64,000 nt of DNA from Rubripirellula tenax (GTDB lineage Bacteria > Planctomycetota > Planctomycetia > Pirellulales > Pirellulaceae): assembly GCF_007860125.1 (NCBI RefSeq), contig NZ_SJPW01000003.1, positions 892,764 to 956,763 on the forward strand. Reading direction: 5' to 3'. The notes beneath the pieces were generated by a model. It was given only the letters and a program-made list of their open reading frames with translations. It was not told the origin of the DNA and made no database searches. Of this stretch, positions 1-64,000 are shown in pieces. How positions within the stretch are numbered: position 1 is the stretch's first letter; each line of letters starts with the position of its first letter. Both the position numbers and the translations under genes were made by a program.

Positions 1-410
1 CTGGGAGGCAGCGCACTCGATTGGTTTCCGTCAGATTTCATGGATTCTATTTTCTGTTCCAGCGAACGGTTGTTACACGCCAGGCAGATTCACTCGATCT
101 CGCCAAGCCGCATCAACGAGGTAGCAGTAAGTTCTGCATCTTAGCGTGCTTGATCCGAACACCGAAGAGAAGCGGCTTTGCAAATGCGACATTACCGCGG
201 GGATGCTTTGCGACTGCCCGGACGCGTGCCATGGATTGCCTGGACTGAATAGCCTCTTCTGACTTGGGCAAGCAGTTTTGCTGGTCAAGCTCTCCGCCGT
301 TCCCGCTGCTGGCTTGAAGGTCATTTGAAGCTTCCCTTTTTGGCCCTGTCGCGCACGTCGTTGCAAGAAACGATCATCGCATTTGTCACGCAGATCCTCT
401 GCTCTGCATG
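1..410. other. Left-edge region without a recognisable gene
   Basis: This stretch lies beyond the stop codon of the nitrilase-family gene. Short open frames exist on both strands, but their translations are rich in Arg, Ser and Cys and match no family I know. No clear hairpin terminator was seen. It may hold the 3' flank of a gene lying outside the window. Confidence 0.5.
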
Positions 411-1199
411 TTAGGCCTGTCCCTTCAATCGTCCCGCAAGGAAACCGGTGGCCCGCTCGGTTTCTACTTCGCCAAACAGAATTCCTTCTTCGCCGTAGGG
501 TTGGTGAACCATCAGTTCGCCTTCGGGATCGACGATGGCGGATGTTGTCACGGCACCACGGAGGGCGCAGTTGACGGTTGCGAAGTAGCACGTGTTTTCG
601 GCAGCGCGGCACAGGGCTGCTTTTTCATGGAAAGTGCTGGCAGGATCCGCAAACTGGCGCGGTCGAAAATTGGGATCCGAAACGATTTCGAAATGCGGAT
701 GGAAGACCACGTGTGCGCCATGACGGGCGGCCCAGCGAACGGTCTCGGGGTACCGCCATCCTTCATGGCAGATGACGATTCCGAATGTCAGCGGCCCACA
801 CTGAAAGAGTCGCCGCCCCACGCCGGCGGCGTACTCGTTTTCCTCGGAGGGGTCGAGTTGGACCTTGTCTTGAAACCCACCGTGACTGCCATCGGAATGA
901 GTAACGCGCGCTGTGATCAGGGCATCATCAACGACACGTCGCTCGGTCCCCAGGATGACGCAAAGGTTCAGCTCGGCTGCCTTTCGATCAACGATCGACC
1001 AGGCGTTTTCCAGCCATCCGGTTTCTGGAACCGTTCCCGTTGTGCCTGCACGATAGCCCGGAAGAATGCATTCGGGAAAGCAAACAACGGACGCATTCCC
1101 TGCCGATGCGTTTAGCATCGCGTCGAGAACGATTTCGATCGACGCTTCGGGTGTCGCTGGGCTACGCACATTGGCCAGAGCGATACGAACGTTTGTCAT
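411..1199 (-). CDS. Carbon-nitrogen hydrolase (nitrilase superfamily)
   Basis: Predicted cytoplasmic amidase or nitrilase-like enzyme of 262 residues, the usual length for a single-domain member. The Glu-Lys-Cys catalytic triad is visible: Glu43 in CFPECILPGY, Lys112 in GGFQDKVQLDPSEE and Cys144 in IVICHEGWRYPE. The substrate cannot be read from the sequence. The ATG at 1199 is preferred over an in-frame start 12 codons upstream, because the family's first beta strand (NVRIALANV) begins directly after it and the upstream rhodanese stop codon lies only 7 bases away. The two genes are therefore probably co-transcribed. Confidence 0.85.
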   Translation of the reverse strand: MTNVRIALANVRSPATPEASIEIVLDAMLNASAGNASVVCFPECILPGYRAGTTGTVPETGWLENAWSIVDRKAAELNLCVILGTERRVVDDALITARVTHSDGSHGGFQDKVQLDPSEENEYAAGVGRRLFQCGPLTFGIVICHEGWRYPETVRWAARHGAHVVFHPHFEIVSDPNFRPRQFADPASTFHEKAALCRAAENTCYFATVNCALRGAVTTSAIVDPEGELMVHQPYGEEGILFGEVETERATGFLAGRLKGQA

Positions 1200-1206
1200 T
1201 GCCGTT

Positions 1207-1599
1207 TCACCCGCATCCGCAGTTCGTCTGTCCATCCGATGATCCCTCGCAATGGACGGGGTGCTGATCTCGCTTCCACCAGTCCAGTCCGCCGAGTAGT
1301 TCTTTGACGCGGAATCCGAGCTTCAGCATTTGCAACGCACCTTTCGTCGATGCATTGCACCCGATGCCATCGCAGTAGGTGACGACCAGCGAATCCTTGT
1401 CGACGATCGACGTCGTTTCCATTGACATCGTTCGATGCGGAATATTGATCGCGCCGGGAATGTGCCCTTGTCGGTACGCGTCGGGCGAGCGTGCGTCGAC
1501 GACAACAATCTTGTCGTCCGATTCCAACGCGACTTTCAAGTCCCACGAATCAATTTCGTAGGCAAGCTTGTTCAAGTAGTGACGTTGCTGGTCTTCCAT
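1207..1599 (-). CDS. Rhodanese-like domain protein
   Basis: Single-domain rhodanese of 130 residues, expected to carry sulfur as a persulfide on a cysteine. The motifs are VVVDARSPDAYRQGHIPGAINIP (split here: VVVDARSPDAY then GHIPGAINIP) and the active-site loop starting at Cys76 (TYCDGIGCNAS). The loop has CDGIGC instead of the common CxxGxR, so the substrate may differ. The start at the ATG at 1599 removes a 40-residue upstream extension with no family similarity. A short Cys-rich tail (NCGCG) ends the protein. It is the first gene of a two-gene unit with the nitrilase-family hydrolase. Confidence 0.82.
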   Translation of the reverse strand: MEDQQRHYLNKLAYEIDSWDLKVALESDDKIVVVDARSPDAYRQGHIPGAINIPHRTMSMETTSIVDKDSLVVTYCDGIGCNASTKGALQMLKLGFRVKELLGGLDWWKRDQHPVHCEGSSDGQTNCGCG

Positions 1600-1836
1600 G
1601 GAGAACCCACCGGGGTGGTTGTGAATGGCGAATAGAACGCCACCTATCCTATCGCTGGCGGATCGCGACGCCAAGTAACAGGCGGTCGGCTGTTGGTTTC
1701 GCTCAGGGTTTGATCGCATCGGTTTTTGCAGACTCTTGGACCAGACGTGTCACACCGGTCGGAAACACTGGTCTTCGTTGAACAAAAAAGTCGGCCATCG
1801 ATGGCTGGCATTCACGAACCATGGAGCGATGGATTG

Positions 1837-3051
1837 ATGAAAAATGTGAACCCAGCAGTCACCGATACGACCGCCAATTTTGACCCGAGCCCGATCCAAA
1901 CGATGGCCGGCGGAATCGGTGGGACCCTTGCGGGATTGTGGGCGTTGAGCGGCTTGCAGCCACGCGACTACCAGAGCCGAATCATCGAATCGGCGATCAA
2001 AATGTTTGCGGGACAATTTCGCGTGGGCGATCGGACCAGTCCCGCGGCTTCGAGTGTCTTGATCGAGAGTCCCACGGGCAGCGGCAAGACGGTGATGGGT
2101 TTGGCGGCTGCGGCGTTCATTCAACGGACGACCGGCTCGCGAGTCGGATGGGTGGCGATGCGACGGAATTTGTTGTCGCAAGCCGAAGCCGAAAATGTCC
2201 TTCGGCGGTTTGGCGTCAAGATGCACTTGATCAGCATGTTCGACAAAGATCCGCCACCCTGTGACTTGTTGGTCGTCGACGAAGCGCAACACGACGCCGC
2301 CACCAGCATGGCGAATCTGCACAGCAAGATTCGCCCGACGTGGACGCTCGGATTGTCGGCGACGCCCTATCGCACCGATCGCATCAAATTGTGTTTTGAT
2401 CAAGTCATCCGCGATGCGGGAATCGCGGCGTTGATCGCCGACGGATATTTGAGTCAGTACCACCACTACACGATCCCCGAGTACACGCCGTCCGTGGTCG
2501 CCGACTTGCTGTCAAGCGATCCCGATCGATGGGGAAAGTCACTGGTGTTCTTTCACCGCCGGGTCGAGTGCGAGGAACTGCAGGCAATGCTTAGCAACCG
2601 AGGCATTCGCAGCGAAGTCGTGACGGCGACCAGCAATCGTGATCGGCAATTGGTTGACTTTGTCGCGGGCCGATTCGATGTGCTGATCAATATGGCGATT
2701 CTGACCGAAGGGTTCGATTGTCCCGAACTGAAAACCGTGTTCTGCCGCCCCAGCGGAAAAGGTACCACGATCCAGATGGCGGGTCGTGTGCTGAGAACGT
2801 CTCATCGCGTCCCCAAGAAACAAGTCGTTCAATGTCGCCATACTCGGCACCCCATGATGCGGACGGCGATGCCGGAAGAACAGTATTTGTGGACCGATGA
2901 CGGTTGGCGAAGCATCCGAGCGAACGCACGATTGGATGAAATGGCGATGATCGCACGCCGCCGAGTTGCCAAGGCAGACGTGAAGTTGCCGCCGTTGATC
3001 GCGATGCATCGCAGTCGCCAACGCCATCCATGGTTCACTCCGTCCGCTTGA
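1837..3051 (+). CDS. Superfamily 2 DEAD-like helicase
   Basis: ATP-dependent DNA or RNA helicase-type protein of 404 residues. Motif I is SPTGSGKT (about residues 78-85), motif II is VVDEAQHD (about 147-154), motif III is LSATP (172-176), and motif VI is QMAGRVLR near the C-terminus. The first RecA domain follows a short N-terminal Q-motif-like stretch (LQPRDYQSRII), and the second RecA domain carries FFHRRVECEEL and ILTEGFDCPEL. No nuclease or accessory domain is visible, so the biological role is open. The ATG at 1837 has GGAG about 11 bases upstream. Starts at 1726 and 1801 are possible. A DUF932 gene follows after 64 bases and is likely co-transcribed. Confidence 0.8.
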   Translation: MKNVNPAVTDTTANFDPSPIQTMAGGIGGTLAGLWALSGLQPRDYQSRIIESAIKMFAGQFRVGDRTSPAASSVLIESPTGSGKTVMGLAAAAFIQRTTGSRVGWVAMRRNLLSQAEAENVLRRFGVKMHLISMFDKDPPPCDLLVVDEAQHDAATSMANLHSKIRPTWTLGLSATPYRTDRIKLCFDQVIRDAGIAALIADGYLSQYHHYTIPEYTPSVVADLLSSDPDRWGKSLVFFHRRVECEELQAMLSNRGIRSEVVTATSNRDRQLVDFVAGRFDVLINMAILTEGFDCPELKTVFCRPSGKGTTIQMAGRVLRTSHRVPKKQVVQCRHTRHPMMRTAMPEEQYLWTDDGWRSIRANARLDEMAMIARRRVAKADVKLPPLIAMHRSRQRHPWFTPSA

Positions 3052-3115
3052 ATTTGCGGCCCAACGTCTCTCAATCTATCCAACATCTGATTTTCGTAAC
3101 CTGGAATTGAATTCG

Positions 3116-4231
3116 ATGAACACAGCATCCGAAACCACCAACGCAAAACCACGCTTCACTTACGGCATTGCCACCGTTGCCGACTTGCAAGTCGACCGGG
3201 TACAGCAAACCAAAGCGGGAAAAGTATCGCTGAAGGACTTGCGCATCGACGGCCAACCGGTGACCGCGACACGTCGATTCTGGCGTTCGTTTTTCAGCCG
3301 TTTTGGGATCGCGGAGAACGTCTTTCGTTACTTTACGCCGTCCGAAGTTTTTCAACGCATCGGCGAAGTCAACTCGGACACGTCATTCCGATTCTGCATC
3401 GCCAACCACACCGATACCGATGGACGGGGCAAGCGAGATCTGTTGGCCGTGACCAGTCCCAAGAAGCCCGTCATTCGGCATGACGAAGTCGTCGATCTGA
3501 TCACTCGGTTCGGCGGGACGGATGTCCGTTACCACCAGGGGTTGGTCGTCAGCACTCATGCGCCACGTGGTGGTTCACGCCAATTCGCGATCGGCGGTGA
3601 CCAGTTTCGCGATCGGTTTTGTTTGGAAACCCCCATCGACGGATACGGGCATCCACGGCTGTTCTTGTCGATGATGCGGTTGGTGTGCAGCAACGGCATG
3701 ATCGGATATGCGCGAACTTTTCGCAGCGATGTGCCCGTCGGAAAACAAATGGATCACTGCATTTCGCGTGCGATCGAGTCGTTCGACAATGGGGACGGTT
3801 ACGTGGCGCTGCGTCAACGATTCGAGTCGAGTCAAAGTTCGTGGGCATCGGTTCACGAATGCCTGACGCTTGCGACGACGCTGGAAAAAGCGAAACGTGA
3901 CAAGCAACTTTTGTGCGAAGGTGTGCTTGGACGCCTGCGAGGGATCGCGGGCAACCTAAGCGAACTGTACGGGTTGTCGAATATCGAAGCGCTCAGCGAC
4001 AAACGTCAGCGAATCTTGCCCAGTAAGGCGAGGGTCTATGACTTGATCAACTTTGCCAGCGAGATCGCGACGCATCACGCGACGCCCGACGGAGCGAACC
4101 GGATTCAAGCCTACATCGGCACGCTGGTGTCCGACGAGTATGATTTGGAAGGCACGGCCGATGCGTCGGCGGACTTCAACGACTTCTTCATCGAAGACAG
4201 CCAGACCGTGGTCCGTCAAAGTTTGAATTGA
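3116..4231 (+). CDS. DUF932-type protein
   Basis: Protein of 371 residues resembling the DUF932 family, best known from phage- and plasmid-associated loci and of unknown function. Supporting segments are FSRFGIAENVFRYF, KRDLLAVTSPKKPVIRHDEV, YHQGLVVSTHAPRGG and FLSMMRLVCSNGMIGYART, which follow the family's order of an N-terminal region and a central beta-rich part with a conserved CSNG. There is no signal peptide or membrane segment. The ATG at 3116 was chosen over a TTG at 3107. It sits directly behind an SF2 helicase gene in the same direction, so the two may act together on nucleic acid. That link is inference. Confidence 0.65.
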   Translation: MNTASETTNAKPRFTYGIATVADLQVDRVQQTKAGKVSLKDLRIDGQPVTATRRFWRSFFSRFGIAENVFRYFTPSEVFQRIGEVNSDTSFRFCIANHTDTDGRGKRDLLAVTSPKKPVIRHDEVVDLITRFGGTDVRYHQGLVVSTHAPRGGSRQFAIGGDQFRDRFCLETPIDGYGHPRLFLSMMRLVCSNGMIGYARTFRSDVPVGKQMDHCISRAIESFDNGDGYVALRQRFESSQSSWASVHECLTLATTLEKAKRDKQLLCEGVLGRLRGIAGNLSELYGLSNIEALSDKRQRILPSKARVYDLINFASEIATHHATPDGANRIQAYIGTLVSDEYDLEGTADASADFNDFFIEDSQTVVRQSLN

Positions 4232-4279
4232 CCGATCGTTCGTCGATCGGGTTCGTCCACAATCGGTTCACAAGTTTCC

Positions 4280-5233
4280 ATGAATGCTCCCATCAAAACC
4301 ATTGACGTTTTCGGTATCGGCGTCGCTGTTCTGGACGTATTGATGGTCGTGGAAACGTTGCCGGTGGAAGAATCGGTGGTTCGGGCCGACGATCGGCGAA
4401 TCGGATTGGGCGGCGGCGTCGCGGTGGCTATGGCAACCGCAGCGATGATGGGTGGTCGAACGGCGCTTGCCGATCGGCTGGGAAACGACATTGGCTCGCT
4501 TAGCATTTTGTCGCATCTGCGTGATGCAAGTGTGTTCTGCGACGGCTTGGAAATTACGGACGATCAACGGGCGTCCATTGCCACCGTTTGGGTTTGCCGA
4601 CCATCGGGTTCGCGAACGATCGTGTTTTCGCCGGGCAGCGATCGAGAACTATCGTGGACAGAGGAACTAGCCACGACGGTTGCCTCGTCGCGAGTCTTCC
4701 ACTGCAACGGTCGTCATCTTGAATCCTGTTTGCAAGCCGTCGATGTTGCCAAGAAAAACGACACGATCATTTCATTCGATGGTGGGGCACATCGCTATCG
4801 TGATGAAGTGTTGCCGTTGGTCGAGGCCAGTGAAGTCTTGATCGTGTCCCAGCACTTCGCGGCGGCGCATCACCAACGACATTCGCGATCGGATCCAAAC
4901 TTGGGAGCGACAGCATTGGTCGATTCTTTGGCCAGTGACTTTGGTGCAGGTTTGATCGGCGTGACCGCAGGCGAACGGGGCAGTTGGTTCGCGACGCGTG
5001 ACGGTGACCGATGGCACGAACCGGCGGTTTGCGCGGACCGTGTGGTCGATACAACCGGATGCGGGGACACGTTTCATGGTGCGTTTCTTTTGGGCGTTGC
5101 CAACGGCTATCCGTTTCGCCGCTGTTCACGATTGGCAGCCGCCGTTGCGGGTAAAAACGCGGCGGGCTTGGGAGCTTTGGCGATCGATCGTCCGTCGCTT
5201 GCCGCGATCCATCGTCAAGATTCGGGCCGTTAG
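4280..5233 (+). CDS. PfkB-family carbohydrate kinase
   Basis: Ribokinase-like sugar or nucleoside kinase of 317 residues. The N-terminal glycine-rich motif is RRIGLGGGVAVAMATAAMMGG and the C-terminal PfkB signature is DTTGCGDTFHGAFLLG, which holds the anion hole and the catalytic Asp (about residue 262). The sugar specificity cannot be told from sequence alone. The gene lies 48 bases after the DUF932 gene and 41 bases before recG, all on the plus strand. Confidence 0.85.
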   Translation: MNAPIKTIDVFGIGVAVLDVLMVVETLPVEESVVRADDRRIGLGGGVAVAMATAAMMGGRTALADRLGNDIGSLSILSHLRDASVFCDGLEITDDQRASIATVWVCRPSGSRTIVFSPGSDRELSWTEELATTVASSRVFHCNGRHLESCLQAVDVAKKNDTIISFDGGAHRYRDEVLPLVEASEVLIVSQHFAAAHHQRHSRSDPNLGATALVDSLASDFGAGLIGVTAGERGSWFATRDGDRWHEPAVCADRVVDTTGCGDTFHGAFLLGVANGYPFRRCSRLAAAVAGKNAAGLGALAIDRPSLAAIHRQDSGR

Positions 5234-5274
5234 GGGAAGCGACAGCGATCGGGGGAATCGTTTACGATTTGATC

Positions 5275-7431
5275 ATGACGACTTCCGATTCCGAAACGAG
5301 CGAACCGTCTGGGCCAACGTTGTCGACAACGATCGCAACGTTACCCGGGATGAGTCGTGCGCGGGCGGGCAGGCTGGCGAAGTTGGGCTTGCGGACGGTT
5401 CAGGACCTGTTGTTCTTGTTTCCTCGCGATTATGAACGTCCCGCGCCACCGGCGAAGGTGGACGAACTGCGTGACGGTGAGCCGGCGTCACTGCTGGGGG
5501 CGATCACGGACACTGAAATCACTTCTCGGACGCCCGGCAAGTCGGTGTTCGGTGCGATCGTTGAGAACGCGTCGGGTGCGATTCGCATTTTGTTTTTCAA
5601 TCAAGCGTTCCGAGCCGATCAGTTGACGTTGGGTCGGCGGGTGATCATTTCGGGTTCGCCGCGATTGAACGGACTGAGATGGGAATTCGTGCATCCCAAG
5701 GTCACCTTGTTGGATGTCACCGAAAAGCTTCCCGAGCCGCGGATGATGGCAATTTATCCGTTGACCGAGGGCGTCAAGCAGGCCGAGCTTCGCAACTTGG
5801 CCGAGACGTATTTGTCGTTGACGAGCAAGTTGTCGGAAGTCATGCCGGCTTCGTTGCGTGCTGCCGCGGCAGAGCGGTTGCGAGAACGGGGAATTCAGGT
5901 TTTCGGAGACTTGCCGCCCATCGATGAGGCGCTACGTCAGCTTCATTTGCCGGACAATGAAATCTTGATGATGACGGCGCGGACGCGTTTGGTTTTTCAA
6001 GAATTGTTCGTGATGCAACTGGCATTGGCGATGAAACGTCGGCGATCGACGACGAATCTGCATGCACCACCACTGCCTTCGTCGGCGATGATTGACGCTC
6101 GGATCACAAATCGTTTGCCGTTCACGTTGACCGGAGATCAACGTTTGGCGATCGACGAGATTCGCGCTGATATGTCTCGACAATTTCCGATGAATCGATT
6201 GCTGCAGGGGGATGTGGGCAGCGGTAAGACCGTCGTGGCCGTGTACGCGATGATGTTGGCTGTCGCCGGAGGCCATCAGGCGGTGTTGATGGCACCGACG
6301 GAAGTACTTGCTCGCCAGCATTTTCAGACGCTTTCCGAGATGCTGGAAGGCAGCCGGGTTCGTATCGGACTGCTTTGCGGTTCGCTGTCGGCGGGCGATC
6401 GACGTGACGTGTTCACGCGAACCGCAAACGGCGAGATCGATCTGTTGATCGGGACCCAGGCACTTCTGTACGGTGACATCGAATTTCACCGACTGGGTTT
6501 GTGTGTGGTTGATGAGCAGCACAAATTTGGCGTCAACCAGCGGGTTCAACTGCGCAGCGGTGGGCTCGATCCGCATTCGTTGGTGATGTCGGCGACACCG
6601 ATTCCGCGATCGATCGCGATGACGATGTTTGGCGACGTCGAGCTGAGTACGATTCGCGAGAAGCCGCCCGGTCGCGGAAAGATCAACACGTATTTGTCGC
6701 ACGACGGATGGAAGGATCGATGGTGGTCGTTCGTTCGCGAGCGGCTGGACGAAGGCCGACAAGCTTTCGTTGTTGCACCACGAGTCTCGGCCGCGGAAGA
6801 CCAGGATGTCGAGGCCGAAGACGTGTCGTCGGTCGAAACGGTGTACGAGGATTTGTGCAACGGAGCGCTGTCGGATTACCGAGTCGGCTTGCTTCACGGT
6901 CGGATGAGTAATGACGAAAAGCAAGCAATCATGCAATCGTTTGCGGCGGGACGGACACAGGTCTTGGTCAGCACGACGGTCATCGAGGTCGGAATCAACG
7001 TGCCCAACGCGACGGTGATGACGATCATGGGTGGGCAACGTTTCGGGCTGGCGCAGCTTCACCAACTTCGCGGACGCGTCGCGCGGGGGGCCCACGCCGG
7101 TCACGTTTGCGTCTTTACCGACGGCGAACGATCGCCGGACGAAAACGAGCGACTGAAGGTCTTTGAACAAACAGACGATGGTTTTGAATTGGCCGAGGCA
7201 GACTTTCGATTGCGAGGCCCCGGCGATCTTCTGGGACGGAAACAGAGCGGCATGCCGCCGATGCGAATCGCTGACTTGAATCGCGACGTCGAGATCTTGG
7301 CCGTCGCGCGGGCGATGGCCCAGGAATTGATTGACGAGGATCCGGAACTCGATGCCGAAGACGTTGCCGCGCTTCGGGACCAGATGATTCGTCGTTACGG
7401 AAAGCGAATGGATCTGGGCGACGCGGCGTAG
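5275..7431 (+). CDS. recG: ATP-dependent DNA helicase RecG
   Basis: Branch-migrating helicase that remodels stalled replication forks and Holliday junctions. The 718-residue length fits the family. The N-terminal wedge/OB-fold region is followed by helicase motif I GDVGSGKT (about 312-319), motif II DEQH (about 413-416) and motif III MSATPIPRS. The TRG region is recognisable in the stretch VARGAHAGHVCVF to RLRGPGDLLGRKQSGMP. The ATG at 5275 is preferred. A TTG two codons upstream is also possible and lies closer to a GGGGGAA ribosome-binding sequence. The gene ends 16 bases from the convergent P450 gene. Confidence 0.95.
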   Translation: MTTSDSETSEPSGPTLSTTIATLPGMSRARAGRLAKLGLRTVQDLLFLFPRDYERPAPPAKVDELRDGEPASLLGAITDTEITSRTPGKSVFGAIVENASGAIRILFFNQAFRADQLTLGRRVIISGSPRLNGLRWEFVHPKVTLLDVTEKLPEPRMMAIYPLTEGVKQAELRNLAETYLSLTSKLSEVMPASLRAAAAERLRERGIQVFGDLPPIDEALRQLHLPDNEILMMTARTRLVFQELFVMQLALAMKRRRSTTNLHAPPLPSSAMIDARITNRLPFTLTGDQRLAIDEIRADMSRQFPMNRLLQGDVGSGKTVVAVYAMMLAVAGGHQAVLMAPTEVLARQHFQTLSEMLEGSRVRIGLLCGSLSAGDRRDVFTRTANGEIDLLIGTQALLYGDIEFHRLGLCVVDEQHKFGVNQRVQLRSGGLDPHSLVMSATPIPRSIAMTMFGDVELSTIREKPPGRGKINTYLSHDGWKDRWWSFVRERLDEGRQAFVVAPRVSAAEDQDVEAEDVSSVETVYEDLCNGALSDYRVGLLHGRMSNDEKQAIMQSFAAGRTQVLVSTTVIEVGINVPNATVMTIMGGQRFGLAQLHQLRGRVARGAHAGHVCVFTDGERSPDENERLKVFEQTDDGFELAEADFRLRGPGDLLGRKQSGMPPMRIADLNRDVEILAVARAMAQELIDEDPELDAEDVAALRDQMIRRYGKRMDLGDAA

Positions 7432-7447
7432 TGGACGTGGCATCCCA

Positions 7448-8752
7448 TCAGTTGGGAATGATTCGCATTCGGACACCCGTCGACGGCCCCATCGTGACGT
7501 TGCGGCGACGGGGAACAACGGGCACTTTATCCAGAAGTTCAAAACGATAGTTGTGAACCAGTGTGCCCAACACGATCGCAAGTTCGTAGGTGGCGAACGC
7601 GGCGCCGACGCATCGCCGGTTGCCACCGCCGAACGGATAGTACTGTGACGGCGTGTAGGTTCGGTCGATGAAGCGGCCGGGATCGAAGGTTTCCGGTGAC
7701 GCATAAATGGATTCGTCATAGTGCGTCAAGCACGATGCCGCGGCGATGGAGAAACCGGTCGGCAATCGGTAACCGCCAAGTTCCATCGGCCGCGTTAGGG
7801 TTCTAAGCACTTCCGTGACGATCGGGTTCAAGCGAAGTGTTTCTTGGACGATCGCACGAAGCAGCGGCATCGCCGCCAATGACTCGGGACTCATGTCGCA
7901 CTGGTCCAGTTCGGCTCGCAATTTGTCCAGCCAATCGGGGTTTCGATGCAGGTGGTAAAGCGACCATGCAATCGAGACGGCGGTGGTCTCGTGTCCGGCA
8001 AACAGCAGCGTGCCGATTGAGTCGGCGAGATGTTCGAAATCGATTTCGGGATCCGATTCGGTGGGCCGTGCCAGGATCGACAAGATGTCTTCACGGGAGT
8101 GGATCGAATCGCCGCGCCGCTGAACTTCTTGTTTGATCTGTTCCCGCAACTTCGCCTGGACGACTCGCAAACGATCCATCGGGCTGAACCCCAGCAGCGA
8201 AAACTGCGTTTTGGGCGAAAAGAACAGGATCGGCAGCGACCGATCCAACACGCCTCGCGTGGAATGGCGAAACTCGTTCATCAATTGGTTCGAGTCGGCG
8301 CCCAGGACCGTTTGCAGGATCACATCCAGCGAGATTTCCGTGCCCAATCGAATCCCGGTAAACTCGCGCCCGTCGCTGTAGTTCCGACCGGTTGCCAACG
8401 CGATCGACTGCATCGCTTCGCCATACGCTTTCATGCGATCGCCGTGCAATGGTGGCGCGACGCGTTTGCGTTCCGCACGATGCGGCGGTCCTTCCATCAT
8501 CAATAACGAACCCGCGCCCAAGATCGGACGAATTCCTTCACTGGCGAAAACGGAAAACGTGTCGGGGTCGGCACGAAAGATTTGTTCAACCAAATCGGGT
8601 CGGTCAGTCACCACCACGTTGCCGTTGATGGCTCGCATCAGGAATGGGTCGCCGAACTGTTGGACGCACTTGTTGAACAGTCGCCGTGGGTTCTGGATGA
8701 TTCCCCAAGTCGTACGCCACTTGCCGTGGGGGCCGTTTGGCAGGTCGGGCAT
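7448..8752 (-). CDS. Cytochrome P450
   Basis: Soluble-type haem-thiolate monooxygenase of 434 residues. The I-helix oxygen-activation motif is LFAGHETTAVSIAW, the K-helix ExxR is in QETLRLN, and the haem loop is FGGGNRRCVGAAFA with axial Cys381. No N-terminal membrane anchor is visible. Its overall pattern resembles CYP enzymes of fatty-acid or terpenoid type, but no substrate is assigned. No redox partner gene lies next to it. It converges with recG and is separated from the upstream ABC ATPase gene by about 100 bases. Confidence 0.93.
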   Translation of the reverse strand: MPDLPNGPHGKWRTTWGIIQNPRRLFNKCVQQFGDPFLMRAINGNVVVTDRPDLVEQIFRADPDTFSVFASEGIRPILGAGSLLMMEGPPHRAERKRVAPPLHGDRMKAYGEAMQSIALATGRNYSDGREFTGIRLGTEISLDVILQTVLGADSNQLMNEFRHSTRGVLDRSLPILFFSPKTQFSLLGFSPMDRLRVVQAKLREQIKQEVQRRGDSIHSREDILSILARPTESDPEIDFEHLADSIGTLLFAGHETTAVSIAWSLYHLHRNPDWLDKLRAELDQCDMSPESLAAMPLLRAIVQETLRLNPIVTEVLRTLTRPMELGGYRLPTGFSIAAASCLTHYDESIYASPETFDPGRFIDRTYTPSQYYPFGGGNRRCVGAAFATYELAIVLGTLVHNYRFELLDKVPVVPRRRNVTMGPSTGVRMRIIPN

Positions 8753-8858
8753 GGACTTCGCGATCGAGTTAGGTGGATGGTTGATGGAATGCAGCGGCGC
8801 TTAAGAGAACGTCCGGGTCCACTTGCACTATACGTGGCTTCACGGGCCATCGGCTCAC

Positions 8859-9545
8859 TTAAACCAAACGGCCTTCGACCAGTTCTTTGCGATCGGCCAT
8901 GGCGGAGGCCAGGGATTCGCTGTGGGTGACCGTGATCAGGATCGCGCCAACGGATTGTTGAAGTCGTAACAGCAGTTCGGACACCGAGTCGGCGGTTTTG
9001 CGATCCAGGTTTCCCGTCGGTTCATCCGCCAGGATCAACGTCGGTTGCATCAACAGCGACCGGGCGATAGCGACTCGTTCCCGTTCACCACCCGATAGTT
9101 CACCGGGCAGGTGACCGAGTCGCCCCGATAATCCGACTTCGCCGAGCAAGTCGTTCGCACGACCAATGTCGGTGGGCGATGGCTTGCCGAACGCCAACGC
9201 GGGAACCAGTACGTTTTCGATAACCGTTAGTTGAGGCAACAGATGGTGGTCTTGAAAGATGAAGCCGATCTTCTGGTTGCGAAACTGTGCGAGTTCCTTT
9301 TCGGCGAGCGCGAACGGATCGGCCCCATCGATCGTGACCGTTCCCGTGTCGGGGCGATCGAGAGTGCCCAGGATCTGCAACAGCGTGCTTTTGCCGCTGC
9401 CGCTGGGGCCGACAACCGCCAACGAATCGCCGCTGGCGAGTTCTAAACTCAAGTCCGAAAGCACTCGCAAGGGATCGCCTGCAGTGGGAAAGGCCTTCGA
9501 GAGATTCTTGACGATCAACGATGGTGACGTGGAGGGTGCATTCAT
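8859..9545 (-). CDS. ABC transporter ATPase, LolD/MacB-like
   Basis: ATP-binding subunit of 228 residues. Walker A is GPSGSGKST, the Q-loop is FIFQDHHLLPQLT, the signature is LSGGERERVAIARSL, Walker B is LILADEPTGNLD, and the H-loop is ITVTHSE. The DEPTGNLD pattern and size are typical of the LolD/MacB/FtsE group, which usually drives lipoprotein or macrolide-type mechanotransmission. No FtsX-like permease is adjacent, so the partner must be encoded elsewhere. The ATG at 9545 sits 4 bases after the stop of the prenyltransferase-repeat gene. A longer upstream reading would overlap that gene and has no support. Confidence 0.88.
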   Translation of the reverse strand: MNAPSTSPSLIVKNLSKAFPTAGDPLRVLSDLSLELASGDSLAVVGPSGSGKSTLLQILGTLDRPDTGTVTIDGADPFALAEKELAQFRNQKIGFIFQDHHLLPQLTVIENVLVPALAFGKPSPTDIGRANDLLGEVGLSGRLGHLPGELSGGERERVAIARSLLMQPTLILADEPTGNLDRKTADSVSELLLRLQQSVGAILITVTHSESLASAMADRKELVEGRLV

Positions 9546-9549
9546 GAGT

Positions 9550-10494
9550 TTAGCTTGAAAGGATTTCACACATCGCGAGCGTACCCAAACCGTAAAACGA
9601 GTATTCAACGTCGGCGGTTTGGTCGAGAGAAAAACCAATGAATCCACCGGAGTTGGGTTCGGGGGATTGCATCGCCAAAGCATAGCGGCGAACCGAGTCG
9701 ATGTTGACTCGTGACGCGGCTTCCAAATCGGACAACGTCAACAATCCGGTGAACGACGACAACAGGTCGGCGAAAGGGATCCGCGTGTTGGCGGACAAGC
9801 CGCCTTCGTCGGTCTGCATTTCCGACAGGAACTCGATCGTGTTGCGATGATCGGCCACGTTCAACCGGTCGATTGCTTTAAGTGTGCCGATGGCCGCGGC
9901 GGTCGGATTGACGCCCGCTCGTTTCGCGGCGCGGATTTCCAAGTATCCGCCGTCCGGGTGCGCCTGTGATGCCAAGAATCGTTCGATGGCGTCGACGTCG
10001 TTGACGGGGATTTCGATCAACTGATGGCACAGGACCGACAAGAACGTTTGATAGGTGCTGCCCGCGCGTCCTTCGGGTGTTTTCGCAAAACCACCGTCGT
10101 CGGTACGCAGCGTTTCCAACATGGCAGCGACGTTGGCACGCCAATCGTGGTCATCATCGCTGATCACGACCTCGCCAACGGCCATTTCACAAATCGCGGC
10201 CGCGAAGATCAGCGAGATCAAATCGATGATCGATTCGCGTCGTTGCAGTCGCGTCCTCAAAAACGCGGCGGCTCGCTTGCCGATCGGTTCATCCAAGCCG
10301 CCGGCGATCCAGAGTGCTCGCAGCGCGAACGCGGTGTAGTATGGGTCGCTTTCGCCTTCGCGACCGGCAAATCCTCCGTCGGCCCGCTGTTTCCCCACCA
10401 ACCAATCGACGTGTCGATGACGCAGTAGGTCATCCAATTCGGCCGCACCGATGGCCAGCTGCAATGTCAAGGTTTGCAGATAGGGCGGGTTCAC
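9550..10494 (-). CDS. Prenyltransferase/squalene-cyclase repeat protein
   Basis: Predicted alpha/alpha-barrel protein of 314 residues built from about five QW-like repeats: DGGFAGREGES, DGGFAKTPEGRAG, DGGYLEIRAAKRAG, EGGLSANTRIP and SGGFIGFSLDQTAD. The pattern resembles the beta subunit of protein geranylgeranyltransferases and terpene cyclases. The segment equivalent to a zinc-ligand His in the eukaryotic beta subunit reads DVEYSFYGLG, with Tyr in place of His, so classical prenyltransferase activity is doubtful. The start is a GTG at 10494 that overlaps the redoxin stop in a GTGA tetranucleotide. This coupling is better evidence than the longer frame starting at 10542. Confidence 0.75.
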   Translation of the reverse strand: MNPPYLQTLTLQLAIGAAELDDLLRHRHVDWLVGKQRADGGFAGREGESDPYYTAFALRALWIAGGLDEPIGKRAAAFLRTRLQRRESIIDLISLIFAAAICEMAVGEVVISDDDHDWRANVAAMLETLRTDDGGFAKTPEGRAGSTYQTFLSVLCHQLIEIPVNDVDAIERFLASQAHPDGGYLEIRAAKRAGVNPTAAAIGTLKAIDRLNVADHRNTIEFLSEMQTDEGGLSANTRIPFADLLSSFTGLLTLSDLEAASRVNIDSVRRYALAMQSPEPNSGGFIGFSLDQTADVEYSFYGLGTLAMCEILSS

Positions 10495-11084
10495 GCAGTG
10501 CCTTGCGGATTGAAGTACTGCGGTTGGTTGCCTTCTTTCCACTTGATGTTGCAGCCGATCGATGGTCGTTGATCGGGGCTGGGAAGTCGGCCCCCGACGA
10601 CGGCGTCGATTGCCGCGCGGAGGTCTTCCCCCGTGACGGGAATATCCGTTTTCGGACGACTGGAATCGAGCTGGCCGCGGTACACCAACTTCTTGTCGGC
10701 ATCGAAAAGGAAGAAGTCAGGCGTGCATGCAGCCGAGTACGCGATTGCGACGCTTTGATCGCCATCAAACAGATAGGGGAACGAGTAACCGCGTTCCGCC
10801 TTTTCTTTGGCCATCGCGGCCGGCGAATCGTCGGGATAATTGTCGGCATCGTTGCTGCTAATACCGACGACGGCGACGCCTTGGGATGTGTAATCGTCGG
10901 CCAGGCTGGCCAGTTGATCGGCAACATGCTTTACAAACGGGCAGTGGTTGCAGATGAACATCACGAGCAACGCTTTCCTGCCCTCGAACTGATCCAACGA
11001 AACGACGTTTCCGTCGGTGTCGGGCAATTCGAATCGGGGCGCGGTCGTGCCGAGGGGCAACATCGTGCTGGCAGTGCGAACCAT
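10491..11084 (-). CDS. Thioredoxin-fold redoxin (AhpC/TSA or TlpA-like)
   Basis: Thioredoxin-fold protein of 197 residues. The active site is FICNHCPF, a CxxC motif directly after the first beta strand. VGISSNDADNYP and FFLFDADKKLVYRGQ are typical of the redoxin family that handles thiol or peroxide chemistry. No signal peptide or membrane segment is evident. The last ORF bases overlap the start of the prenyltransferase-repeat gene by four, so the genes are translationally coupled and form one operon with the ABC ATPase. Confidence 0.85.
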   Translation of the reverse strand: MVRTASTMLPLGTTAPRFELPDTDGNVVSLDQFEGRKALLVMFICNHCPFVKHVADQLASLADDYTSQGVAVVGISSNDADNYPDDSPAAMAKEKAERGYSFPYLFDGDQSVAIAYSAACTPDFFLFDADKKLVYRGQLDSSRPKTDIPVTGEDLRAAIDAVVGGRLPSPDQRPSIGCNIKWKEGNQPQYFNPQGTA

Positions 11085-11138
11085 GGCGTTAGGATTAAGG
11101 GGTTAGGGAATCAGTGATGTGAAAATGCAATTTGACGT

Positions 11139-11954
11139 TTAGCTTTTCAGCTTGTTCAGCAGACGACCGGGGCTGCCCATCGCGTGGTAACCGCCGTCGA
11201 CGTGGAGGATTTCTCCGGTGATTCCTTCGCTGTTGTCGCTCAACAAGAACGCACCGGTTCGGCCGACTTCTTCGTGGCTGACGTTTCGGCCCAGCGGAGC
11301 CATGTGTTCGTAGAGGGTTAGCATTTCTTCGACTCCGGCAGCTCGTCCGGCCAGTGTACGAACGGGTCCAGCGGAAAGTGCGTTGACGCGTACTCCCTGT
11401 GGTCCCATGTCATACGCCAAATAGCGGACCGTCGCGTCGAGAGCGGCTTTGCAGATGCCCATCACGTTGTAGCCGGGGACACATTTTTCGCCACCGAAGT
11501 ACGTCATCGTGGCGATTGACCCGCCGGGATTCATGATTTCTTTGGCTGCAGCTGTGCAGGCGATCAGTGTGTACACGCTGACGTCCATCGCTAATTTGAA
11601 GCCGTCGCGCGACGTGTAAACGGTGTCGCGAGCCAGGTCATTGCGATCAGCGAAGGCGATCGAATGCAGCAAAAAGTCGATCTTTCCAAATGTTTCGGCG
11701 GCTTTTTCGAAAACAGTGCGGATATCGTCGTCATTCTGCGCATCCATTGGTACGAGAAACTTTGCGTTCTCGTAATGATCCGTCAGTTGCGAAACACGTC
11801 GGCGATTGCGTTGTCGCTCGTCGTCGGGTCGGTCCGGCAAGTGGGTAAAACCACATTCCCCACCGGCTTCCATGATTTGTTTTGCGATTGCCCAGGCAAT
11901 GGAGTGGTCATTGGCGACCCCTAGAATGAGTCCCTTTTTTCCGGCGAATTGCAT
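11139..11954 (-). CDS. fabI: Enoyl-[acyl-carrier-protein] reductase FabI
   Basis: NADH-dependent reductase of the last step in the type II fatty-acid elongation cycle. The 271-residue protein shows the FabI form of the cofactor motif (GVANDHSIAWAIA) and the active-site spacing of Tyr, ten residues, Tyr, seven residues, Lys in TYFGGEKCVPGYNVMGICK. SAGPVRTLAGRAAG is the typical substrate loop. The ORF begins with MQFAGKKGLILG, the expected FabI N-terminus. The gene is divergent from the sigma-54 activator with a 103-base shared upstream region. Confidence 0.93.
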   Translation of the reverse strand: MQFAGKKGLILGVANDHSIAWAIAKQIMEAGGECGFTHLPDRPDDERQRNRRRVSQLTDHYENAKFLVPMDAQNDDDIRTVFEKAAETFGKIDFLLHSIAFADRNDLARDTVYTSRDGFKLAMDVSVYTLIACTAAAKEIMNPGGSIATMTYFGGEKCVPGYNVMGICKAALDATVRYLAYDMGPQGVRVNALSAGPVRTLAGRAAGVEEMLTLYEHMAPLGRNVSHEEVGRTGAFLLSDNSEGITGEILHVDGGYHAMGSPGRLLNKLKS

Positions 11955-12057
11955 GTAAGACGTTTCCTGGTTGGTTGGGCAATCGAATGCGAGTGAGGGC
12001 CCAACATACCGCCAAACCGTCCCTTTCGTCTATTTACCTTGACTGACTTCTTTCACC

Positions 12058-14121
12058 ATGCCGCCATTTTCTACTTCGACCGATGCCCTCGAGCGTGCCG
12101 ACGCGAGTAGAACGAATGAGTCCCCTTCGTCTTTTTCATCGTTGAGAAGCTCCGTGAATGAATCCCCATCGTCCTCCGAGTCAGCATCTCGCGCCTCCGA
12201 TTCGTCCGAGCGGGGCTCGGCTTCGGCGATGGCCGCTGCCGTCACGGGTGACTCTTCGGGTCCAGAGATCGTCCGGTCAGCGATCCCGGAGTGTGTTCGA
12301 CTGATGGGTGGCGTTGCCGGCGGTCTGGTGACCCAGTGTCGTGGCGTCTGGAAAGCCGGTCCGTGGTCGGGCGATACTTCCGCACTGCCCGAGCGGTTGA
12401 TCGGCGAAGTCCTGGATCGTGCCAGCGGCCCTTCGCCCGGGGCAACCTTTTCCAGCGGTTGGTGTATTTCGCCAATCTTTCAACAAGCGACGACCTCTGC
12501 GTTGGTCGTCCAAATCAAAGACTCTGATCGAACGGATGACCAGATTCGAAAGACGGCCGAATTGTTTGCCGGCATGCTCGGTCAAGCAATGAACGGATCA
12601 CAACAGGCTCGTCGGATCGACCAGTTGTCGGCCGTCCTCTCCGCGGCGGCCCAGTGGCAACAGCTTGATGACGTCGAAGCGCTGCTTGCCAAGATTGCCG
12701 ACACCGCAACGCGATTGCTGGGTTGCGAGCGGGCCAGCATCTTTTTGTGGGATCGTCGACGCAGCAAATTGGTCGGCCGACCGGCACTTGGAATCGAAGA
12801 CAAGTTCTTGGAAGTCGCCGACGATGCGGGAGTCGTCGGTGAAGTGCTGCGAAGCGGCGAAGCAAAAATCTGGAACGCTGGCAGCGACGACGAATCACGC
12901 GTCAACCGTAGGGTCGACAAGACGCTAGCCTTTCAAACACGATCGCTTGTTGCGGTGCCGATGTCGCGCAGCCAAGACATGTTGCGCCGCGAAGAACTGA
13001 TCGGCGTGTTCGAGGCGATCAATCGGGTCGATGATGACTTCGACGATTCCGATGCCGCACTACTAGCTGATTTGGCAACCCACGCGGCCGTTGCGATCGA
13101 GTCGTTGCAGACGCGGCGCCGATTGGTCGAGTCTCGTGATCGCTTGGTCGATGACGCCGCATCATCGACGCCGTTGATTGGGAGCCACGCGTCCATCGAA
13201 GCCGTCCGCCGCAGCGCTTCCAAAGTCGCGAAGACGGATTTGACGGTCTTGGTACTGGGAAAGAACGGGACGGGCAAAGAAGTCCTGGCACGCAACATTC
13301 ACTACGAAAGCGACCGTCGCAGCGGACCCTTCGTCGCCGTGAATTGCGCCGCACTGGTCGAAACGCTTCTGGAAAGTGAACTGTTCGGCCACGAGAAAGG
13401 TGCCTTCACCGACGCTCACCAAACTCGCGTCGGCAAGTTCGAAATGGCGACCGGTGGCACGCTATTTTTGGACGAAGTCGGTGACATGAGTCCGGGCGGG
13501 CAAGCCAAACTGTTGCGAGTCTTGGAAGAAAAAGTCGTCGTTCGTGTCGGCGGTTCACAAACGATTCCCGTCGATGTGCGCGTGATCGCGGCAACCAACC
13601 AACCGCTCGAAGATCTGATCGCCGAACGCCGCTTCCGCGAGGATCTGTTTTTCCGATTGAACGTCGTGTCGCTGACGCTTCCGCCGCTAAGAGATCGAGG
13701 CGACGATGTATTGCTGTTGGCCGACCATTTTTTGGAAAAGTTCTGTTACCAGATCGGTCGACAGGTTCCCAAGTGGAGCCCCGCAGCCGAGTCGACATTG
13801 CAAAACCACATGTGGCCCGGCAATATTCGCGAACTGAGAAACACGATCGAGCGGGTGTGCTATTTGACCAGCGAAGACCTGATCGAATCCGAAGACTTGG
13901 GGATCGCCGGTACGGCCAACAATCGTTTGGGCGGTACTGTTCGCATCGACATGCCGATCGAACTGAGCGAGTCGACACGACTGTTCCAGGTCTCGCACAT
14001 CGAACGGGCGATCGAGTCCAGCGGCGGGAACATGACCGAAGCCGCCAGCCGATTGGGACTGCACCGATCGAATCTGTATCGGAAGATGCGACAACTGGGG
14101 ATGCAAACGTCGGGCGAGTAG
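12058..14121 (+). CDS. Sigma-54-dependent activator with GAF domains
   Basis: Enhancer-binding transcription factor, up to 687 residues. One or two GAF-like sensor regions (about 70-340) precede the AAA+ domain with Walker A GKNGTGKE (401-408), the sigma-54 contact loop GAFTDA (448-453), Walker [11 protein letters not shown], and the R-finger/[10 protein letters not shown] region. A Fis-type HTH ends the protein ([22 protein letters not shown]). The contact loop has Asp instead of the second Gly of the canonical GAFTGA, a variant also known in other activators. The first 55 residues are almost pure Ser/Glu/Ala, so an internal start (ATG at 12229) cannot be excluded. Confidence 0.88.
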
Positions 14122-14142
14122 CCGACCGTCATTGTGCATCCA

Positions 14143-15324
14143 TCAGTCTTGCATGCACCATCGTCGGATCGCCTGTGCGTAAAGTTCCGTCCCGCGATGC
14201 AGTTGGTCCAGGCTGATCCATTCGTCGGTCGTGTGCGCCTGGGCGATGTTGCCGGGGCCGAAGATGACCCGTTGATCGAGTTCGTCAAATTCGCCACCAT
14301 CCGTCCCGTAGCAAACGGTCATCGGCGGACCACCTGCGATCTGGCACATCGATTCGATACAGTCCGCATCGGGTTCGATCCAAACCGGATGCCCGCCCTT
14401 GAATCGTCGAAACGTCAAGCCACGACGAAGGGCTTCACTTTCGACCCGAGCGATCAGGGATTCACCATTGATGTCGGGCATCGGTCGCAAGCTGCACCAC
14501 GCAACCGAACGGCCGGGGGTGATGTTGACGGCCGTACATCCGTCACTGATGCCGAACGTCCAAGACAAGTGCGGCGGATCGAACCGTGAATCGGCCAGCG
14601 AAGGATCGGTTCGCGTCGTTTCGGCAAGTTCGCAAAGCAATTCCATGATGGGCGTGATGGCGATGTTCGCATTGACACCCTCGTCGGTGCTGCTGTGGGC
14701 GGCGCGGCCCTTGCTGGTAACGGAAAAGCCGGTGATGCCTTTGTGGGCATGAACGACTCGCAAACCTGTCGGTTCACCGATGATAGCCAACGGTTGGGAT
14801 TCGACGATTTCACGATACGCAGGCGAGTGATGGACCATATGCGTGGCCCCTTCGAAACCGACTTCTTCATCGGCCGTACACACGATCCAAAGTGGCGCCG
14901 TTTGATCGGCCGCCGAGATCCGACTGGCCGCCTGCATCATGCTGACCAGTGAGCCCTTCATGTCACAAGAACCGCGTCCATAGATGCGATCGTCGGTAAC
15001 GACGGCTTCGAACGGATCACCGCCGGGTCCGTTCCAATCGGCAACCGGGACAACATCGGTATGACAAAAGTACGCCAAACCACCGGTCGTCGATGCCGAC
15101 CGGGATTGCGGATCACGTCGGGCCACCAAGTTGACTTTCGCAACACCAGCTTCGTCACGATACTCCGTGACCTCAACCGCGAAACCCATTGAAGCCAGCC
15201 ACTGGTGAACCCGTTCAGATACGTCCGCGTTGCTTATAGCGCTAACGGACGGAAAACGAACAAGCTCGGCAAGTGCCGCGGCAGCGGAAAGGTCTGTAAT
15301 GCCCATGGCTGTTGAGGGTTCCAT
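14143..15324 (-). CDS. M20-family deacetylase (ArgE/DapE-like)
   Basis: Zinc-dependent amidohydrolase of 393 residues, most like acetylornithine deacetylase. Metal-site motifs are YFCHTDVVPV, YGRGSCDMKGS, ADEEVGFEGA (catalytic Glu pair) and IIGEPTGLRV; the C-terminal His lies in GNIAQAHTTDEW. The dimerisation domain is between them (GRAAHSS). The start at the ATG at 15324 or 15306 is uncertain because neither has a strong ribosome-binding sequence. A further 20-residue upstream extension is basic and unlikely. It converges with the sigma-54 activator, 22 bases away. The assignment to arginine synthesis is inferred only from family. Confidence 0.82.
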   Translation of the reverse strand: MEPSTAMGITDLSAAAALAELVRFPSVSAISNADVSERVHQWLASMGFAVEVTEYRDEAGVAKVNLVARRDPQSRSASTTGGLAYFCHTDVVPVADWNGPGGDPFEAVVTDDRIYGRGSCDMKGSLVSMMQAASRISAADQTAPLWIVCTADEEVGFEGATHMVHHSPAYREIVESQPLAIIGEPTGLRVVHAHKGITGFSVTSKGRAAHSSTDEGVNANIAITPIMELLCELAETTRTDPSLADSRFDPPHLSWTFGISDGCTAVNITPGRSVAWCSLRPMPDINGESLIARVESEALRRGLTFRRFKGGHPVWIEPDADCIESMCQIAGGPPMTVCYGTDGGEFDELDQRVIFGPGNIAQAHTTDEWISLDQLHRGTELYAQAIRRWCMQD

Positions 15325-15520
15325 CCAATTTCGTTTTCTTAGATTGTATGTCGGGAACTCTCGTTTGTGTCTACGTAGCCTCACTCACGTCATCCGGAAC
15401 CTATCGTAGAGCGATTGGGACATCTGTTTCACTCTCGACCATGAAAACGGACCGGGGAAGTGTCTCGGAAGCTACCTCCGGCTCATTGTCGCTTACTGTT
15501 TTTCACTGATCTCGGCGCAT

Positions 15521-15549
15521 AAAAAACGCAAGTCAAATGACTTGCGTTT
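15521..15549 (-). terminator. Intrinsic terminator of the PEP-CTERM gene
   Basis: Twelve-base perfect stem (15524-15535 with 15538-15549) with a 2-base AA spacer. On the minus strand the stem is followed by a run of T residues, so it ends transcription of the PEP-CTERM gene 26 bases after its stop codon. Confidence 0.85.
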
Positions 15550-15574
15550 GAAAGTTTGAAACAAACCACAGTCC

Positions 15575-16306
15575 TTAGACCGATCGCTTATTTCTGCTGC
15601 GTAACGCAATCAATCCGCCAGCCAGGCCGACGAGGGCCAATGACGATGGTTCGGGAACAGCGACGGTGCTGAACTGTAGATCGTAGTGACGCGCAACAAG
15701 CGTTCCGCCCGCACTGTTGGTATTGCCAACCGGATCGGTGAACGCCAGGGTCGGCGTCAACGCGAAATCAATCGGTCCCTGAATGAACTGGAACGAACCA
15801 GTCGCAGCGGAAATCAGGTCAACAACTGTCCCGTTGATCGAAGCGGCTTTGTCAATCGCACCATTGAAACCAGCCGCGACATTGGCTCCTGTGAATCCAT
15901 CGAAGACGATGTTGTTTCCGAGGTCCGTCGTGGTCCCTGAAACATTGACCACACTGACCGTAAGACCGTCCAAATTTCCAAATCCGGCATCAAGCCCTTG
16001 GTTCATCGCTGTCACATTCCCCGTTGGACGCGTTCCACGAATTGTAAAAGTGACAGCGTCATTGGCACTGGCATCTCCATCCAAATTCAAGTTGGAATAG
16101 GTCAGCACGATGTCGAGGGGATTGGCCAAGCTATTTGTAGCTGAGGGGGCGTTACCATTGACGGTAACGCCACTGACATTGAGATCATGGCCGAAAACCC
16201 CGGTTCCACGCACATCAAGGGCTGTGATGGTAATCATGTCGGCATTGGCGGGCAGTGCCACGGCCGAAACGCAGAAGAGGGCGGCGAAAACACTCAGTAA
16301 TTTCAT
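15575..16306 (-). CDS. PEP-CTERM sorting domain protein
   Basis: Exported protein of 243 residues with a Sec signal peptide (MKLLSVFAALFCVSAVALPANA) and a C-terminal sorting tail: VPEPSSLALVG, a hydrophobic helix, then LRSRNKR. In organisms with exosortase this tail is cleaved and the protein is placed in the extracellular matrix. The middle is a Thr/Asn/Gly/Ala-rich beta-type region with no recognised catalytic motif. GGGAA precedes the ATG. A strong intrinsic terminator follows, so it is a monocistronic gene. Confidence 0.85.
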   Translation of the reverse strand: MKLLSVFAALFCVSAVALPANADMITITALDVRGTGVFGHDLNVSGVTVNGNAPSATNSLANPLDIVLTYSNLNLDGDASANDAVTFTIRGTRPTGNVTAMNQGLDAGFGNLDGLTVSVVNVSGTTTDLGNNIVFDGFTGANVAAGFNGAIDKAASINGTVVDLISAATGSFQFIQGPIDFALTPTLAFTDPVGNTNSAGGTLVARHYDLQFSTVAVPEPSSLALVGLAGGLIALRSRNKRSV

Positions 16307-16769
16307 TGAAATTCCCGTAAAAAGCCTGAAAAGGCGACGGTTTCAAGAACCGAAAATATGCCAATGCAGAAATGTTAAGCTGATAAAATCGCTACAAAAG
16401 ATGTTAATTCCAGTCTCAAAAGTTTCTGTGAAGTCTGGATTTGAAAATTGTTAACACTTGGACGGCTTTTACACGATATCAAAACAGCTGGGCTGGGCAA
16501 GTTGTTTGGGTGGGATTTTCGCCGATTTTCTCGTTTTCGACTGCTAAATCTTCGTGCCTAGCTAAAAAAAGCGTCCCGAAAGCCAAATTGCCGCTGATGG
16601 GTCGTCTACTGGCAGTTGTCTTGCTTGGGTTTGCCAACTCTTGGACGGAAAGGTTTCGATGCCTGGTTGGTTAGCGAAAGGACGAAATTGCGGTTAGGAA
16701 AAGGGAGAGGAATTCAACGATCGAAGTTCTGTCTTTCTTCGATCGAAACGGATCTTGAAAGCGTGACCC
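16307..16769. other. Divergent intergenic region, relatively AT-rich
   Basis: This 463-base stretch separates the PEP-CTERM gene (minus) and the DCC-family gene (plus). Its base composition is more AT-rich than the flanking genes. Short open frames occur but match nothing. It contains a hairpin in the leader of the plus-strand gene, listed separately. Confidence 0.5.
16718..16745 (+). promoter_or_regulatory. Leader hairpin before the DCC-family gene
   Basis: A nine-base perfect inverted repeat (CGATCGAAG at 16718-16726, CTTCGATCG at 16737-16745) with a 10-base loop ends 24 bases before the start codon. It has no T run, so it may be an operator or a translational control element rather than a terminator. 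Confidence 0.45.
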
Positions 16770-17495
16770 ATGCCTAACGATAAAGTCATTGTTTACGACG
16801 ACAGTTGTCCGATGTGCCGACTCTACACCTACGGGTTTGTGGTCTGGGGACTGTTGAAGCCGGAAAACCGAGTCGGGTTTGCTACGGCTTCACCAGAGCT
16901 GACCGCCAACATCGACTTGAATCGGGGGCGGCACGAGATACCGCTGTTCGACCGAGCAACCGGCGAGACGATCTATGGCTTGAAAGCGATGACCCATCTG
17001 CTGGCCAGTCGGTGGGGATGGCTGAGTCCGATCTTCGATTCAAGGCCGTTTTGGTGGGTGTTTCACCCGATGTATGAAATCATCACCTACAACCGTCGCG
17101 TGATCGCCGGTTGCAAACATTGCGGCGGGTTCGATTGTGCGCCCGACTTGAATCGCTTTTATCGTAGTGTGTACATCGGCTTGGCCGGCGGTTTCGTTTC
17201 GCTGATGATGGCTTGGCTGTTGATGAAGCCGACAACATTCGCGGCGCTCGGATTCAGCGTTCTTGCAGCCATGAGTGTGTACGGGTTGATTGCCTTTTCG
17301 ATTGGGCGAGTCACATCGGGTTCGCTTGTCGGATGGAACTTTGTCGGCAACTACATCACGACCATGGTGATCGTCGCGTCGACGATTTCGATTGGCTTGA
17401 TGATGGGAACGGCCGTGCCTGATGTTCTTCAGTGGACGGTGCTTGGCACGGCATCGCTGTTGGGCATCACCGAGATCAAGCGGCGAGATTTGTAA
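16770..17495 (+). CDS. DCC-family thiol-disulfide oxidoreductase-like membrane protein (DUF393)
   Basis: Protein of 241 residues. The N-terminal half is thioredoxin-like with the DxxCPxC motif of the DCC family (VYDDSCPMCRLY) and a further Cys pair in AGCKHCGGFDC. The C-terminal half has about four hydrophobic segments from residue 130 on, for example YIGLAGGFVSLMMAWLL and ALGFSVLAAMSVYGLIAFSI. The fusion suggests a membrane-tethered redox protein. Its ATG follows a leader hairpin. No neighbour explains its role, and it converges with the large collagen-like gene. Confidence 0.75.
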   Translation: MPNDKVIVYDDSCPMCRLYTYGFVVWGLLKPENRVGFATASPELTANIDLNRGRHEIPLFDRATGETIYGLKAMTHLLASRWGWLSPIFDSRPFWWVFHPMYEIITYNRRVIAGCKHCGGFDCAPDLNRFYRSVYIGLAGGFVSLMMAWLLMKPTTFAALGFSVLAAMSVYGLIAFSIGRVTSGSLVGWNFVGNYITTMVIVASTISIGLMMGTAVPDVLQWTVLGTASLLGITEIKRRDL

Positions 17496-17544
17496 CGGGG
17501 ATCGGCACGTTAAATGGAATGTGGGCAAACCGTTTTTGAGACAT

Positions 17545-20500
17545 TCAAGTTGGCGTCGCGACGGAGACTTGCGTTTGAGTCTCGATCGCCTGCGGCGTTT
17601 GCAGGGGCACCAGCAAATCGGATCGCTCGGCCCTGACCGCCTTCTCGGTTTCGTACCGTAATCGAGTCGCCGTGGCTTCGGTTTGAACCAGTTCGTCGTA
17701 CTGCTTGCCCGTCATCACCCGCGTCTGTTCGCTCAACAATTCCGGGTCGTACGTCAGCCCCGGATGGTCTTGCGCGGTGGCGTACTTCTCGATGCCGACT
17801 TTGGCCGCGTAAAGCGTTTTCTCGATCGCGGCGATCCGATCATCCGCGGTCTTGCGGGCGATGCCCTGCGGTTCTTTCTTTGCCGAACTGCCAAACGGGT
17901 CGTAGTCGTCGCCGGCGTGCGTGATCCGGTCCCACCAACTCGGGTAGCGACCAAAGATGTTCGTCGCGATCCGATCGGATCGGTCCATCATGTAATTCGA
18001 CACGGCGCGACTTCGTTTGAAGAACGACGTAGGAATGAAAGCATGATCCCAAACCGTTTTTGACTTTACCGCCATGTATCGCACGTTGGCAATCAATTCA
18101 TACAGCAGCCCCAGACTGACTTCGTTTTCGAGCATCTGGCGATACGTGACGCCGTAGTTGAGCGATCGCTCGGCCAAGTAATTCAGCTTTGGCATGATGT
18201 TGCGCACGCCGCCGCGGCCCCATGTTCGGCACGTCCGGGCGACGCGTTGTTCATTGAACAGATCCGTCAAAATCGAATCCACCAACTCGCCACCGATTTG
18301 GCGCACTTCGTCGTCGGTCATCGGTCGGTCGATGTATTGTTCGTTGTAGCGGGGAAACGTCCGTTCGCTGACCAATCGAATGAAACGATCGACTTTGTCT
18401 TCGAACTTCAATGCCAAGAAAATGCCGTGCTTGTTAGCTTTGCTGGTGATGAAGTCACGATCGATCGCGTCAATTCCGTCGACTTCGAACAACACCGCCG
18501 ACCCCTTGGTTGCATCGAGGGTTCGGCGCACTTCCAGTTTGCCGATCTTACGACGTTTGAAGAATCCCCACTCCGTATCGGTGTCGCCGGTGTCATAGCG
18601 GTGAACGATGATCCAGCGGTGCAGCGGATCGTCTTTGGACAGTTTGCGTTGCAATCGTTTCGCTTCCTCCTCGAGCCACTCGGCCTTCGGTTGAAAAAGA
18701 ATCGTCCGGCGATTGATGTCGAATTCGTGAACCGCGCCTAGCGACACGTCGGCCAAGTCTTGCGCGCCGCCGGTCACGCCGCCGACGATTTCCTGGCTGC
18801 GGGCGACGTACTTGTTCCACTTGCTGACCGCTTTCAAAAATTCACGCTGCGTCTTCAACTGACTCGGCTTCTTTTCGTCGCTGACCGGAATCAAGGACGT
18901 GCCCAGCATCGCTTCGCCGCCCGTTCGTGAGTCGCCGACGATGTAAAAATTGATGTCATGGTCGGCCGCCGCCCGCAGGAACTGACTCTTGGCCAACTGC
19001 TTGAAAGCGACCGTCGATCCCGAGGGTGTCTCGTAATAGTTATTGGGAATGATGATGGTCATCCCCGACCATTGTTGCAGCAGCGATTTGTCGTGATCGA
19101 CGGCGCGGACCAAGTCAAGGAATCCATAATAGGAAACATCCCACACATCCAAACTGCTGCCGAAGTAATCGGCAAGCTGGGTCCATTTGTCGATGTCGGT
19201 GGTCGTCGTCTTTTCGTTGGCGATCAGCAAGAAACGTGAGCCGTCTTCGCGCAGGTAACGTTCGGAAACTCGAATGAACGTCTTGCGATAATCGACCCGG
19301 CGATACTTTTCGCGGTCGTCGCTCGACTTGGGTCGTTGCAAATCCAAGTCGACGCCCAGAGCGAACCCTTGATACGGAATCGCGTTGGCCGAATCTTTGA
19401 TGCCGATCCGCGTCTCGATGACCGTGGTCGCGCCGGGTGCCAATTCGCCGACGCGATTTTCATAGGCCCCGGATAGCAGGTCGAATTCCGCATCATCGGT
19501 GCCGAAGAAAACGATTTGGTTGGTGTCCAAGTCACCGCCCAACAACCGAAGGTGCGATCGTACGGCGCGATACAGATACTTCTGGTCGAACGTCTCGTCA
19601 CCAACATTGGTGACGCCCCAGATGACTCGGGTCGATTCGCCCGGCGCCAAACTGTTCAAACACGTGATCGGCATCAATTCGATGGGAAAGCGGACGTGCA
19701 GGTCTTCGCCATTTTCGAAGTTGCGAAACGGACGCCCGATACCGCTCTCGAGACTCGCTTGCGGCGACACCGGATGTCGCAGTCGGAACGATCGCTTGCG
19801 GGGATCGTCGACGACGTAGTCGCCCAATCGCAATCGAATGCCGATCGTGTCGAACGTGTACGTTTCCTCCGGTGCAAGCGATTGCTTGATTTCTAAATCG
19901 ACGCTCTTGACGAGCAGCCAGTCGTCGCTTTCTAAGAAGATACGAACGGTGTAGTTGGGCGGCGTTGGCATTCCGCCGCAATTGCGAACGGTAAGGTTGT
20001 CGATCGAAACCAGGGAATCGGGTTCTAAGACGGTGTACTCGCTGGCGACGTCGAACGTGACCAGATCCAAGTCGTACGGCGAGTCATACGTTCGGCTGCC
20101 GCCGCGTGCATCGGTGACAACGATTTGGAATCGACCATCGTTGCCCGACCACGCGTCTTTGGCGCGGTACCGCGACGTCGATCCATCGCGTCCGGACGGG
20201 CCGTTGATGCCGCCCGGGTTGGACCGCATGATGGTCCGCGTTTGCGTGTTGCCCTTTGAATCGCGGTACGTTCTTGTTTCGGTCCAGTGATAGCTGCTGC
20301 CGCCTTTTCCGCCGGGGCCGCCTCGTCCACCACGACCACTTTTGCCGGCGAAGCCCAAGTCGCCGCCGACCAGGTTGCCTTTGACCAACATCAATAGGCC
20401 CGTGTTTGCTTCGTCGACCGAAACGATGGCGACGCCACCCTTGCCGCCCGGTTTTCCGTCGGTCGGTTCGCCTGCATCACCGCCATCGCCACCGGGTCCG

Positions 20501-20979
20501 CCGTTGGACCCGGACGTGAACCGAGTCGCGTTGCGTCCACGATACCCTTGGCTGCCGGGGCCGCCGTCGCCGCCGCGTCCTCCGTTTCCGCCTTTGCCCC
20601 CCGTGCCGCGAATGTACAGATAGCCTTCGTTGCCGATCGCAATTTGGTCACGCAAGGCCGATCGTGTTTGCCCGGCCGGTTGGACTTCACCGTCGATGGC
20701 CAGCACACCGCTGGACCGGTCACCGCGCTGGTAATCGAGTACCAATTGGGCCGCGCCGGCGTGCTGGCCGGGGACCGCATCGGTCGCGTCGCCGCCGCGC
20801 ATCCCGCGTGTGCCCGGTGTGGCGGGCGAGTTGTAATAGTTTTGTCCGTCGTGACCGTTGGGCCCATCGCGACCGCTGATGTCGATCACACCCAACAACT
20901 GCGTCTCGGCATCGGACGCAAAGCAGCCGGCGTCACTGAAACTAGGCGAAGAATCGTCGGGGGAAGATGAAAACGGCAA
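17545..20979 (-). CDS. Large protein with collagen-like N-terminal Gly repeats
   Basis: Protein of 1144 residues. About residues 35-60 and 120-230 are Gly-Xaa-Yaa-like (GGKGGNGGRGGDGGPG, GRGGRGGPGGKGG). The middle (about 320-600) looks like beta-sandwich domains, with a WGVTNVGDETF segment and LAPGATTVIETRIG typical of CARDB/DUF11-type repeats. A probable alpha/beta region (RFLLIANEKTTTTDIDKW, MTIIIPNNYYETPSG) follows, and the C-terminal 400 residues are helical and charged. No signal peptide or transmembrane helix is visible. The start is a TTG at 20979; no in-frame ATG exists before residue 59, and a GTG at about residue 31 is an alternative. The gene follows the ECF sigma factor and thioesterase genes. 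Confidence 0.7.
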   Translation of the reverse strand: MPFSSSPDDSSPSFSDAGCFASDAETQLLGVIDISGRDGPNGHDGQNYYNSPATPGTRGMRGGDATDAVPGQHAGAAQLVLDYQRGDRSSGVLAIDGEVQPAGQTRSALRDQIAIGNEGYLYIRGTGGKGGNGGRGGDGGPGSQGYRGRNATRFTSGSNGGPGGDGGDAGEPTDGKPGGKGGVAIVSVDEANTGLLMLVKGNLVGGDLGFAGKSGRGGRGGPGGKGGSSYHWTETRTYRDSKGNTQTRTIMRSNPGGINGPSGRDGSTSRYRAKDAWSGNDGRFQIVVTDARGGSRTYDSPYDLDLVTFDVASEYTVLEPDSLVSIDNLTVRNCGGMPTPPNYTVRIFLESDDWLLVKSVDLEIKQSLAPEETYTFDTIGIRLRLGDYVVDDPRKRSFRLRHPVSPQASLESGIGRPFRNFENGEDLHVRFPIELMPITCLNSLAPGESTRVIWGVTNVGDETFDQKYLYRAVRSHLRLLGGDLDTNQIVFFGTDDAEFDLLSGAYENRVGELAPGATTVIETRIGIKDSANAIPYQGFALGVDLDLQRPKSSDDREKYRRVDYRKTFIRVSERYLREDGSRFLLIANEKTTTTDIDKWTQLADYFGSSLDVWDVSYYGFLDLVRAVDHDKSLLQQWSGMTIIIPNNYYETPSGSTVAFKQLAKSQFLRAAADHDINFYIVGDSRTGGEAMLGTSLIPVSDEKKPSQLKTQREFLKAVSKWNKYVARSQEIVGGVTGGAQDLADVSLGAVHEFDINRRTILFQPKAEWLEEEAKRLQRKLSKDDPLHRWIIVHRYDTGDTDTEWGFFKRRKIGKLEVRRTLDATKGSAVLFEVDGIDAIDRDFITSKANKHGIFLALKFEDKVDRFIRLVSERTFPRYNEQYIDRPMTDDEVRQIGGELVDSILTDLFNEQRVARTCRTWGRGGVRNIMPKLNYLAERSLNYGVTYRQMLENEVSLGLLYELIANVRYMAVKSKTVWDHAFIPTSFFKRSRAVSNYMMDRSDRIATNIFGRYPSWWDRITHAGDDYDPFGSSAKKEPQGIARKTADDRIAAIEKTLYAAKVGIEKYATAQDHPGLTYDPELLSEQTRVMTGKQYDELVQTEATATRLRYETEKAVRAERSDLLVPLQTPQAIETQTQVSVATPT

Positions 20980-21033
20980 GGTGCGATCGGACTTGTGGGA
21001 GACGTTGGGCCAATGACCGGGGCCGGTGGGGAG

Positions 21034-21432
21034 CTAAACGGTGTTGGCGTACAACTTTTGCAGTTCTTCGGGGACGCGTTGCAGTTTACCGTCACGGTCG
21101 ATGACTCCCAACGTCACCGTTGCCTCGACCAGTGCGGTGCCGTCGCGAGTGATCGAGTAGTCGTGGATGATTTTGGCGGCGGTGACTTTCGCGATCCGCG
21201 TGTGGATATCGATCAGGTCATCGTACTTGGCGGAACTGCGATACCGGCAATCGACGCGGACGACGACCACGAACTGGCCCGCTTCCTCCATCGACCGATA
21301 CCGACCGCCGCTGGCGCGCAGCAGCTCAGTCCGACCGATTTCGAAATACTGCAAGTACCGCGAATGATGCACCAACCCCATGGGGTCACATTCGTCGTAG
21401 CGGACGCGTAATTGGGTCGTATGTTCTCGCAT
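21034..21432 (-). CDS. Acyl-CoA thioesterase, YbgC/FadM-like hot-dog fold
   Basis: Single hot-dog domain of 132 residues. The signature is YDECDPMGLVHHSRYLQYFE, where the Asp after the Cys is the expected catalytic residue. It would hydrolyse an acyl-CoA or acyl-ACP thioester; chain length is not predictable. It lies 12 bases after the ECF sigma gene and 54 bases before the collagen-like gene, so the three may be transcribed together. Confidence 0.85.
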   Translation of the reverse strand: MREHTTQLRVRYDECDPMGLVHHSRYLQYFEIGRTELLRASGGRYRSMEEAGQFVVVVRVDCRYRSSAKYDDLIDIHTRIAKVTAAKIIHDYSITRDGTALVEATVTLGVIDRDGKLQRVPEELQKLYANTV

Positions 21433-21444
21433 TTTGATGTTCGT

Positions 21445-22017
21445 TCACTCGCCCCGAAGACTCTGGTACAGCTTGGCTCGTGCCAGTCGCCAATCTCGCT
21501 CGACGGTGGCCACGCTAACGTCCAAGACTTCGGCAACTTCGGGAATCGACAACCCCGAGAAGAACCTCAGTTCGATCACTTCGCGTTGACGAGGCGAGTC
21601 TTTTTCCAGTTCGTCCAATGACGCTTCCAGATCGACGAAGTCACATTGGTTGCTGGCTTCGAAATTGTCCAGCACGATATCCAACGAGCCACGCGTGTAC
21701 TCGCCGCCTCGCTTGGTTGTCCGTCGGGCTCGGGCGTTATCGACCAGAATTTGTCGCATCGCGCGGTTCGCCATTCCGAAGAAGTAACGTCGGTCGGCGG
21801 CATTGGCGACCGCGTCGGAATCGAGCAACCGCAAACAGGCTTCGTTCACCAGCGCCGTCGCCTGCAACGTGTGATCGGGTCGTTCGCGACTCATCAGCGC
21901 CGCCGCCATTCCTCGCAGCTCGCTTTGCAGTTCGGTGAACAACGCTTCCTTGGCCGACTCGTCGCCCGATTTAACCCGCTGAAGCAGAATTGAGACTTCG
22001 TGAGGCGAATCAGTCAT
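21445..22017 (-). CDS. ECF sigma factor (TIGR02999-like)
   Basis: Extracytoplasmic-function sigma factor of 190 residues with region 2 (HTLQATALVNEACLRLLD, then YFFGMANRAMRQILVD) and region 4 (LSIPEVAEVLDVSVATVERDW). The HTLQATALVNEA sequence is characteristic of the group often found near Hanks-type kinases in planctomycetes and acidobacteria. There is no anti-sigma gene beside it, and such factors are thought to be controlled through kinases. The ATG at 22017 was chosen because the family's N-terminus starts there; an in-frame upstream extension is unlike it. A 1249-residue kinase gene lies about 3.5 kb upstream. Confidence 0.9.
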   Translation of the reverse strand: MTDSPHEVSILLQRVKSGDESAKEALFTELQSELRGMAAALMSRERPDHTLQATALVNEACLRLLDSDAVANAADRRYFFGMANRAMRQILVDNARARRTTKRGGEYTRGSLDIVLDNFEASNQCDFVDLEASLDELEKDSPRQREVIELRFFSGLSIPEVAEVLDVSVATVERDWRLARAKLYQSLRGE

Positions 22018-22105
22018 GGCGGCTACTCGAGATTTCGTCGGGGCAATCGATGGCGAACGTTGGACCACCAACATAACATCTGACGCCCGCCACCGACCGC
22101 GCATG

Positions 22106-22137
22106 AAAAACCCTCGCACCTTTTGCAAGTGCGAGGG
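22106..22137 (-). terminator. Intrinsic terminator of the Ala/Asn-rich exported protein gene
   Basis: Nine-base perfect stem (22111-22119 with 22129-22137) and a 9-base loop. On the minus strand it is followed by five T residues. It isolates the gene at 22168-22701 from the ECF sigma factor gene. Confidence 0.88.
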
Positions 22138-22167
22138 ACGGAATCGATCGTGCGGTCGGCTGACAAA

Positions 22168-22701
22168 TTACCATCCGAAGGTCGGTTGGACGGCCGGTTG
22201 GTAGATCGGTTGTGGGTTGTAGTATTGGTTGTCGATGGCACGGGCACCGCTGAAGCTGTTTTGTCCCCAATTGGCTCGTGCGTTCGCGTTGGCACGGGCG
22301 TTGGACCAGGTTCCGTTGGCGATGGCTTGGCCGTTGGATCGGGCGACGCCACCCCAAGTCGATTGAGCGGTCGAGTTGACGTGCGATCGAGCACCCCATC
22401 CGTTCGCGATCGATCGGCCGTTGGCGATAGCGACGCCACCGTTGGCGATGGCGGTGCTGTTTCCGCTTGCGAAGCCACCGTTGCGACCGCTGCCGAACAT
22501 GTTGGCTTGAGCGAATCCGCCGTTACGGGCGACGGCGGTCGCGTTCAGACGGGTGTTGCCGCGGCCGCTTGCGTTGGCGATCGCAGTGCCGCCGTTGGAG
22601 TAGCTGCTGGCGGTGACTTGAGCGTTTGCGTCGACTGCGAACATGCTAAGGGCGAACAAGCAAAGGGCGGCCAGGGCGATCGAGGTGGTGATGCGGGTCA
22701 T
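22168..22701 (-). CDS. Small exported Ala/Asn/Gly-rich repeat protein
   Basis: Protein of 177 residues with a clear Sec signal peptide (MTRITTSIALAALCLFAL, cleavage after ANA). The mature part is low complexity with short quasi-repeats based on AIANG, for example GGTAIANAS, STAIANGGVAIANGRSIANG and NGQAIANGTW. Aromatic residues are few until a Tyr/Pro/Gln-rich end. Such a sequence could form a beta-solenoid or a surface filament, but no family is recognised. The ATG is preceded by AAGGAA. The bipartite TTAAGGG-CGCA element lies 74-102 bases upstream. A strong terminator follows. Confidence 0.75.
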   Translation of the reverse strand: MTRITTSIALAALCLFALSMFAVDANAQVTASSYSNGGTAIANASGRGNTRLNATAVARNGGFAQANMFGSGRNGGFASGNSTAIANGGVAIANGRSIANGWGARSHVNSTAQSTWGGVARSNGQAIANGTWSNARANANARANWGQNSFSGARAIDNQYYNPQPIYQPAVQPTFGW

Positions 22702-22774
22702 CGTAAGGTTCCTTGAAAGAAAGTTGAGTGAGTCGTTTTTGAGTCTGAAAGTCACAGTTGGCTTTCATGGGAGT

Positions 22775-22803
22775 CATGCGAGAACCTTGGCCAAACCCCT
22801 TAA
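22775..22803 (-). promoter_or_regulatory. Shared bipartite element, copy 1 (TTAAGGG-N16-CGCATG)
   Basis: On the minus strand TTAAGGG is followed by 16 bases and CGCATG. The same layout, with CGCAGG, precedes two other small exported protein genes. It ends 74 bases before the ATG at 22701. A T/A-rich block (GAAAAAACTTCAAG) lies just upstream. I read it as a likely shared promoter; direct proof is absent. Confidence 0.6.
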
Positions 22804-22847
22804 CGCTTTCTTGAAGTTTTTTCGGACACCGTCATCGACTCATCAAT

Positions 22848-22911
22848 TCGCTGTGTCACCGATTCACCGATTCGCCGATTCGCCGTGTCACCGATTCACC
22901 GTGTCACCGTG
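22848..22911. repeat. 8-base tandem repeat, TCRCCGNK
   Basis: Eight consecutive 8-base units, all in register and mostly of the form TCACCGAT, TCGCCGAT or TCACCGTG; the first unit (TCGCTGTG) is degenerate. It lies in non-coding DNA between two exported-protein genes, so coding constraint does not explain it. Confidence 0.8.
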
Positions 22912-22927
22912 TCGGGCTGCGTCAACG

Positions 22928-22960
22928 AAAAAACGCCGAATCCTGGGCAGGATCGGCGTT
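22928..22960 (-). terminator. Intrinsic terminator of the EDRNE-repeat protein gene
   Basis: Eight-base stem (22932-22939 with 22953-22960) with a second short stem inside, followed on the minus strand by six T residues. It lies about 53 bases after the stop codon at 23013. Confidence 0.85.
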
Positions 22961-23012
22961 GGGTGGTCGTTCCGTCGTACGGTGAACCGTTTTTAGCGAT
23001 TCGCCATGAAGG

Positions 23013-23777
23013 CTACTTGAATGGATTCAAATTGCGTCCAAGCGAGCGTAGGTTGCCGGGCAGAATCGTGTTGCGGCGAACGGGTTGGCTAGGCCGACGC
23101 GCACCCGTTGTGGGTGTGGAAAACTGAACGTGTTCGTTTCGGTCTTCGATGACTCCACCTTGGCCGGGGTAAACGACTTGGCCAGGATAGACGCCATAGC
23201 CCGGTTGTCCCGGTCGGTTTTGGCCGGGTTGGGCACCTGGGGTCTGGCCGCCTGGCTGGGTGCTGTAGGTCACGTTTTCGTTTCGGTCTTCAATGATGCC
23301 GCCGCCGTGATGGACGCCACCGACTTGTCGCCGCGAAAGGTTTCCGTGCGGCACTCCGTTGGAAGTCCACTGGGTCCCCGTGACATGCCACTGGATACCG
23401 TTCACATCCGTTTCGTAGCGATTGACTTGTTGATACGAACCGGGGTCGGCATAGGTCCGGTTCGGGTCCAGCACGCTTTCGCGGACCGTGTTCTTGTCCG
23501 TCCGAACGATCACGCGGCCGGTGAAGGGATCGTACTGGACGTCGGAAACCTGGCGACCCGAGTTGTAGATTTCGGGGTTGTACCATCCACCGCTGTTGAT
23601 AGGGCCTGCACCGCTGATTGGGCCTCCGCCATAAACCGGGGCTCCCTGGATCGGTCCTGGGCCGCCGACGCCAATCTGACCTGGGTACGATGTCTGGGCC
23701 GAAGCACTGGAGGCAGCCAACGACAGCGAAGCGACGATGGCGAGGGCGGAACTTCGTGAGATGATTTTCAAAGGCAT
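23013..23777 (-). CDS. Exported Gly/Pro-rich protein with EDRNE repeats
   Basis: Protein of 254 residues with a Sec signal peptide (ALAIVASLSLAASSASA). The mature protein has a Gly/Pro-rich N-terminal stretch, then a domain with YDPFTGRVIVRTDKNTVRESV and YETDVNGIQWHVTGTQW. Two copies of GG(I/V)IEDRNE(N/H)V (about residues 160 and 210) flank a Gln/Gly/Pro-rich linker. No family is recognised. The bipartite TTAAGGG-CGCAGG element lies 65-93 bases upstream of the ATG. A terminator follows the gene. Confidence 0.75.
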   Translation of the reverse strand: MPLKIISRSSALAIVASLSLAASSASAQTSYPGQIGVGGPGPIQGAPVYGGGPISGAGPINSGGWYNPEIYNSGRQVSDVQYDPFTGRVIVRTDKNTVRESVLDPNRTYADPGSYQQVNRYETDVNGIQWHVTGTQWTSNGVPHGNLSRRQVGGVHHGGGIIEDRNENVTYSTQPGGQTPGAQPGQNRPGQPGYGVYPGQVVYPGQGGVIEDRNEHVQFSTPTTGARRPSQPVRRNTILPGNLRSLGRNLNPFK

Positions 23778-23841
23778 GGTCTGGATCTCATGGGGTTAAA
23801 TTGGGGATGTATGTCAGCATACTCGGGGAGTGTCAGTCAAA

Positions 23842-23870
23842 CCTGCGTCGTGCGTCGGTTGGACCCTTAA
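23842..23870 (-). promoter_or_regulatory. Shared bipartite element, copy 2 (TTAAGGG-N16-CGCAGG)
   Basis: TTAAGGG, 16 bases, CGCAGG on the minus strand, ending 65 bases before the ATG at 23777. Its second block continues as CGCAGGTTTG, identical to copy 3. A 14-base hairpin (CACGT-AAAA-ACGTG, 23878-23891) lies just upstream of the first block. Confidence 0.6.
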
Positions 23871-23958
23871 GAAATTCCACGTAAAAACGTGATTCGTCGC
23901 TTTCTGGTCATTTCAGTGTGATCAGACGTCGCAATGCGAAAGGTCTTTCTGGGCAAAG

Positions 23959-23990
23959 GGTTGGCGAATCCTCTGGTTGGCGAATCCTCA
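23959..23990. repeat. Tandem 16-base duplication over a stop codon
   Basis: Two adjacent 16-base units (GGTTGGCGAATCCTCT and GGTTGGCGAATCCTCA) differ at one base. The second unit contains the stop codon of the PDZ gene. It looks like a recent duplication at the gene's 3' end. Confidence 0.8.
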
Positions 23991-24692
23991 AGGGGTGCCC
24001 CGCAGGGCACGGCGTACCGCGGCTTTGGCGCCGTCGCTCAGTTCGCCGTTTTCAAGTTGGTCCTGAATTTCAGCGATCGTGCCGCTCATTCGGACGCGTC
24101 CGACGTTGGGGTCCGACGATGCGATGTCCAGCATGATTTGGTCGCCGTTCTGGCTGACCGAAACCGATTCTCCGTTACCGGAAACGGACGAGGAAACCGA
24201 CGAGGACGCTGATGAACGGGTTCCCGGCGACGTGCCCAAGGGCGAGAAGCTGCGGCCCATCGCGGGTCGGTTGGGCTGGATGACTGGGAACCGGTTCACG
24301 TTGGGCAGCATCGCTCCCGGCCGGTTCCCCATGCCAGCAACCAACATTTTTGGAACGCCGCGTCGGATCACCATCAATCCGATTCGCGGGTTCGCATTCC
24401 CAAGATCTGAAGCCGCTTGAACGGGCCGTTGGTCGATTTCGGTAAGGATATCGCCGACCCGCAGGCCCAACTCGGCGGCTCGACTGCCCTCGGCAACGCT
24501 CTCGACCACCATTCCTTTGTGGGGGCGAAGCAGCGGCAGGTGCATCCGCAACAGTTCTGGCATCTCGGTCAGCGTCATTCCCCATTCGTCGGCAACGGGA
24601 GCTTCCGCCACGGGCGGCGCCGGGGCATCTTGGGCAGGCAACGTGTTTGTGGTGAAAGCCAGCAAGGCGGCGGCGATAAGAAAGCGTTTCAT
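23988..24692 (-). CDS. Exported PDZ-domain protein
   Basis: Protein of 234 residues with a Sec signal peptide (MKRFLIAAALLAFTTNTLPAQ). A single PDZ-like module spans about residues 35-115: LPLLRPHKGMVVESVAEGS, LRVGDILTEIDQRPV and GLMVIRRG, the pattern of DegP/HtrA PDZ domains, but with no protease domain. A long Ser-rich linker and a small C-terminal region (MLDIASSDPNVGRVRMSG) follow. It is probably a periplasmic or surface peptide-binding module. Its upstream region lacks the TTAAGGG element found before its neighbours. Confidence 0.78.
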   Translation of the reverse strand: MKRFLIAAALLAFTTNTLPAQDAPAPPVAEAPVADEWGMTLTEMPELLRMHLPLLRPHKGMVVESVAEGSRAAELGLRVGDILTEIDQRPVQAASDLGNANPRIGLMVIRRGVPKMLVAGMGNRPGAMLPNVNRFPVIQPNRPAMGRSFSPLGTSPGTRSSASSSVSSSVSGNGESVSVSQNGDQIMLDIASSDPNVGRVRMSGTIAEIQDQLENGELSDGAKAAVRRALRGTP

Positions 24693-24749
24693 GGGATGGC
24701 TCTTGGTAAAGGTGTGGCAAGTTTTATTGGAACGAATGCTGGAACTGCG

Positions 24750-24781
24750 AAAAGTCTTCGCCACCCGAGAGTGACGAAGAC
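24750..24781 (-). terminator. Intrinsic terminator of the Gly/Ser-rich exported protein gene
   Basis: Seven-base stem (24754-24760 with 24775-24781) extended by three further pairs past one mismatch, followed on the minus strand by four T residues. The short T run makes it weaker than the others. Confidence 0.55.
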
Positions 24782-24803
24782 CGGAGGGGTATTGAGTCAG
24801 TAT

Positions 24804-25385
24804 TTAGCGGTGGTTGAAGACTCGGTGGTTGGATCCGGTGTTGATCGATCCGTTCGTGACGGGGAAGGTTTGGTAGGTCGGTTGGCCCCATTGGCGAGTG
24901 TGGCTGTTGGACCAGGCGTTCGTGTTCTGGCCGAAGCCGGTCGATTGGCTGCCGCCGTAAACTCGCCCATTTTGGATCCCCGTTTGGCCGCCCGAGATGA
25001 CTCGGCGGTTGCCGCCGGTGCTGGTCACACCGCCATGGCTGAAGTGGGTGCCGCCTCGACCGATGTTCAGGTTCATGTTGTGAGCCACGCCGCCCGGTCC
25101 GGCTCCGGCACCGATCGAGTTGCTGATCGCCAAGCCGTTGGGGCCGGCACCCAGTGCGAATCCGTGGCCAAATTGCATTCCGTTCTTCGAGCTGCTGCGG
25201 CTCTTGACGATCGAGATCGGGCCGTTCGCCGATCCGCCCGCTCCGGCGAATCCCTTGCCGATGTCGACCCAAGACCCGGCCGATTGAGCCGACGCGGTGG
25301 AAGCGGAAATGGAAAGGACAGCGGCCAAAGCCAGGCTGGCGAAAACGGTGCGAGCGACGGTGGTGATGGTGATCGAGTGAGTCAT
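24804..25385 (-). CDS. Exported Gly/Ser/Asn-rich protein
   Basis: Protein of 193 residues with a Sec signal peptide (ARTVFASLALAAVLSISASTASA). The mature part is Gly/Ser/Asn-rich, for example GKGFAGAGGSANGPISIV and SNSIGAGAGPGGVAHNM, with many His and Tyr in the last third. No family is recognised; it resembles the Ala/Asn-rich protein at 22168 in style rather than sequence. The bipartite TTAAGGG-CGCAGG element lies 63-91 bases before the ATG. A probable terminator follows. Confidence 0.72.
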   Translation of the reverse strand: MTHSITITTVARTVFASLALAAVLSISASTASAQSAGSWVDIGKGFAGAGGSANGPISIVKSRSSSKNGMQFGHGFALGAGPNGLAISNSIGAGAGPGGVAHNMNLNIGRGGTHFSHGGVTSTGGNRRVISGGQTGIQNGRVYGGSQSTGFGQNTNAWSNSHTRQWGQPTYQTFPVTNGSINTGSNHRVFNHR

Positions 25386-25447
25386 GGGATTTCTCTGATT
25401 TGGGCGTTTGCGGGAAGTTGGCGACCCGTTTGGCCGCCTCACCCAAA

Positions 25448-25476
25448 CCTGCGGCAATTCGCCGGAAACCCCTTAA
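25448..25476 (-). promoter_or_regulatory. Shared bipartite element, copy 3 (TTAAGGG-N16-CGCAGG)
   Basis: TTAAGGG, 16 bases, CGCAGG on the minus strand, ending 63 bases before the ATG at 25385. An AT-rich block (CTTTTTGAAAAACG) precedes the first half, as in copy 1. The last bases of the kinase gene lie only 25 bases upstream. Confidence 0.6.
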
Positions 25477-25501
25477 ACGTTTTTCAAAAAGTTTTTCCCT
25501 G

Positions 25502-28500
25502 CTACTCCGGGGTCCACCAGGCCTGGACGTCGTCCAGCTTAATCCCGCCTGCCCCCGAAACCTCGATCCGCAGCTCGGCATCGTTCACAGGCGGCCAAGT
25601 CTGGTCGGTGGTTCGGAAATCCCCTTTGGCAACGGTCCACTGATCAGCCGCCGGTTGGACTTCGATGACCTTCGCTGCGTCGATCCAAACGCGACACGTC
25701 GCCGGACGGCTATCAACCGTCTTCATCCAAACCTCGATCTTGTATTCGGATGCCGGTTGGACGGGGAACACTTGAGTGACGTTTCCACCGCTTGCCGCTG
25801 GAATCATCAAGCATTGATCGCCGTCATGCGAGTCGTCTCGAACGACACGACCGCCCGCGTCGTCGGTCCAATAGCGGGTCGACCCGAGTTCAAACCCACC
25901 GTTCAGCACAGCCGCCCGGAATGGCCCCTCGCTGTCAATGGGGACTTCAAATTCACTGGCGCGAGGAATCTTCACCAACGCTTCCAAAAAGGTTTTCATC
26001 GCCGGCAGTTTCGGGTCCTCCGGTGCAACTTTTTGCAGTGACCCGTAGCGCATCCCCAGCGGTCGAATGACGGTCAGCATCAAATCGGTCGCCGGTTCCA
26101 ATACGCGTGCGCGCTCAATCAACGTTTTCGATTCCTCGTACCGCTGGGTCGCACCCAAGACTCTTGCTTGTCCCAGCAGGGCCGCCGCCCGATGGTCGGC
26201 CGTTCGCCCTTTGGCAAAGGCTTCGCGATACGCCGTCATTGCTTCGGCGAGTCGATTGCGGTGTTCGAAACACTTCCCGATACCCCAATTGACCCAGTCA
26301 TGATTGGGATCGATTCTCTTTGCGGCGGTGAAATGTTCCCCCGCCGCGGCGACCTGTGTGGCGCTGGGTCGTTCGTCTTGCAATTCCAGCAGTCCCGCCA
26401 CGGCATGTGCGTGGGCCGAATCAGGTGATCGCTGCAGCGCCGTTTCAGCAGCCCGTCGCGATTCGTCCAATCGATTTTGACCCAATCGAATCGACGCCAG
26501 CAACGCGGGATACTTTGCATCATCGGCCAATCGATCGGCCATCGTTTCGACCACATCAGCCGCTTCTTCACGTCCTCTCAAATCATCGGCGCGGACCAAC
26601 GATGCATCGACAATCGGAACTAACGCGAGAGTCAATTTCGAAGTCTCGATGAACCGATCGATCGCTCTTTCGACGCATGCGGCGTCTTCGGAACCCGAAT
26701 CGTAGATCGCCAATCCGTGTTGCCAACCGACCCACGGTTGTTCGCCCTCGACTTGGTTGCGTGACAACCGATCGGCTTCTGTCGCGTCCGCTAAACTCCA
26801 GCGGCGAAGTTCTGCGGCTCGGCGTTTGCGGTCGGCCGCATCGAACTGCGAATCGGCTGCCGGCAATCGTCCGATCAACCTTGCTTGGGCGCGATAGATC
26901 GACGAACGATCGGCGAACGCAAAACACTTCTGCGGATCCATTGCTATGCATCGCCCGATGGCCTGGATTGCGGCGTCGAATTGGCGGGGGTCATTGCCAC
27001 CGTCTCGCTGGGCCATCAGAAACTCGACCTGCGCGAGCGCCAGACTGGTCCAGTAATGATTGGGGCGCTGGGTCGACGCGCGAAGGAACAAGTCTCGCGA
27101 CGTGACCAAGGAATCGTCACCTTGGTAATTGCGAAAGAATAGCTCGAAATTTGGGTCCATCGCCGCAATCATCGACAGCACACCCAAGCCGTGCGAATCG
27201 GTCGCAGTCTGGGTCAATCCAAGTTCGCTGGCGGCCAACCGTGACCCCTTCATCAACCGAAACTCGGCCGCGCGGCGATACCAGTGGGCGGCCTCGGAAC
27301 GTCGAAACATTTCGATCCGCTGGCTGACGACTTCCGCCGATTGGCATTCGCTTTTCCCTTCGTTCGTCCGCAAAAATCGCCGTGTTGCACCAAATAGTCC
27401 GCCGCTTGAAGTGATCCTGCCGATACCCGTCAGCCGGGTTCCGGCGGTCTTGATCAGCATCGCGTCCAGCAACATCCACTGTTGGTAAACATCCCAACGA
27501 AGTCGGTCTGTTTGTTCCGGCGAAAGGTCGCTCGCCGGCAAATGAAACCACCAGTCGGGATGATCCCAGACACCAAGCGATTCCAGCGATGCGCGACAAG
27601 CCGCAATCGAACGACTGTCACGCGCAAGCACGTTGTAAAGACTCGTTTCGTCTGCGTATTGATAGAAGTCGACGATGCGGCTCAGCTCGATCGCCTTCTG
27701 AACCGTTTCGTCTTGGATTTCGCGTAACTGGGTTTCTTCGTCCAGCGAGTCGATCGCGCGGTCGAGCACGCTCAATGCGGATGAGAATCGGTCGGCAGCG
27801 ACTTCCTTTTTCGCCAGATTGATTGCACCTTGGGCCGACGTCCGAAGTTCGATCAGTCGTCTTGCCGATACGGCATCGAGCGCCATCGCATTGGCATTGT
27901 TCTCTCTTTCGATGCGAAACTGTTTCGCCTTCAATGTGTTCCAGATTGCTGAGCCCGAAATCGATCCGACCGTGACCAACGTCGCCGCAACGGCCGCCGA
28001 ATAGGCCAGCGTGCGGTGCCCACGAATCCACCGACCGATCCGCACCGACGGTGAATCGCGATGGACCGAAACGGGTTCGTCCGCCAACCATCGTTCGATG
28101 TCCGTCGCTAAGTCGGAAACACGTCGATAACGATTGGACGGGAATCGCGACATGGCTTTTAAGCAAATCGCCTGCAGCGCCGGTGGAACATCGGCGACGA
28201 TTTCAGAAGGCCGTGGGAAGTCTCCGGCGACGATGCGAGGCAACAGTCGCTTGATCGAGTCGTCACGGTGTGGCGGCAGTCCCGCCAGAATTTCGTACAG
28301 CGTCGATCCCAACAAATAGATATCCGTTCGCGTGCTGATTTCGTCGATCCGGCCGTCGGCCTGTTCGGGGCTCATGTACTGGGGCGTGCCCACGGTGCCG
28401 ACAGCATGTGACGGTGCCGAATCGTCGTCCTCGTTGTTTTGTCGAATCTCGTCCATGAACACTTGGGTCATGGACTCGCTTTGCGCCGGATCGAGCAACT

Positions 28501-29251
28501 TCGCCAATCCCCAATCCACCACCAGTGTTTCGCCATAGGGACCGACCATGATGTTGGCTGGCTTGATGTCGCGGTGCAGAATCTCGCGGCTGTGGGCGTA
28601 GCTGATCGTGTTGCAAACATCGATGAACTTACCCAGCAATTGACGCAGCCCAAGTAGTTTCACAGATGGTGTGTCATGAAGATCGCAGTTGTGGTAGTCG
28701 GCAATGGTTTGCTTGAGTGTGCCGCCCTGAATGAATCGCATCGCATAAAAACGGCGTCCATCGGGCCAGGTTCCCATCGCATAAACGGGAACAATTCCGG
28801 GGTGTTCCAACCGCCCGGTAACTTCGGCTTCTTGAACGAATCGCTTGCGAGCTTCGGGATTGTTCTGCCATTTCGGTTGGATCTGCTTGATCGCGACTTC
28901 GCGGCCGAGTTGTTGATCGAGCGCGATCAACACTTCGCCCAATCCACCCTGTTGATGTCGAGCAAGGACTTTGAAACGATGTGTTTCACCGTCACCGTCG
29001 GGCGATTCGTCGACCGACGACGGGACGGCGACCTCGTCGACGAACTGCTTGCCGATGAAAGCGGATTCCAAAAACTCGTCGCCACCGGCTGCTTCGTCGG
29101 CAGCCAGCAAGGCGTTGACTTTCGACTTTAAATCGTCGTCTCCGCCGCATTCCTGTTCAACGAAGGCTGCTCGATCGCTGGTGGGCAAATCGAGCGCGTC
29201 GAAGAAGATCGATTCCACGCGCTCGGCGCTCGATGGATTGGGTTTGCTCAC
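25502..29251 (-). CDS. Membrane Ser/Thr kinase with long TPR-like region and C-terminal beta domain
   Basis: Hanks-type protein kinase of 1249 residues, GTG start with GGAAG upstream. Residues about 90-375 form the kinase: P-loop QGGLGEV, Lys122 in AIKQI, catalytic loop HRDIKPANIM and DWG in place of DFG (VVDWGLAK), a usual planctomycete variant. One membrane segment follows (YSAAVAATLVTVGSISG, about 415-435). The remaining part is rich in Ala-Glu-Arg helices of TPR type (about 440-1120) and ends in a carbohydrate-binding-like sandwich (VLNGGFELGSTRYW, IKLDDVQAWW). The outer part should be periplasmic. It could act on the ECF sigma factor nearby, which is inferred from gene neighbourhood only. 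Confidence 0.9.
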   Translation of the reverse strand: MSKPNPSSAERVESIFFDALDLPTSDRAAFVEQECGGDDDLKSKVNALLAADEAAGGDEFLESAFIGKQFVDEVAVPSSVDESPDGDGETHRFKVLARHQQGGLGEVLIALDQQLGREVAIKQIQPKWQNNPEARKRFVQEAEVTGRLEHPGIVPVYAMGTWPDGRRFYAMRFIQGGTLKQTIADYHNCDLHDTPSVKLLGLRQLLGKFIDVCNTISYAHSREILHRDIKPANIMVGPYGETLVVDWGLAKLLDPAQSESMTQVFMDEIRQNNEDDDSAPSHAVGTVGTPQYMSPEQADGRIDEISTRTDIYLLGSTLYEILAGLPPHRDDSIKRLLPRIVAGDFPRPSEIVADVPPALQAICLKAMSRFPSNRYRRVSDLATDIERWLADEPVSVHRDSPSVRIGRWIRGHRTLAYSAAVAATLVTVGSISGSAIWNTLKAKQFRIERENNANAMALDAVSARRLIELRTSAQGAINLAKKEVAADRFSSALSVLDRAIDSLDEETQLREIQDETVQKAIELSRIVDFYQYADETSLYNVLARDSRSIAACRASLESLGVWDHPDWWFHLPASDLSPEQTDRLRWDVYQQWMLLDAMLIKTAGTRLTGIGRITSSGGLFGATRRFLRTNEGKSECQSAEVVSQRIEMFRRSEAAHWYRRAAEFRLMKGSRLAASELGLTQTATDSHGLGVLSMIAAMDPNFELFFRNYQGDDSLVTSRDLFLRASTQRPNHYWTSLALAQVEFLMAQRDGGNDPRQFDAAIQAIGRCIAMDPQKCFAFADRSSIYRAQARLIGRLPAADSQFDAADRKRRAAELRRWSLADATEADRLSRNQVEGEQPWVGWQHGLAIYDSGSEDAACVERAIDRFIETSKLTLALVPIVDASLVRADDLRGREEAADVVETMADRLADDAKYPALLASIRLGQNRLDESRRAAETALQRSPDSAHAHAVAGLLELQDERPSATQVAAAGEHFTAAKRIDPNHDWVNWGIGKCFEHRNRLAEAMTAYREAFAKGRTADHRAAALLGQARVLGATQRYEESKTLIERARVLEPATDLMLTVIRPLGMRYGSLQKVAPEDPKLPAMKTFLEALVKIPRASEFEVPIDSEGPFRAAVLNGGFELGSTRYWTDDAGGRVVRDDSHDGDQCLMIPAASGGNVTQVFPVQPASEYKIEVWMKTVDSRPATCRVWIDAAKVIEVQPAADQWTVAKGDFRTTDQTWPPVNDAELRIEVSGAGGIKLDDVQAWWTPE

Positions 29252-29361
29252 AACGATGGGACTTCCAACTTCGAGTGTTCGGAAGCATTAGGATAACCTT
29301 TTGCCTCGCCGCGAAGCGTTGCTCGCGACACCTGTTGGTTTGTTCATTCGTTGATGCAACG

Positions 29362-32300
29362 TTACGCGTTGTAGATCAACCGGCCGATCGTTCCCGAAAC
29401 AAAGTCGGTATAGACCAGCGATCCGTCGGCCATTCGCATGATGTCGGTGATGAAGCCGGCATTGGACGAAACAGGCACGATGTCGATCAACTGGCCGCTG
29501 GCATCGATACGTCCGGCGCGAAGCACTCGGTCACCAATGTCGGTGAAGATGAATGCGTTTTGCAGGCTTGCGGGATACTGGCCGCCTTGGATGAAGTCGC
29601 CCATGATGATTGCGCGAGCACCCGATGAATGGCTGCGCGTCCAAATCGGCGGCGTCACTTCGACGCCACTGTTTAAGAATGCCTGAGTGCCGGGCAGCGA
29701 CGAGTAACTGCCTCGATCACCACCGGTCAAACCGTTTCCTTCGTACGCGGGCCAACCAAAGTTCTTGCCACGACCGGTGTTCAGTTCTTCCCAGTTAAGC
29801 CAACCGACGTCTGCGATGAAGACCTCGCCGTCGTTGGGGTTGATCGCGAATCGGAACGGGTTGCGAAGGCCCAAAGAGTACACGCGGCTGGCGTTGCTGG
29901 CGGAGTTGCCGTCAAAGAACGGGTTGTCCGAAAGTCCAAGCCCGGTCACCGGATCGACTCGCAAGATTTTGCCGTTCAGACTGTTCAGATTCAGGGCTCG
30001 CAAGTTGACCGCATCAACGCGACCGTACGAACCGCCGTCACCGGTCGAGATGTAAAGCGCGCCATCGGAACCGAATTCCATATCGCCGATCGTGTGGCTC
30101 AACTCATCACTGGCGATGAAGTCGGCAATATAATTTCCGTTGGCGTCGAGGCCTGATTGAGGATCGCTTGCCAGCGGACGACGATTGGGTTGACCGATGT
30201 TTTGGTAGGTGCTGTTGGTACCGACCACGACGACCTCGCTGCTGCGATCGGCCACCGTCCAGTCAGCGTTGACGGTCATGCGAGTCACTCGGGCGACGCG
30301 TCCGCCTTCACCATCGGGACCACCGTTGCCGCTCAATCCTTGAACTTCCGGTGGATCATAGGTGTAGGCCAAATAGATCTGGCGCGTTTGGGCAAAGTTC
30401 GGCGGGATCGCGATCGACATCAATCCACGGTCGTTACCGACCATGTTGACCATGTCACGAATGTCCAAGAACGGTGTGCTGGCAACGGTTCCGTTGGCGT
30501 TGACTAGGCGGATGATGCCGGCCCGTTCGGCGACCAAGAATCGTCCGTCGGGAAGTTGTTCGACGGTCGTCGGTTGCAGGAATCCGCTGGCGATCGTTTG
30601 CGTGCTAAGCGAACCGACGACTCGCGGTGGTGGCAATGCAGCCCCGTCGATCAACGCACTGACTTCGCCGCCGCTGATCGCACGGTCGTACATGCGGACT
30701 TCATCGATTTGACCGACGAACTGGTTGTTGATTTTGCCGATCGACAACTGCGCCACGGCAGTCGTCGGTCGCGAGCCGGCAAAGTTGTTATTGGTGCCGA
30801 CGACTTCGCCGTTGACGAACAATTGCATGAACGTACCGTCGAACGATACCGCGACGTGATTCCACGCGCCAACGGTCAAGACGTTGTCGACGGAGACGCC
30901 CTTCCATGTGTTTCCGCCACTGCCGAAACCGACGGCCAGCCCATCGCCGTACGTATAGATGAACGGATAACGCGTGCCGATCGAATTGCCGACTTGGTAA
31001 CCGATCACGCCACGATACACGTCGGTCCCGCTGGTCGGCCGAATCCAAAGCGATTGGCTGTACGAACCTTCGGTCAACCGTAGTGATTCGCTTTCGGCGA
31101 TTTCGATCGAGTCGTTGACTCCGTCGAAGGCGAATGCGCCGGGGTTGTTGAAGTTGGTGTTGGGTGCCGTGGTGATCGGACCGGTGGTTCCGGCGAAGTT
31201 GGTCGCGACGCCGTTATTACCTAACCCTGACGAATCAAGGATCGGGCCGCTGTTGGACGTTTCGTTCAGATTCCAGTATCCGATCAAACCCGAACCCGAT
31301 TCATCGTCGACAATCGTGATCTGGGCGGTTCGTGGTTGACCTTGGACGGCGCCTTCGACGCGGAACAGTGATACGCCGAACGAGATGTCGCCGTCGTCAT
31401 TGCCGTCATCAATCAACGGAATGCTGATCGTGCCGAATTCTTGACCATCGGCAAAATTAACCACGCCCGACTCGATGCCGAAGTAATCGACACCCGAGAC
31501 CGCCGATCCGTCTTGCGTGGTATAGAAGACCTGAGCTGCTCCGCTGGTGCCGCCCGTCCGTCGCAGTCCGATCGAAACGCTGCCCGCGTTTTCATTGACG
31601 GTAACTTGAGTGCTGGCCAATCCGATTTCGCCGGGGCCGGTTTGAGGCGGTGTGACGGTGCCGGTACCGCTAAGCACGTCAACTTCCAAGGACGTCAGCG
31701 ATCGGTTGTACATGCGGACTTCGTCGATTTGTCCCAGGAAGTTGTTGTTGACCGCGCCGATGTTCAATCGGCCATAGGCGGTCGTCGGACGCGAACCGGC
31801 AAAGTTGCTGTTGGCAGAAACTTGTTCGCCGTTGACGAACAGTGTCATCGCCGTGCCGTCAAACGTGACCGCGATATGATTCCATTGTCCGATGTCCAAC
31901 ACGTTGTCAGCGATGACGCCTTTCCACGTGTTCCCACCGGTTCCGAACCCGGCATAGATCGCGTCGCCGTAGGTGTAGACAAACGGATAGCGTTGTCCGG
32001 CAGTCGAACCGGCTTGATAGCCGATCACACCGCGGAAGACATTGGTGCCGCTTGTCGGCCGAATCCAAAGCGATTGCGAATAGGTGCCTTCGGTCAAACG
32101 AAGCGACTCGCTTTCGCCGACCTGTATCACGTCGTTAACGCCATCGAAGTCGAACGCACCAGGATTAGCACCGTCGATTTCTGGTACATCGCTGGTTGGT
32201 CCGTTGGGCGCGACAAAGTTGAGCGCCGATCCGTTGTTACCGTTACTCGACGAGTCGACGATCGGTGATGTGGTGGATGCTTCGTTCAGCTTCCAATAGC

Positions 32301-33789
32301 CGATCAAGCCGTTGTCGATGGTAGGCGGATCAACAGGTGGGTTGACGGGACCAGAACCGTTGTTGGAATATTGAAAGTAACCGTTGGTGAAGAGCGTCTC
32401 TTGTTGCAGGTTACCTGACGTGATGCCGACGCCCTCGACGTAACCGGCGGAGCTGAACACGGCTGGGTTTTCTGTTTCGAACGTGACTCCATCGATCTCG
32501 ATACGATCGACGTTTAAGTTGCGGTCGACCGGCGGTGCATACAGGTCGTTATCAAACGCGATGCGAACCTGATCGGCGGTTACCGTCGAATCCGCTTGGA
32601 ACGTGAACACGCCGCCTGAGGCTGAAACGTTGTCGAACGCGGCAACGTTTTGGCCATCGATCAGCAACTGCATTCGTTCGTTGCCGGTATCGCCCGATGC
32701 GAAAATGCGGATCACGGAACCGTCGCCGGTACCTGGGTTGGACGGGCCGCTGAATTGAAAGTAACCGTCGGCGTGCAGGATCTCGGACTGCTTGTAACCC
32801 GGCGTGATGCCCACACCGGGCACCCATGTTCCGGTCGAAAACGTGCTGGGGTCTTCGGTTTCGTATTGAGTTCCGTCAACACGGATCCAATCGATCCCCA
32901 AGTTACCGTCGATGTTGTTGGCCGGATCGTATTGCGAGTTGACAAAATTGATTCGAACATCGTTAATGTCGGCGCCGTCGATGTCGGCAAAGTAGGACTG
33001 ATAGTTGCGTCCAAAGACACCATCGTTGGTGACGGTAAACGTTTGAACGATTTGGTTGCCGATTTGCAGTTGCATCTCTTCGTTGCCGATCGATCCGGCG
33101 GCGCGAATTTCGATTCCCAGGTGACCCTGGTAGGATCGCATCGCTTGATCCGACAACGCGATGCCCGATTCGATCGAACCGACGTGGTATTCCAGTTCCC
33201 AGTCGCCTTGACGCAGCGCATTGGCGGTACGGTCGGTGGAAGCGGCAACGTCGGCGCCGCTGAGTCTCGCGATCTCGGCGACAAATTGTTTGCCGACGTC
33301 GCTGGACGCGACATCGCAGCCATACAGCATGATGTCCGCAGCGGTGTCCAGTGTCTCGCCCCAGGCGCGGATGTCGCCGGCGTGAATCTTCAAGTTGGCG
33401 GCTGATAGCTTGGTGGCGCCGAGTTGCAGTTGGCCGTCGGCACCGTGTGACAGAATATGAACTTGGCGGACGCCTGGATGATCGGCCAAGTAATCGCGAA
33501 TCTGGGCAACGCCATCGGACTGGGAATGAATCAGCACCAGTGAAGCGCCCGAAGCAATCGGCTGGGCGACGTCGGTCAATTCATCAACGGCCGAGTCGAC
33601 AAACACGACGACATCACTGGTGGTCGTCGGGTCGGATGGGGCGACGGTGGACGCGACTTCGCAGACGATATTCGCCGGCGCGGCAACGGCGGCGCCGGCG
33701 TCGGCTGCCATCATCACGCGAGTTTCAAGAGCGGTCAGCGACCAATGGGGACGTTGCAGATAACGACGAGATGACGAAACGCGTGTCAT
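29362..33789 (-). CDS. Giant exported protein: DUF4347, CBM60-like, LamG, Calx-beta, sugar dehydrogenase
   Basis: Protein of 1475 residues. The N-terminus has an LEPR-XLL-type motif (LTALETRVMMAAD), used by planctomycete surface proteins. Domains in order: DUF4347 (about 60-215), two calcium-dependent xylan-binding-like modules (about 225-470, each with a GNEEMQL or GNERMQL start), LamG 1 (about 490-704), Calx-beta (705-828, VTVNENAGSVSIGL), LamG 2 (830-1048), and a glucose/sorbosone dehydrogenase propeller (about 1060-1475, with GLMSIAIPPNF and VYSLGLRNPFRFA). It is expected to be extracellular and carbohydrate-linked. The ATG at 33789 was chosen over a longer frame as the LEPR-like region follows it. 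The two LamG modules are near duplicates. Confidence 0.85.
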   Translation of the reverse strand: MTRVSSSRRYLQRPHWSLTALETRVMMAADAGAAVAAPANIVCEVASTVAPSDPTTTSDVVVFVDSAVDELTDVAQPIASGASLVLIHSQSDGVAQIRDYLADHPGVRQVHILSHGADGQLQLGATKLSAANLKIHAGDIRAWGETLDTAADIMLYGCDVASSDVGKQFVAEIARLSGADVAASTDRTANALRQGDWELEYHVGSIESGIALSDQAMRSYQGHLGIEIRAAGSIGNEEMQLQIGNQIVQTFTVTNDGVFGRNYQSYFADIDGADINDVRINFVNSQYDPANNIDGNLGIDWIRVDGTQYETEDPSTFSTGTWVPGVGITPGYKQSEILHADGYFQFSGPSNPGTGDGSVIRIFASGDTGNERMQLLIDGQNVAAFDNVSASGGVFTFQADSTVTADQVRIAFDNDLYAPPVDRNLNVDRIEIDGVTFETENPAVFSSAGYVEGVGITSGNLQQETLFTNGYFQYSNNGSGPVNPPVDPPTIDNGLIGYWKLNEASTTSPIVDSSSNGNNGSALNFVAPNGPTSDVPEIDGANPGAFDFDGVNDVIQVGESESLRLTEGTYSQSLWIRPTSGTNVFRGVIGYQAGSTAGQRYPFVYTYGDAIYAGFGTGGNTWKGVIADNVLDIGQWNHIAVTFDGTAMTLFVNGEQVSANSNFAGSRPTTAYGRLNIGAVNNNFLGQIDEVRMYNRSLTSLEVDVLSGTGTVTPPQTGPGEIGLASTQVTVNENAGSVSIGLRRTGGTSGAAQVFYTTQDGSAVSGVDYFGIESGVVNFADGQEFGTISIPLIDDGNDDGDISFGVSLFRVEGAVQGQPRTAQITIVDDESGSGLIGYWNLNETSNSGPILDSSGLGNNGVATNFAGTTGPITTAPNTNFNNPGAFAFDGVNDSIEIAESESLRLTEGSYSQSLWIRPTSGTDVYRGVIGYQVGNSIGTRYPFIYTYGDGLAVGFGSGGNTWKGVSVDNVLTVGAWNHVAVSFDGTFMQLFVNGEVVGTNNNFAGSRPTTAVAQLSIGKINNQFVGQIDEVRMYDRAISGGEVSALIDGAALPPPRVVGSLSTQTIASGFLQPTTVEQLPDGRFLVAERAGIIRLVNANGTVASTPFLDIRDMVNMVGNDRGLMSIAIPPNFAQTRQIYLAYTYDPPEVQGLSGNGGPDGEGGRVARVTRMTVNADWTVADRSSEVVVVGTNSTYQNIGQPNRRPLASDPQSGLDANGNYIADFIASDELSHTIGDMEFGSDGALYISTGDGGSYGRVDAVNLRALNLNSLNGKILRVDPVTGLGLSDNPFFDGNSASNASRVYSLGLRNPFRFAINPNDGEVFIADVGWLNWEELNTGRGKNFGWPAYEGNGLTGGDRGSYSSLPGTQAFLNSGVEVTPPIWTRSHSSGARAIIMGDFIQGGQYPASLQNAFIFTDIGDRVLRAGRIDASGQLIDIVPVSSNAGFITDIMRMADGSLVYTDFVSGTIGRLIYNA

Positions 33790-34314
33790 AAATTCGGTGC
33801 TTGGGAGAGTTGAGCTGGGATGCCAAATCGGATAGGAAACCAACTTCGATCGTAGTCCCACCCCCCATGCATGCAAATTTGCATGTGACTGTGCACGATC
33901 AAATCATGGCCAAATTGGGATGGATGTATCAGTTGTGCCGAATCGACGATGTTCCCGCGCAAGCTTTTTCTCGATTTTCGGCCCAATCCCTCGCCCCGAA
34001 GCCCAAAAGTGACCTAGTGGCAATGGGCAGCGCAGCGGTCGCGTTTCGGGTGACGTAGCCCGACCAAAAACGGAACCTGGATCCAAGAAAGATTGGCGTG
34101 CCTGCAGGCCCCCTGCACCAGAGTGACGGTGTTTCCTCTTTACCTGGGCCTCGCCTACCCAGTAGTGTTGCCAGACTGACCGGGCTGTTTCATTGGCAAT
34201 GCCGCTAGATGGTGGCGAACCGCCCCGCTTTTCACTCGCATCGCCAACACAGGCAAGACAATGACGGCTGGACACGGAAGTCTATGCCCCTCGTCGCACG
34301 TGCCGCGCCGATCC
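33790..34314. other. Intergenic region between divergent large genes
   Basis: About 525 bases between the DUF4347 protein gene (minus) and the 1126-residue protein gene (plus). It contains a perfect 16-base palindrome at 33870-33885 and no convincing coding frame. A C-rich and G-rich tract lies beside the palindrome. Confidence 0.5.
33870..33885. promoter_or_regulatory. 16-base perfect palindrome
   Basis: CATGCAAATTTGCATG is self-complementary over all 16 bases. It lies 81-96 bases upstream of the ATG at 33789, a place suited to an operator. No regulator is adjacent. Confidence 0.5.
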
Positions 34315-37300
34315 ATGATCGAGCGCGCGATGTTTGCCATTACCATGGCATTGCTTGGGTCGCTCGCTTGCGTTTCCGTTGCTTCGGCCTCGGATATCGC
34401 TACATCTACCGATGACATTGTCGATATCCGCTTGAATTGGCGATGGAAATCGCCAACCCCCACCTTGTGGGACCTGCAAGCAGAAGTTGTGGATGGAAAA
34501 ACGGGCCGATTGATTGACGTCCAGAATCGCTGCGCAGCGCCGCAAACCGTCGGTGCCATCGAACGATCCGAAGACCAAAGCAGGTTCCGTTTCTCGCCTC
34601 GGAACCCGACCGGCGACGGAGGAGTTCGGTTCCGACTTCGTTGTTCCCCTGATGCTGTTCTGCGAATCAAACAGCTGGCAACAAGCCCGTCGCATAGCGC
34701 CAGTGACAACCGAGTCATGGAAGTCGCCGTTCGACGCTTGGTCGCTGGCGAGACGATTGAATCCAAAGGGGAGTCCCCCACGACATCCGCAACATCGACG
34801 TGGTCGCTGGGCCGGGAATCCGGTGACGCGCTGCGGATTGCGAGCGAGGCGGATCACGGGATCATGCATGCCGGACAACACCACGGCATCGTTGTGGCAG
34901 TCAACGCTTTGCATCAACCGCCGTCGCGAACACTGACACTCGCTTACAGTTTCTACGAGGTCGGTCGCGGTCAAACCGTTCATTCCGGCCAAAAGACTGT
35001 TTCGATTGACGAACACGGCAACTCATTGCCCATGGCGATCGAGGATGGAATCCTTCGCGACGAAGGCGTTTACGAATTTCGCTGCGAGATCGAAACGGAA
35101 CAGGACAAGCTGTGGTCAAGACTGCGCCGAAAGGCCCCACCACTGGTCGCCGCAACCGAGTCATTGGCCGTCATGCCGTCGACGGATCTGTCTAACGCAC
35201 CGCCGACGGCGAACACCTCTTGGACGACGGTCGAGTTGATCCAACCTTCGCAATCGCATTGGTCGGTCGATCAATGGATTCCCAAGCAAGCAACACGATT
35301 GATCTCGGGTGATACGGGTGTCGTCAGCGAATTGACCTCGCGCGATCACGATGGCGAGACCGTTTCGGTGTTAGCGGCCCAAACCGTATTTCAAACGAAT
35401 TTTTCCGTTGCCAATCGCCACATGCCGCACAAGATCACGCTGCGTTATCCGGCGGACCTTGCCGGGTCGATGAAGATCGAAGTCGGCTCTGGCGAGTACC
35501 GAAACAACTTGCCCGTGTCATTCGTTTTGGCGCCAGACGATGACGCCAATCTGGATGAATCGGAAGAACGATCCGGGTGGCTGACGCAGACCTGCGTCTA
35601 CTATCCCAGCGGCGATGACCAGATCTGGTTGACGAATCTGAATCAAGAAGTTGATGTCAGTTTCGAATCCATTCGCATCGAAGCGGGTCCGGAACGGATT
35701 GCTAACGCGAACGTCGACCGACCAATACATCGAGCTGCCGCATTGCGATTGAACCAATTCGATTGGTTCAACCGGCTGACAGAAGATCTGTTACAACGCG
35801 ATACGGTTGGCAACTGCAGCGATCGAACGATCAGCTTCTATCGCACTTGGATCGCTACCGAACGATTGTGCGACCATGCGGCTGTGAACGGGATGAACAG
35901 CGTCGCTGTCGTCGCATGCGACGGTCATCGTGCTTTGTTCGATACCGGCCATGGCTTCGATCCCGTTTGGTTCGATGGCGATGATCAGGTTCGCGGCCCC
36001 CTGCTGATGCAGTTGGCGAAAAAGAACCAAATGCCAGTTTTCCTTACCGTCGACGCATTAGCACAGCCAGAATCCGCCAACGTCGCTACCCACATTGCCA
36101 ATCAATGGCACGATGAACCAGCGTTCGCGGGAATGCTGTTTCGTTTCACCGGGAACTCCGGGGAACAACTACTTGCACCAGAAAAACAGTCTGATGCCCT
36201 CGAAAGTGTGCGCAATGATTCGCCGGCCGACGTTCGATGGCTCGTTGAAACGAACATGACGGCGATACTGCCGCCGCAAGCCGAGATCACACCGCTCGAG
36301 TCTCTTGCACTTCCCCGTCGTGACCGAACAACGATGCGCTCACTCTTTCAACAGCGTTTGAGTGCAGCGAAGCCATCCTCACACGACCGGCCGATCGCGG
36401 CGGCAATCGGCCAACGTGACGACGGTTCGGCGGTGTCCGTTTGCTATCCATCGCTGGATCGTGACGCGATATTGGTTTTTGATTCGATAGATCCCACCGT
36501 ATTGATGGTCGAGCTTCCGATCGAATATCCGTTGCTGCTACCGCGACTCGAAAACGTATTGGTCGGATTCGAATCGATGCCGATCCACCACTCCAAATCG
36601 CTGGATGCCGCAGATCCATCATCGCAACATATTCGCTTGCACGTATCGACTTCAGTTTCTGAATCAAAGTCCTATGTGTCGGTAGTCTCGCTGGCTCCGT
36701 GGAACAACTTAATCGCGATCGACTCTGTCCCTGGTCAGGAATGGGAAGTTGTCAGTGGCGACGTGTCGATTACGAGATTACCATCCGATCCGCCGGATCG
36801 AATTCGGATGGAGCTACCCGCGGGCGAAGTCGTCGTCCTGCGCCGCGATGGATTGACATCACCCGTCCTAGCTTGGACGGCGGTTCCAGCCGGCGGACCG
36901 GTCGTTGTCGAGAAGATCAAACAAAGAATCACCTCCATTGTCGAGCGAATCGGCATCCTGGGGGACCCACGTGCGTACGATGGATTGGTCAACGGCAGCT
37001 TTGAACAGTCCGGCGGAATGGGTTTGGTCGGTTGGCTGCATGCGCAACATCCGCCGCAATGCGTCCGCGTCGATGAAGGCGAAGCGGTTGAGGGACACCA
37101 GTCGGTGCTGCTGACGACCGATGCGACGGTATCGACGAGGACGTGGCTGGTCAGCGAAACGGTGACTCCACCGGAAAGCGGCCGCTTGGCCGTATCGATG
37201 GCGTGTCGCGGCGAACTAAAACCTGAAGGTGCCGTACACCGTTTACGAGTCTCCATCGAGGCGACGCAAAACGGTTCGCCGATTCGACAAAGCGCCGACG

Positions 37301-37695
37301 TCGAGATACCGTGCAATGGTAAGTGGAGGGCGCGATCGATCGTGCTCGAAGCCGACTTCATCGATCCCAATCGTACTGAATCCGTTCGTTTGACGATCGA
37401 CAGCTTGTCGGGCGGTCGCGTTTGGATCGATGACATCCGTTTGCATGACCAGTTTCCGTTGGCAAAGGAACGTGCGGAGCTCCAAAGCCAAGCGTTCTTG
37501 GCGGTCCAAGGTTTACAACGAGGAAATCTGACGCCATCCGCCCGTTTGCTGCAGAATCATTGGGCCCGGTTCCTGCTGGTTCATCCGCCGGATGAAGTAA
37601 CAAGCCAAGTCAATGAATCTGGTGCCAAACAGCCGGAATCAACGGGCGTCGCCGAGCGAGTGCGAAGTTGGTTACCGCGACCACTTAGGTTCTGA
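34315..37695 (+). CDS. Large exported protein with C-terminal carbohydrate-binding-like domain
   Basis: Protein of about 1126 residues with a Sec signal peptide (MFAITMALLGSLACVSVASA). The middle (about 500-700) looks like an alpha/beta barrel-type region: FYRTWIATERLCDHAAVNG, VAVVACDGHRALFDT, MPVFLTVDALA and FAGMLFRFTGN. The C-terminal 200 residues resemble a CBM4/9-type sandwich (LVNGSFEQSGG, VWIDDIRLHD). This is unclassified and probably a polysaccharide-active surface protein by analogy only. The ATG at 34315 gives a good signal peptide; other starts are at 34261 and 34330. Confidence 0.65.
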   Translation: MIERAMFAITMALLGSLACVSVASASDIATSTDDIVDIRLNWRWKSPTPTLWDLQAEVVDGKTGRLIDVQNRCAAPQTVGAIERSEDQSRFRFSPRNPTGDGGVRFRLRCSPDAVLRIKQLATSPSHSASDNRVMEVAVRRLVAGETIESKGESPTTSATSTWSLGRESGDALRIASEADHGIMHAGQHHGIVVAVNALHQPPSRTLTLAYSFYEVGRGQTVHSGQKTVSIDEHGNSLPMAIEDGILRDEGVYEFRCEIETEQDKLWSRLRRKAPPLVAATESLAVMPSTDLSNAPPTANTSWTTVELIQPSQSHWSVDQWIPKQATRLISGDTGVVSELTSRDHDGETVSVLAAQTVFQTNFSVANRHMPHKITLRYPADLAGSMKIEVGSGEYRNNLPVSFVLAPDDDANLDESEERSGWLTQTCVYYPSGDDQIWLTNLNQEVDVSFESIRIEAGPERIANANVDRPIHRAAALRLNQFDWFNRLTEDLLQRDTVGNCSDRTISFYRTWIATERLCDHAAVNGMNSVAVVACDGHRALFDTGHGFDPVWFDGDDQVRGPLLMQLAKKNQMPVFLTVDALAQPESANVATHIANQWHDEPAFAGMLFRFTGNSGEQLLAPEKQSDALESVRNDSPADVRWLVETNMTAILPPQAEITPLESLALPRRDRTTMRSLFQQRLSAAKPSSHDRPIAAAIGQRDDGSAVSVCYPSLDRDAILVFDSIDPTVLMVELPIEYPLLLPRLENVLVGFESMPIHHSKSLDAADPSSQHIRLHVSTSVSESKSYVSVVSLAPWNNLIAIDSVPGQEWEVVSGDVSITRLPSDPPDRIRMELPAGEVVVLRRDGLTSPVLAWTAVPAGGPVVVEKIKQRITSIVERIGILGDPRAYDGLVNGSFEQSGGMGLVGWLHAQHPPQCVRVDEGEAVEGHQSVLLTTDATVSTRTWLVSETVTPPESGRLAVSMACRGELKPEGAVHRLRVSIEATQNGSPIRQSADVEIPCNGKWRARSIVLEADFIDPNRTESVRLTIDSLSGGRVWIDDIRLHDQFPLAKERAELQSQAFLAVQGLQRGNLTPSARLLQNHWARFLLVHPPDEVTSQVNESGAKQPESTGVAERVRSWLPRPLRF

Positions 37696-37728
37696 GTTAT
37701 CCGTCGTTTCTGTATATGAAGGATTGTG

Positions 37729-38532
37729 ATGCGAAGTTGGACCAAGAAGATCGTCGCGGGAGTGATCGCTGTCACGTCGATTTGTGCCGGCGCCACGTTC
37801 TGGGCTCTCCAACAATCGCAATTTGTCCCCGAGTTTTACACGGCCGCATCCAACAAAGGCTCGACAAGCACGGTCGAGGCAAGCCGTCGATTGCAGGCCG
37901 AAGTCCAACAGCTCCGTTCGGATGCGGCAAAGATCGGTTCTTGGCGAGCCGCATTCAGTGACGAGCAAATCAACGCGTGGTTGATTGAAGAACTGCCTCA
38001 GAAGTTTCCACGACTGGCGGCGCTGGGCGCACGTGAGCCTCGCATCGTCATCGAGGATGATCGTGTCTTGGCGGCCGTTCGCTACAAGCATGGTCGCATC
38101 GATACGGTCATCTCGTGCGAGTTTGTGGTTGTGTTGACCGAGGAGCCGAACCTGCTTGCGTTCCGCGTCGAAAATCTACGAGCCGGTTCGCTGCCGCTGC
38201 CGCTGAGCAAGTTCTTGACCGGCATCACCAAAGAAGCGGCTCGTGGTGATATCGACATCCGATGGGACCTGACCGATTCGGGGCCGATCGCGTTGGTCAA
38301 CATCCCCAGCGAGGACCCGCGCTACGACATCAGCCCCGTCGTTGTCGCATCGGTCATGACCTACAACGGCGCCGTACTGTTGTCGGGGTACACCGGTGAA
38401 GCATCAAAAACCGCGTTTCGTCCACGAGGGCCGGTGCATCAGTTTGTATCGTATCGTCCGCGCAGGCAAACCATCGACCAACCCGCCAGCTTCAGTACGT
38501 CATCGCGTCCCGATTCATCCACCATCCGCTGA
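37729..38532 (+). CDS. Membrane-anchored conserved protein
   Basis: Protein of 267 residues. The N-terminus is a signal anchor (KKIVAGVIAVTSICAGATFWAL). A helical, Gln/Glu-rich part follows (VEASRRLQAEVQQL), then a domain with FSDEQINAWLIEELPQKFPRL and repeated beta-type segments. No family is recognised. The ATG at 37729 is preceded by AAGGA; a GTG one codon earlier is also possible. It lies 33 bases after the large exported protein gene and its last 94 bases overlap the end of the phosphoesterase gene on the other strand. Confidence 0.65.
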   Translation: MRSWTKKIVAGVIAVTSICAGATFWALQQSQFVPEFYTAASNKGSTSTVEASRRLQAEVQQLRSDAAKIGSWRAAFSDEQINAWLIEELPQKFPRLAALGAREPRIVIEDDRVLAAVRYKHGRIDTVISCEFVVVLTEEPNLLAFRVENLRAGSLPLPLSKFLTGITKEAARGDIDIRWDLTDSGPIALVNIPSEDPRYDISPVVVASVMTYNGAVLLSGYTGEASKTAFRPRGPVHQFVSYRPRRQTIDQPASFSTSSRPDSSTIR

Positions 38533-38906
38533 AAAATGACTTCGCCGTCGGTCATGGCCAACGGATGAACGGATCGTTTCGGATCGACGATCAAACGAGC
38601 GGCAAAGCGATCCGCCGATCGGTCAATGGCAAGATATGTGCCTCCTAGCACCCGAGAAACTTCGCCGCGATCGTTGCTGATGGGCCCTTCGTAGTCGATG
38701 TACTCTTTCCGATGTGGCGGTAGTTGGTCGCAAGTGACTCCGAAATCGCTGGACCAATCCGCGATCACAGGCGACGACCAAGTCGTAAGGGAATCGCCAT
38801 CTTCGAACATCCAATCAAAGTGGTCGTACGGGATTCGTTGGAAAGCCGATCCGATGCGATGGTGTAAAACGGCGAATCGGAGAGAATTGGGAATGGTGTG
38901 GTTCAT
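38439..38906 (-). CDS. Stand-alone LigD-type 3'-phosphoesterase domain protein
   Basis: Protein of 155 residues resembling the N-terminal phosphoesterase domain of LigD (DNA repair ligase D). Matching points are an initial His pair (FAVLHHRI), DHFDWMFEDGDSLTTW aligned with the HYDxRLExDGxLxSW pattern, HRKEYIDYEGPI aligned with HPLDYADFEG, and a C-terminal KLAGWSMVCLRG like KLKGRWALVR. The full catalytic set cannot be confirmed by eye. It has no ligase or polymerase domain. The ATG overlaps the stop of the upstream gene (ATGA), so it is translated in the ExbD operon. Its last 94 bases overlap the convergent gene at 37729-38532. Confidence 0.68.
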   Translation of the reverse strand: MNHTIPNSLRFAVLHHRIGSAFQRIPYDHFDWMFEDGDSLTTWSSPVIADWSSDFGVTCDQLPPHRKEYIDYEGPISNDRGEVSRVLGGTYLAIDRSADRFAARLIVDPKRSVHPLAMTDGEVIFQRMVDESGRDDVLKLAGWSMVCLRGRYDTN

Positions 38907-41293
38907 TGAGATCCTTCTTTCCCAACCGAATCACTGAGGCTTTGGTATCGCCGTTTCGTTTGTGCATCCATCGTCGGTAGCGTCAATCGAATGTAATCGG
39001 CGCGACGCTTTGCCTCGTCACCTCGATTCATTGGAACCAGCAATTCGATCGCGGCAGTTTTTGCACGGTGCCACGACGGGCTGCCGCTGGGGCTGCCCGC
39101 GGCCACGCGATCCAGATAATCGATCGCTTTTTCTCTTGCACGTATATCGGTGGACGCCGCCAACGATTCAGCCGCCGCGAACAACGTCTCGCTCGTGTTC
39201 GGATCGGTCGCGATGTGTTCATCAAGAACGCGGATGGCATCGTCTGGACGGGCCAGCCAGAGGTAGCGAGTCGCTTGATCGAGAACGGAATCGTCGGCTT
39301 CCGGCCATCGCTGGATCCACTGAGCAATCGGTTTTCGCAGTGGTGGATCTTCAATGCCATCCTGCATCAAACGTCGAATCAAGCAACGTCGCGTTGCAGC
39401 CGAAAGTCCGTCGGCGGGAACAGGAGTCTGTAAATTGAATTGGCCCGAAACGCGGCAACGAATGACCGCGGATAAAAAATCATCGCCATCCTTTGTCAAG
39501 GGTTCCGCAATCCGCAACGACTCTCGATCGCCCATCGTCGCGATCGCCACTCTGTAGACCGAAGCGGCGCTCGGAATCTTTGAAGCCGGCTTGAACGATG
39601 CCGCGACGTGTTCGGAGAATTCGCCAAGGCGATCCGAAGGCGTCGAAAGCATGGCATTTTGCCAAAGGTCGAGAGCACGATTCCATTCCGTCGGCGTCAA
39701 CGCGTCGGCGCGAATCAACGAAGCTTCTGCGGCCTTCGATTTGTCTTCGTCAGCGTCAAGGATCTTGATCAACCATTGGTGTGCCGCGTTGGCGGTTTCG
39801 CCACTGGCCCAATTCGTGAGATGGTCTCGCAACATATCAATGATCGCATCTTGTCTCGCGGCCGCATCGTCCAACTTCGAGAACATCAAGACCGAGTGCA
39901 TGTGTATTTTTGCAGCGTCCGTGGCCGACGGCTTGTTCGTCGCCGTTGCTGCCAGAACGATTGCGGCATTCTCGGCTTCATCAATCGAAGACCATGCGGC
40001 AGCGGCTTCCAATGCATGTCGGATTGAAGCATCGGGATCGGCTTCGGCGGATGCAGCAGCGGCAAGCAATTCGGCGGCGCGAACCGCATCGCCTCGTCGC
40101 AACCAGTCACGACCCTGGGCGGCAATCAAGGAAGCTTCGACGGTGGCAGCGGATCCACCGGATCGCATTCGCGCCAACGAAATCGCTTCGGCACGACGGG
40201 TTGCGTACGGGCCACCACGTCGGCCGATCATTTCGATCCACTGGGCAACTTGACGCGCGTTGCCGTCACCGGTTTGCATCTTTTCAAGCAAGTAGCGAAG
40301 TCGCACCAAATCCATTTCGACCGACGGAGGTGCGTTCATCAGATCGTCGCCGTAAAACGAGTTCACGATTTTTCCGGCGGCGACCAATTCATCGCCTGCC
40401 AATTCGATTCGTGCGGCGACCGCGACCATCGCAGGCGGCAACGGCTTGGAATATTCACGGCTAAGATTCGCGAACAATTCCGAAGCACGTTTCCGATCGC
40501 CCGACCGCAAGATCGCTTCGACTCTCAGTCGATTGATTTCCCGCCGAGCCGTCGATTCGGCGGACAGTCTGGCGATAGCTTCATCGGCGGCTTGCTCGGC
40601 CTTCGTCGCGGCGGCGATGCCATCGGAATGTGACGAGTCGTTCGGTAGCGCGGAAAAAACTTCGGCCTGCAGTAGTGAGATCGAGACCGTTTCGACTAAC
40701 AACTCTTGTTCCAAACGCAGCAGGTCATCTGCCAACGCAACGTTGTCGATACTGCGATCCCGCTGCACCGATTGGCGTTTCGCGCGAACCTGGTCCGCCA
40801 ACCCGTCCATCGCGGAAGTGGATGCCAACAGGCGTGATGTTACTTCGCCCGCATGCGATGCGGCGTTCGGATCGACGGCCAACGCTGTCACCGCGAACCT
40901 TGCAGCAGCACGTCGGACCGCCAATTCCTGGGAAGCCAGAAAGAGTCTTCTCGGGTGGTCTGGATACGACGCCAGTAACTGTGCGACGGGTTCCGACGCG
41001 GCGACCTCGGCGGCGGCGTCGAACGAAACCCCAGCCACGGTGCGTGCCGTCCGCACTCGCGATTGATAGATTGCCGCTCTTGCGACTCCGTCACCCAGCG
41101 GATCGGAATCCACACCAGTCAAACGATCGCAAAGCGCTTCGGCTTCGTCGAAACGCGAACGGTCGACGAGTGCGTCGACCAAGTCGGCCGTCGCATTGTC
41201 GCTCGTTCGGCCGACGATCGAATCGGCGGCAGGGGCGGCCACGGACATCGAAACGACGAGAGTCAGTACAACGGCGAGGTTCGAGTACTTCAT
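38903..41293 (-). CDS. Exported Ala-rich helical-repeat (TPR-like) protein
   Basis: Protein of 796 residues with a Sec signal peptide (MKYSNLAVVLTLVVSMSVAAPAA). Nearly all of it is Ala/Arg/Glu/Leu-rich helix with TPR-like units, for example DAVRAAELLAAAASAEAD, SFDAAAEVAASEPVAQLL and ALDLWQNAML. No enzyme motif is seen. It probably is a periplasmic scaffold. It begins 3 bases after the second ExbD gene and overlaps the next gene by ATGA. The operon organisation suggests work with the ExbD proteins in an envelope process, which is inference. Confidence 0.75.
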   Translation of the reverse strand: MKYSNLAVVLTLVVSMSVAAPAADSIVGRTSDNATADLVDALVDRSRFDEAEALCDRLTGVDSDPLGDGVARAAIYQSRVRTARTVAGVSFDAAAEVAASEPVAQLLASYPDHPRRLFLASQELAVRRAAARFAVTALAVDPNAASHAGEVTSRLLASTSAMDGLADQVRAKRQSVQRDRSIDNVALADDLLRLEQELLVETVSISLLQAEVFSALPNDSSHSDGIAAATKAEQAADEAIARLSAESTARREINRLRVEAILRSGDRKRASELFANLSREYSKPLPPAMVAVAARIELAGDELVAAGKIVNSFYGDDLMNAPPSVEMDLVRLRYLLEKMQTGDGNARQVAQWIEMIGRRGGPYATRRAEAISLARMRSGGSAATVEASLIAAQGRDWLRRGDAVRAAELLAAAASAEADPDASIRHALEAAAAWSSIDEAENAAIVLAATATNKPSATDAAKIHMHSVLMFSKLDDAAARQDAIIDMLRDHLTNWASGETANAAHQWLIKILDADEDKSKAAEASLIRADALTPTEWNRALDLWQNAMLSTPSDRLGEFSEHVAASFKPASKIPSAASVYRVAIATMGDRESLRIAEPLTKDGDDFLSAVIRCRVSGQFNLQTPVPADGLSAATRRCLIRRLMQDGIEDPPLRKPIAQWIQRWPEADDSVLDQATRYLWLARPDDAIRVLDEHIATDPNTSETLFAAAESLAASTDIRAREKAIDYLDRVAAGSPSGSPSWHRAKTAAIELLVPMNRGDEAKRRADYIRLTLPTMDAQTKRRYQSLSDSVGKEGSQ

Positions 41294-41296
41294 GGT

Positions 41297-41743
41297 TCAA
41301 GACGATGGGTCGGCGGCGAACAGGACACGATCGGCGCCCGCCGATCGAGCGGCGTCGTAGATCGAAACGGCGTCCTTCATCGTGACGTCATCGGCTGGAT
41401 CAATGATGACGGGAGGCTGAACGCCGAGCGCCAATATTTTCGACAATCGTTCGCCCAGTGCGGCGGGGCTTCCCAGTTGCTCGCCGCCGAAGTCGATTAC
41501 CATGGCCGCGTCTTGCATGTTCAATCGAATGACAATTTCGTCGAAGGCTTCAGTGGGCGCCGATTCCGTTTGAGTCTCACCACCCCCGGCCGGCGGTTGG
41601 GCGATCGAGCTTGGCAAATCAAACTCGGGCAGCTCAAAACTGCTGGTCCAAACAAAGAAGACCAACAGTAAGAAGACGACGTCGATCATCGGCGTCATCT
41701 TCAACTCCATCGGCTGGCGATCGGAACCTCCGGGCAACTTCAT
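41297..41743 (-). CDS. ExbD/TolR-like protein, second copy
   Basis: Biopolymer-transport component of 148 residues: one N-terminal membrane helix with the essential Asp (KMTPMIDVVFLLLVFFVW) and a periplasmic domain (GGEQLGSPAALGERLSKIL, VIIDPADDVTMKDAV). It would use proton motive force with an ExbB/TolQ/MotA-like channel, but no such gene is in this window. It overlaps the first ExbD gene by ATGA, and the helical-repeat gene follows after 3 bases. Confidence 0.88.
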   Translation of the reverse strand: MKLPGGSDRQPMELKMTPMIDVVFLLLVFFVWTSSFELPEFDLPSSIAQPPAGGGETQTESAPTEAFDEIVIRLNMQDAAMVIDFGGEQLGSPAALGERLSKILALGVQPPVIIDPADDVTMKDAVSIYDAARSAGADRVLFAADPSS

Positions 41744-42177
41744 GGTGTGGATTCCTCGCGTACGGCGATTGCGGCATCCGTCACCCCGGCGATCGCGGCT
41801 TCCCGCAGGACCGGTTCGACGTATTGGTACTGGACCGCACCTTCACAGCGAATTCGGATCGCGGCGTCGGCGCCCGATCGGGCCAGCAGGTCGCCTAGGA
41901 TCGGCCTCAGTTGATCGGCCGTGACCACATTGCCGCCCACCAAGATTCGGGCGGCCGCATCGACGCTGATCGTCAGCGGCATTTTTTCCAAATCGACAGG
42001 GTCAAAGCTGGCCGCGATGGGAAGATCCAGAGGAAGATGATTCTCTTGGCGGGCCAGGTGGCTGGACACCAAGAAGAAGATGATCAACAGAAAAACGACA
42101 TCGATCATCGGTGTCATGTTGGCACCAACGGGTGAGCGACGATTCGAACCATAGCCGTGTGATTGGGGAACTCGCAT
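41740..42177 (-). CDS. ExbD/TolR-like protein, first copy
   Basis: Protein of 145 residues with the ExbD signature NMTPMIDVVFLLIIFFLVSSH, including the membrane Asp, and a periplasmic domain (GNVVTADQLRPILGDL, VLREAAIAGVTDAAIAV). The ATG at 42177 is far better than the much longer frame reading upstream, whose extra 200 residues are antisense to the methyltransferase gene. It is the first gene of a four-gene operon. It is divergent from the methyltransferase gene with 75 bases in between. Confidence 0.86.
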   Translation of the reverse strand: MRVPQSHGYGSNRRSPVGANMTPMIDVVFLLIIFFLVSSHLARQENHLPLDLPIAASFDPVDLEKMPLTISVDAAARILVGGNVVTADQLRPILGDLLARSGADAAIRIRCEGAVQYQYVEPVLREAAIAGVTDAAIAVREESTP

Positions 42178-42252
42178 TCGCCCATGGTACCTCACAGGTG
42201 TTGGTTTATCCGATACCCTTGACGGCATCACCACTTCGATTGCCAACGAAAA

Positions 42253-42837
42253 ATGACCATGGCCGACAGCGTTACGTTTCTGAAAAATTTCCTGCGCAAC
42301 CCCACTCAGGTCGGCGCGGTCGCGCCCAGCAGCACCGGTTTGGTGGATGCCATGGTCGATTGGTTTCAATGGGACACCGCACGGAACATCGTCGAGTTTG
42401 GACCGGGAACGGGCGTGTTCACCGAAGCCGTGCTGAAGCGAAAGCACGCCGACGCCAAGTTCTTTGCCATCGAACGATCGGCCGATCTGGCCCAGCGGAC
42501 ACGAGAGCGTTGTCCGGGTGTTACGGTTTACGAAGACAGTGTTGCCAACGTCGTCGATCTGTGCCGCAAGGAATCGATCGACCAGGTCGATGCGATCGTT
42601 TGTGGTTTGCCGTGGGCGTCGTTTTCCGATTTGCTGCAAATGGAAATCATGGATGCCATGTTGGAAGTTCTGGCCCCCGGCGGCCAATTCGCAACGTTCG
42701 CGTATTGGCAGGGCGTCGTCTTGCCCGCCGGGATGCGATTCTCGCGGCGACTGCGAAAGACGTTCCCGCACGTTGAACGCAGTCACACGGTCTGGAAAAA
42801 CTTGCCGCCTGCTTTTGTGTATCGCTGCGTTCGGTGA
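42253..42837 (+). CDS. SAM-dependent methyltransferase (PmtA/KsgA-like)
   Basis: Protein of 194 residues with the class I methyltransferase motif I NIVEFGPGTGVFTEA and a motif IV-like VCGLPWASFSD. The start (FLKNFLRNPTQVGAVAPSS) is like bacterial phospholipid N-methyltransferases and rRNA adenine dimethylase relatives. This points to a lipid or rRNA substrate but does not settle it. Starts at 42253 and 42259 are both possible. Confidence 0.78.
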   Translation: MTMADSVTFLKNFLRNPTQVGAVAPSSTGLVDAMVDWFQWDTARNIVEFGPGTGVFTEAVLKRKHADAKFFAIERSADLAQRTRERCPGVTVYEDSVANVVDLCRKESIDQVDAIVCGLPWASFSDLLQMEIMDAMLEVLAPGGQFATFAYWQGVVLPAGMRFSRRLRKTFPHVERSHTVWKNLPPAFVYRCVR

Positions 42838-42855
42838 CGCACGTTTCGCTGGTTC

Positions 42856-43131
42856 CTAACCACCGGTGATTTGGCGGTAGCTCCACATGCAAACGGCCGC
42901 CGCACCGGCGAGCAACAGCAACGTGTAGATCGTCACGACGATCGACCAGAAGACTCTTTCCAAGGTCGAGAAACTCTTGTTCATCCACAGCAGTGGAATG
43001 CCCAGGAACCCCGTCACGGCAAATAAGATCGCAATCACGGCCCACTTGTTGTCGAGGAACTTAGCCGGTTCTTCGACGATTCGTGCCTCCACAACGGTGG
43101 CTTCGATGGGCTCGTCGGTCTGGTCGTCCAT
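42856..43131 (-). CDS. Small two-helix membrane protein
   Basis: Protein of 91 residues with an acidic N-terminus (DQTDEPIEATVVEARIVEE) and two hydrophobic helices (WAVIAILFAVTGFLGIPLLW and FWSIVVTIYTLLLLAGAAAV). No family is recognised. The ATG overlaps the stop of the pseudokinase gene by one base (TGATG), so the two are coupled and may form a complex. The gene converges with the methyltransferase gene. Confidence 0.75.
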   Translation of the reverse strand: MDDQTDEPIEATVVEARIVEEPAKFLDNKWAVIAILFAVTGFLGIPLLWMNKSFSTLERVFWSIVVTIYTLLLLAGAAAVCMWSYRQITGG

Positions 43132-44759
43132 CAATCGCTTTCTGTTGTGTTGCTGTTGCCGGCCAGTAACGCTTGTGCTTTTTCAACAAGCGGCGCGACG
43201 TTGTCGTTGTTGCCGTAGAGTTCCACGATGCTGTACCAAATCTTGCGGGCCGGAACGACCTTCCCGTCTCGCATCAACTCGTCCGCTTCGGCAAGCTTTG
43301 CGGCGATCATTCGTGATGCTTCATCGGCATCGACACCCTCGTATTCAATCCGTGCGATTTGGCGACGGGCCAAGTTGACGAATGGCCGGTACTGGGGATC
43401 GCCACCAAGTAAGGTTTGCATCGATCGGTATTGATCCAACGCCGTGGCCGCATCGCCAAATCGTTCGTATCGGCTTGCTTCGGCGTATAAGCGTTCAGCT
43501 TCATTCTGTAGCGGCAGGTTGCGTTTCAGTTTGACTTCCAACGCGTGTTCGGCTTGATACATGTCGACACGATCGATCTGTTCTTTGACCCAATCGACAT
43601 GTTCACCATCTGGAAATTTCTGCAGCATCGGTTCCAGATAAGACGACTTTGCTTGGTTCATCGCATTGCGACTCTGTTGGACAAGCAAATCCTCTGCGCG
43701 ATCTCGCATTTGATCTTCGTTCAGCGGCCAAAGCAGATACGCGAACATGGCCACCACCGCGACCAATCCGGTAATCAAGACGAGCGGACGGTCGTGCCAC
43801 GCGGGGACTTCGACAACGTCCTCGTCCATGCCAATTGCGTCGCGTCCCAGCAATTCGCGGGCGACATCGCGATCATGTTGGCTGGTTACCGCAAGCGCAC
43901 TAAAACCGGCTGATGCGTGTTCGGCGACACCCGAACGAGACATCGATCGCTTGCGGACTTCGGCAAGTGCCAATGTCACCGCGCCGGCATTGATGGGACG
44001 ATCAGTCGGCGACTTGGACAACAATTGCATGACCAGCTTGTTCATCCACACGGGACAATCAAGAACCAACGTTGCGGGCGACGGCGGTAGATCGTTGGCT
44101 ACCGATTGGGAGACTTCTTCGATGGTTTCACCGGTGGCCGGCGGCAACCCGGTTAGCGACAGATACATGATCGCGCCGATGCCGTACAGATCGGTCGCTC
44201 GCGATGCGGCTGCGGGATCGACCAATAATTCCGGAGCTCGCATCGCCAATTCTTTGGCCGTTGGCGGTCGGTTGGTTCGATACGACGAATTGATACGGTC
44301 GATTCGAACATCGATCAGGACGGGGCTGAGTCCGGCGAAAAGAATTTTGTCCGATTCCAACCGACCATGCACGATGTCGTTTTGGTGCAGGTACTCGATG
44401 GCGGCGACCAAGGGTTCAGCCATGTCGAGCACCGTTTCCCACGACAAGCGTCCGCGGCGTTCAAGTTGCAACGCCAACGTTTCGCCTTCGATCAGTTCGT
44501 GCGCAAGATACGCATCCTTTTCCTCGAATCCGCCGCCGTAACACTTTGCGATCGCGGGATGCTGAAGCTTCTTTAACTGTTCCCATTCGCTCGCGAACGA
44601 CGCCCGGGCTTCGGGGGTTCCGCCGAACGGCGTGGCAAAGACTTTGACCGCGACGGCCTTCTTCAATTGCACATGAATGGCACGCCAAACGCAGCTTTGC
44701 GACGGGTGATCGCCCAGCTTCGATTCGATCGCCAGTGGTCCGAGACGGCTGCGAGGCAT
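43131..44759 (-). CDS. Membrane-anchored pseudokinase with C-terminal helical domain
   Basis: Protein of 542 residues with the fold markers of a Hanks-type kinase but with catalytic residues lost. The ATP-binding Lys is kept (AVAVKVF, Lys39). The P-loop is degraded (LGDHPSQSCVW). The catalytic HRDLKPEN is replaced by HGRLESDK (131-138), and DFG by DVR (150-152). The APE (RAPELLV) and later subdomains are intact (YGIGAIMYLSLTG). A membrane helix (326-346) and a helical, TPR-like C-terminal domain follow. It probably is a regulatory or scaffold protein. It is coupled with a small membrane protein gene. Confidence 0.85.
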   Translation of the reverse strand: MPRSRLGPLAIESKLGDHPSQSCVWRAIHVQLKKAVAVKVFATPFGGTPEARASFASEWEQLKKLQHPAIAKCYGGGFEEKDAYLAHELIEGETLALQLERRGRLSWETVLDMAEPLVAAIEYLHQNDIVHGRLESDKILFAGLSPVLIDVRIDRINSSYRTNRPPTAKELAMRAPELLVDPAAASRATDLYGIGAIMYLSLTGLPPATGETIEEVSQSVANDLPPSPATLVLDCPVWMNKLVMQLLSKSPTDRPINAGAVTLALAEVRKRSMSRSGVAEHASAGFSALAVTSQHDRDVARELLGRDAIGMDEDVVEVPAWHDRPLVLITGLVAVVAMFAYLLWPLNEDQMRDRAEDLLVQQSRNAMNQAKSSYLEPMLQKFPDGEHVDWVKEQIDRVDMYQAEHALEVKLKRNLPLQNEAERLYAEASRYERFGDAATALDQYRSMQTLLGGDPQYRPFVNLARRQIARIEYEGVDADEASRMIAAKLAEADELMRDGKVVPARKIWYSIVELYGNNDNVAPLVEKAQALLAGNSNTTESD

Positions 44760-44868
44760 AAATCAAGTGACATTGGATGAGGAGTAGACGTGGTATGCCG
44801 AGTATATCCAAGCTCTGCCGATCGATGCCCCGATCCGTCAATTTTCGGTGCTCGTTCTTGTGACCGGT

Positions 44869-45423
44869 CTAGCGATGTCCACCCCCCGCATCGTCGGCAG
44901 CATCGATTTGGTCGATCAAGTGGGCAATAAAGATTGATTTTCCGTAGCGGTATCGCTGTGGATCACCATCGCATTCCTTCCAACAGGCGACTTTGGCTTC
45001 TTCGTATCGAATCGCCGATTCGGGGTGCTGACGCAGATGATCTCGCATCCGAAGGGCTCGGCGCAACATCGGCGACGACTCCTGGACCAGCCAAACACGG
45101 TGCGTCGGCTCGGGTGTCTCGGGCGACAGCGATCGGGGTTTGATCAATGTGATGGCATCGCGGTTCCAATCGTCCGTCGATTGTTCGCGAAAGTTCAGCC
45201 CCTCGATCAACCGCCCGGCCGGCTCGATTCCTTCATCGTCCTGGACGGTTGCGAAGACGTCGATGGTGGGGCGGGCGATCAAACCCGAGATCGCGGTGCT
45301 GCCGACATGTTCGACGTTGGTGACCCATCCTTCACAGCTGAACAAGATGCTGCTGCGAGTCTGTTCAAATTCTTGACGCCAACGCGGATCGTAATGCATC
45401 AAGCGGACGATTTCATCGTGCAT
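44869..45423 (-). CDS. GrpB-family (UPF0157) protein
   Basis: Protein of 184 residues from the GrpB/UPF0157 family, related to nucleotidyltransferases. The signature is VEHVGSTAISGLIARPTID, followed by LIEGLNFREQ and MRDHLRQHPESAIRYEEAK. The role is not established. The ATG at 45423 starts at MHDEIVRLMHYDPRW, the usual N-terminus; an upstream extension is discarded. It lies between a pseudokinase gene and a terminator. Confidence 0.85.
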   Translation of the reverse strand: MHDEIVRLMHYDPRWRQEFEQTRSSILFSCEGWVTNVEHVGSTAISGLIARPTIDVFATVQDDEGIEPAGRLIEGLNFREQSTDDWNRDAITLIKPRSLSPETPEPTHRVWLVQESSPMLRRALRMRDHLRQHPESAIRYEEAKVACWKECDGDPQRYRYGKSIFIAHLIDQIDAADDAGGGHR

Positions 45424-45474
45424 GGGAATCCCAGACGACAGGCGAAGGCAACATAGCAAGACCGTTGGTACATG

Positions 45475-45509
45475 AAAAAACCGAGCTCGGCCGTCGCGGC
45501 CGAACTCGG
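45475..45509 (-). terminator. Intrinsic terminator of the DDLFG-repeat gene
   Basis: Stem of five plus six base pairs with one mismatch (45481-45492 with 45498-45509) and a 5-base loop. On the minus strand it is followed by six T residues. It lies 30 bases after the stop codon at 45539. Confidence 0.88.
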
Positions 45510-45538
45510 TTCATTGTCTCACGATCGTCAAGTCCGAT

Positions 45539-46984
45539 CTACTTGTTGCTGGTCAACATCGCAACGCGGGATTGGGCCAGTTTGCTTTGAACCGAAGCAA
45601 TGTAAGCAGCGTCGGCGTCACAAAGACGTGAATTGGGCACAGTGCAGGTGCGGCCATTCGCCTTCAGCAATCGGATGTTGCTTTCGTTGATCTCGATCAA
45701 CTTGCCTTCGACATGGAAGTCGCCGGTGTTATCGATCCAAGTACGAACTTTCGCGTTGGCGATGGGGTCCGTCGAATCCGAAACGTTGGAAACGACTTGC
45801 AGCGCAGCCGATTTGGCTACAGGCGCGGGCTGAGCAATCGGAGCAGGCAACTCTTCGAAGGATTCGGTTACACCGAATAGGTCTTCGATGGTCGCTTGCT
45901 TCGCTTCGTCAGTCGTCTCGGTCGTTGAATCACCGAACAAGTCCTCGAGAACGCTGTCAGACGACTTTTCGCCGGCAGGCTCGGCAGGTTCGCTTCCGAA
46001 CAGATCATCAATCGTCGAATCGGTTGCTGGCTTTTGTTCAGCAGGCGGATTTCCGAACAGGTCATCGCCAGCGTCGGCGGGAGCGGCTCCTTCACTCGGG
46101 TCACCGAACAGATCGTCCATTCCCGCATCGGCAGGTGCCGAATCAGCGGGAGCCGGATCGCCGAACAAGTCTCCGCCAGCATCGGCCGGTGTCGGATCGC
46201 CAAACAAGTCTCCACCGGCATCGGCGGCCGGGGCTGGCTCGGAGGGACTTCCGAAGAGGTCGTCGGCGGGTGCTTGTGCGGCCGGGCTGTCTGCCGGAGC
46301 GCCGAACAAATCATCCGCAGGAATTTCTGGTTTGGCGGCAGGCGCCGGATCAGGGGTCGGTTCCGCCGCTGGCTCATCTTGTGGTTCGACCGTGGCTGCC
46401 GGTTCGACCGATGCAGCCGGAGTCGCCGAGTCCGACGGTGACGCGATCGGCGTCGTGTCGCTGGTGCTCATTTCGATCGGCTGCGCCGCCGATGGATACT
46501 CTTCGTGGATGGTACCGCTGTCGTACGAGTCGCTGATGATTGGCGATTCGACCATTGGCGTTGCGTAGTCTTCAATGATTGTTTCGCCCATCGGGACGTA
46601 TGAATCCATGGGCATCGCCATTTCGACAGGGCTGCCGACGTCGACGGAACCATAGTCACACTGACAGCCCGACGAGGAACCCGAAACGGGCGATCCAACC
46701 ATCGGAGCGGAGTAAACCGGAGCCGAATAGACGGGCTCGACATGAACCGGAGGACTGAACATCGCCGACGACGAAGGGCAGCAATCGATCGGAGCAGGTG
46801 GGAAAACGGGTGCGGTTGGACAAACCGGCACCGAGCATACGGGCATCGGTGCACAGCAGACGGCACTGCTGCGGCGTTTGAGATGGTGACGCAACCAACC
46901 GGCCGACACGGGGCTGGCACCCAACATCACGGTTAAAACACAGACGAGTGACCACTGGAACGTTTGACGAATCGTGCGATTCAT
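45539..46984 (-). CDS. Exported DDLFG-repeat protein with C-terminal SHD1 domain
   Basis: Protein of 481 residues with a Sec signal peptide (TFQWSLVCVLTVMLGASPVSA). A Cys/Pro-rich region (about 40-70) and a Tyr/Ser/Met-rich region follow. Then comes a disordered Ala/Pro/Asp tract with nine DLFG units (DDLFGAP, DDLFGSP, GDLFGDP twice, DDLFGDP, DDLFGNP, DDLFGSE, EDLFGDS, EDLFGVT), and finally an SHD1-like domain (RTWIDNTGDFHVEGKLIE and RLLKANGRTCTVPNSRL). SHD1 was first described in eukaryotic Sla1 and is common in planctomycete secreted proteins. The DLFG units could be short peptide motifs for a partner. Confidence 0.8.
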   Translation of the reverse strand: MNRTIRQTFQWSLVCVLTVMLGASPVSAGWLRHHLKRRSSAVCCAPMPVCSVPVCPTAPVFPPAPIDCCPSSSAMFSPPVHVEPVYSAPVYSAPMVGSPVSGSSSGCQCDYGSVDVGSPVEMAMPMDSYVPMGETIIEDYATPMVESPIISDSYDSGTIHEEYPSAAQPIEMSTSDTTPIASPSDSATPAASVEPAATVEPQDEPAAEPTPDPAPAAKPEIPADDLFGAPADSPAAQAPADDLFGSPSEPAPAADAGGDLFGDPTPADAGGDLFGDPAPADSAPADAGMDDLFGDPSEGAAPADAGDDLFGNPPAEQKPATDSTIDDLFGSEPAEPAGEKSSDSVLEDLFGDSTTETTDEAKQATIEDLFGVTESFEELPAPIAQPAPVAKSAALQVVSNVSDSTDPIANAKVRTWIDNTGDFHVEGKLIEINESNIRLLKANGRTCTVPNSRLCDADAAYIASVQSKLAQSRVAMLTSNK

Positions 46985-47312
46985 GGCTTTGATATAACTC
47001 CTCCACAGTCGGGCTGCGGATTGCTAGAGGGAACGACAGCGGATCAAGCGGCCGCCCAAGTTCGGGTGGGAAATTTCCAACGAGTTTGATAGGCGAAGAC
47101 TCCCCATGCTAGTTATGCGAAAATGAAGCGGCAAGAAGCGAATTCTAGCTAAAATGCGATAGTTGCGAAGCGAGGTGGGGTTTTGCCGATCCTGACGACG
47201 GAATTCGGGTGCCATCAAACCGGGAAATTCGTCAGACTCCCGCCTCAGCCTCGCCGATCGGCCGGTCGGACCCTCCGGCCACGACGGCCGCTGTTCAACC
47301 GGACAAATAGAC
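46985..47312. other. Divergent intergenic region
   Basis: About 328 bases between the DDLFG-repeat gene and the histidine kinase gene. The right part is GC-rich with inverted CGGCCG-type runs just before the kinase start. No coding frame or clear promoter was recognised. Confidence 0.45.
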
Positions 47313-49136
47313 ATGATTCGCCTACTTCAGGGCCTGTTTTCGTCGATGAGCCTGGAACGGAAGTGCCTTCTGTTCTTCGGGTCGGCGCTGATGGTGTTGA
47401 TGTTCGGGGCGTTTTTGGTCGTGGAAATGCTGGGCCAAAAGCTGGTCAAAAACACCACCCGCACGCGAGCCCGCGACTTTTACGCCGCCGAAGTGCTTCG
47501 ACTGCACAACGACGCGATTTGGTCCGCTGATCAATCCCAGGAACAAGTCGGCCTGAAACGTGAAGTCCTGAACGGCCTCCGCGACATCATGCTGGACGAC
47601 GAGTACGACACGTTGGAATCCAGCATCGAGTACGAGATCCTGGGGCTGACCGATTCGGTGAAGTACGCCAACTTGCCGGCGATCGAGTTGCCGAGTGATC
47701 CCAAAGAGATCGCGCGACTGGAAGAACTTGAAACCCAGTTTCGCGAGCGACTTGCGCGACAGATCGCCGTCAATCGACCCGATGTATCGACGCCGTTGGA
47801 TCTGGGTGAGAACGAGCCGATGAGCCCGATCGGGTCCAGTTTGATTTCGATGGCGCCGCAAATCTACGACGAAGTCGGTCCCGTCGACGGTCGCTATGCG
47901 TACTACACGCCGATCTTTTCGACGCACGAATGCATGCAGTGTCACGCGATGCCTGGCACGTTTTCGTTGGATAACAACGAGGCGCCCAAAAAGTTGGCCA
48001 TGCAGTACCCGTTTCGTGTCATGAAAGTCACGATGCCGTACGAACAAACCCAGCAACAAACGACGATGATTCGCGCCATCGTTGTTTCGCTTTGTATGTT
48101 GATCATCGCCGTCACGCTGTTTTTCTTGCACTGGATTCTGCGACACTTGGTGCTGTACCCGATGTACCACCTGCGTGACGTCAGCGACGCGATCACCCAC
48201 GGTGACACCAACCAGCGCGCCGTGATCGAAACCGAAGACGAGTTCCGCGAACTTGCAGACGCGTTCAATCGAATGCTTCGCCACATGACCGAAACGCAAG
48301 ACCAGATCCAAGAGGTCAACGAAGAACTCGACGCGCGGGTCGATCAACTGGCACAACTGAACTTGCAACTCTACGAAGCCAACCGGCTCAAGAGCGACTT
48401 CCTTGCCAACATGAGCCACGAACTGCGAACACCGCTGAACAGCATCATCGGATTCTCGGAAGTCCTGCAAGGCATCGATTCGCTGAACGACAAACAACGT
48501 CGCTATGCGTCGAACATTCAAAAGAGTGGCCGGCTGCTGCTGGAGATGATCAACGACATTTTGGACCTGGCCAAAGTCGAAGCCGGTAAAATGGAAGTCA
48601 AACGCAGCGACTTTGACTTGGCCCGTTTGGTTTCCGCCCAGTGCGACATGATCCATTCGCTTAGCGAAGACAAAAACATCTCGCTGTCGATGAAGCTGCC
48701 GGATAATTTGCCGATCGCATTCCAAGATCCCAACAAGCTTGGCCAGATCATCAACAACCTGCTCAGCAACGCGATCAAGTTCACGCCCGAAGGAGGCATG
48801 ATCACTGTTTCGATCACCAACCTTGATCGCGGGCGATTCCGATTGGAAGTCACCGACACCGGCGTGGGTATCGCCGAAGAAGATCAACCGATCATTTTCG
48901 AAAAGTTTCGCCAAAGCGGCAAAGTGCTCGACGGCGAAGGACTGACCCGCGAATATGCGGGCACTGGGTTAGGCCTGTCGATCGTCAAAGAATTGGCGAA
49001 GCTACTTGGCGGCGAGGTCGACTTTCAAAGCGAACTGGGGCGAGGCAGTTCGTTCTGGGTGACGTTGCCGTGGCGATTGGTTGACCGTCGCTCGGGTGAA
49101 GCTTCTGTGTCCCCCGTCGAAGCGGCGTCCGCCTGA
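47313..49136 (+). CDS. Sensor histidine kinase with periplasmic haem-type CxxCH site
   Basis: Membrane kinase of 607 residues. TM1 (about 17-40) and TM2 (253-275) bracket a periplasmic domain of about 210 residues that ends with STHECMQCHAMPG, a c-type haem-binding CxxCH (Cys207, Cys210, His211). It resembles DUF3365/Tll0287-type haem sensors. HAMP (about 276-328), a coiled coil, HisKA (His369 in NMSHELRTPLNS) and HATPase (NLLSNAIKFT, DTGVGI, GTGLGL) follow. No receiver domain is present and no response regulator is nearby. It likely senses redox state, gas or a ligand through haem; the haem itself is inferred from motif. Confidence 0.88.
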   Translation: MIRLLQGLFSSMSLERKCLLFFGSALMVLMFGAFLVVEMLGQKLVKNTTRTRARDFYAAEVLRLHNDAIWSADQSQEQVGLKREVLNGLRDIMLDDEYDTLESSIEYEILGLTDSVKYANLPAIELPSDPKEIARLEELETQFRERLARQIAVNRPDVSTPLDLGENEPMSPIGSSLISMAPQIYDEVGPVDGRYAYYTPIFSTHECMQCHAMPGTFSLDNNEAPKKLAMQYPFRVMKVTMPYEQTQQQTTMIRAIVVSLCMLIIAVTLFFLHWILRHLVLYPMYHLRDVSDAITHGDTNQRAVIETEDEFRELADAFNRMLRHMTETQDQIQEVNEELDARVDQLAQLNLQLYEANRLKSDFLANMSHELRTPLNSIIGFSEVLQGIDSLNDKQRRYASNIQKSGRLLLEMINDILDLAKVEAGKMEVKRSDFDLARLVSAQCDMIHSLSEDKNISLSMKLPDNLPIAFQDPNKLGQIINNLLSNAIKFTPEGGMITVSITNLDRGRFRLEVTDTGVGIAEEDQPIIFEKFRQSGKVLDGEGLTREYAGTGLGLSIVKELAKLLGGEVDFQSELGRGSSFWVTLPWRLVDRRSGEASVSPVEAASA

Positions 49137-49171
49137 CCATTGGGTGAAAGCCATCACGGCAATCGACCAAA

Positions 49172-49390
49172 TTGCCGGATCGATCGCGAAGCAAGATATT
49201 GCTTTGCGAATCGTTCACGTTCTACAGTCTTCTCGTTCCATTCGGTTGGTACCGATGTCTCCGCCCCCCCCTGTTTGTCGTTTCGACCATCACCGATCCG
49301 GAACTTTCCCAGCCTCGCCACGCTCGGTTTCGGTGGTGCAATCGCGATGGTGGCGGGCCACCGTCGCCGTAAGAATCGCGTCGTCGCCTA
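49172..49390 (+). pseudogene. Frameshifted PEP-CTERM C-terminal remnant
   Basis: In one frame the DNA gives VVSTITDPELSQ; one base further on it gives LATLGFGGAIAMVAGHRRRKN followed by VVA and a stop. Removing one C near 49310 joins them as PELSSLATLGFGG, then AIAMVAGHRRRK, the normal PEP-CTERM tail (here PEL in place of PEP). The upstream half of a gene is missing, with only some 100 degenerate bases left. The remnant overlaps by a few bases the end of the oxidoreductase gene on the minus strand. It is best read as the decayed end of a lost PEP-CTERM gene. Confidence 0.55.
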
Positions 49391-50527
49391 GACGTTTTTC
49401 CAGGCGCGTTCTTTTGCACTATCAAGAACCGCTTCGCAAACCTGTTGGGTTTCCAACGCGTCGCGGAAACTCGGGTGCATCGCTTCGCCACTTTCCAGTG
49501 AGCTGATGAAGTCGGCGACTTGGTGCACGAACGTGTGCTCGTAACCGATTTGCAATCCTGGCACCCACCACTTGTCCATGTACGGTTGGTCGCCGGAATG
49601 GTCCGAAACGTGGATCGAACGCCAGCCTTTCAGCCGGCCTTCATCACTGTTGTCGAAGTACTGCAAGCGGTGCAAGTCGTGCAGGTCCCAGCGGATCGAA
49701 GCGTCGCGACCGTTGATTTCCAGCGTGTAAAGCGCCTTATGGCCGCGAGCGTATCGCGTCGATTCGAATAGCCCCAACGATCCGTTTTCGAAGTGGCACA
49801 TGAACGCACACGCGTCATCGATCGTGACCTTCTCTTTCTTGCCCGTCTCGTTGTGCATCCGTTCTTTGACAAACGTTTCCGTCATCGCGCTGACGTCTTT
49901 GATCGATCCGTTCAACCAAATTGCGGTATCGATACAGTGGGCCAATAAGTCGCCCGTCACGCCCGACCCCGCCGCCGCGGCATCCAATCGCCACAGCGCC
50001 TCGCCGCCCTGGGGCAGATCTTCGTTGATCGTCCAGTCTTGTAAAAAATTGGCACGATAGTGATAGATCGTTCCTAGTTTGCCTTCGTCGATCAATTGCT
50101 TGGCCAAGGTTACCGCCGGCACACGGCGATAGTTGTACCAAACCGTATTGGCGACGCCGGCCTTTTCGACCGCTTCGCACATCCGCACGCCTTCTTCGGG
50201 CGTCAGCGCCAACGGCTTTTCGCACAGGATCATCTTGCCCGCTGCGGCCGCAGCGATCGCGATCTCGGCGTGCGAATTGTTCGGCGTGCAAATGTCGACC
50301 GCGTCAATATCGTCACGAGCGATCAGCGACTTCCAATCGGTTTCAATCGACTCGTATTGCCATTGATCGGCAAACGCTTGGACCTTTTCGGCGTTCCGTC
50401 CGCAAACGGCTTTCAGAACCGGGCGATGTTTCAGTTCCGGGAAAAAGTCGTTGACGCGTTTGTAACCGTTGGAGTGAGTCCGGCCCATGAAGCCGTAACC
50501 GATCAAGCCAATGTTGAGTGATTTCAT
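49388..50527 (-). CDS. Gfo/Idh/MocA-family oxidoreductase
   Basis: NAD(P)-dependent sugar or inositol-type dehydrogenase of 379 residues. The Rossmann motif is [13 protein letters not shown] and the family EKP motif is [10 protein letters not shown]. The C-terminal domain has [13 protein letters not shown] with the likely catalytic Asp/His. Substrate unknown. It is the downstream gene in a minus-strand run with a TIM-barrel isomerase and a cupin, which points to sugar catabolism. Confidence 0.88.
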
Positions 50528-50633
50528 AGTCTCTGATTTAGATCTCGAAGAACGACGACTGCAATGTCGTCAAAACAAAAGCGGGAACGAGATGACGAGA
50601 GTGTCGGCCCGACCCATGATTCAAGCGACAAGC

Positions 50634-51689
50634 CTACTCGTTCCATCCATGCGCATCTTGGACCGATAGCATCGCTGACAGAATGCTGTTCCACGTATCG
50701 GGCTTCTTCATCACGTCGTTGGGGAACATGCATCCGTCCCAACAAATGTGTTTGCACGTCGTCAACACATCGCCATGTTCGTCGCGCAACCAGTGTCCGG
50801 CATCGGTGGCGATGTCCAGTTTGCCGTTGGGATCGTTGGGCAAGCAGTGGCGACCTGTCTTGTCATGCGAACCGGTGCCGTGGACGGTGGCATCGTTTTG
50901 AGCAACGTGAAAGTCGATTGTCCAAGGACGCAGCGCGTGGGTCAGTTCCTTCAGCGCCGCCGCTTTCTTGGACTTGTCGTTCCAATCAAAATCGCTTGGC
51001 AAGATCGCGTCTTCGGGCGCGTTGTAACCCAGCAGATACAACAACGTGTGCGCCATGTCGGCTTGGAAACCCAATCGCTCGGGATGCCCGACCCGTTCGA
51101 GCAGGTCGACCATCTTTCGCCATGACTGCATCCCGCCCCAACAAATTTCGCCTTCGGCCGCCAGTCGCTCGTCGTACTCTTCCGCGATATCACAGGCCGC
51201 CTTCAAAGTGTCGGCGATCTTCGACTGATTCGCTTGTGGATCCTGGACCCAATCGGCGACCGAGGTTGCTGTGTCCAGCCGAACGACGCCATAGGGTCGA
51301 ACGCCAAGTTCTCGCAGTTTTTTGGCGATCGTGCATCCTTTACGGACTTGCGTCAAAAACGCTTCGACTTGATCGGGATCACCCGCCGCCGAACCACCGC
51401 CGGTCGGTTCCCACACCGGCGCGACAACGCTGCCGATCACCAGTCCACGACTGCGAACACTTTCGGCCAACGCTTCTAGCTCTGCATCGGTGGCATCGAT
51501 CGAAACGTGCGGATCGAACAAGAAGATATCGACGCCATCAAATTTACGTCCGTCGACTTCCGCCGCCGCTGTCATGTCCAACATTTCGTCCAGCGGAATG
51601 CAGGGATCATCCCCCTCGCCGCCCTTACCGACGACGCCAGGCCAAGCCGCATTGTGAAGTTTCGGAAATTGGTTGGGATGATTGGTCAT
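50634..51689 (-). CDS. Sugar phosphate isomerase/epimerase-like TIM barrel
   Basis: Protein of 351 residues of the xylose-isomerase-like TIM-barrel superfamily. Segments that fit are GVDIFLFDPHVSIDATDAE, LGFQADMAHTLLYLLGY and TIDFHVAQNDATVHG with a likely metal-binding Glu, Asp and His set (EICWGG, QADMAH, DFHVAQ). The reaction could be a ketose epimerisation or inositol-type isomerisation. It lies 106 bases upstream of the oxidoreductase gene and 101 bases downstream of the cupin gene. Confidence 0.78.
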   Translation of the reverse strand: MTNHPNQFPKLHNAAWPGVVGKGGEGDDPCIPLDEMLDMTAAAEVDGRKFDGVDIFLFDPHVSIDATDAELEALAESVRSRGLVIGSVVAPVWEPTGGGSAAGDPDQVEAFLTQVRKGCTIAKKLRELGVRPYGVVRLDTATSVADWVQDPQANQSKIADTLKAACDIAEEYDERLAAEGEICWGGMQSWRKMVDLLERVGHPERLGFQADMAHTLLYLLGYNAPEDAILPSDFDWNDKSKKAAALKELTHALRPWTIDFHVAQNDATVHGTGSHDKTGRHCLPNDPNGKLDIATDAGHWLRDEHGDVLTTCKHICWDGCMFPNDVMKKPDTWNSILSAMLSVQDAHGWNE

Positions 51690-51790
51690 GTCGATGCTTG
51701 TCGGTTGAGAGGGAAAGTTGATGAGCGTACGTTAGCCGTTCTACGCTGACGTGGTTGTTGCGTGTCAGGCGGGGCAGCCTGGCGTAGGGG

Positions 51791-53041
51791 TTAGCTTCCG
51801 GCCTTCGGCAGGTTGCCGTGTGTATCGGGACCGAAGTATCGCAGACCGACCAACGGTTCGGTGCCAAGATTTTCGATTTCAACACCCCCGGTTGCCGCGG
51901 TGTGCGAGATAAAAACTTCGTCGGACGTGTTTTCGCCGAAGCGGATCATCGCCGGAGTTTGCAGATCGAGTTTGCCCATGCGGCCTCGACCTTGCACGGT
52001 GATCCAGCTGCTGGCGCCGGGGTCTTTTAGCGTGCATTTCGCGCCGGGCTGGATCGTCAACTCTTTCGCGCTGAACAATTGACGGCCATCGACCGTGCCG
52101 TACACGATCCACAGGTCCTCGAACCCATCGCCGCTGCGGTCTTCATCGCGGACGGGTTCAAGGTAGTTGCTGTTTTTGAAGTGGGTGTCCACGTTCTTGT
52201 CCCAATCCAATTGTCCGACGATGAAGTCGAGGTCTTGGTGTTTTTCCTCAGGCATGTCCTTGACCAAAAGCGACCACGGCACATAGCGGCCTTCGACGAT
52301 CGATTGATACATGCCGAACACATCGCTGCCCCATTGGGGTTCGTAAGTACAAAGCGATCCGGGCGCGTGCAACACACCGGGCGGAATCAGCCAACCGGTT
52401 CCCCGTTTGAGTCGGTAGGCACGGCTGAGATCAAGAATGCCGTTGTCACCCGCATTCCAGTTCTCCAGACATCGCCGTACGTCTTCGGGCTGGGTGCCGG
52501 GCTCCAATCCCATGAACGTGTAGGCAAAGTTATTGTCGACGTTGTTCAATTGTGGCGGGAAGTAATAGCTTTCGGGCTTGCCTTCCTGGCCCACCAACTT
52601 CGCGTCTTCAAACGATTGGTGCATGTGGTGAGGGATCGGGCCCATGTTGTCGAAGAACTTCGAGTACACCGGCCAACGATCGTACTGGTCGAAAATTTTC
52701 TTGCCGACAATGTCGGCGCCACGTTCGGCAATCGCGTCTTTGAGCAAGAACTTTTTGCCATCGTGCAAACAGAAACTGAGCCCCTCGTGCCAGACTCTCC
52801 CCTCGTTGGCGGCTTCGGTGGTGCTGCCGAACCATCGTTCGTCGATGCCACCACGATCGGCACCGAATCGGTAATAATCGCCGGGATGCAACTTGATGCG
52901 TCGTCCCGGATGAAGGAACGAACGGGGAACCCAAGTCGGCGTCAATCGCAGCAAGCCATCGCCGGCATTCATCGCCGAATCCAGCAGGGCACGAACGCTA
53001 TCGCCTTGGATCAGGCCTTCATCGAGTTTGACGTTGCTCAT
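51791..53041 (-). CDS. Cupin protein similar to mannose-6-phosphate isomerase
   Basis: Protein of 416 residues with two cupin-like segments. The metal-site pattern is PIPHHMHQSFEDAK then ESYYFPPQ, and the later GTGWLIPPGVLHAPGSLC is typical of type I phosphomannose isomerase-like cupins. A C-terminal cupin repeat (ELTIQPGAKCTLKDPG and AATGGVEIENLG) follows. It would bind a metal and a sugar phosphate; activity is not proven. It is divergent from the DUF4432 gene, with tandem 16-base repeats in the shared upstream region. Confidence 0.72.
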   Translation of the reverse strand: MSNVKLDEGLIQGDSVRALLDSAMNAGDGLLRLTPTWVPRSFLHPGRRIKLHPGDYYRFGADRGGIDERWFGSTTEAANEGRVWHEGLSFCLHDGKKFLLKDAIAERGADIVGKKIFDQYDRWPVYSKFFDNMGPIPHHMHQSFEDAKLVGQEGKPESYYFPPQLNNVDNNFAYTFMGLEPGTQPEDVRRCLENWNAGDNGILDLSRAYRLKRGTGWLIPPGVLHAPGSLCTYEPQWGSDVFGMYQSIVEGRYVPWSLLVKDMPEEKHQDLDFIVGQLDWDKNVDTHFKNSNYLEPVRDEDRSGDGFEDLWIVYGTVDGRQLFSAKELTIQPGAKCTLKDPGASSWITVQGRGRMGKLDLQTPAMIRFGENTSDEVFISHTAATGGVEIENLGTEPLVGLRYFGPDTHGNLPKAGS

Positions 53042-53128
53042 CGTTGCCGTGACTTCTATCGGTTGGAGGTTAGGTGTAGGTATAGGAGTGAAATTTTTGC
53101 CGTTCGGTATCCGACAGCGGTCTCAGGT

Positions 53129-53160
53129 GTTTTATTAGGCGTCTGTTTTATTGGGCATCT
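53129..53160. repeat. Tandem 16-base repeat in a divergent promoter region
   Basis: TGTTTTATTAGGCGTC (53129-53144) and TGTTTTATTGGGCATC (53145-53160) are adjacent and match at 14 of 16 positions. They lie 97-128 bases from the DUF4432 start and 88-119 from the cupin start. They may be a regulator-binding array. Confidence 0.65.
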
Positions 53161-53256
53161 GCGCACCGGGCAAGAAGTCGCATCAGCGAACCTTCCGGAA
53201 CAAAGCCCACCAATTTTGATCAACAAGAATTCCTCTTTCCATCGATTTCTTTCACC

Positions 53257-54435
53257 ATGGCCACACAATCCGTCAATCTTCGCAACCGCCGCGACCCCGC
53301 CGAAACCATTCAATGGAGCGACGATTCGCCGCTATCGATGGACGTCGAAACTCGCGCCGGCTCGATCTCGGTCCGTCATGGCCACTTCGCGGGCGGTGCT
53401 GCCGACCGAGTCGAGGTGATCGAAGTCGATACGGGCAGCGTCCGAGCCATGATCTTACCCGGTCGCGGTATGTCGATTTGGCGAATGGAGGCCAGTGGGA
53501 TCGCGTTTAAGTGGAATTCACCCGTCGCCGGCCCGGTCCACCCGTCGCTGGTCCCCGTATTTGACCCCAACGGAATTGGGTGGCTCGAAGGTTTCGATGA
53601 ACTGGTCGTCCGATGTGGGTTGGAAAGCAACGGCGCACCCGAACATGACTCCAGCGGCCGACTCGTCTATCCCCTGCACGGACGCATCGGAAACTTGCCC
53701 GCCACGTCGTTGGCGATCGAGTTTGATGAAGCATCGGGTCGACTGGAGGTTATCGGCGAAGTCTTGGAGTCGCGATTGTTCATCAAACGACTTCGCATGA
53801 AGAGTCGCATTCGTTTTCAAGCCGGCACCGCTGACGTCGAATTGCTGGACGACGTCACCAACGATCTGACCACACCGACAACGGTTCAACTGCTGTATCA
53901 CATCAATATCGGTTCGCCCGTACTTGGCGAAGGAGCGACTTTCGAAGCGCCGCTGGATTCGCTTGCTCCCAAAGATTCATTGTCGGCCGGCGAAATGGAC
54001 CGTTGGAACCAATTCGATGCGCCTGAGTCGGGTTATACCGAACGGGTGTACTTCGCCAAGTTGCGTGCCGACGATCATCATCATTCGAAGGTGATGTTGA
54101 AGTCTGCCGACGGTGCGACAGGCTTGGGGGTGACCGTTAACGTTCGCGGACTGCCCCGTTTCATTTTGTGGAAAAACACCGCCGCCGAAGGCGATGGCTA
54201 CGTCGTCGGGATGGAGCCTGCCACCAATTACCCCAACACTCATTCGTTCGAACAGGCGCAGGGCCGAGTCGTCGAAATCCCTGGTGGTGAGACGGAATTG
54301 TTCCGCGTCAAACTGCATCCGCTGGTCGATGCGGAATCGGTTCGCGTGATGTCTGACAAAATCAAAGCGTTGCGAGGTGACGATCAGCCCGAGATCCACG
54401 CTCTGCCGCGACCGGGATGGTCGCCGGGTGCGTGA
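53257..54435 (+). CDS. DUF4432 aldose-1-epimerase-like protein
   Basis: Protein of 392 residues of the DUF4432 group, related to galactose mutarotases. Segments are VRAMILPGRGMSIWRMEA, LLYHINIGSPVLGEGA and FILWKNTAAEGDGYVVGMEP. A His/Glu pair in LLYHINIG and GMEPATNYP fits the mutarotase active site. No signal peptide is seen. It is divergent from the cupin gene and, with the two isomerases, oxidoreductase and reductase, fits a sugar-processing locus. Confidence 0.8.
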   Translation: MATQSVNLRNRRDPAETIQWSDDSPLSMDVETRAGSISVRHGHFAGGAADRVEVIEVDTGSVRAMILPGRGMSIWRMEASGIAFKWNSPVAGPVHPSLVPVFDPNGIGWLEGFDELVVRCGLESNGAPEHDSSGRLVYPLHGRIGNLPATSLAIEFDEASGRLEVIGEVLESRLFIKRLRMKSRIRFQAGTADVELLDDVTNDLTTPTTVQLLYHINIGSPVLGEGATFEAPLDSLAPKDSLSAGEMDRWNQFDAPESGYTERVYFAKLRADDHHHSKVMLKSADGATGLGVTVNVRGLPRFILWKNTAAEGDGYVVGMEPATNYPNTHSFEQAQGRVVEIPGGETELFRVKLHPLVDAESVRVMSDKIKALRGDDQPEIHALPRPGWSPGA

Positions 54436-54488
54436 AAGCATCGGACCGAATCAACCATTGGTTCCGACTTTTTCTCTGCGCTAGGGCG

Positions 54489-55019
54489 TTACTTAACCGA
54501 CATCCCGTCGATCTTGAAGATCGCGAAATGGCTCGCTCCCTTTGGCCCCACGCCACCGGGATATTTGTACTTTTCGGTATCGATCTTGAACTTGCCTTCG
54601 ACAGTGACGGGACGCGTCACAAAATCGGTCGTCTTGCCCGGTTCCATTTCGATGATCACACAATCGAAAAGGGCTGCGCCGGGCCCAAAGCAGCACTCCT
54701 GGTTGTCTCGCACCAACACGAATTGGTCGATGCCCGTTTCTTTGAAGAGGGTTGCCGGCAGGATGTAGCCGCGCAATTTGACTTTCTTGCCATCCAATTG
54801 CTTGACGTCGTCAGAGAGCATCTCGGGTGCAAAGGAGGCGTCTTTTTCGATTTCAAATTTCAAATCGTCAAAGTTGATTTCGCCCTTGGCCTTGGAGGCT
54901 GCACTGCTGGATTGGTCGATCACTTTCGTGCCATTGCCGGTCGCCTGTTCTTCCGCCATCGCGGGGGCACAGGCGACCAAAATGGCGGCGGTGATGATGG
55001 CTCGGCAGCAAATGGACAT
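54489..55019 (-). CDS. Exported DUF3299-like protein
   Basis: Protein of 176 residues with a Sec signal peptide (IITAAILVACAPAMA). The core has KQLDGKKVKLRGYILPAT then FVLVRDNQECCFGPGAALFDCV and TRPVTVEGKFKI, like the DUF3299 family of exported proteins with a conserved Cys site. Function is unknown. It sits between two sugar genes but has its own short upstream region. Confidence 0.65.
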   Translation of the reverse strand: MSICCRAIITAAILVACAPAMAEEQATGNGTKVIDQSSSAASKAKGEINFDDLKFEIEKDASFAPEMLSDDVKQLDGKKVKLRGYILPATLFKETGIDQFVLVRDNQECCFGPGAALFDCVIIEMEPGKTTDFVTRPVTVEGKFKIDTEKYKYPGGVGPKGASHFAIFKIDGMSVK

Positions 55020-55092
55020 ATCGGACCTACGAGAGCAGCGGGGGAACCTACGTCCGATTATACCCCAGCGATCGATTCGGCCGACATATCAA

Positions 55093-55920
55093 TCAAGTGC
55101 CGGTCCAATAGCGGTATGCCCGCATCGTTTGTCGGGCTGCTTCGTGCGGATCGGGGAATGGAAACGCCTCGGCGCACAAATAGCCGTCGTATCCGATTTT
55201 CCTGAGTGCGGCGATGATGGGACCAAACTGCATGTGCCCCAGTCCAACGGGCCGGCGATTGCTGTCGACGAAGTGGATATGTCCGACATGTTTTCCACCG
55301 GTAATCAGGGCATCCGCGATGCTAGATTCTTCGATATTCATGTGGAATAGGTCGCACAACAGACGCACGTTGTCGGTCGCCAGCGACTCCAGCATCGATA
55401 CACCCTGGGCGACCGTACAGCATTGCCGCGTCTCGTAACGGTTCAGCGGTTCGTAGATCAGCGGGACGCCGTACTGGACCGCGTGAGCACCGCCATCCTG
55501 GAGTGCTTCGCACAGATAGCCTCGCGCCGTTTCCAGATCGCCGGTGTGACCGCTCGGCCCCTGCATCGATCCGATGATCGCGCTGGCCCCAAATTGGCCG
55601 GCAAAGTCGATGATGGTGCGAACGAAGTCTCTCGCCGTCGAACGTCGGCCTGCGTCGGGGTCGGCCAACTGCAACTTATGTTTCACCCAACCGGCACCCG
55701 TCCCGAACGCGGCACATTTCAAACCCGCATTGTCCAACATCGATTTCAGCGCGGCCGCGTCGATCGATTCAGGGCCGCCGGCAAAATCCGCCGCGAAAAT
55801 CTCGACCGCGTCGTAACCCAATTCGGCCGCGAAGGCGATCGATTTTTCGAGTCCATCCCAAAGGACAAACGGTCCGCCGCGGGCTTCTTCGACAAGGCTG
55901 ATGGTGATGCAAGACTTCAT
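55093..55920 (-). CDS. TIM-barrel sugar isomerase (hydroxypyruvate isomerase-like)
   Basis: Protein of 275 residues of the AP-endonuclease-2/xylose-isomerase superfamily. GYDAVEIFAADFAGG, PLIYEPLNRYET (catalytic Glu), LLCDLFHMNIEE and GHIHFVDSNRRP (metal ligands) are as in hydroxypyruvate isomerase and ketose 3-epimerases. The ATG at 55920 gives MKSCITISLVEEA, the usual start; 14 upstream codons are rejected. It is 73 bases upstream of the DUF3299 gene in the same direction. A probable hairpin element lies on its upstream side. Confidence 0.82.
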   Translation of the reverse strand: MKSCITISLVEEARGGPFVLWDGLEKSIAFAAELGYDAVEIFAADFAGGPESIDAAALKSMLDNAGLKCAAFGTGAGWVKHKLQLADPDAGRRSTARDFVRTIIDFAGQFGASAIIGSMQGPSGHTGDLETARGYLCEALQDGGAHAVQYGVPLIYEPLNRYETRQCCTVAQGVSMLESLATDNVRLLCDLFHMNIEESSIADALITGGKHVGHIHFVDSNRRPVGLGHMQFGPIIAALRKIGYDGYLCAEAFPFPDPHEAARQTMRAYRYWTGT

Positions 55921-56003
55921 GGCAGTGAATGATCGGTGTGAAAGTGAAAGGTTGGAATACAAACGCCCCAGTCAAGGAATTAGGAATGAGCGAAAAATAA
56001 GTG

Positions 56004-56063
56004 TCCGACCCTCTGGAGACGTTGCTGAAACATTGTGAATTCGAAACGTCGGAGAGGGTCAGA
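56004..56063. repeat. Long imperfect inverted repeat
   Basis: GACCCTCT at 56007-56014 pairs with AGAGGGTC at 56053-56060, and GACGT at 56018-56022 pairs with ACGTC at 56046-56050, with a 23-base loop. The flanks add two further pairs. T-rich ends on both strands would allow bidirectional termination between the aldo/keto reductase and the TIM-barrel gene. It may be a copy of a repeated intergenic element. Confidence 0.55.
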
Positions 56064-56082
56064 CCCCTTTTTCAGCAGGCTG

Positions 56083-57018
56083 CTAGGCGTCGTTGTTTTC
56101 GGGGCGTCCTTCGACGTACACCCAATTGTGAATCGGCTTCAAAATTTTCTTGACTTCTGCCACCAAAGTTTCGTCCATGGGTTCGTCCAGCCAATCACAC
56201 CACTGGGACACGCGTTCGGGGTTGGCCGAACCCGTCACACAGCTTGCGAATTCCTTGTTGGCGCAACTGTATTGCAGCGCCAACTTGGCGATGTCGGTGC
56301 CCGCCGCTTTGCAGTGCGCGCTGGCCTTGGCGGCGACTTCGCGAACTTCCGGCGTTGCTTTGTGCCACACGGGCAATGTTGCATCGGTCAATAAACGCGC
56401 CGAGAACGGGGCCGCGTTGATCAGGCCCACGTTCTTCGCTTTGCAGGGTTCGACCAGTGCCAGCGCCATGTCGTTTTGAAGGGTGTAGTGGTTGTACGTC
56501 AGCACGACGTCCAAGTCGGTTCGCCGAATCATTTCGGTGAACATCTTCATCGGGTAACCGCTGACGCCGATGTACCGGACCTTTCCCTTTTCGACTTCCT
56601 TCCGCAATGCCGGCAGCGTTTCATTGACGATCTGGTCCAGGTCGACAAATTCGATGTCGTGACAGAAGACAATATCGATGTGATCGATCCGCATCCGTTC
56701 CAACGAGATGTCGATACTTTCGGCGACTCGGCGAGCACTGAAATCGAAGTGGGCTGGCGCGAACCGTCCCAGCTTGGTGCTGATCGCGTACGAGTCGCGC
56801 GGGATCTCGGGCAGCACCCGCCCCAACATCAATTCGCTCATGCCGCGACCGTAGTACGCCGCGGTGTCGATGTAATTCATGCCACGATCGAGCGCGACGT
56901 GGACGGCTTGCAAGGCGTCGCCGAGATCAATCTTCCTGAACTCGGCGCCGATCGACGAGGCACCAAATCCGAGTACGGGGAGGTCCAGATCGGTGCCCGC
57001 GAGATGACGCTTTTCCAT
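56083..57018 (-). CDS. Aldo/keto reductase
   Basis: NAD(P)-linked reductase of 311 residues. The catalytic set Asp/Tyr/Lys/His is visible: YIDTAAYYGRG, AISTKLGRF and IVFCHDIEFVD. The C-terminal cofactor region (FASCVTGSANPERV) is present. The pattern LTYNHYTLQN resembles aldose or L-galactose/L-fucose dehydrogenases. The ATG at 57018 starts at MEKRHLAGTDLDLPVLGFG, the usual N-terminus. It belongs to the sugar neighbourhood by position. Confidence 0.88.
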   Translation of the reverse strand: MEKRHLAGTDLDLPVLGFGASSIGAEFRKIDLGDALQAVHVALDRGMNYIDTAAYYGRGMSELMLGRVLPEIPRDSYAISTKLGRFAPAHFDFSARRVAESIDISLERMRIDHIDIVFCHDIEFVDLDQIVNETLPALRKEVEKGKVRYIGVSGYPMKMFTEMIRRTDLDVVLTYNHYTLQNDMALALVEPCKAKNVGLINAAPFSARLLTDATLPVWHKATPEVREVAAKASAHCKAAGTDIAKLALQYSCANKEFASCVTGSANPERVSQWCDWLDEPMDETLVAEVKKILKPIHNWVYVEGRPENNDA

Positions 57019-57076
57019 ATTTGGGAGTTCAAGGCGAATAGAGTGATTGAATAGGTGAACTGGGCGACAGCTTACC

Positions 57077-57112
57077 AAAAAAAAGGCCGCACTCGGAGCA
57101 CCCGAGCGCGGC
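57077..57112 (-). terminator. Intrinsic terminator of the sigma factor gene
   Basis: Stem of five plus five base pairs (57086-57096 with 57102-57112) with one mismatch and a 5-base loop. On the minus strand it is followed by a run of about eight T residues. It lies 70 bases after the stop codon of the sigma gene. Confidence 0.88.
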
Positions 57113-57182
57113 TTCATGAAATCGGTCGCCGGACGTTGCCTACGGCGACGTGTTGACTCGCACGGCATCAGCCGCGTCGACC

Positions 57183-58856
57183 TTATGCACCCAATTCGAT
57201 GTCAATCTTGGCTTCGTCGGCTGCTTCACGCAGTTTCGACAATGCGCGAGCTTCCAGTTGACGAATGCGTTCTTTAGTAACGCCCATTTCTTCACCGACT
57301 TGCTTCAACGTCAGCGGTTCGCTGCCGCGGCCGAGGCCGAATCGTGCGGTGATGATCTTTTGCTCGCGTTCGTCCAAGCGATTGAGGATCTTGGAAAGCT
57401 CGCGTTGGCGAGTCTTCTGGACCGTTTCTTCGGCATACGGATCCATTCGTTCGTCTTGGCGAGACACGAACAACTCTTCGGTCGTGGTTCGGAAGCGATC
57501 GCGGTGCTTGTACTCGCTGGGGATCGTGCGAGCGAAGTTTTTCATGATCGCCCACGATGCATACGTGCTAAACTTATTGCCTCGCGAATAGTCGAACTTC
57601 TCGGCGGCGCGAATCAACGACATGTTGCCGTCGGACACCAAACCAAAGAAGTCATCGGTGCTGGCGACGTGACGCTTGGCGATCGAAACGACCAAACGCA
57701 AGTTGCTTTGCACGATCTTGTTCTTGACCAACACGGCGGCTTCGTAAAGATCATCGATCTCGTCCATGATCGCCGTTTTGTTGGCTTCGGCTGTTTCCAA
57801 ACTGTCACGCAAGCGACTCGCTTTGTGCTTGTAGTAGTTCATTTGACGGAACAGGTGGTATTCCTGTTCGCGTGTCAAAAGGGCCACGTCGTAAAGCGCC
57901 GCCAAGTAACTTGGAAGCCCCGCAGGCACACGTACCTTGCGCGGCGCCGTAGCCGGTTCGGGCAGCGGGCCAAGGTATTCGGCTTCTCGCGAAACGTCGT
58001 CAAAGTCCTCGTTGTAGATATGGTCCAGCGGCAATTCGCCAATCTGTTCCAATCGCATATCCAGCAGGATGCGTCCGATGCTGGTCCGCGTGCGGTTGAA
58101 TCGCTTGCACAATTGTGGCACGGACGCACCGTGCGTATGCAGTTTGAAGATCGCTCGCTTGTCGTCTTCGGTCAACACACCGCGATGGCTCGGGAAGATC
58201 GCGACGGTTTGATGATCGGCGTCGAAATTTTTCAATGTGTAGCGAATCGTTTCAGGGCTGCGACCCATTTGATTGGCGAGTTGACGAGTGACTTCCGACA
58301 ACGTCGATCCGGCCTCGACCATTTGACGAGCCCGTTCGATCATCTCGCTCTTCTCGTCTTCGGTCAGTTGGCTGAATCGTTCGCCGCGACGGATCTTGTC
58401 ACGATTGGCGGCGACGAATCGCTCGACACTGCTGTGCAAGAATCCGACGCGTTTGCGTCCGCCGAACAACATTCGACGGCTGACCAAACCGGCGTCACGC
58501 CAGCGGCTGATTGTCTTGGTGGAAACCCGAAACATCTTGCTGAGTTCATCGACCGTGTGAACCGGTTCGCCGGCCTCGTTGACTTCGACGTCGGCCGAAT
58601 CGCTGAGGTCTTCGATCAACAGTCGCAGATCGTGCTTCAGATCGGCTTCGGCGATGCTGTGCCGGGTCGCCTTTTCGGGTCGATAGTTGGTGATTCGGAA
58701 ACAGAGGTAATCAAAAGCGTAGGAGCGATCGGCTTCGATCTCGCCGTACAGTTTTTCTGCAAGGTTAGCCTGCTCGAGCTTCTTTGCCTTGGGGGCAAAG
58801 CGAGTCAGTTGGTCTCGTAGTTCCTTGATTTTCACGTCGCGATAATCTTCGTGCAT
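57183..58856 (-). CDS. Sigma-70 family factor with N-terminal helix-turn-helix modules
   Basis: Sigma factor of 557 residues. Region 2 (SNLRLVVSIAKRHV, NMSLIRAAEKFDYSRG, NKFSTYASWAIMKNFAR, about 363-425) and region 4 (DEREQKIITARFGLG, TLKQVGEEMGVTKERIRQLE, about 483-545) are intact. Region 3 is mostly absent. The N-terminal 250 residues are not region 1.1 but carry HTH-like units: a MerR/excisionase type (TVDELSKMFRVSTKTISRW, about 101-119), TLSEVTRQLANQMGRSPETI (about 175-194) and SVPQLCKRFNRTRTSIGRIL (about 225-244). The ATG at 58856 has GGGAGAA upstream. It is probably a conserved planctomycete factor, not the canonical RpoD. Confidence 0.88.
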   Translation of the reverse strand: MHEDYRDVKIKELRDQLTRFAPKAKKLEQANLAEKLYGEIEADRSYAFDYLCFRITNYRPEKATRHSIAEADLKHDLRLLIEDLSDSADVEVNEAGEPVHTVDELSKMFRVSTKTISRWRDAGLVSRRMLFGGRKRVGFLHSSVERFVAANRDKIRRGERFSQLTEDEKSEMIERARQMVEAGSTLSEVTRQLANQMGRSPETIRYTLKNFDADHQTVAIFPSHRGVLTEDDKRAIFKLHTHGASVPQLCKRFNRTRTSIGRILLDMRLEQIGELPLDHIYNEDFDDVSREAEYLGPLPEPATAPRKVRVPAGLPSYLAALYDVALLTREQEYHLFRQMNYYKHKASRLRDSLETAEANKTAIMDEIDDLYEAAVLVKNKIVQSNLRLVVSIAKRHVASTDDFFGLVSDGNMSLIRAAEKFDYSRGNKFSTYASWAIMKNFARTIPSEYKHRDRFRTTTEELFVSRQDERMDPYAEETVQKTRQRELSKILNRLDEREQKIITARFGLGRGSEPLTLKQVGEEMGVTKERIRQLEARALSKLREAADEAKIDIELGA

Positions 58857-59657
58857 CGCCAATTCTCCCGTTCCTGGTAGGTCGTCGATTCCGTTTCCCT
58901 GCGACCCCGGCGGATCGCTCGACTGTCTACCGATTGTTTTTCCCGGGTGTCGCTCAATCCGTAGAGCGATTTGTTTCAGGGGTGTGAAAAAGGAATCGGT
59001 GATGGCCGTGACACGTTTGGTCACCGCCGTCTGATTGCCCTGTTCACGATGGACGGCTCCTTGCCGCCCACTCCATTGTCCACTACGCGTCAATTTAATC
59101 CGCGTAGTTATGAGCCATGACCAACCGAAAATCCAGAAAGTTCGCCAAAAAACTCGGTTCAATCCGTTTCACCCACCCCATTCAGAGTGAATGAAAACGG
59201 CCATTTGAGTTCGTCCGAGTCGATGGAGAGCACCTGGATGCCCAACTGACCACCACAACTAGTAGGAAATTTTGGGCCAAAGTCGTCCCAAATCGGAAAA
59301 GTCCCGGCGATTTTCCTAACAAACCCTTTGCACCGCAGGGTTTACGGCTGTTGGACGAAGGTCGGCGAGTCCCGGACGCAGCCGGATCACCCAAACGGCC
59401 TTGTAACTCTTGCATCCGATTGCAAATTTGGCAGTCGCAAAATGAGAGCAAAAGGTCAGGTTGCGCCAAAACCGGGCAATGTGTGCGTCTGGGATCCGCG
59501 AGGCCTTCCGCGAGATGACGGCTGATCGAGTTGTCGGGCGGGTGGCGGGTTGTGTATCAGGCGGGTTGTAAAAAAATTTCCATTCAACCGATTTGGCCCG
59601 ATCAGTCGATGTAGGTGAAACCGCTGTTTTGTGACTCGAACATCCGACCGGTTACCG
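58857..59657. other. Long non-coding region between divergent genes
   Basis: About 800 bases between the sigma factor (minus) and the Tat-exported gene (plus). It contains an ACTACGCG/CGCGTAGT inverted repeat with an 11-base loop (59082-59108). Short frames on both strands look like noise. No tRNA or riboswitch structure was recognised. Confidence 0.5.
59082..59108. promoter_or_regulatory. 8-base inverted repeat in the sigma-factor upstream region
   Basis: ACTACGCG (59082-59089) and CGCGTAGT (59101-59108) are separated by 11 bases. It lies about 225-250 bases before the sigma start, within a plausible operator distance of a distal promoter. Confidence 0.4.
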
Positions 59658-61169
59658 ATGCAATCCAAAGCCTTTCGAAGCTCAACCGACCGCCGACACT
59701 TTTTGATCGCCGCTTCTGCTGCTGCCACCAGTTTCATGGCACCGCTGGGAGGTTCGGCAATGGCGGCGGGATCGGCCGCCGGCTCGGTCATGCTGCGCCC
59801 CAATCCAAAGCAAAACCTCTTTCGTGTTCGCTGCGAACTTGAAGTGGAAGGGAACGTCAACCTTCCCAAGAACGCATTGGTGTCGCGCGAAAGCGAGATC
59901 CAGTTACCGATCACCAGCAAGGCTGTGCTGGACTACGAAGAACGTGTGACGCGCAAAAACGCCAACGATCCGACCATCGTGATGGCAGAACGGCACTACC
60001 ACACGGCCGAGCGAAAAAGCACGCTGAACAAGACCGATACCGTTTGCGAATTGCGAGATTCTGTTCGCAGCACGGTCGTTCGACATGACGTGACACCCGA
60101 AGTGGTTTTCGCAGTCGACGATTATTTTCGCCGTGACGAGCTGGATCTGCTGCGGACGCCGGCGTCCAGCCTTGGCTTGGACGGATTGCTGCCGACCGAG
60201 GCGGTTGCGACGGGGACAAAGTATTCGCCGTCGATGGAATCGCTCGCCGCGGCGCTCAGCCTGTCGTCGGTCGAAGCGTCCAAGGTCGTTGCGGAAGTCG
60301 TTTCGATCACGGCCCAAGAAGCCAAAATTCAATTCACCGGTGACGTGGACGGATCGATCGAAGGCGTCCCCACGATCGTGCGAACGGTCGGCAAGTTGAC
60401 GTTCGATCGCAAGCTGGGCGCATGTACGTGGCTGGCCATGGCGGTCCATGAGACTCGCGAAATCGGCAAAGCGGAACCTGGATTTGACGTTTCGGCGACG
60501 ATCAAAATGGTCCGCAAACCGATGGCCCAACCGGTCGCGTTGGCGGCATCCAAGACGAAAGTGAACCCCACGGCACCGATTCCGGAAGACCGCCTTTATG
60601 TGGATTTGAAGAGCGATGAACTGGGCATCGGCGTGCTGATGGATCGTCGCTGGCGAATGATGTCGGACGTTCCCGGCGCGGCGATGATGCGGATGATCGA
60701 AAATGACCGCAGCATCGCCCAGTGCGATTTTCGGCCGCTCGCGACGCTGCCGAAGGGATCCCAGTGGACGCTCGATGCGTTTGAGGAAGACATCAAAAAG
60801 ACCCTCGGCGAACAACTGGCTGATATCGTTTCGGCCGAAGAACGGGTCGGCGAAACGGGGCTGAGGGTGCTGCGAGTGGCCGCGACGGGCGCGGTTGAGG
60901 GCGTGCCGATTCAGTGGACGTTGATGCATTTGTCCGACGATTCGGGGCGGCGCGTGCTGGCAACGTTCACGATGGAGTCCAGGAATGCGTCGGTCTTTGC
61001 CGGTTCGGATCACCAACTGGGTGGCTCGCTGCGGTTGCTGGATCGAAAGTCGGCCGATGGCGAAATGGTCAGCGGAAAGTACGTGCTTGACGGCGAGACC
61101 CGAATCTCGCGAGCAAAACCACGCCGCGACGATAGTTCCGAAGTACAATCAGCAAGCGACCACAAATAG
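59658..61169 (+). CDS. Tat-exported conserved protein
   Basis: Protein of 503 residues. The N-terminus fits a twin-arginine signal: STDRRHFLIAASAAATSFMA, ending near AMA. The mature protein is mixed alpha/beta with no catalytic motif that I recognise; segments include VFAVDDYFRRDELDLLRTP and ELGIGVLMDRRWRMMSD. The ATG at 59658 is preferred to an in-frame ATG 9 codons upstream, because it places the RR motif at the right distance. A second exported-protein gene follows after 58 bases. Confidence 0.72.
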   Translation: MQSKAFRSSTDRRHFLIAASAAATSFMAPLGGSAMAAGSAAGSVMLRPNPKQNLFRVRCELEVEGNVNLPKNALVSRESEIQLPITSKAVLDYEERVTRKNANDPTIVMAERHYHTAERKSTLNKTDTVCELRDSVRSTVVRHDVTPEVVFAVDDYFRRDELDLLRTPASSLGLDGLLPTEAVATGTKYSPSMESLAAALSLSSVEASKVVAEVVSITAQEAKIQFTGDVDGSIEGVPTIVRTVGKLTFDRKLGACTWLAMAVHETREIGKAEPGFDVSATIKMVRKPMAQPVALAASKTKVNPTAPIPEDRLYVDLKSDELGIGVLMDRRWRMMSDVPGAAMMRMIENDRSIAQCDFRPLATLPKGSQWTLDAFEEDIKKTLGEQLADIVSAEERVGETGLRVLRVAATGAVEGVPIQWTLMHLSDDSGRRVLATFTMESRNASVFAGSDHQLGGSLRLLDRKSADGEMVSGKYVLDGETRISRAKPRRDDSSEVQSASDHK

Positions 61170-61227
61170 GTGCGATCGCATCGATAGCCGGCCAACCTTT
61201 GGCAAAGCAAAACGACGGTAGTAAAAC

Positions 61228-62226
61228 ATGTTGCTCGGACGTATCTCTAAAATCGTATTGACCACGACCTTGGTGGTGACCGGAATTGCCGGATCGGCGA
61301 CCGCACAGAACGGTGCCAAGAAGGATCCATCGACGACGGAAGAGAGCCGTTTCGCGCCGGGCGTGCTGCAAGTGATTCCGCCAGCACCAGAGCCCGACGA
61401 AACATTCGACGGCCCGCAAACGCTGCAGTCACTCTTGGAAGCTCACCCCGAGATCCAGTTCGGTGGGGCAACCCATCCCGACGGCGAGCCACACTTTGAT
61501 CCGCGCAGCCGAACCCTGGTCGAAATGGCAAAGCAGGTCATCCTGCGTCGCGAGATTTATGCGTTCGAGTTCGCGTTCAAGCCGCTGCGTCATATGTATT
61601 TGGATGTGCCTCGCGCGGACGGACGGATGCAACGCAAACTGATTTGGTACATGGTCTACCGCGTCCGTTATCGCGGTGGCGATCTGCGTCCCGCGCCCGA
61701 CAAGGTCGCCGGCGTGTCGATCTACAAACGCGTCGAAGAAGTTCACTACGAATCGCGTCGGTTCTTCCCGATGCTGGTCCTTCGCGACCAGGTCAGCGAT
61801 CAGGACTATGTCGACAACATTTTGCCGGCCGTCAAAGACAAAATCAAAGTCCGCGAACAGATCACCGCGCCGCTTTATAACTCGGTCGAAATCACGCGAG
61901 TCAGTGTGCCGTACGGTGCCGACGAATCGGGTGATGGCGTCTGGGGTGTGGCAACGTGGGAAGACGTCGACCCGAACTTGGACTTCGTGTCGGTCGAAGT
62001 CTTTGGACTGACCAATGCCTTCGAACAAGACGGCGAAGGCCCCAAGGCACCGTACCGTCGCAAGGCCTTGCAGCTGAACTTCTATCGCCCCGGCGATTCG
62101 ATGAACCAGGTTGACGATCAAATTCTGTTCGGCGTTCCAGCCTATGCCAACGATAGCGAACAACAGTACATCTTGAAGCAGTACGGGCTGTCCGAGCGTC
62201 TGGATTACCGTTGGATCTTCCGCTAG
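61228..62226 (+). CDS. Exported conserved protein of unknown function
   Basis: Protein of 332 residues with a Sec signal peptide (KIVLTTTLVVTGIAGSATA). Distinct segments are LVEMAKQVILRREIYAFEFAF (split: LVEMAKQVILRRE then YAFEFAFKPLRH), WYMVYRVRYRGGDLRP and FVSVEVFGLTNAFEQ. No known family is recognised; the even, globular sequence suggests a conserved planctomycete periplasmic protein. It is in line with the Tat-exported gene and obg. Confidence 0.7.
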   Translation: MLLGRISKIVLTTTLVVTGIAGSATAQNGAKKDPSTTEESRFAPGVLQVIPPAPEPDETFDGPQTLQSLLEAHPEIQFGGATHPDGEPHFDPRSRTLVEMAKQVILRREIYAFEFAFKPLRHMYLDVPRADGRMQRKLIWYMVYRVRYRGGDLRPAPDKVAGVSIYKRVEEVHYESRRFFPMLVLRDQVSDQDYVDNILPAVKDKIKVREQITAPLYNSVEITRVSVPYGADESGDGVWGVATWEDVDPNLDFVSVEVFGLTNAFEQDGEGPKAPYRRKALQLNFYRPGDSMNQVDDQILFGVPAYANDSEQQYILKQYGLSERLDYRWIFR

Positions 62227-62311
62227 GCGGCTCTACGGTTTGGCGTCGGTTGTGGCTATGATGAAGCGAATCCCCTAGTTTCGCTTCGTTTTTACCCAGG
62301 CCGGCTCGTTC

Positions 62312-63454
62312 ATGTTCGTCGATCGCATCCAGATTGAATTGCAAGCCGGCAAGGGCGGCGACGGTTGTACCAGCATGCGGCGCGAAAAATTCGTGCCTCG
62401 TGGCGGTCCCGATGGCGGCGATGGCGGTGACGGTGCCAGCATCATTTTAGAAGCTCGGTTGGGCGTCAATTCGCTTGCGGCCCTGGCCAACCGGCAGTTC
62501 TATCGCGCCAAGAACGGCGGCCCCGGCGAAGGCTCCAAACGCTACGGGAGGGGCGCAAAAGATCAAGTTCTCTACGTGCCGCCGGGCACCACCGTGATCG
62601 ACGCGGCGGGCGGTTTCGTGATTCGCGATCTGAAGCGACCCGGTGACTCGTTCGTCGTCGCCCGCGGGGGACGTGGCGGTCGTGGGAACGCCCACTTCAA
62701 GACCGCCAACGATCGAGCCCCACGCCACTGTGAACCAGGATCGGCCGGTGAAGTCCGGTTGGTGATCTTGGAACTCAAATCGATCGCCGACGTCGGCTTG
62801 GTGGGCATGCCCAACGCGGGCAAGAGCACCCTGTTGAGCCGCATCAGCAGCGCGCGACCGGAAATCGCCGACTATCCATTCACGACCAAGCACCCCAACC
62901 TTGGCATCGTCGACTTGGGCGAAAAGTCGTTTGTCTTGGCCGATATCCCCGGATTGATCGAAGGGGCCAGCGAAGGCCTTGGGCTGGGGCACGAGTTCCT
63001 TCGTCACGTCGAACGCGCCGGGTTGTTGGTCCACTTGGTCGAACCTGCACCCACGGATGAAACCGACCCGATCGAAAACTACCAAGCGATCCGAGCCGAG
63101 TTGGCCCAGTACGATGCTTCGTTGGCCGAGCGAGAAGAAATCATCGTTGTTACGAAAAGTGAGTTGCCGGGCGCCGAAGACGTTCGCGCCGCGCTTCATC
63201 ATCTGACCGGGAACGACGTCTACCTGATCAGTGCGGTCGTCGGTCGAGGGCTAACCGAATTGGTTGCCGAGATCGCTGGCCGTGTCGAGAAACGACGCGA
63301 AGCGATGATCGCCGCCGGCGAAGAAGTCACGCTGCTTCGCGAAACCGATGTCCGACCGATCGAAACCGATCGACCGAAACGATTGCCGCCTCACTTGGCC
63401 GGCCCGACGTCCGGTCTTTCTGATGGCCTGCAAGCCAAGGACATTGATCTGTGA
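62312..63454 (+). CDS. obg: GTPase Obg (CgtA)
   Basis: Ribosome-assembly and stress GTPase of 380 residues. The Gly-rich Obg fold comes first ([31 protein letters not shown]) and the G domain follows: G1 GMPNAGKST (about 165-173), G3 [12 protein letters not shown]4 VVTKSEL, G5 LISAV. The C-terminal part is short, so the OCT domain is absent. G4 reads TKSE instead of the usual NKxD. The last base pairs overlap the next start (GTGA). Confidence 0.95.
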
Positions 63455-64000
63455 CGTCGACCGCATGCATGGTCGCGGTCGATGTTGGGAATACGGCGGT
63501 CAAATTGGCCGTCGAACAAGGGGATGCGATCGTTGATCATTCCATTGTCATCAGCCATACCGATTGGCATCAATCGGCGATCACTTGGGTCCGCGATCGG
63601 CTCGGGTGCAAGGACATGCAATGGCGTATCGCATCGGTGCATCAACGCGCCGCTGATCGATTGGTTGACGCCGTTCGAATTGCTGCACCGTCGGCGTCCA
63701 TCGAATTGGTGACCCACCATGACGTGCCCATGCCGGTTGCGGTTGATTTTCCCGACCGACTGGGCATCGATCGGCTGCTCAGTGCGTTTCAGGCGCGTCG
63801 CATCACGAGAGATTCTTCACCCAATTCGGGCTCCTGCGGCCCGCTGGTCGTCATCGACGCCGGATCTGCCGTGACGGTCGACTGGGTGGATGGAGCAGGC
63901 CGATTTTGCGGCGGAGCGATTTTACCGGGATTGAGCCTGCAATCGCGAGCACTAGCGATGGGCACCGATGCCCTGCCTCAAATCGATTGGTCCGAACCCC
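63451..64000 (+). CDS. coaX: Type III pantothenate kinase (partial, runs off the window)
   Basis: First enzyme of coenzyme A synthesis, the CoaX type that needs a monovalent cation. The open frame reads through to the window edge (183 codons shown). The nucleotide motif is [13 protein letters not shown], the second phosphate motif is [14 protein letters not shown], and the [15 protein letters not shown] segment is family-specific. The start is a GTG at 63451 overlapping the obg stop; an ATG six codons further on is an alternative. The 3' end is outside the window. Confidence 0.88.

Follow-up and report, generated by a model that had tools for sequence, protein, structure and literature searches.

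The window, that is, the whole stretch of 64,000 nucleotides from Rubripirellula tenax that was analysed, contains a minus-strand cluster with genes for an ECF sigma factor, three exported proteins (g1, g2, and g3), an exported PDZ-domain protein, and a Ser/Thr kinase (Table 1). Searches of the PDB with the g1 and g3 sequences returned no match at E ≤ 0.1. A single-sequence structure model of g1 consists of a signal-like helix and ten β-strands (mean pLDDT 76.8); that of g3 is poor (pLDDT 48.6). With the g1 model, Foldseek gave 31 matches at E ≤ 10 and none at E ≤ 0.001. A likeness of g1 to amyloid proteins was considered and set aside, as FapC (rank 1, E 0.53) and CsgA (rank 12, E 4.7) are both far from significance. 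A hairpin similar to the terminator-like one that follows g1 was seen by eye in three further loci (L033, L036, and L040); the terminator scan overall found 4 sites, versus 5.7 in shuffled sequences.

Table 1. Features of the cluster, in window coordinates
Feature	Position	Strand	Remarks
ECF sigma factor, 190 aa, PF07638/TIGR02999, proposed reader of the element	21445..22017	-	LQATALVNEA in region 2.2, Thr54
Terminator-like hairpin, 3' of g1, ahead of the ECF gene	22111..22137	-	11 pairs
g1, exported repetitive protein, 177 aa	22168..22701	-	no Pfam match
Copy 1 leader hairpin, TGAAAG...CTTTCA	22746..22767	-	fold z -1.9
Copy 1 -10-like box CGCA (gene g1)	22777..22780	-	
Copy 1 -35-like box TTAAGGG (gene g1)	22797..22803	-	
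Copy 1 A/T-rich tract, UP-element-like, directly 5' of the -35-like box	22804..22825	-	65-site alignment, columns 3-19
g2, exported protein, 254 aa	23013..23777	-	
Copy 2 -10-like box CGCA (gene g2)	23844..23847	-	
Copy 2 -35-like box TTAAGGG (gene g2)	23864..23870	-	
PDZ-domain exported protein, same cluster	23988..24692	-	
g3, exported Gly/Ser-rich protein, 193 aa	24804..25385	-	no Pfam match
Copy 3 leader hairpin	25420..25438	-	fold z -1.4
Copy 3 -10-like box CGCA (gene g3)	25450..25453	-	
Copy 3 -35-like box TTAAGGG (gene g3)	25470..25476	-	
Copy 3 A/T-rich tract	25477..25498	-	65-site alignment
Ser/Thr kinase, TPR and CBM_4_9 domains, putative sigma-factor activator	25502..29251	-	

The initial annotation had reported a bipartite element, TTAAGGG-N16-CGCAKG, upstream of g1, g2, and g3, and it was recovered on the minus strand in all three places (22775–22803, 23842–23870, and 25448–25476). 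A pattern scan of the window yielded no fourth copy, as had been claimed, and the pattern was present in none of 100 dinucleotide shuffles of the window. TTAAGGG alone occurs four times, versus a shuffle mean of 1.77; the occurrence outside the cluster, on the plus strand at 11095–11101 (previously placed near 11093), is without a partner for the second half, again as described. The gap between CGCAKG and the ATG is 73, 64, and 62 bases, in agreement with the annotated 63–74 to one base of counting. The resemblances beyond the boxes also held: CGCAGGTTTG is common to copies 2 and 3, and an A/T block to copies 1 and 3; the latter two also contain TTAAGGGGTTT. A loose version of the pattern, TTAAGGG-N16-CGCA with up to two mismatches, carries no signal, since its 7 matches in the window compare with 11.1 in shuffles. 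The element was not found before the PDZ-domain gene. Hexamers resembling the TTGACA/TATAAT of housekeeping sigma-70 were absent between 21400 and 25600, which says little because shuffles average just 0.8 sites.

A genome-wide excess of the element, to which the initial annotation had pointed as a check and whose absence it had named as a ground for refutation, was not borne out: the strict pattern occurs four times in 7.99 Mb, as often as its reversed control, and is thus near chance outside the cluster. What is unusual is the clustering, with three of the four strict sites lying within 2.7 kb. The remaining site (L004) was set aside as a chance occurrence, being unmatched in the model scans and at an odd distance, 343 bases, from the start of what is presumably a DUF1552 gene; its other flanking gene is taken to encode a sulfatase. 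When the genome was scanned with a model of the element (150 of 1070 first-look candidates scored), E < 0.01 was reached by the three window sites alone. Given this and the near-chance frequency elsewhere, the regulon of this genome may be limited to g1, g2, and g3. The significance of the element comes from its conservation in other genomes and not from its frequency in its own. Chance as its source is ruled out by the shuffles together with the conservation on g1 and g3 genes across genomes.

An ortholog of the ECF sigma factor (E ≤ 1e-60) is present in 25 of the 241 genomes of the family set; among the genomes closely examined, identity is 72% or more for orthologs and does not exceed 54% for other relatives. 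The element precedes g3 in all 25. With a 65-base model, matches at E ≤ 0.01 were found in 23 of the 25 sigma-positive genomes versus 7 of the 216 others (Fisher p 7e-24) and, without the six genomes that supplied the model (G000–G004 and G017), in 18 of 20 versus 6 of 215 (p 6e-20); both p values are uncorrected for phylogeny and overstate the association, because the genomes share ancestry and one inherited gene cluster accounts for much of the co-occurrence. The two sigma-positive genomes missed by the model (G191 and G199) have the variant TGAGGGG-N16-CGCA, and a cluster with this variant before g3 and g1 is also present in G189. Sites are not confined to the vicinity of the sigma gene: the six of G232 each lie at least 1.3 Mb from it, and distant sites also occur in G001, G002, and G004. 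Homologs of g2 located elsewhere in G001 (with the form TTAAGGC) and G002 keep the element, while g1 of G219 is without it. One element was found in G017, where the ortholog is absent but the genome is only 74% complete. The family scan scored 21 candidates per genome and the phylum scan 13, and E-values are rough. In the phylum scan (392 genomes), run with strict filters that recovered two of the three window sites, matches at E ≤ 0.003 came from the own genome and two others, which is about chance level.

The geometry of the element was examined on 65 sites, obtained by removing four (L173–L176, E 0.003–0.008) from the 69 model matches. The CGCA box is missing from L174, L175, and L176; L173 contains TCAAGAG, and its downstream frame, in our reading, resembles the middle of a gene. 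Their removal favours the promoter reading because their genomes are without the sigma ortholog; they are still counted within the 7 of 216. With a widened pattern, both boxes were present at a spacing of 16 in 65/65 sites, and this spacing scores best in 64/65, which is partly by construction as the model was trained on 16-base sites. The 16-base spacer varies in sequence and is constant in length. The 64 proteins encoded downstream form 13 BLAST groups, and nearly all were seen by eye to have a signal peptide, a Tat signal, or an N-terminus resembling that of surface proteins. A pair of conserved boxes, constantly spaced and 5' of the targets, is the arrangement of an ECF-type promoter.

As judged from sequence comparison, the best evidence for the promoter reading is a natural swap of the -35 box, with the target genes remaining the same. 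The upstream regions of 68 g1/g3 genes were sorted into A type (TTAAGGG-like) and B type (TG[TG]CCCC-N16-CGC[ACT]), both patterns having been widened or read off after such regions had been viewed. Among the 50 genes of the 25 sigma-positive genomes, 49 are of the A type and the B type is absent. The 18 genes from genomes that lack the sigma ortholog comprise 14 of the B type, four of neither type, and none of the A type. A changed -35 box with the 16-base spacing and the CGC retained is what a change of sigma factor predicts. A different ECF gene, with a kinase gene close by, lies near the targets in three such genomes (G088, G185, and G183); its product (L288–L290) is 25–29% identical to the ECF of the window and retains acidic residues (QTEDVFQN). 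A second ECF was not seen in the target-gene stretches of G049, G059, and G084; in either group the survey was limited to target-gene neighbourhoods, that of G087 excepted.

In most sites CGCA is followed by a hairpin (mean z -2.0 over 43 non-redundant sites), and the mean pairing probability is already 0.6–0.8 within the first ten bases. Its stems are rebuilt with different letters among sites. For the arm +3..+9, one of the four windows tried shows a preference for its own partner (mean rank 0.37); for the arm +1..+6 this preference is slight (0.43–0.47). Copy 2 of the window has no convincing leader hairpin (fold z 0.12). The TTAAGGG-CGCA part itself shows no tendency to fold (mean z -0.07 to 0.25 for window starts from -45 to -10), and a search of positions 21400–29400 with the Rfam covariance models gave no match at E ≤ 1.

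The sigma factor matches the ECF profiles PF07638 (217.3 bits, cut-off 21.1) and TIGR02999 (206.6 bits, cut-off 126.15). Its region 2.2 is without the acidic motif and instead contains LQATALVNEA, conserved in 25/25 orthologs. None of eight scanned proteins matched an anti-sigma family. The ECF gene belongs to a conserved cluster with g3, the PDZ-domain gene, and g1. Among the 24 other loci examined that hold the ECF gene, 13 also contain a kinase gene, several stretches being too short to tell; in the ECF stretch of G232 no kinase match was found. Control of the ECF gene by the element itself was rejected, because no model match lies directly before that gene in the window or the further loci examined and a terminator-like hairpin stands between g1 and the ECF gene.

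It is proposed that the TTAAGGG and CGCA boxes, 16 bases apart, form a -35/-10 promoter pair recognised by the ECF sigma factor of the cluster, with a probability of about 0.84. The initial annotation had put forward this pairing and the link to the ECF gene by inference, and both gain support from the presence and absence across 241 genomes, the elements distant from the sigma gene, the 16-base spacing, and the altered -35 box where the sigma factor is absent. The upstream A/T tract probably aids RNA polymerase binding. The transcript would start some 6–8 bases past CGCA, placing the short hairpin in the 5' leader, where it may have a role. g1, g2, and g3 are probably separate transcription units, with exported products that probably reside at the cell surface. 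Because the acidic region-2.2 motif is missing, the sigma factor is probably kept inactive by default. By analogy with EcfP/PknT, where it is reported, and EcfK/PknS, where it is proposed, phosphorylation of Thr54 by the neighbouring kinase would switch the sigma factor on. The initial annotation had anticipated neither the leader hairpin nor the probable control by a kinase nor a second type of element.

An unlikely, though the least implausible, alternative is that another sigma factor or DNA-binding regulator, usually co-occurring with this ECF gene, reads the element as its promoter or operator. Two near-complete genomes, G187 (100%) and G196 (99%), speak for it: each has one good element before a His/Gly-rich exported gene, and no sigma ortholog, the best relatives having E-values of 1e-32 and 5e-34. 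Other ECF-like proteins are also numerous, with 26–54 first-look candidates per genome among those closely examined. However, where this ECF is absent it is the -35 half that differs on the same targets, with spacing and CGC unchanged and, in three genomes, a different ECF nearby, and the conserved cluster unites the ECF gene with g3, the PDZ-domain gene, and g1.

TTAAGGG and CGCA might also be RNA motifs of a structured leader, such as a riboswitch or protein-binding site, transcribed from a promoter further upstream. This is very improbable: the hairpin present past CGCA in most sites, its early pairing, and the one preference of arm +3..+9 are in its favour, but the boxes themselves show no folding signal, the spacer is fixed in length and free in sequence, the A/T tract lies 5', the preference of arm +1..+6 is small, and Rfam matches are lacking. 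Shared descent would account for the likeness of copies 1 and 3 beyond the boxes and for the Gly/Asn/Ser-rich composition of both g1 and g3, the upstream regions then being leftovers of gene duplication free of selection. It is hardly credible as the sole explanation, as the boxes stay constant over 25 genomes while spacer and leader diverge, the downstream proteins fall into many groups, and the stems are rebuilt.

According to the consulted part of PMC2754498, Rhodopirellula baltica has 37 ECF sigma factors, and stress microarray work exists for strain SH1. Within the accessible text of open-licence papers, a literature search found no consensus promoter of a planctomycete ECF linked to a kinase. 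The present locus would join sigma factor, kinase, promoter consensus, and target genes in one small system. There is perhaps an even chance that promoter and structure-conserved 5' hairpin form a portable cassette, and that the surface-protein set has been handed between kinase-linked ECFs, all -35 boxes (TTAAGGG and TGTCCCC types) changing together while spacing, CGC, hairpin, and targets were kept. If true, a whole small regulon would have undergone a natural swap of its sigma factor. The same genes combined with another ECF and another -35 box offer a natural test of regulon rewiring and of the residues that read the -35 box.

As in typical ECF promoters, the element has two short conserved boxes, a constant 16-base spacing, and a free spacer. 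An AAC core is common in ECF -35 boxes. Unlike these, TTAAGGG and TGAGGGG are without it, and a hairpin in fixed position closely follows the element.

The adjoining Ser/Thr kinase recalls the kinase-associated groups ECF59, ECF61, ECF62, and ECF217, which, in the part of PMC8999054 consulted, have planctomycete examples, two of them Rhodopirellula proteins. The same part gives DAED or a similar acidic motif for groups other than ECF43, whereas the ECF of the window has none; the consulted part of PMC8103513 words ECF59 differently, with a serine site. ECF43, with EcfP/PknT of Vibrio parahaemolyticus and EcfK/PknS of Xanthomonas citri, resembles the factor of the window in motif and gene neighbourhood. 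A Hanks-type kinase gene lies in the cluster, anti-sigma matches are absent, and in all 25 orthologs the DxxD acids are replaced by the uncharged QATA, with Thr at the phosphosite position, in place of the region-2.2 DAED. The corresponding hallmark of ECF43 is QTTA, with QATE in EcfK, as stated in the consulted part of PMC13147305. Thr54 need not be the sole switch, because the Thr51-to-Ala form of EcfK remains functional in vivo according to the same source. The consulted parts of PMC13147305 and PMC8999054 do not state a consensus for ECF43 promoters; in contrast to that group, target promoters are defined here, 5' of exported-protein genes and followed by a leader hairpin.

A scan of the window for TTAAGGG-N16-CGCAKG returned the three copies reported by the initial annotation (minus strand, 22803-22775, 23870-23842 and 25476-25448), and none of 100 shuffles held any. 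The bare TTAAGGG occurs four times, also as described, and the distances from element to start codon, 73, 64 and 62 bases, fit the placement proposed for a promoter of the exported-protein genes g1, g2 and g3. The string is not enriched genome-wide, the check proposed at that stage: TTAAGGG-N16-CGCA (A type) has 4 sites in the 7,986,721 bases of the source genome, against 4 for the pattern read backwards, so that a single genome is insufficient to decide the question. The window cluster accounts for three of these sites; the remaining one (L004) is poorly positioned. A sequence model of the element region, R2, found only the three cluster sites at E<0.01, the next best value being 0.64. Upstream of g1, short imperfect repeats CGATTCACCG / CGTGTCACCG (plus strand) lie within window 22840-22930.

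Genes of the cluster in the window, in their order along it, all on one strand
Feature	Position	Strand	Remarks
Ser/Thr kinase	25502-29251	minus	Pkinase, TPR, CBM_4_9 matches
g3	24804-25385	minus	element-bearing gene
PDZ protein	23988-24692	minus	between g3 and g2
g2	23013-23777	minus	element-bearing gene
g1	22168-22701	minus	element-bearing gene
ECF sigma factor	21445-22017	minus	PF07638 and TIGR02999 above cut-off

Searches of g1, g2 and g3 against Pfam and NCBIfam gave nothing at E≤0.001, and in the kinase no stretch exceeded a hydropathy threshold of 1.6 for membrane segments. The kinase is present in 13 of 24 other loci of sigma orthologs, frequently with g3, PDZ and g1 separating the two genes; several of the sequences compared are too short to show whether it is there. 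The terminator scan found a hairpin with a T-run 3' of g1. As further hairpins behind g2 and g3 were seen by eye and are absent from the list of the scan, whose terminator-like sites were not in excess over shuffles (4 vs 5.7), g1, g2 and g3 are considered likely, rather than certain, to be separate transcription units. A large protein at window 17545-20979, near thioesterase and ECF genes, combines Gly-rich repeats with DUF7932 and is found at the equivalent position in G002 and G004 (80-90% identity).

In a strict-pattern search of 22 genomes of the genus, G001-G004 gave matches before the corresponding genes. G001 and G002 have the g2 homolog at a different locus, yet with the element retained, as TTAAGGC in G001. 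The earlier of the two models, R1 (65 bases), was built from 15 sites in G000 (the source genome), G001-G004 and G017, chosen by the strict pattern with the sigma gene disregarded. At E<1e-5 it matched, within the genus, only its six training genomes, where matches are by construction save for two further sites, G001:C2:506475 and G004:C4:146743 (E 0.012 for the latter). The sigma ortholog is confined within the genus to G000-G004; G017, 74% complete, holds the element and no ortholog was found in it. In four genus genomes without the ortholog the best R2 values were 0.012 to 0.35.

The element and the sigma ortholog occur together across the family. The ortholog (E≤1e-60) was found in 25 of 241 genomes, and orthologs (≥72% identical) are separated by a clear gap from other relatives (≤54%; 12 genomes). 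R1, applied with strict filters and 21 candidates scored per genome, matched 30 of the 241 at E≤0.01, 23 of them sigma-positive. Without the six training genomes, a match was found in 18 of 20 genomes with the ortholog vs 6 of 215 without. The sigma-positive genomes missed by R1, G191 and G199, carry the variant TGAGGGG-N16-CGCA before g3 and g1, and the element is thus present in 25/25 sigma-positive genomes. In G232 each of the six sites is 1.3 Mb or more away from the sigma gene. At one locus of that genome (L134), two near-identical genes for 109-aa Gly/Pro-rich, putatively exported proteins, about 2.3 kb apart, each have their own A-type element. In a phylum scan of 392 genomes, R2 reached E≤0.003 in the source genome and two others only.

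Seven R1-positive genomes have no ortholog. One is the incomplete G017; the weak matches in G069, G082, G165 and G178 were judged to be chance. The genuine exceptions are G187 and G196, both near-complete and with best sigma relatives 39-41% identical; their elements may be relics, or may be read by another ECF factor. The A-type element precedes there a His/Gly-rich gene whose product reads as exported (L140, L165).

Homologs of g3 and g1 were found in 34 and 36 of the 241 genomes, respectively, both counts including all 25 sigma-positive ones. The upstream regions of 68 of these 70 genes were examined, the two of G210 being left out, with the A type taken as T[TG][ACG][AG]GG[GCT]-N16-C[GA]CA. 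In sigma-positive genomes, the A type precedes 49 of 50 genes and the B type (TGTCCCC-N16-CGC[ACT]) none. Without the ortholog, the A type precedes 0 of 18 and the B type 14, once as TGGCCCC. Since it was from these same regions that the B pattern had first been derived, its count is not independent and it is the exclusiveness that matters; the pattern occurs five more times off the expected place in the scanned loci, once 235 bases before g1 of G049. The one sigma-positive exception is g1 of G219 (L280), where a near-perfect inverted repeat around AAAAGGTGTCAGGTACC lies directly before the start codon; it looks like a small mobile repeat, which may have displaced the promoter. Neither type was found upstream of four homologs (two in G211, one each in G213 and G214; L297, L298, L299), which may use yet another sigma/promoter pairing, a third one, or be arranged differently. 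G088, G185 and G183 encode another ECF factor close to the targets; it shares 25-29% identity with that of the window, matches PF07638, falls below the TIGR02999 cut-off (L289 tested) and has acidic residues in region 2.2. A kinase gene is close by in all three, the two frames overlapping by four bases in G185.

Sixty-five sites from 27 genomes were retained, 48 of them in genomes outside R1 training. An A/T tract is followed by T-T-[ACG]-A-G-G-G (TGAGGGG in Rhodopirellula), in most cases GTT, some 12 less constrained bases and the -10-like box, CGCA in 62 and CACA in 3; then come usually G, G (65/65) and usually T. With a widened pattern, a spacing of 16 fits both boxes in 65/65 sites; in the alignment of the sites, 16 scores best in 64 of 65. 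Of the 64 sites having a downstream frame, 57 are followed by the start codon at 46-89 bases, and in seven it is farther off. BLAST clustering placed the 64 downstream proteins in 13 groups: g3 (21), g1 (18), g2 (4), a coiled-coil exported family (3), three groups of very large proteins (4, 3 and 2), a Tat-type protein (2), a His/Gly-rich protein (2), a tandem pair (2) and three singles. Judged by eye from their N-termini, nearly all appear to be exported. The very large proteins have an N-terminus that we take to be LEPR-xLL-like, and their three groups may be distant kin; at L150 and L163 the long frame begins 236 and 239 bases away. A domain scan of three of them gave RTX-type calcium-binding repeats in one, a match to the Planctomycete extracellular motif below cut-off in another, and no match in the third.

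The 36-base window that opens 2 bases after CGCA folds more stably than dinucleotide shuffles (43 non-redundant sites; mean z -2.0, 74% below -1), windows starting at ≤-10 or ≥+20 giving mean z of -0.35 to +0.61. The hairpin is seen at B-type sites as well (mean z -1.65, n=12); no clear one was found by the fold test at the g2 copy of the window. When 3' arms were swapped between sites (mean rank 0.5 meaning no preference), arm +10..+17 with +22..+34 favoured its own partner (0.32; controls 0.51-0.52), as did +7..+17 (0.34). For arm +3..+9 such a preference emerged in a single window of the four tried (0.37), and for +1..+6 there was scarcely any (0.43-0.47). The hairpin window and arm preferences fit, indirectly and loosely, a transcript whose start lies shortly, perhaps 6-8 bases, downstream of CGCA.

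No description of a TTAAGGG-N16-CGCA promoter was found in the parts of the literature covered by our search. From ECF43 reports and a conserved threonine we infer a chain in which a signal would act on the kinase, the kinase would phosphorylate the sigma factor, and the latter would bring RNA polymerase to the TTAAGGG-N16-CGCA promoters of surface-protein genes, whose mRNAs the leader hairpin may protect. In those reports (PMC13147305, PMC8999054, PMC8103513), ECF43 factors are described as devoid of the acidic DAED residues in region 2.2, EcfP as switched on through phosphorylation of a region-2.2 threonine by its partner kinase, and EcfK as having a second site, in the linker. LQATALVNEA is present in 25/25 sigma orthologs, with Thr54 at the position of the threonine phosphorylated in EcfP.
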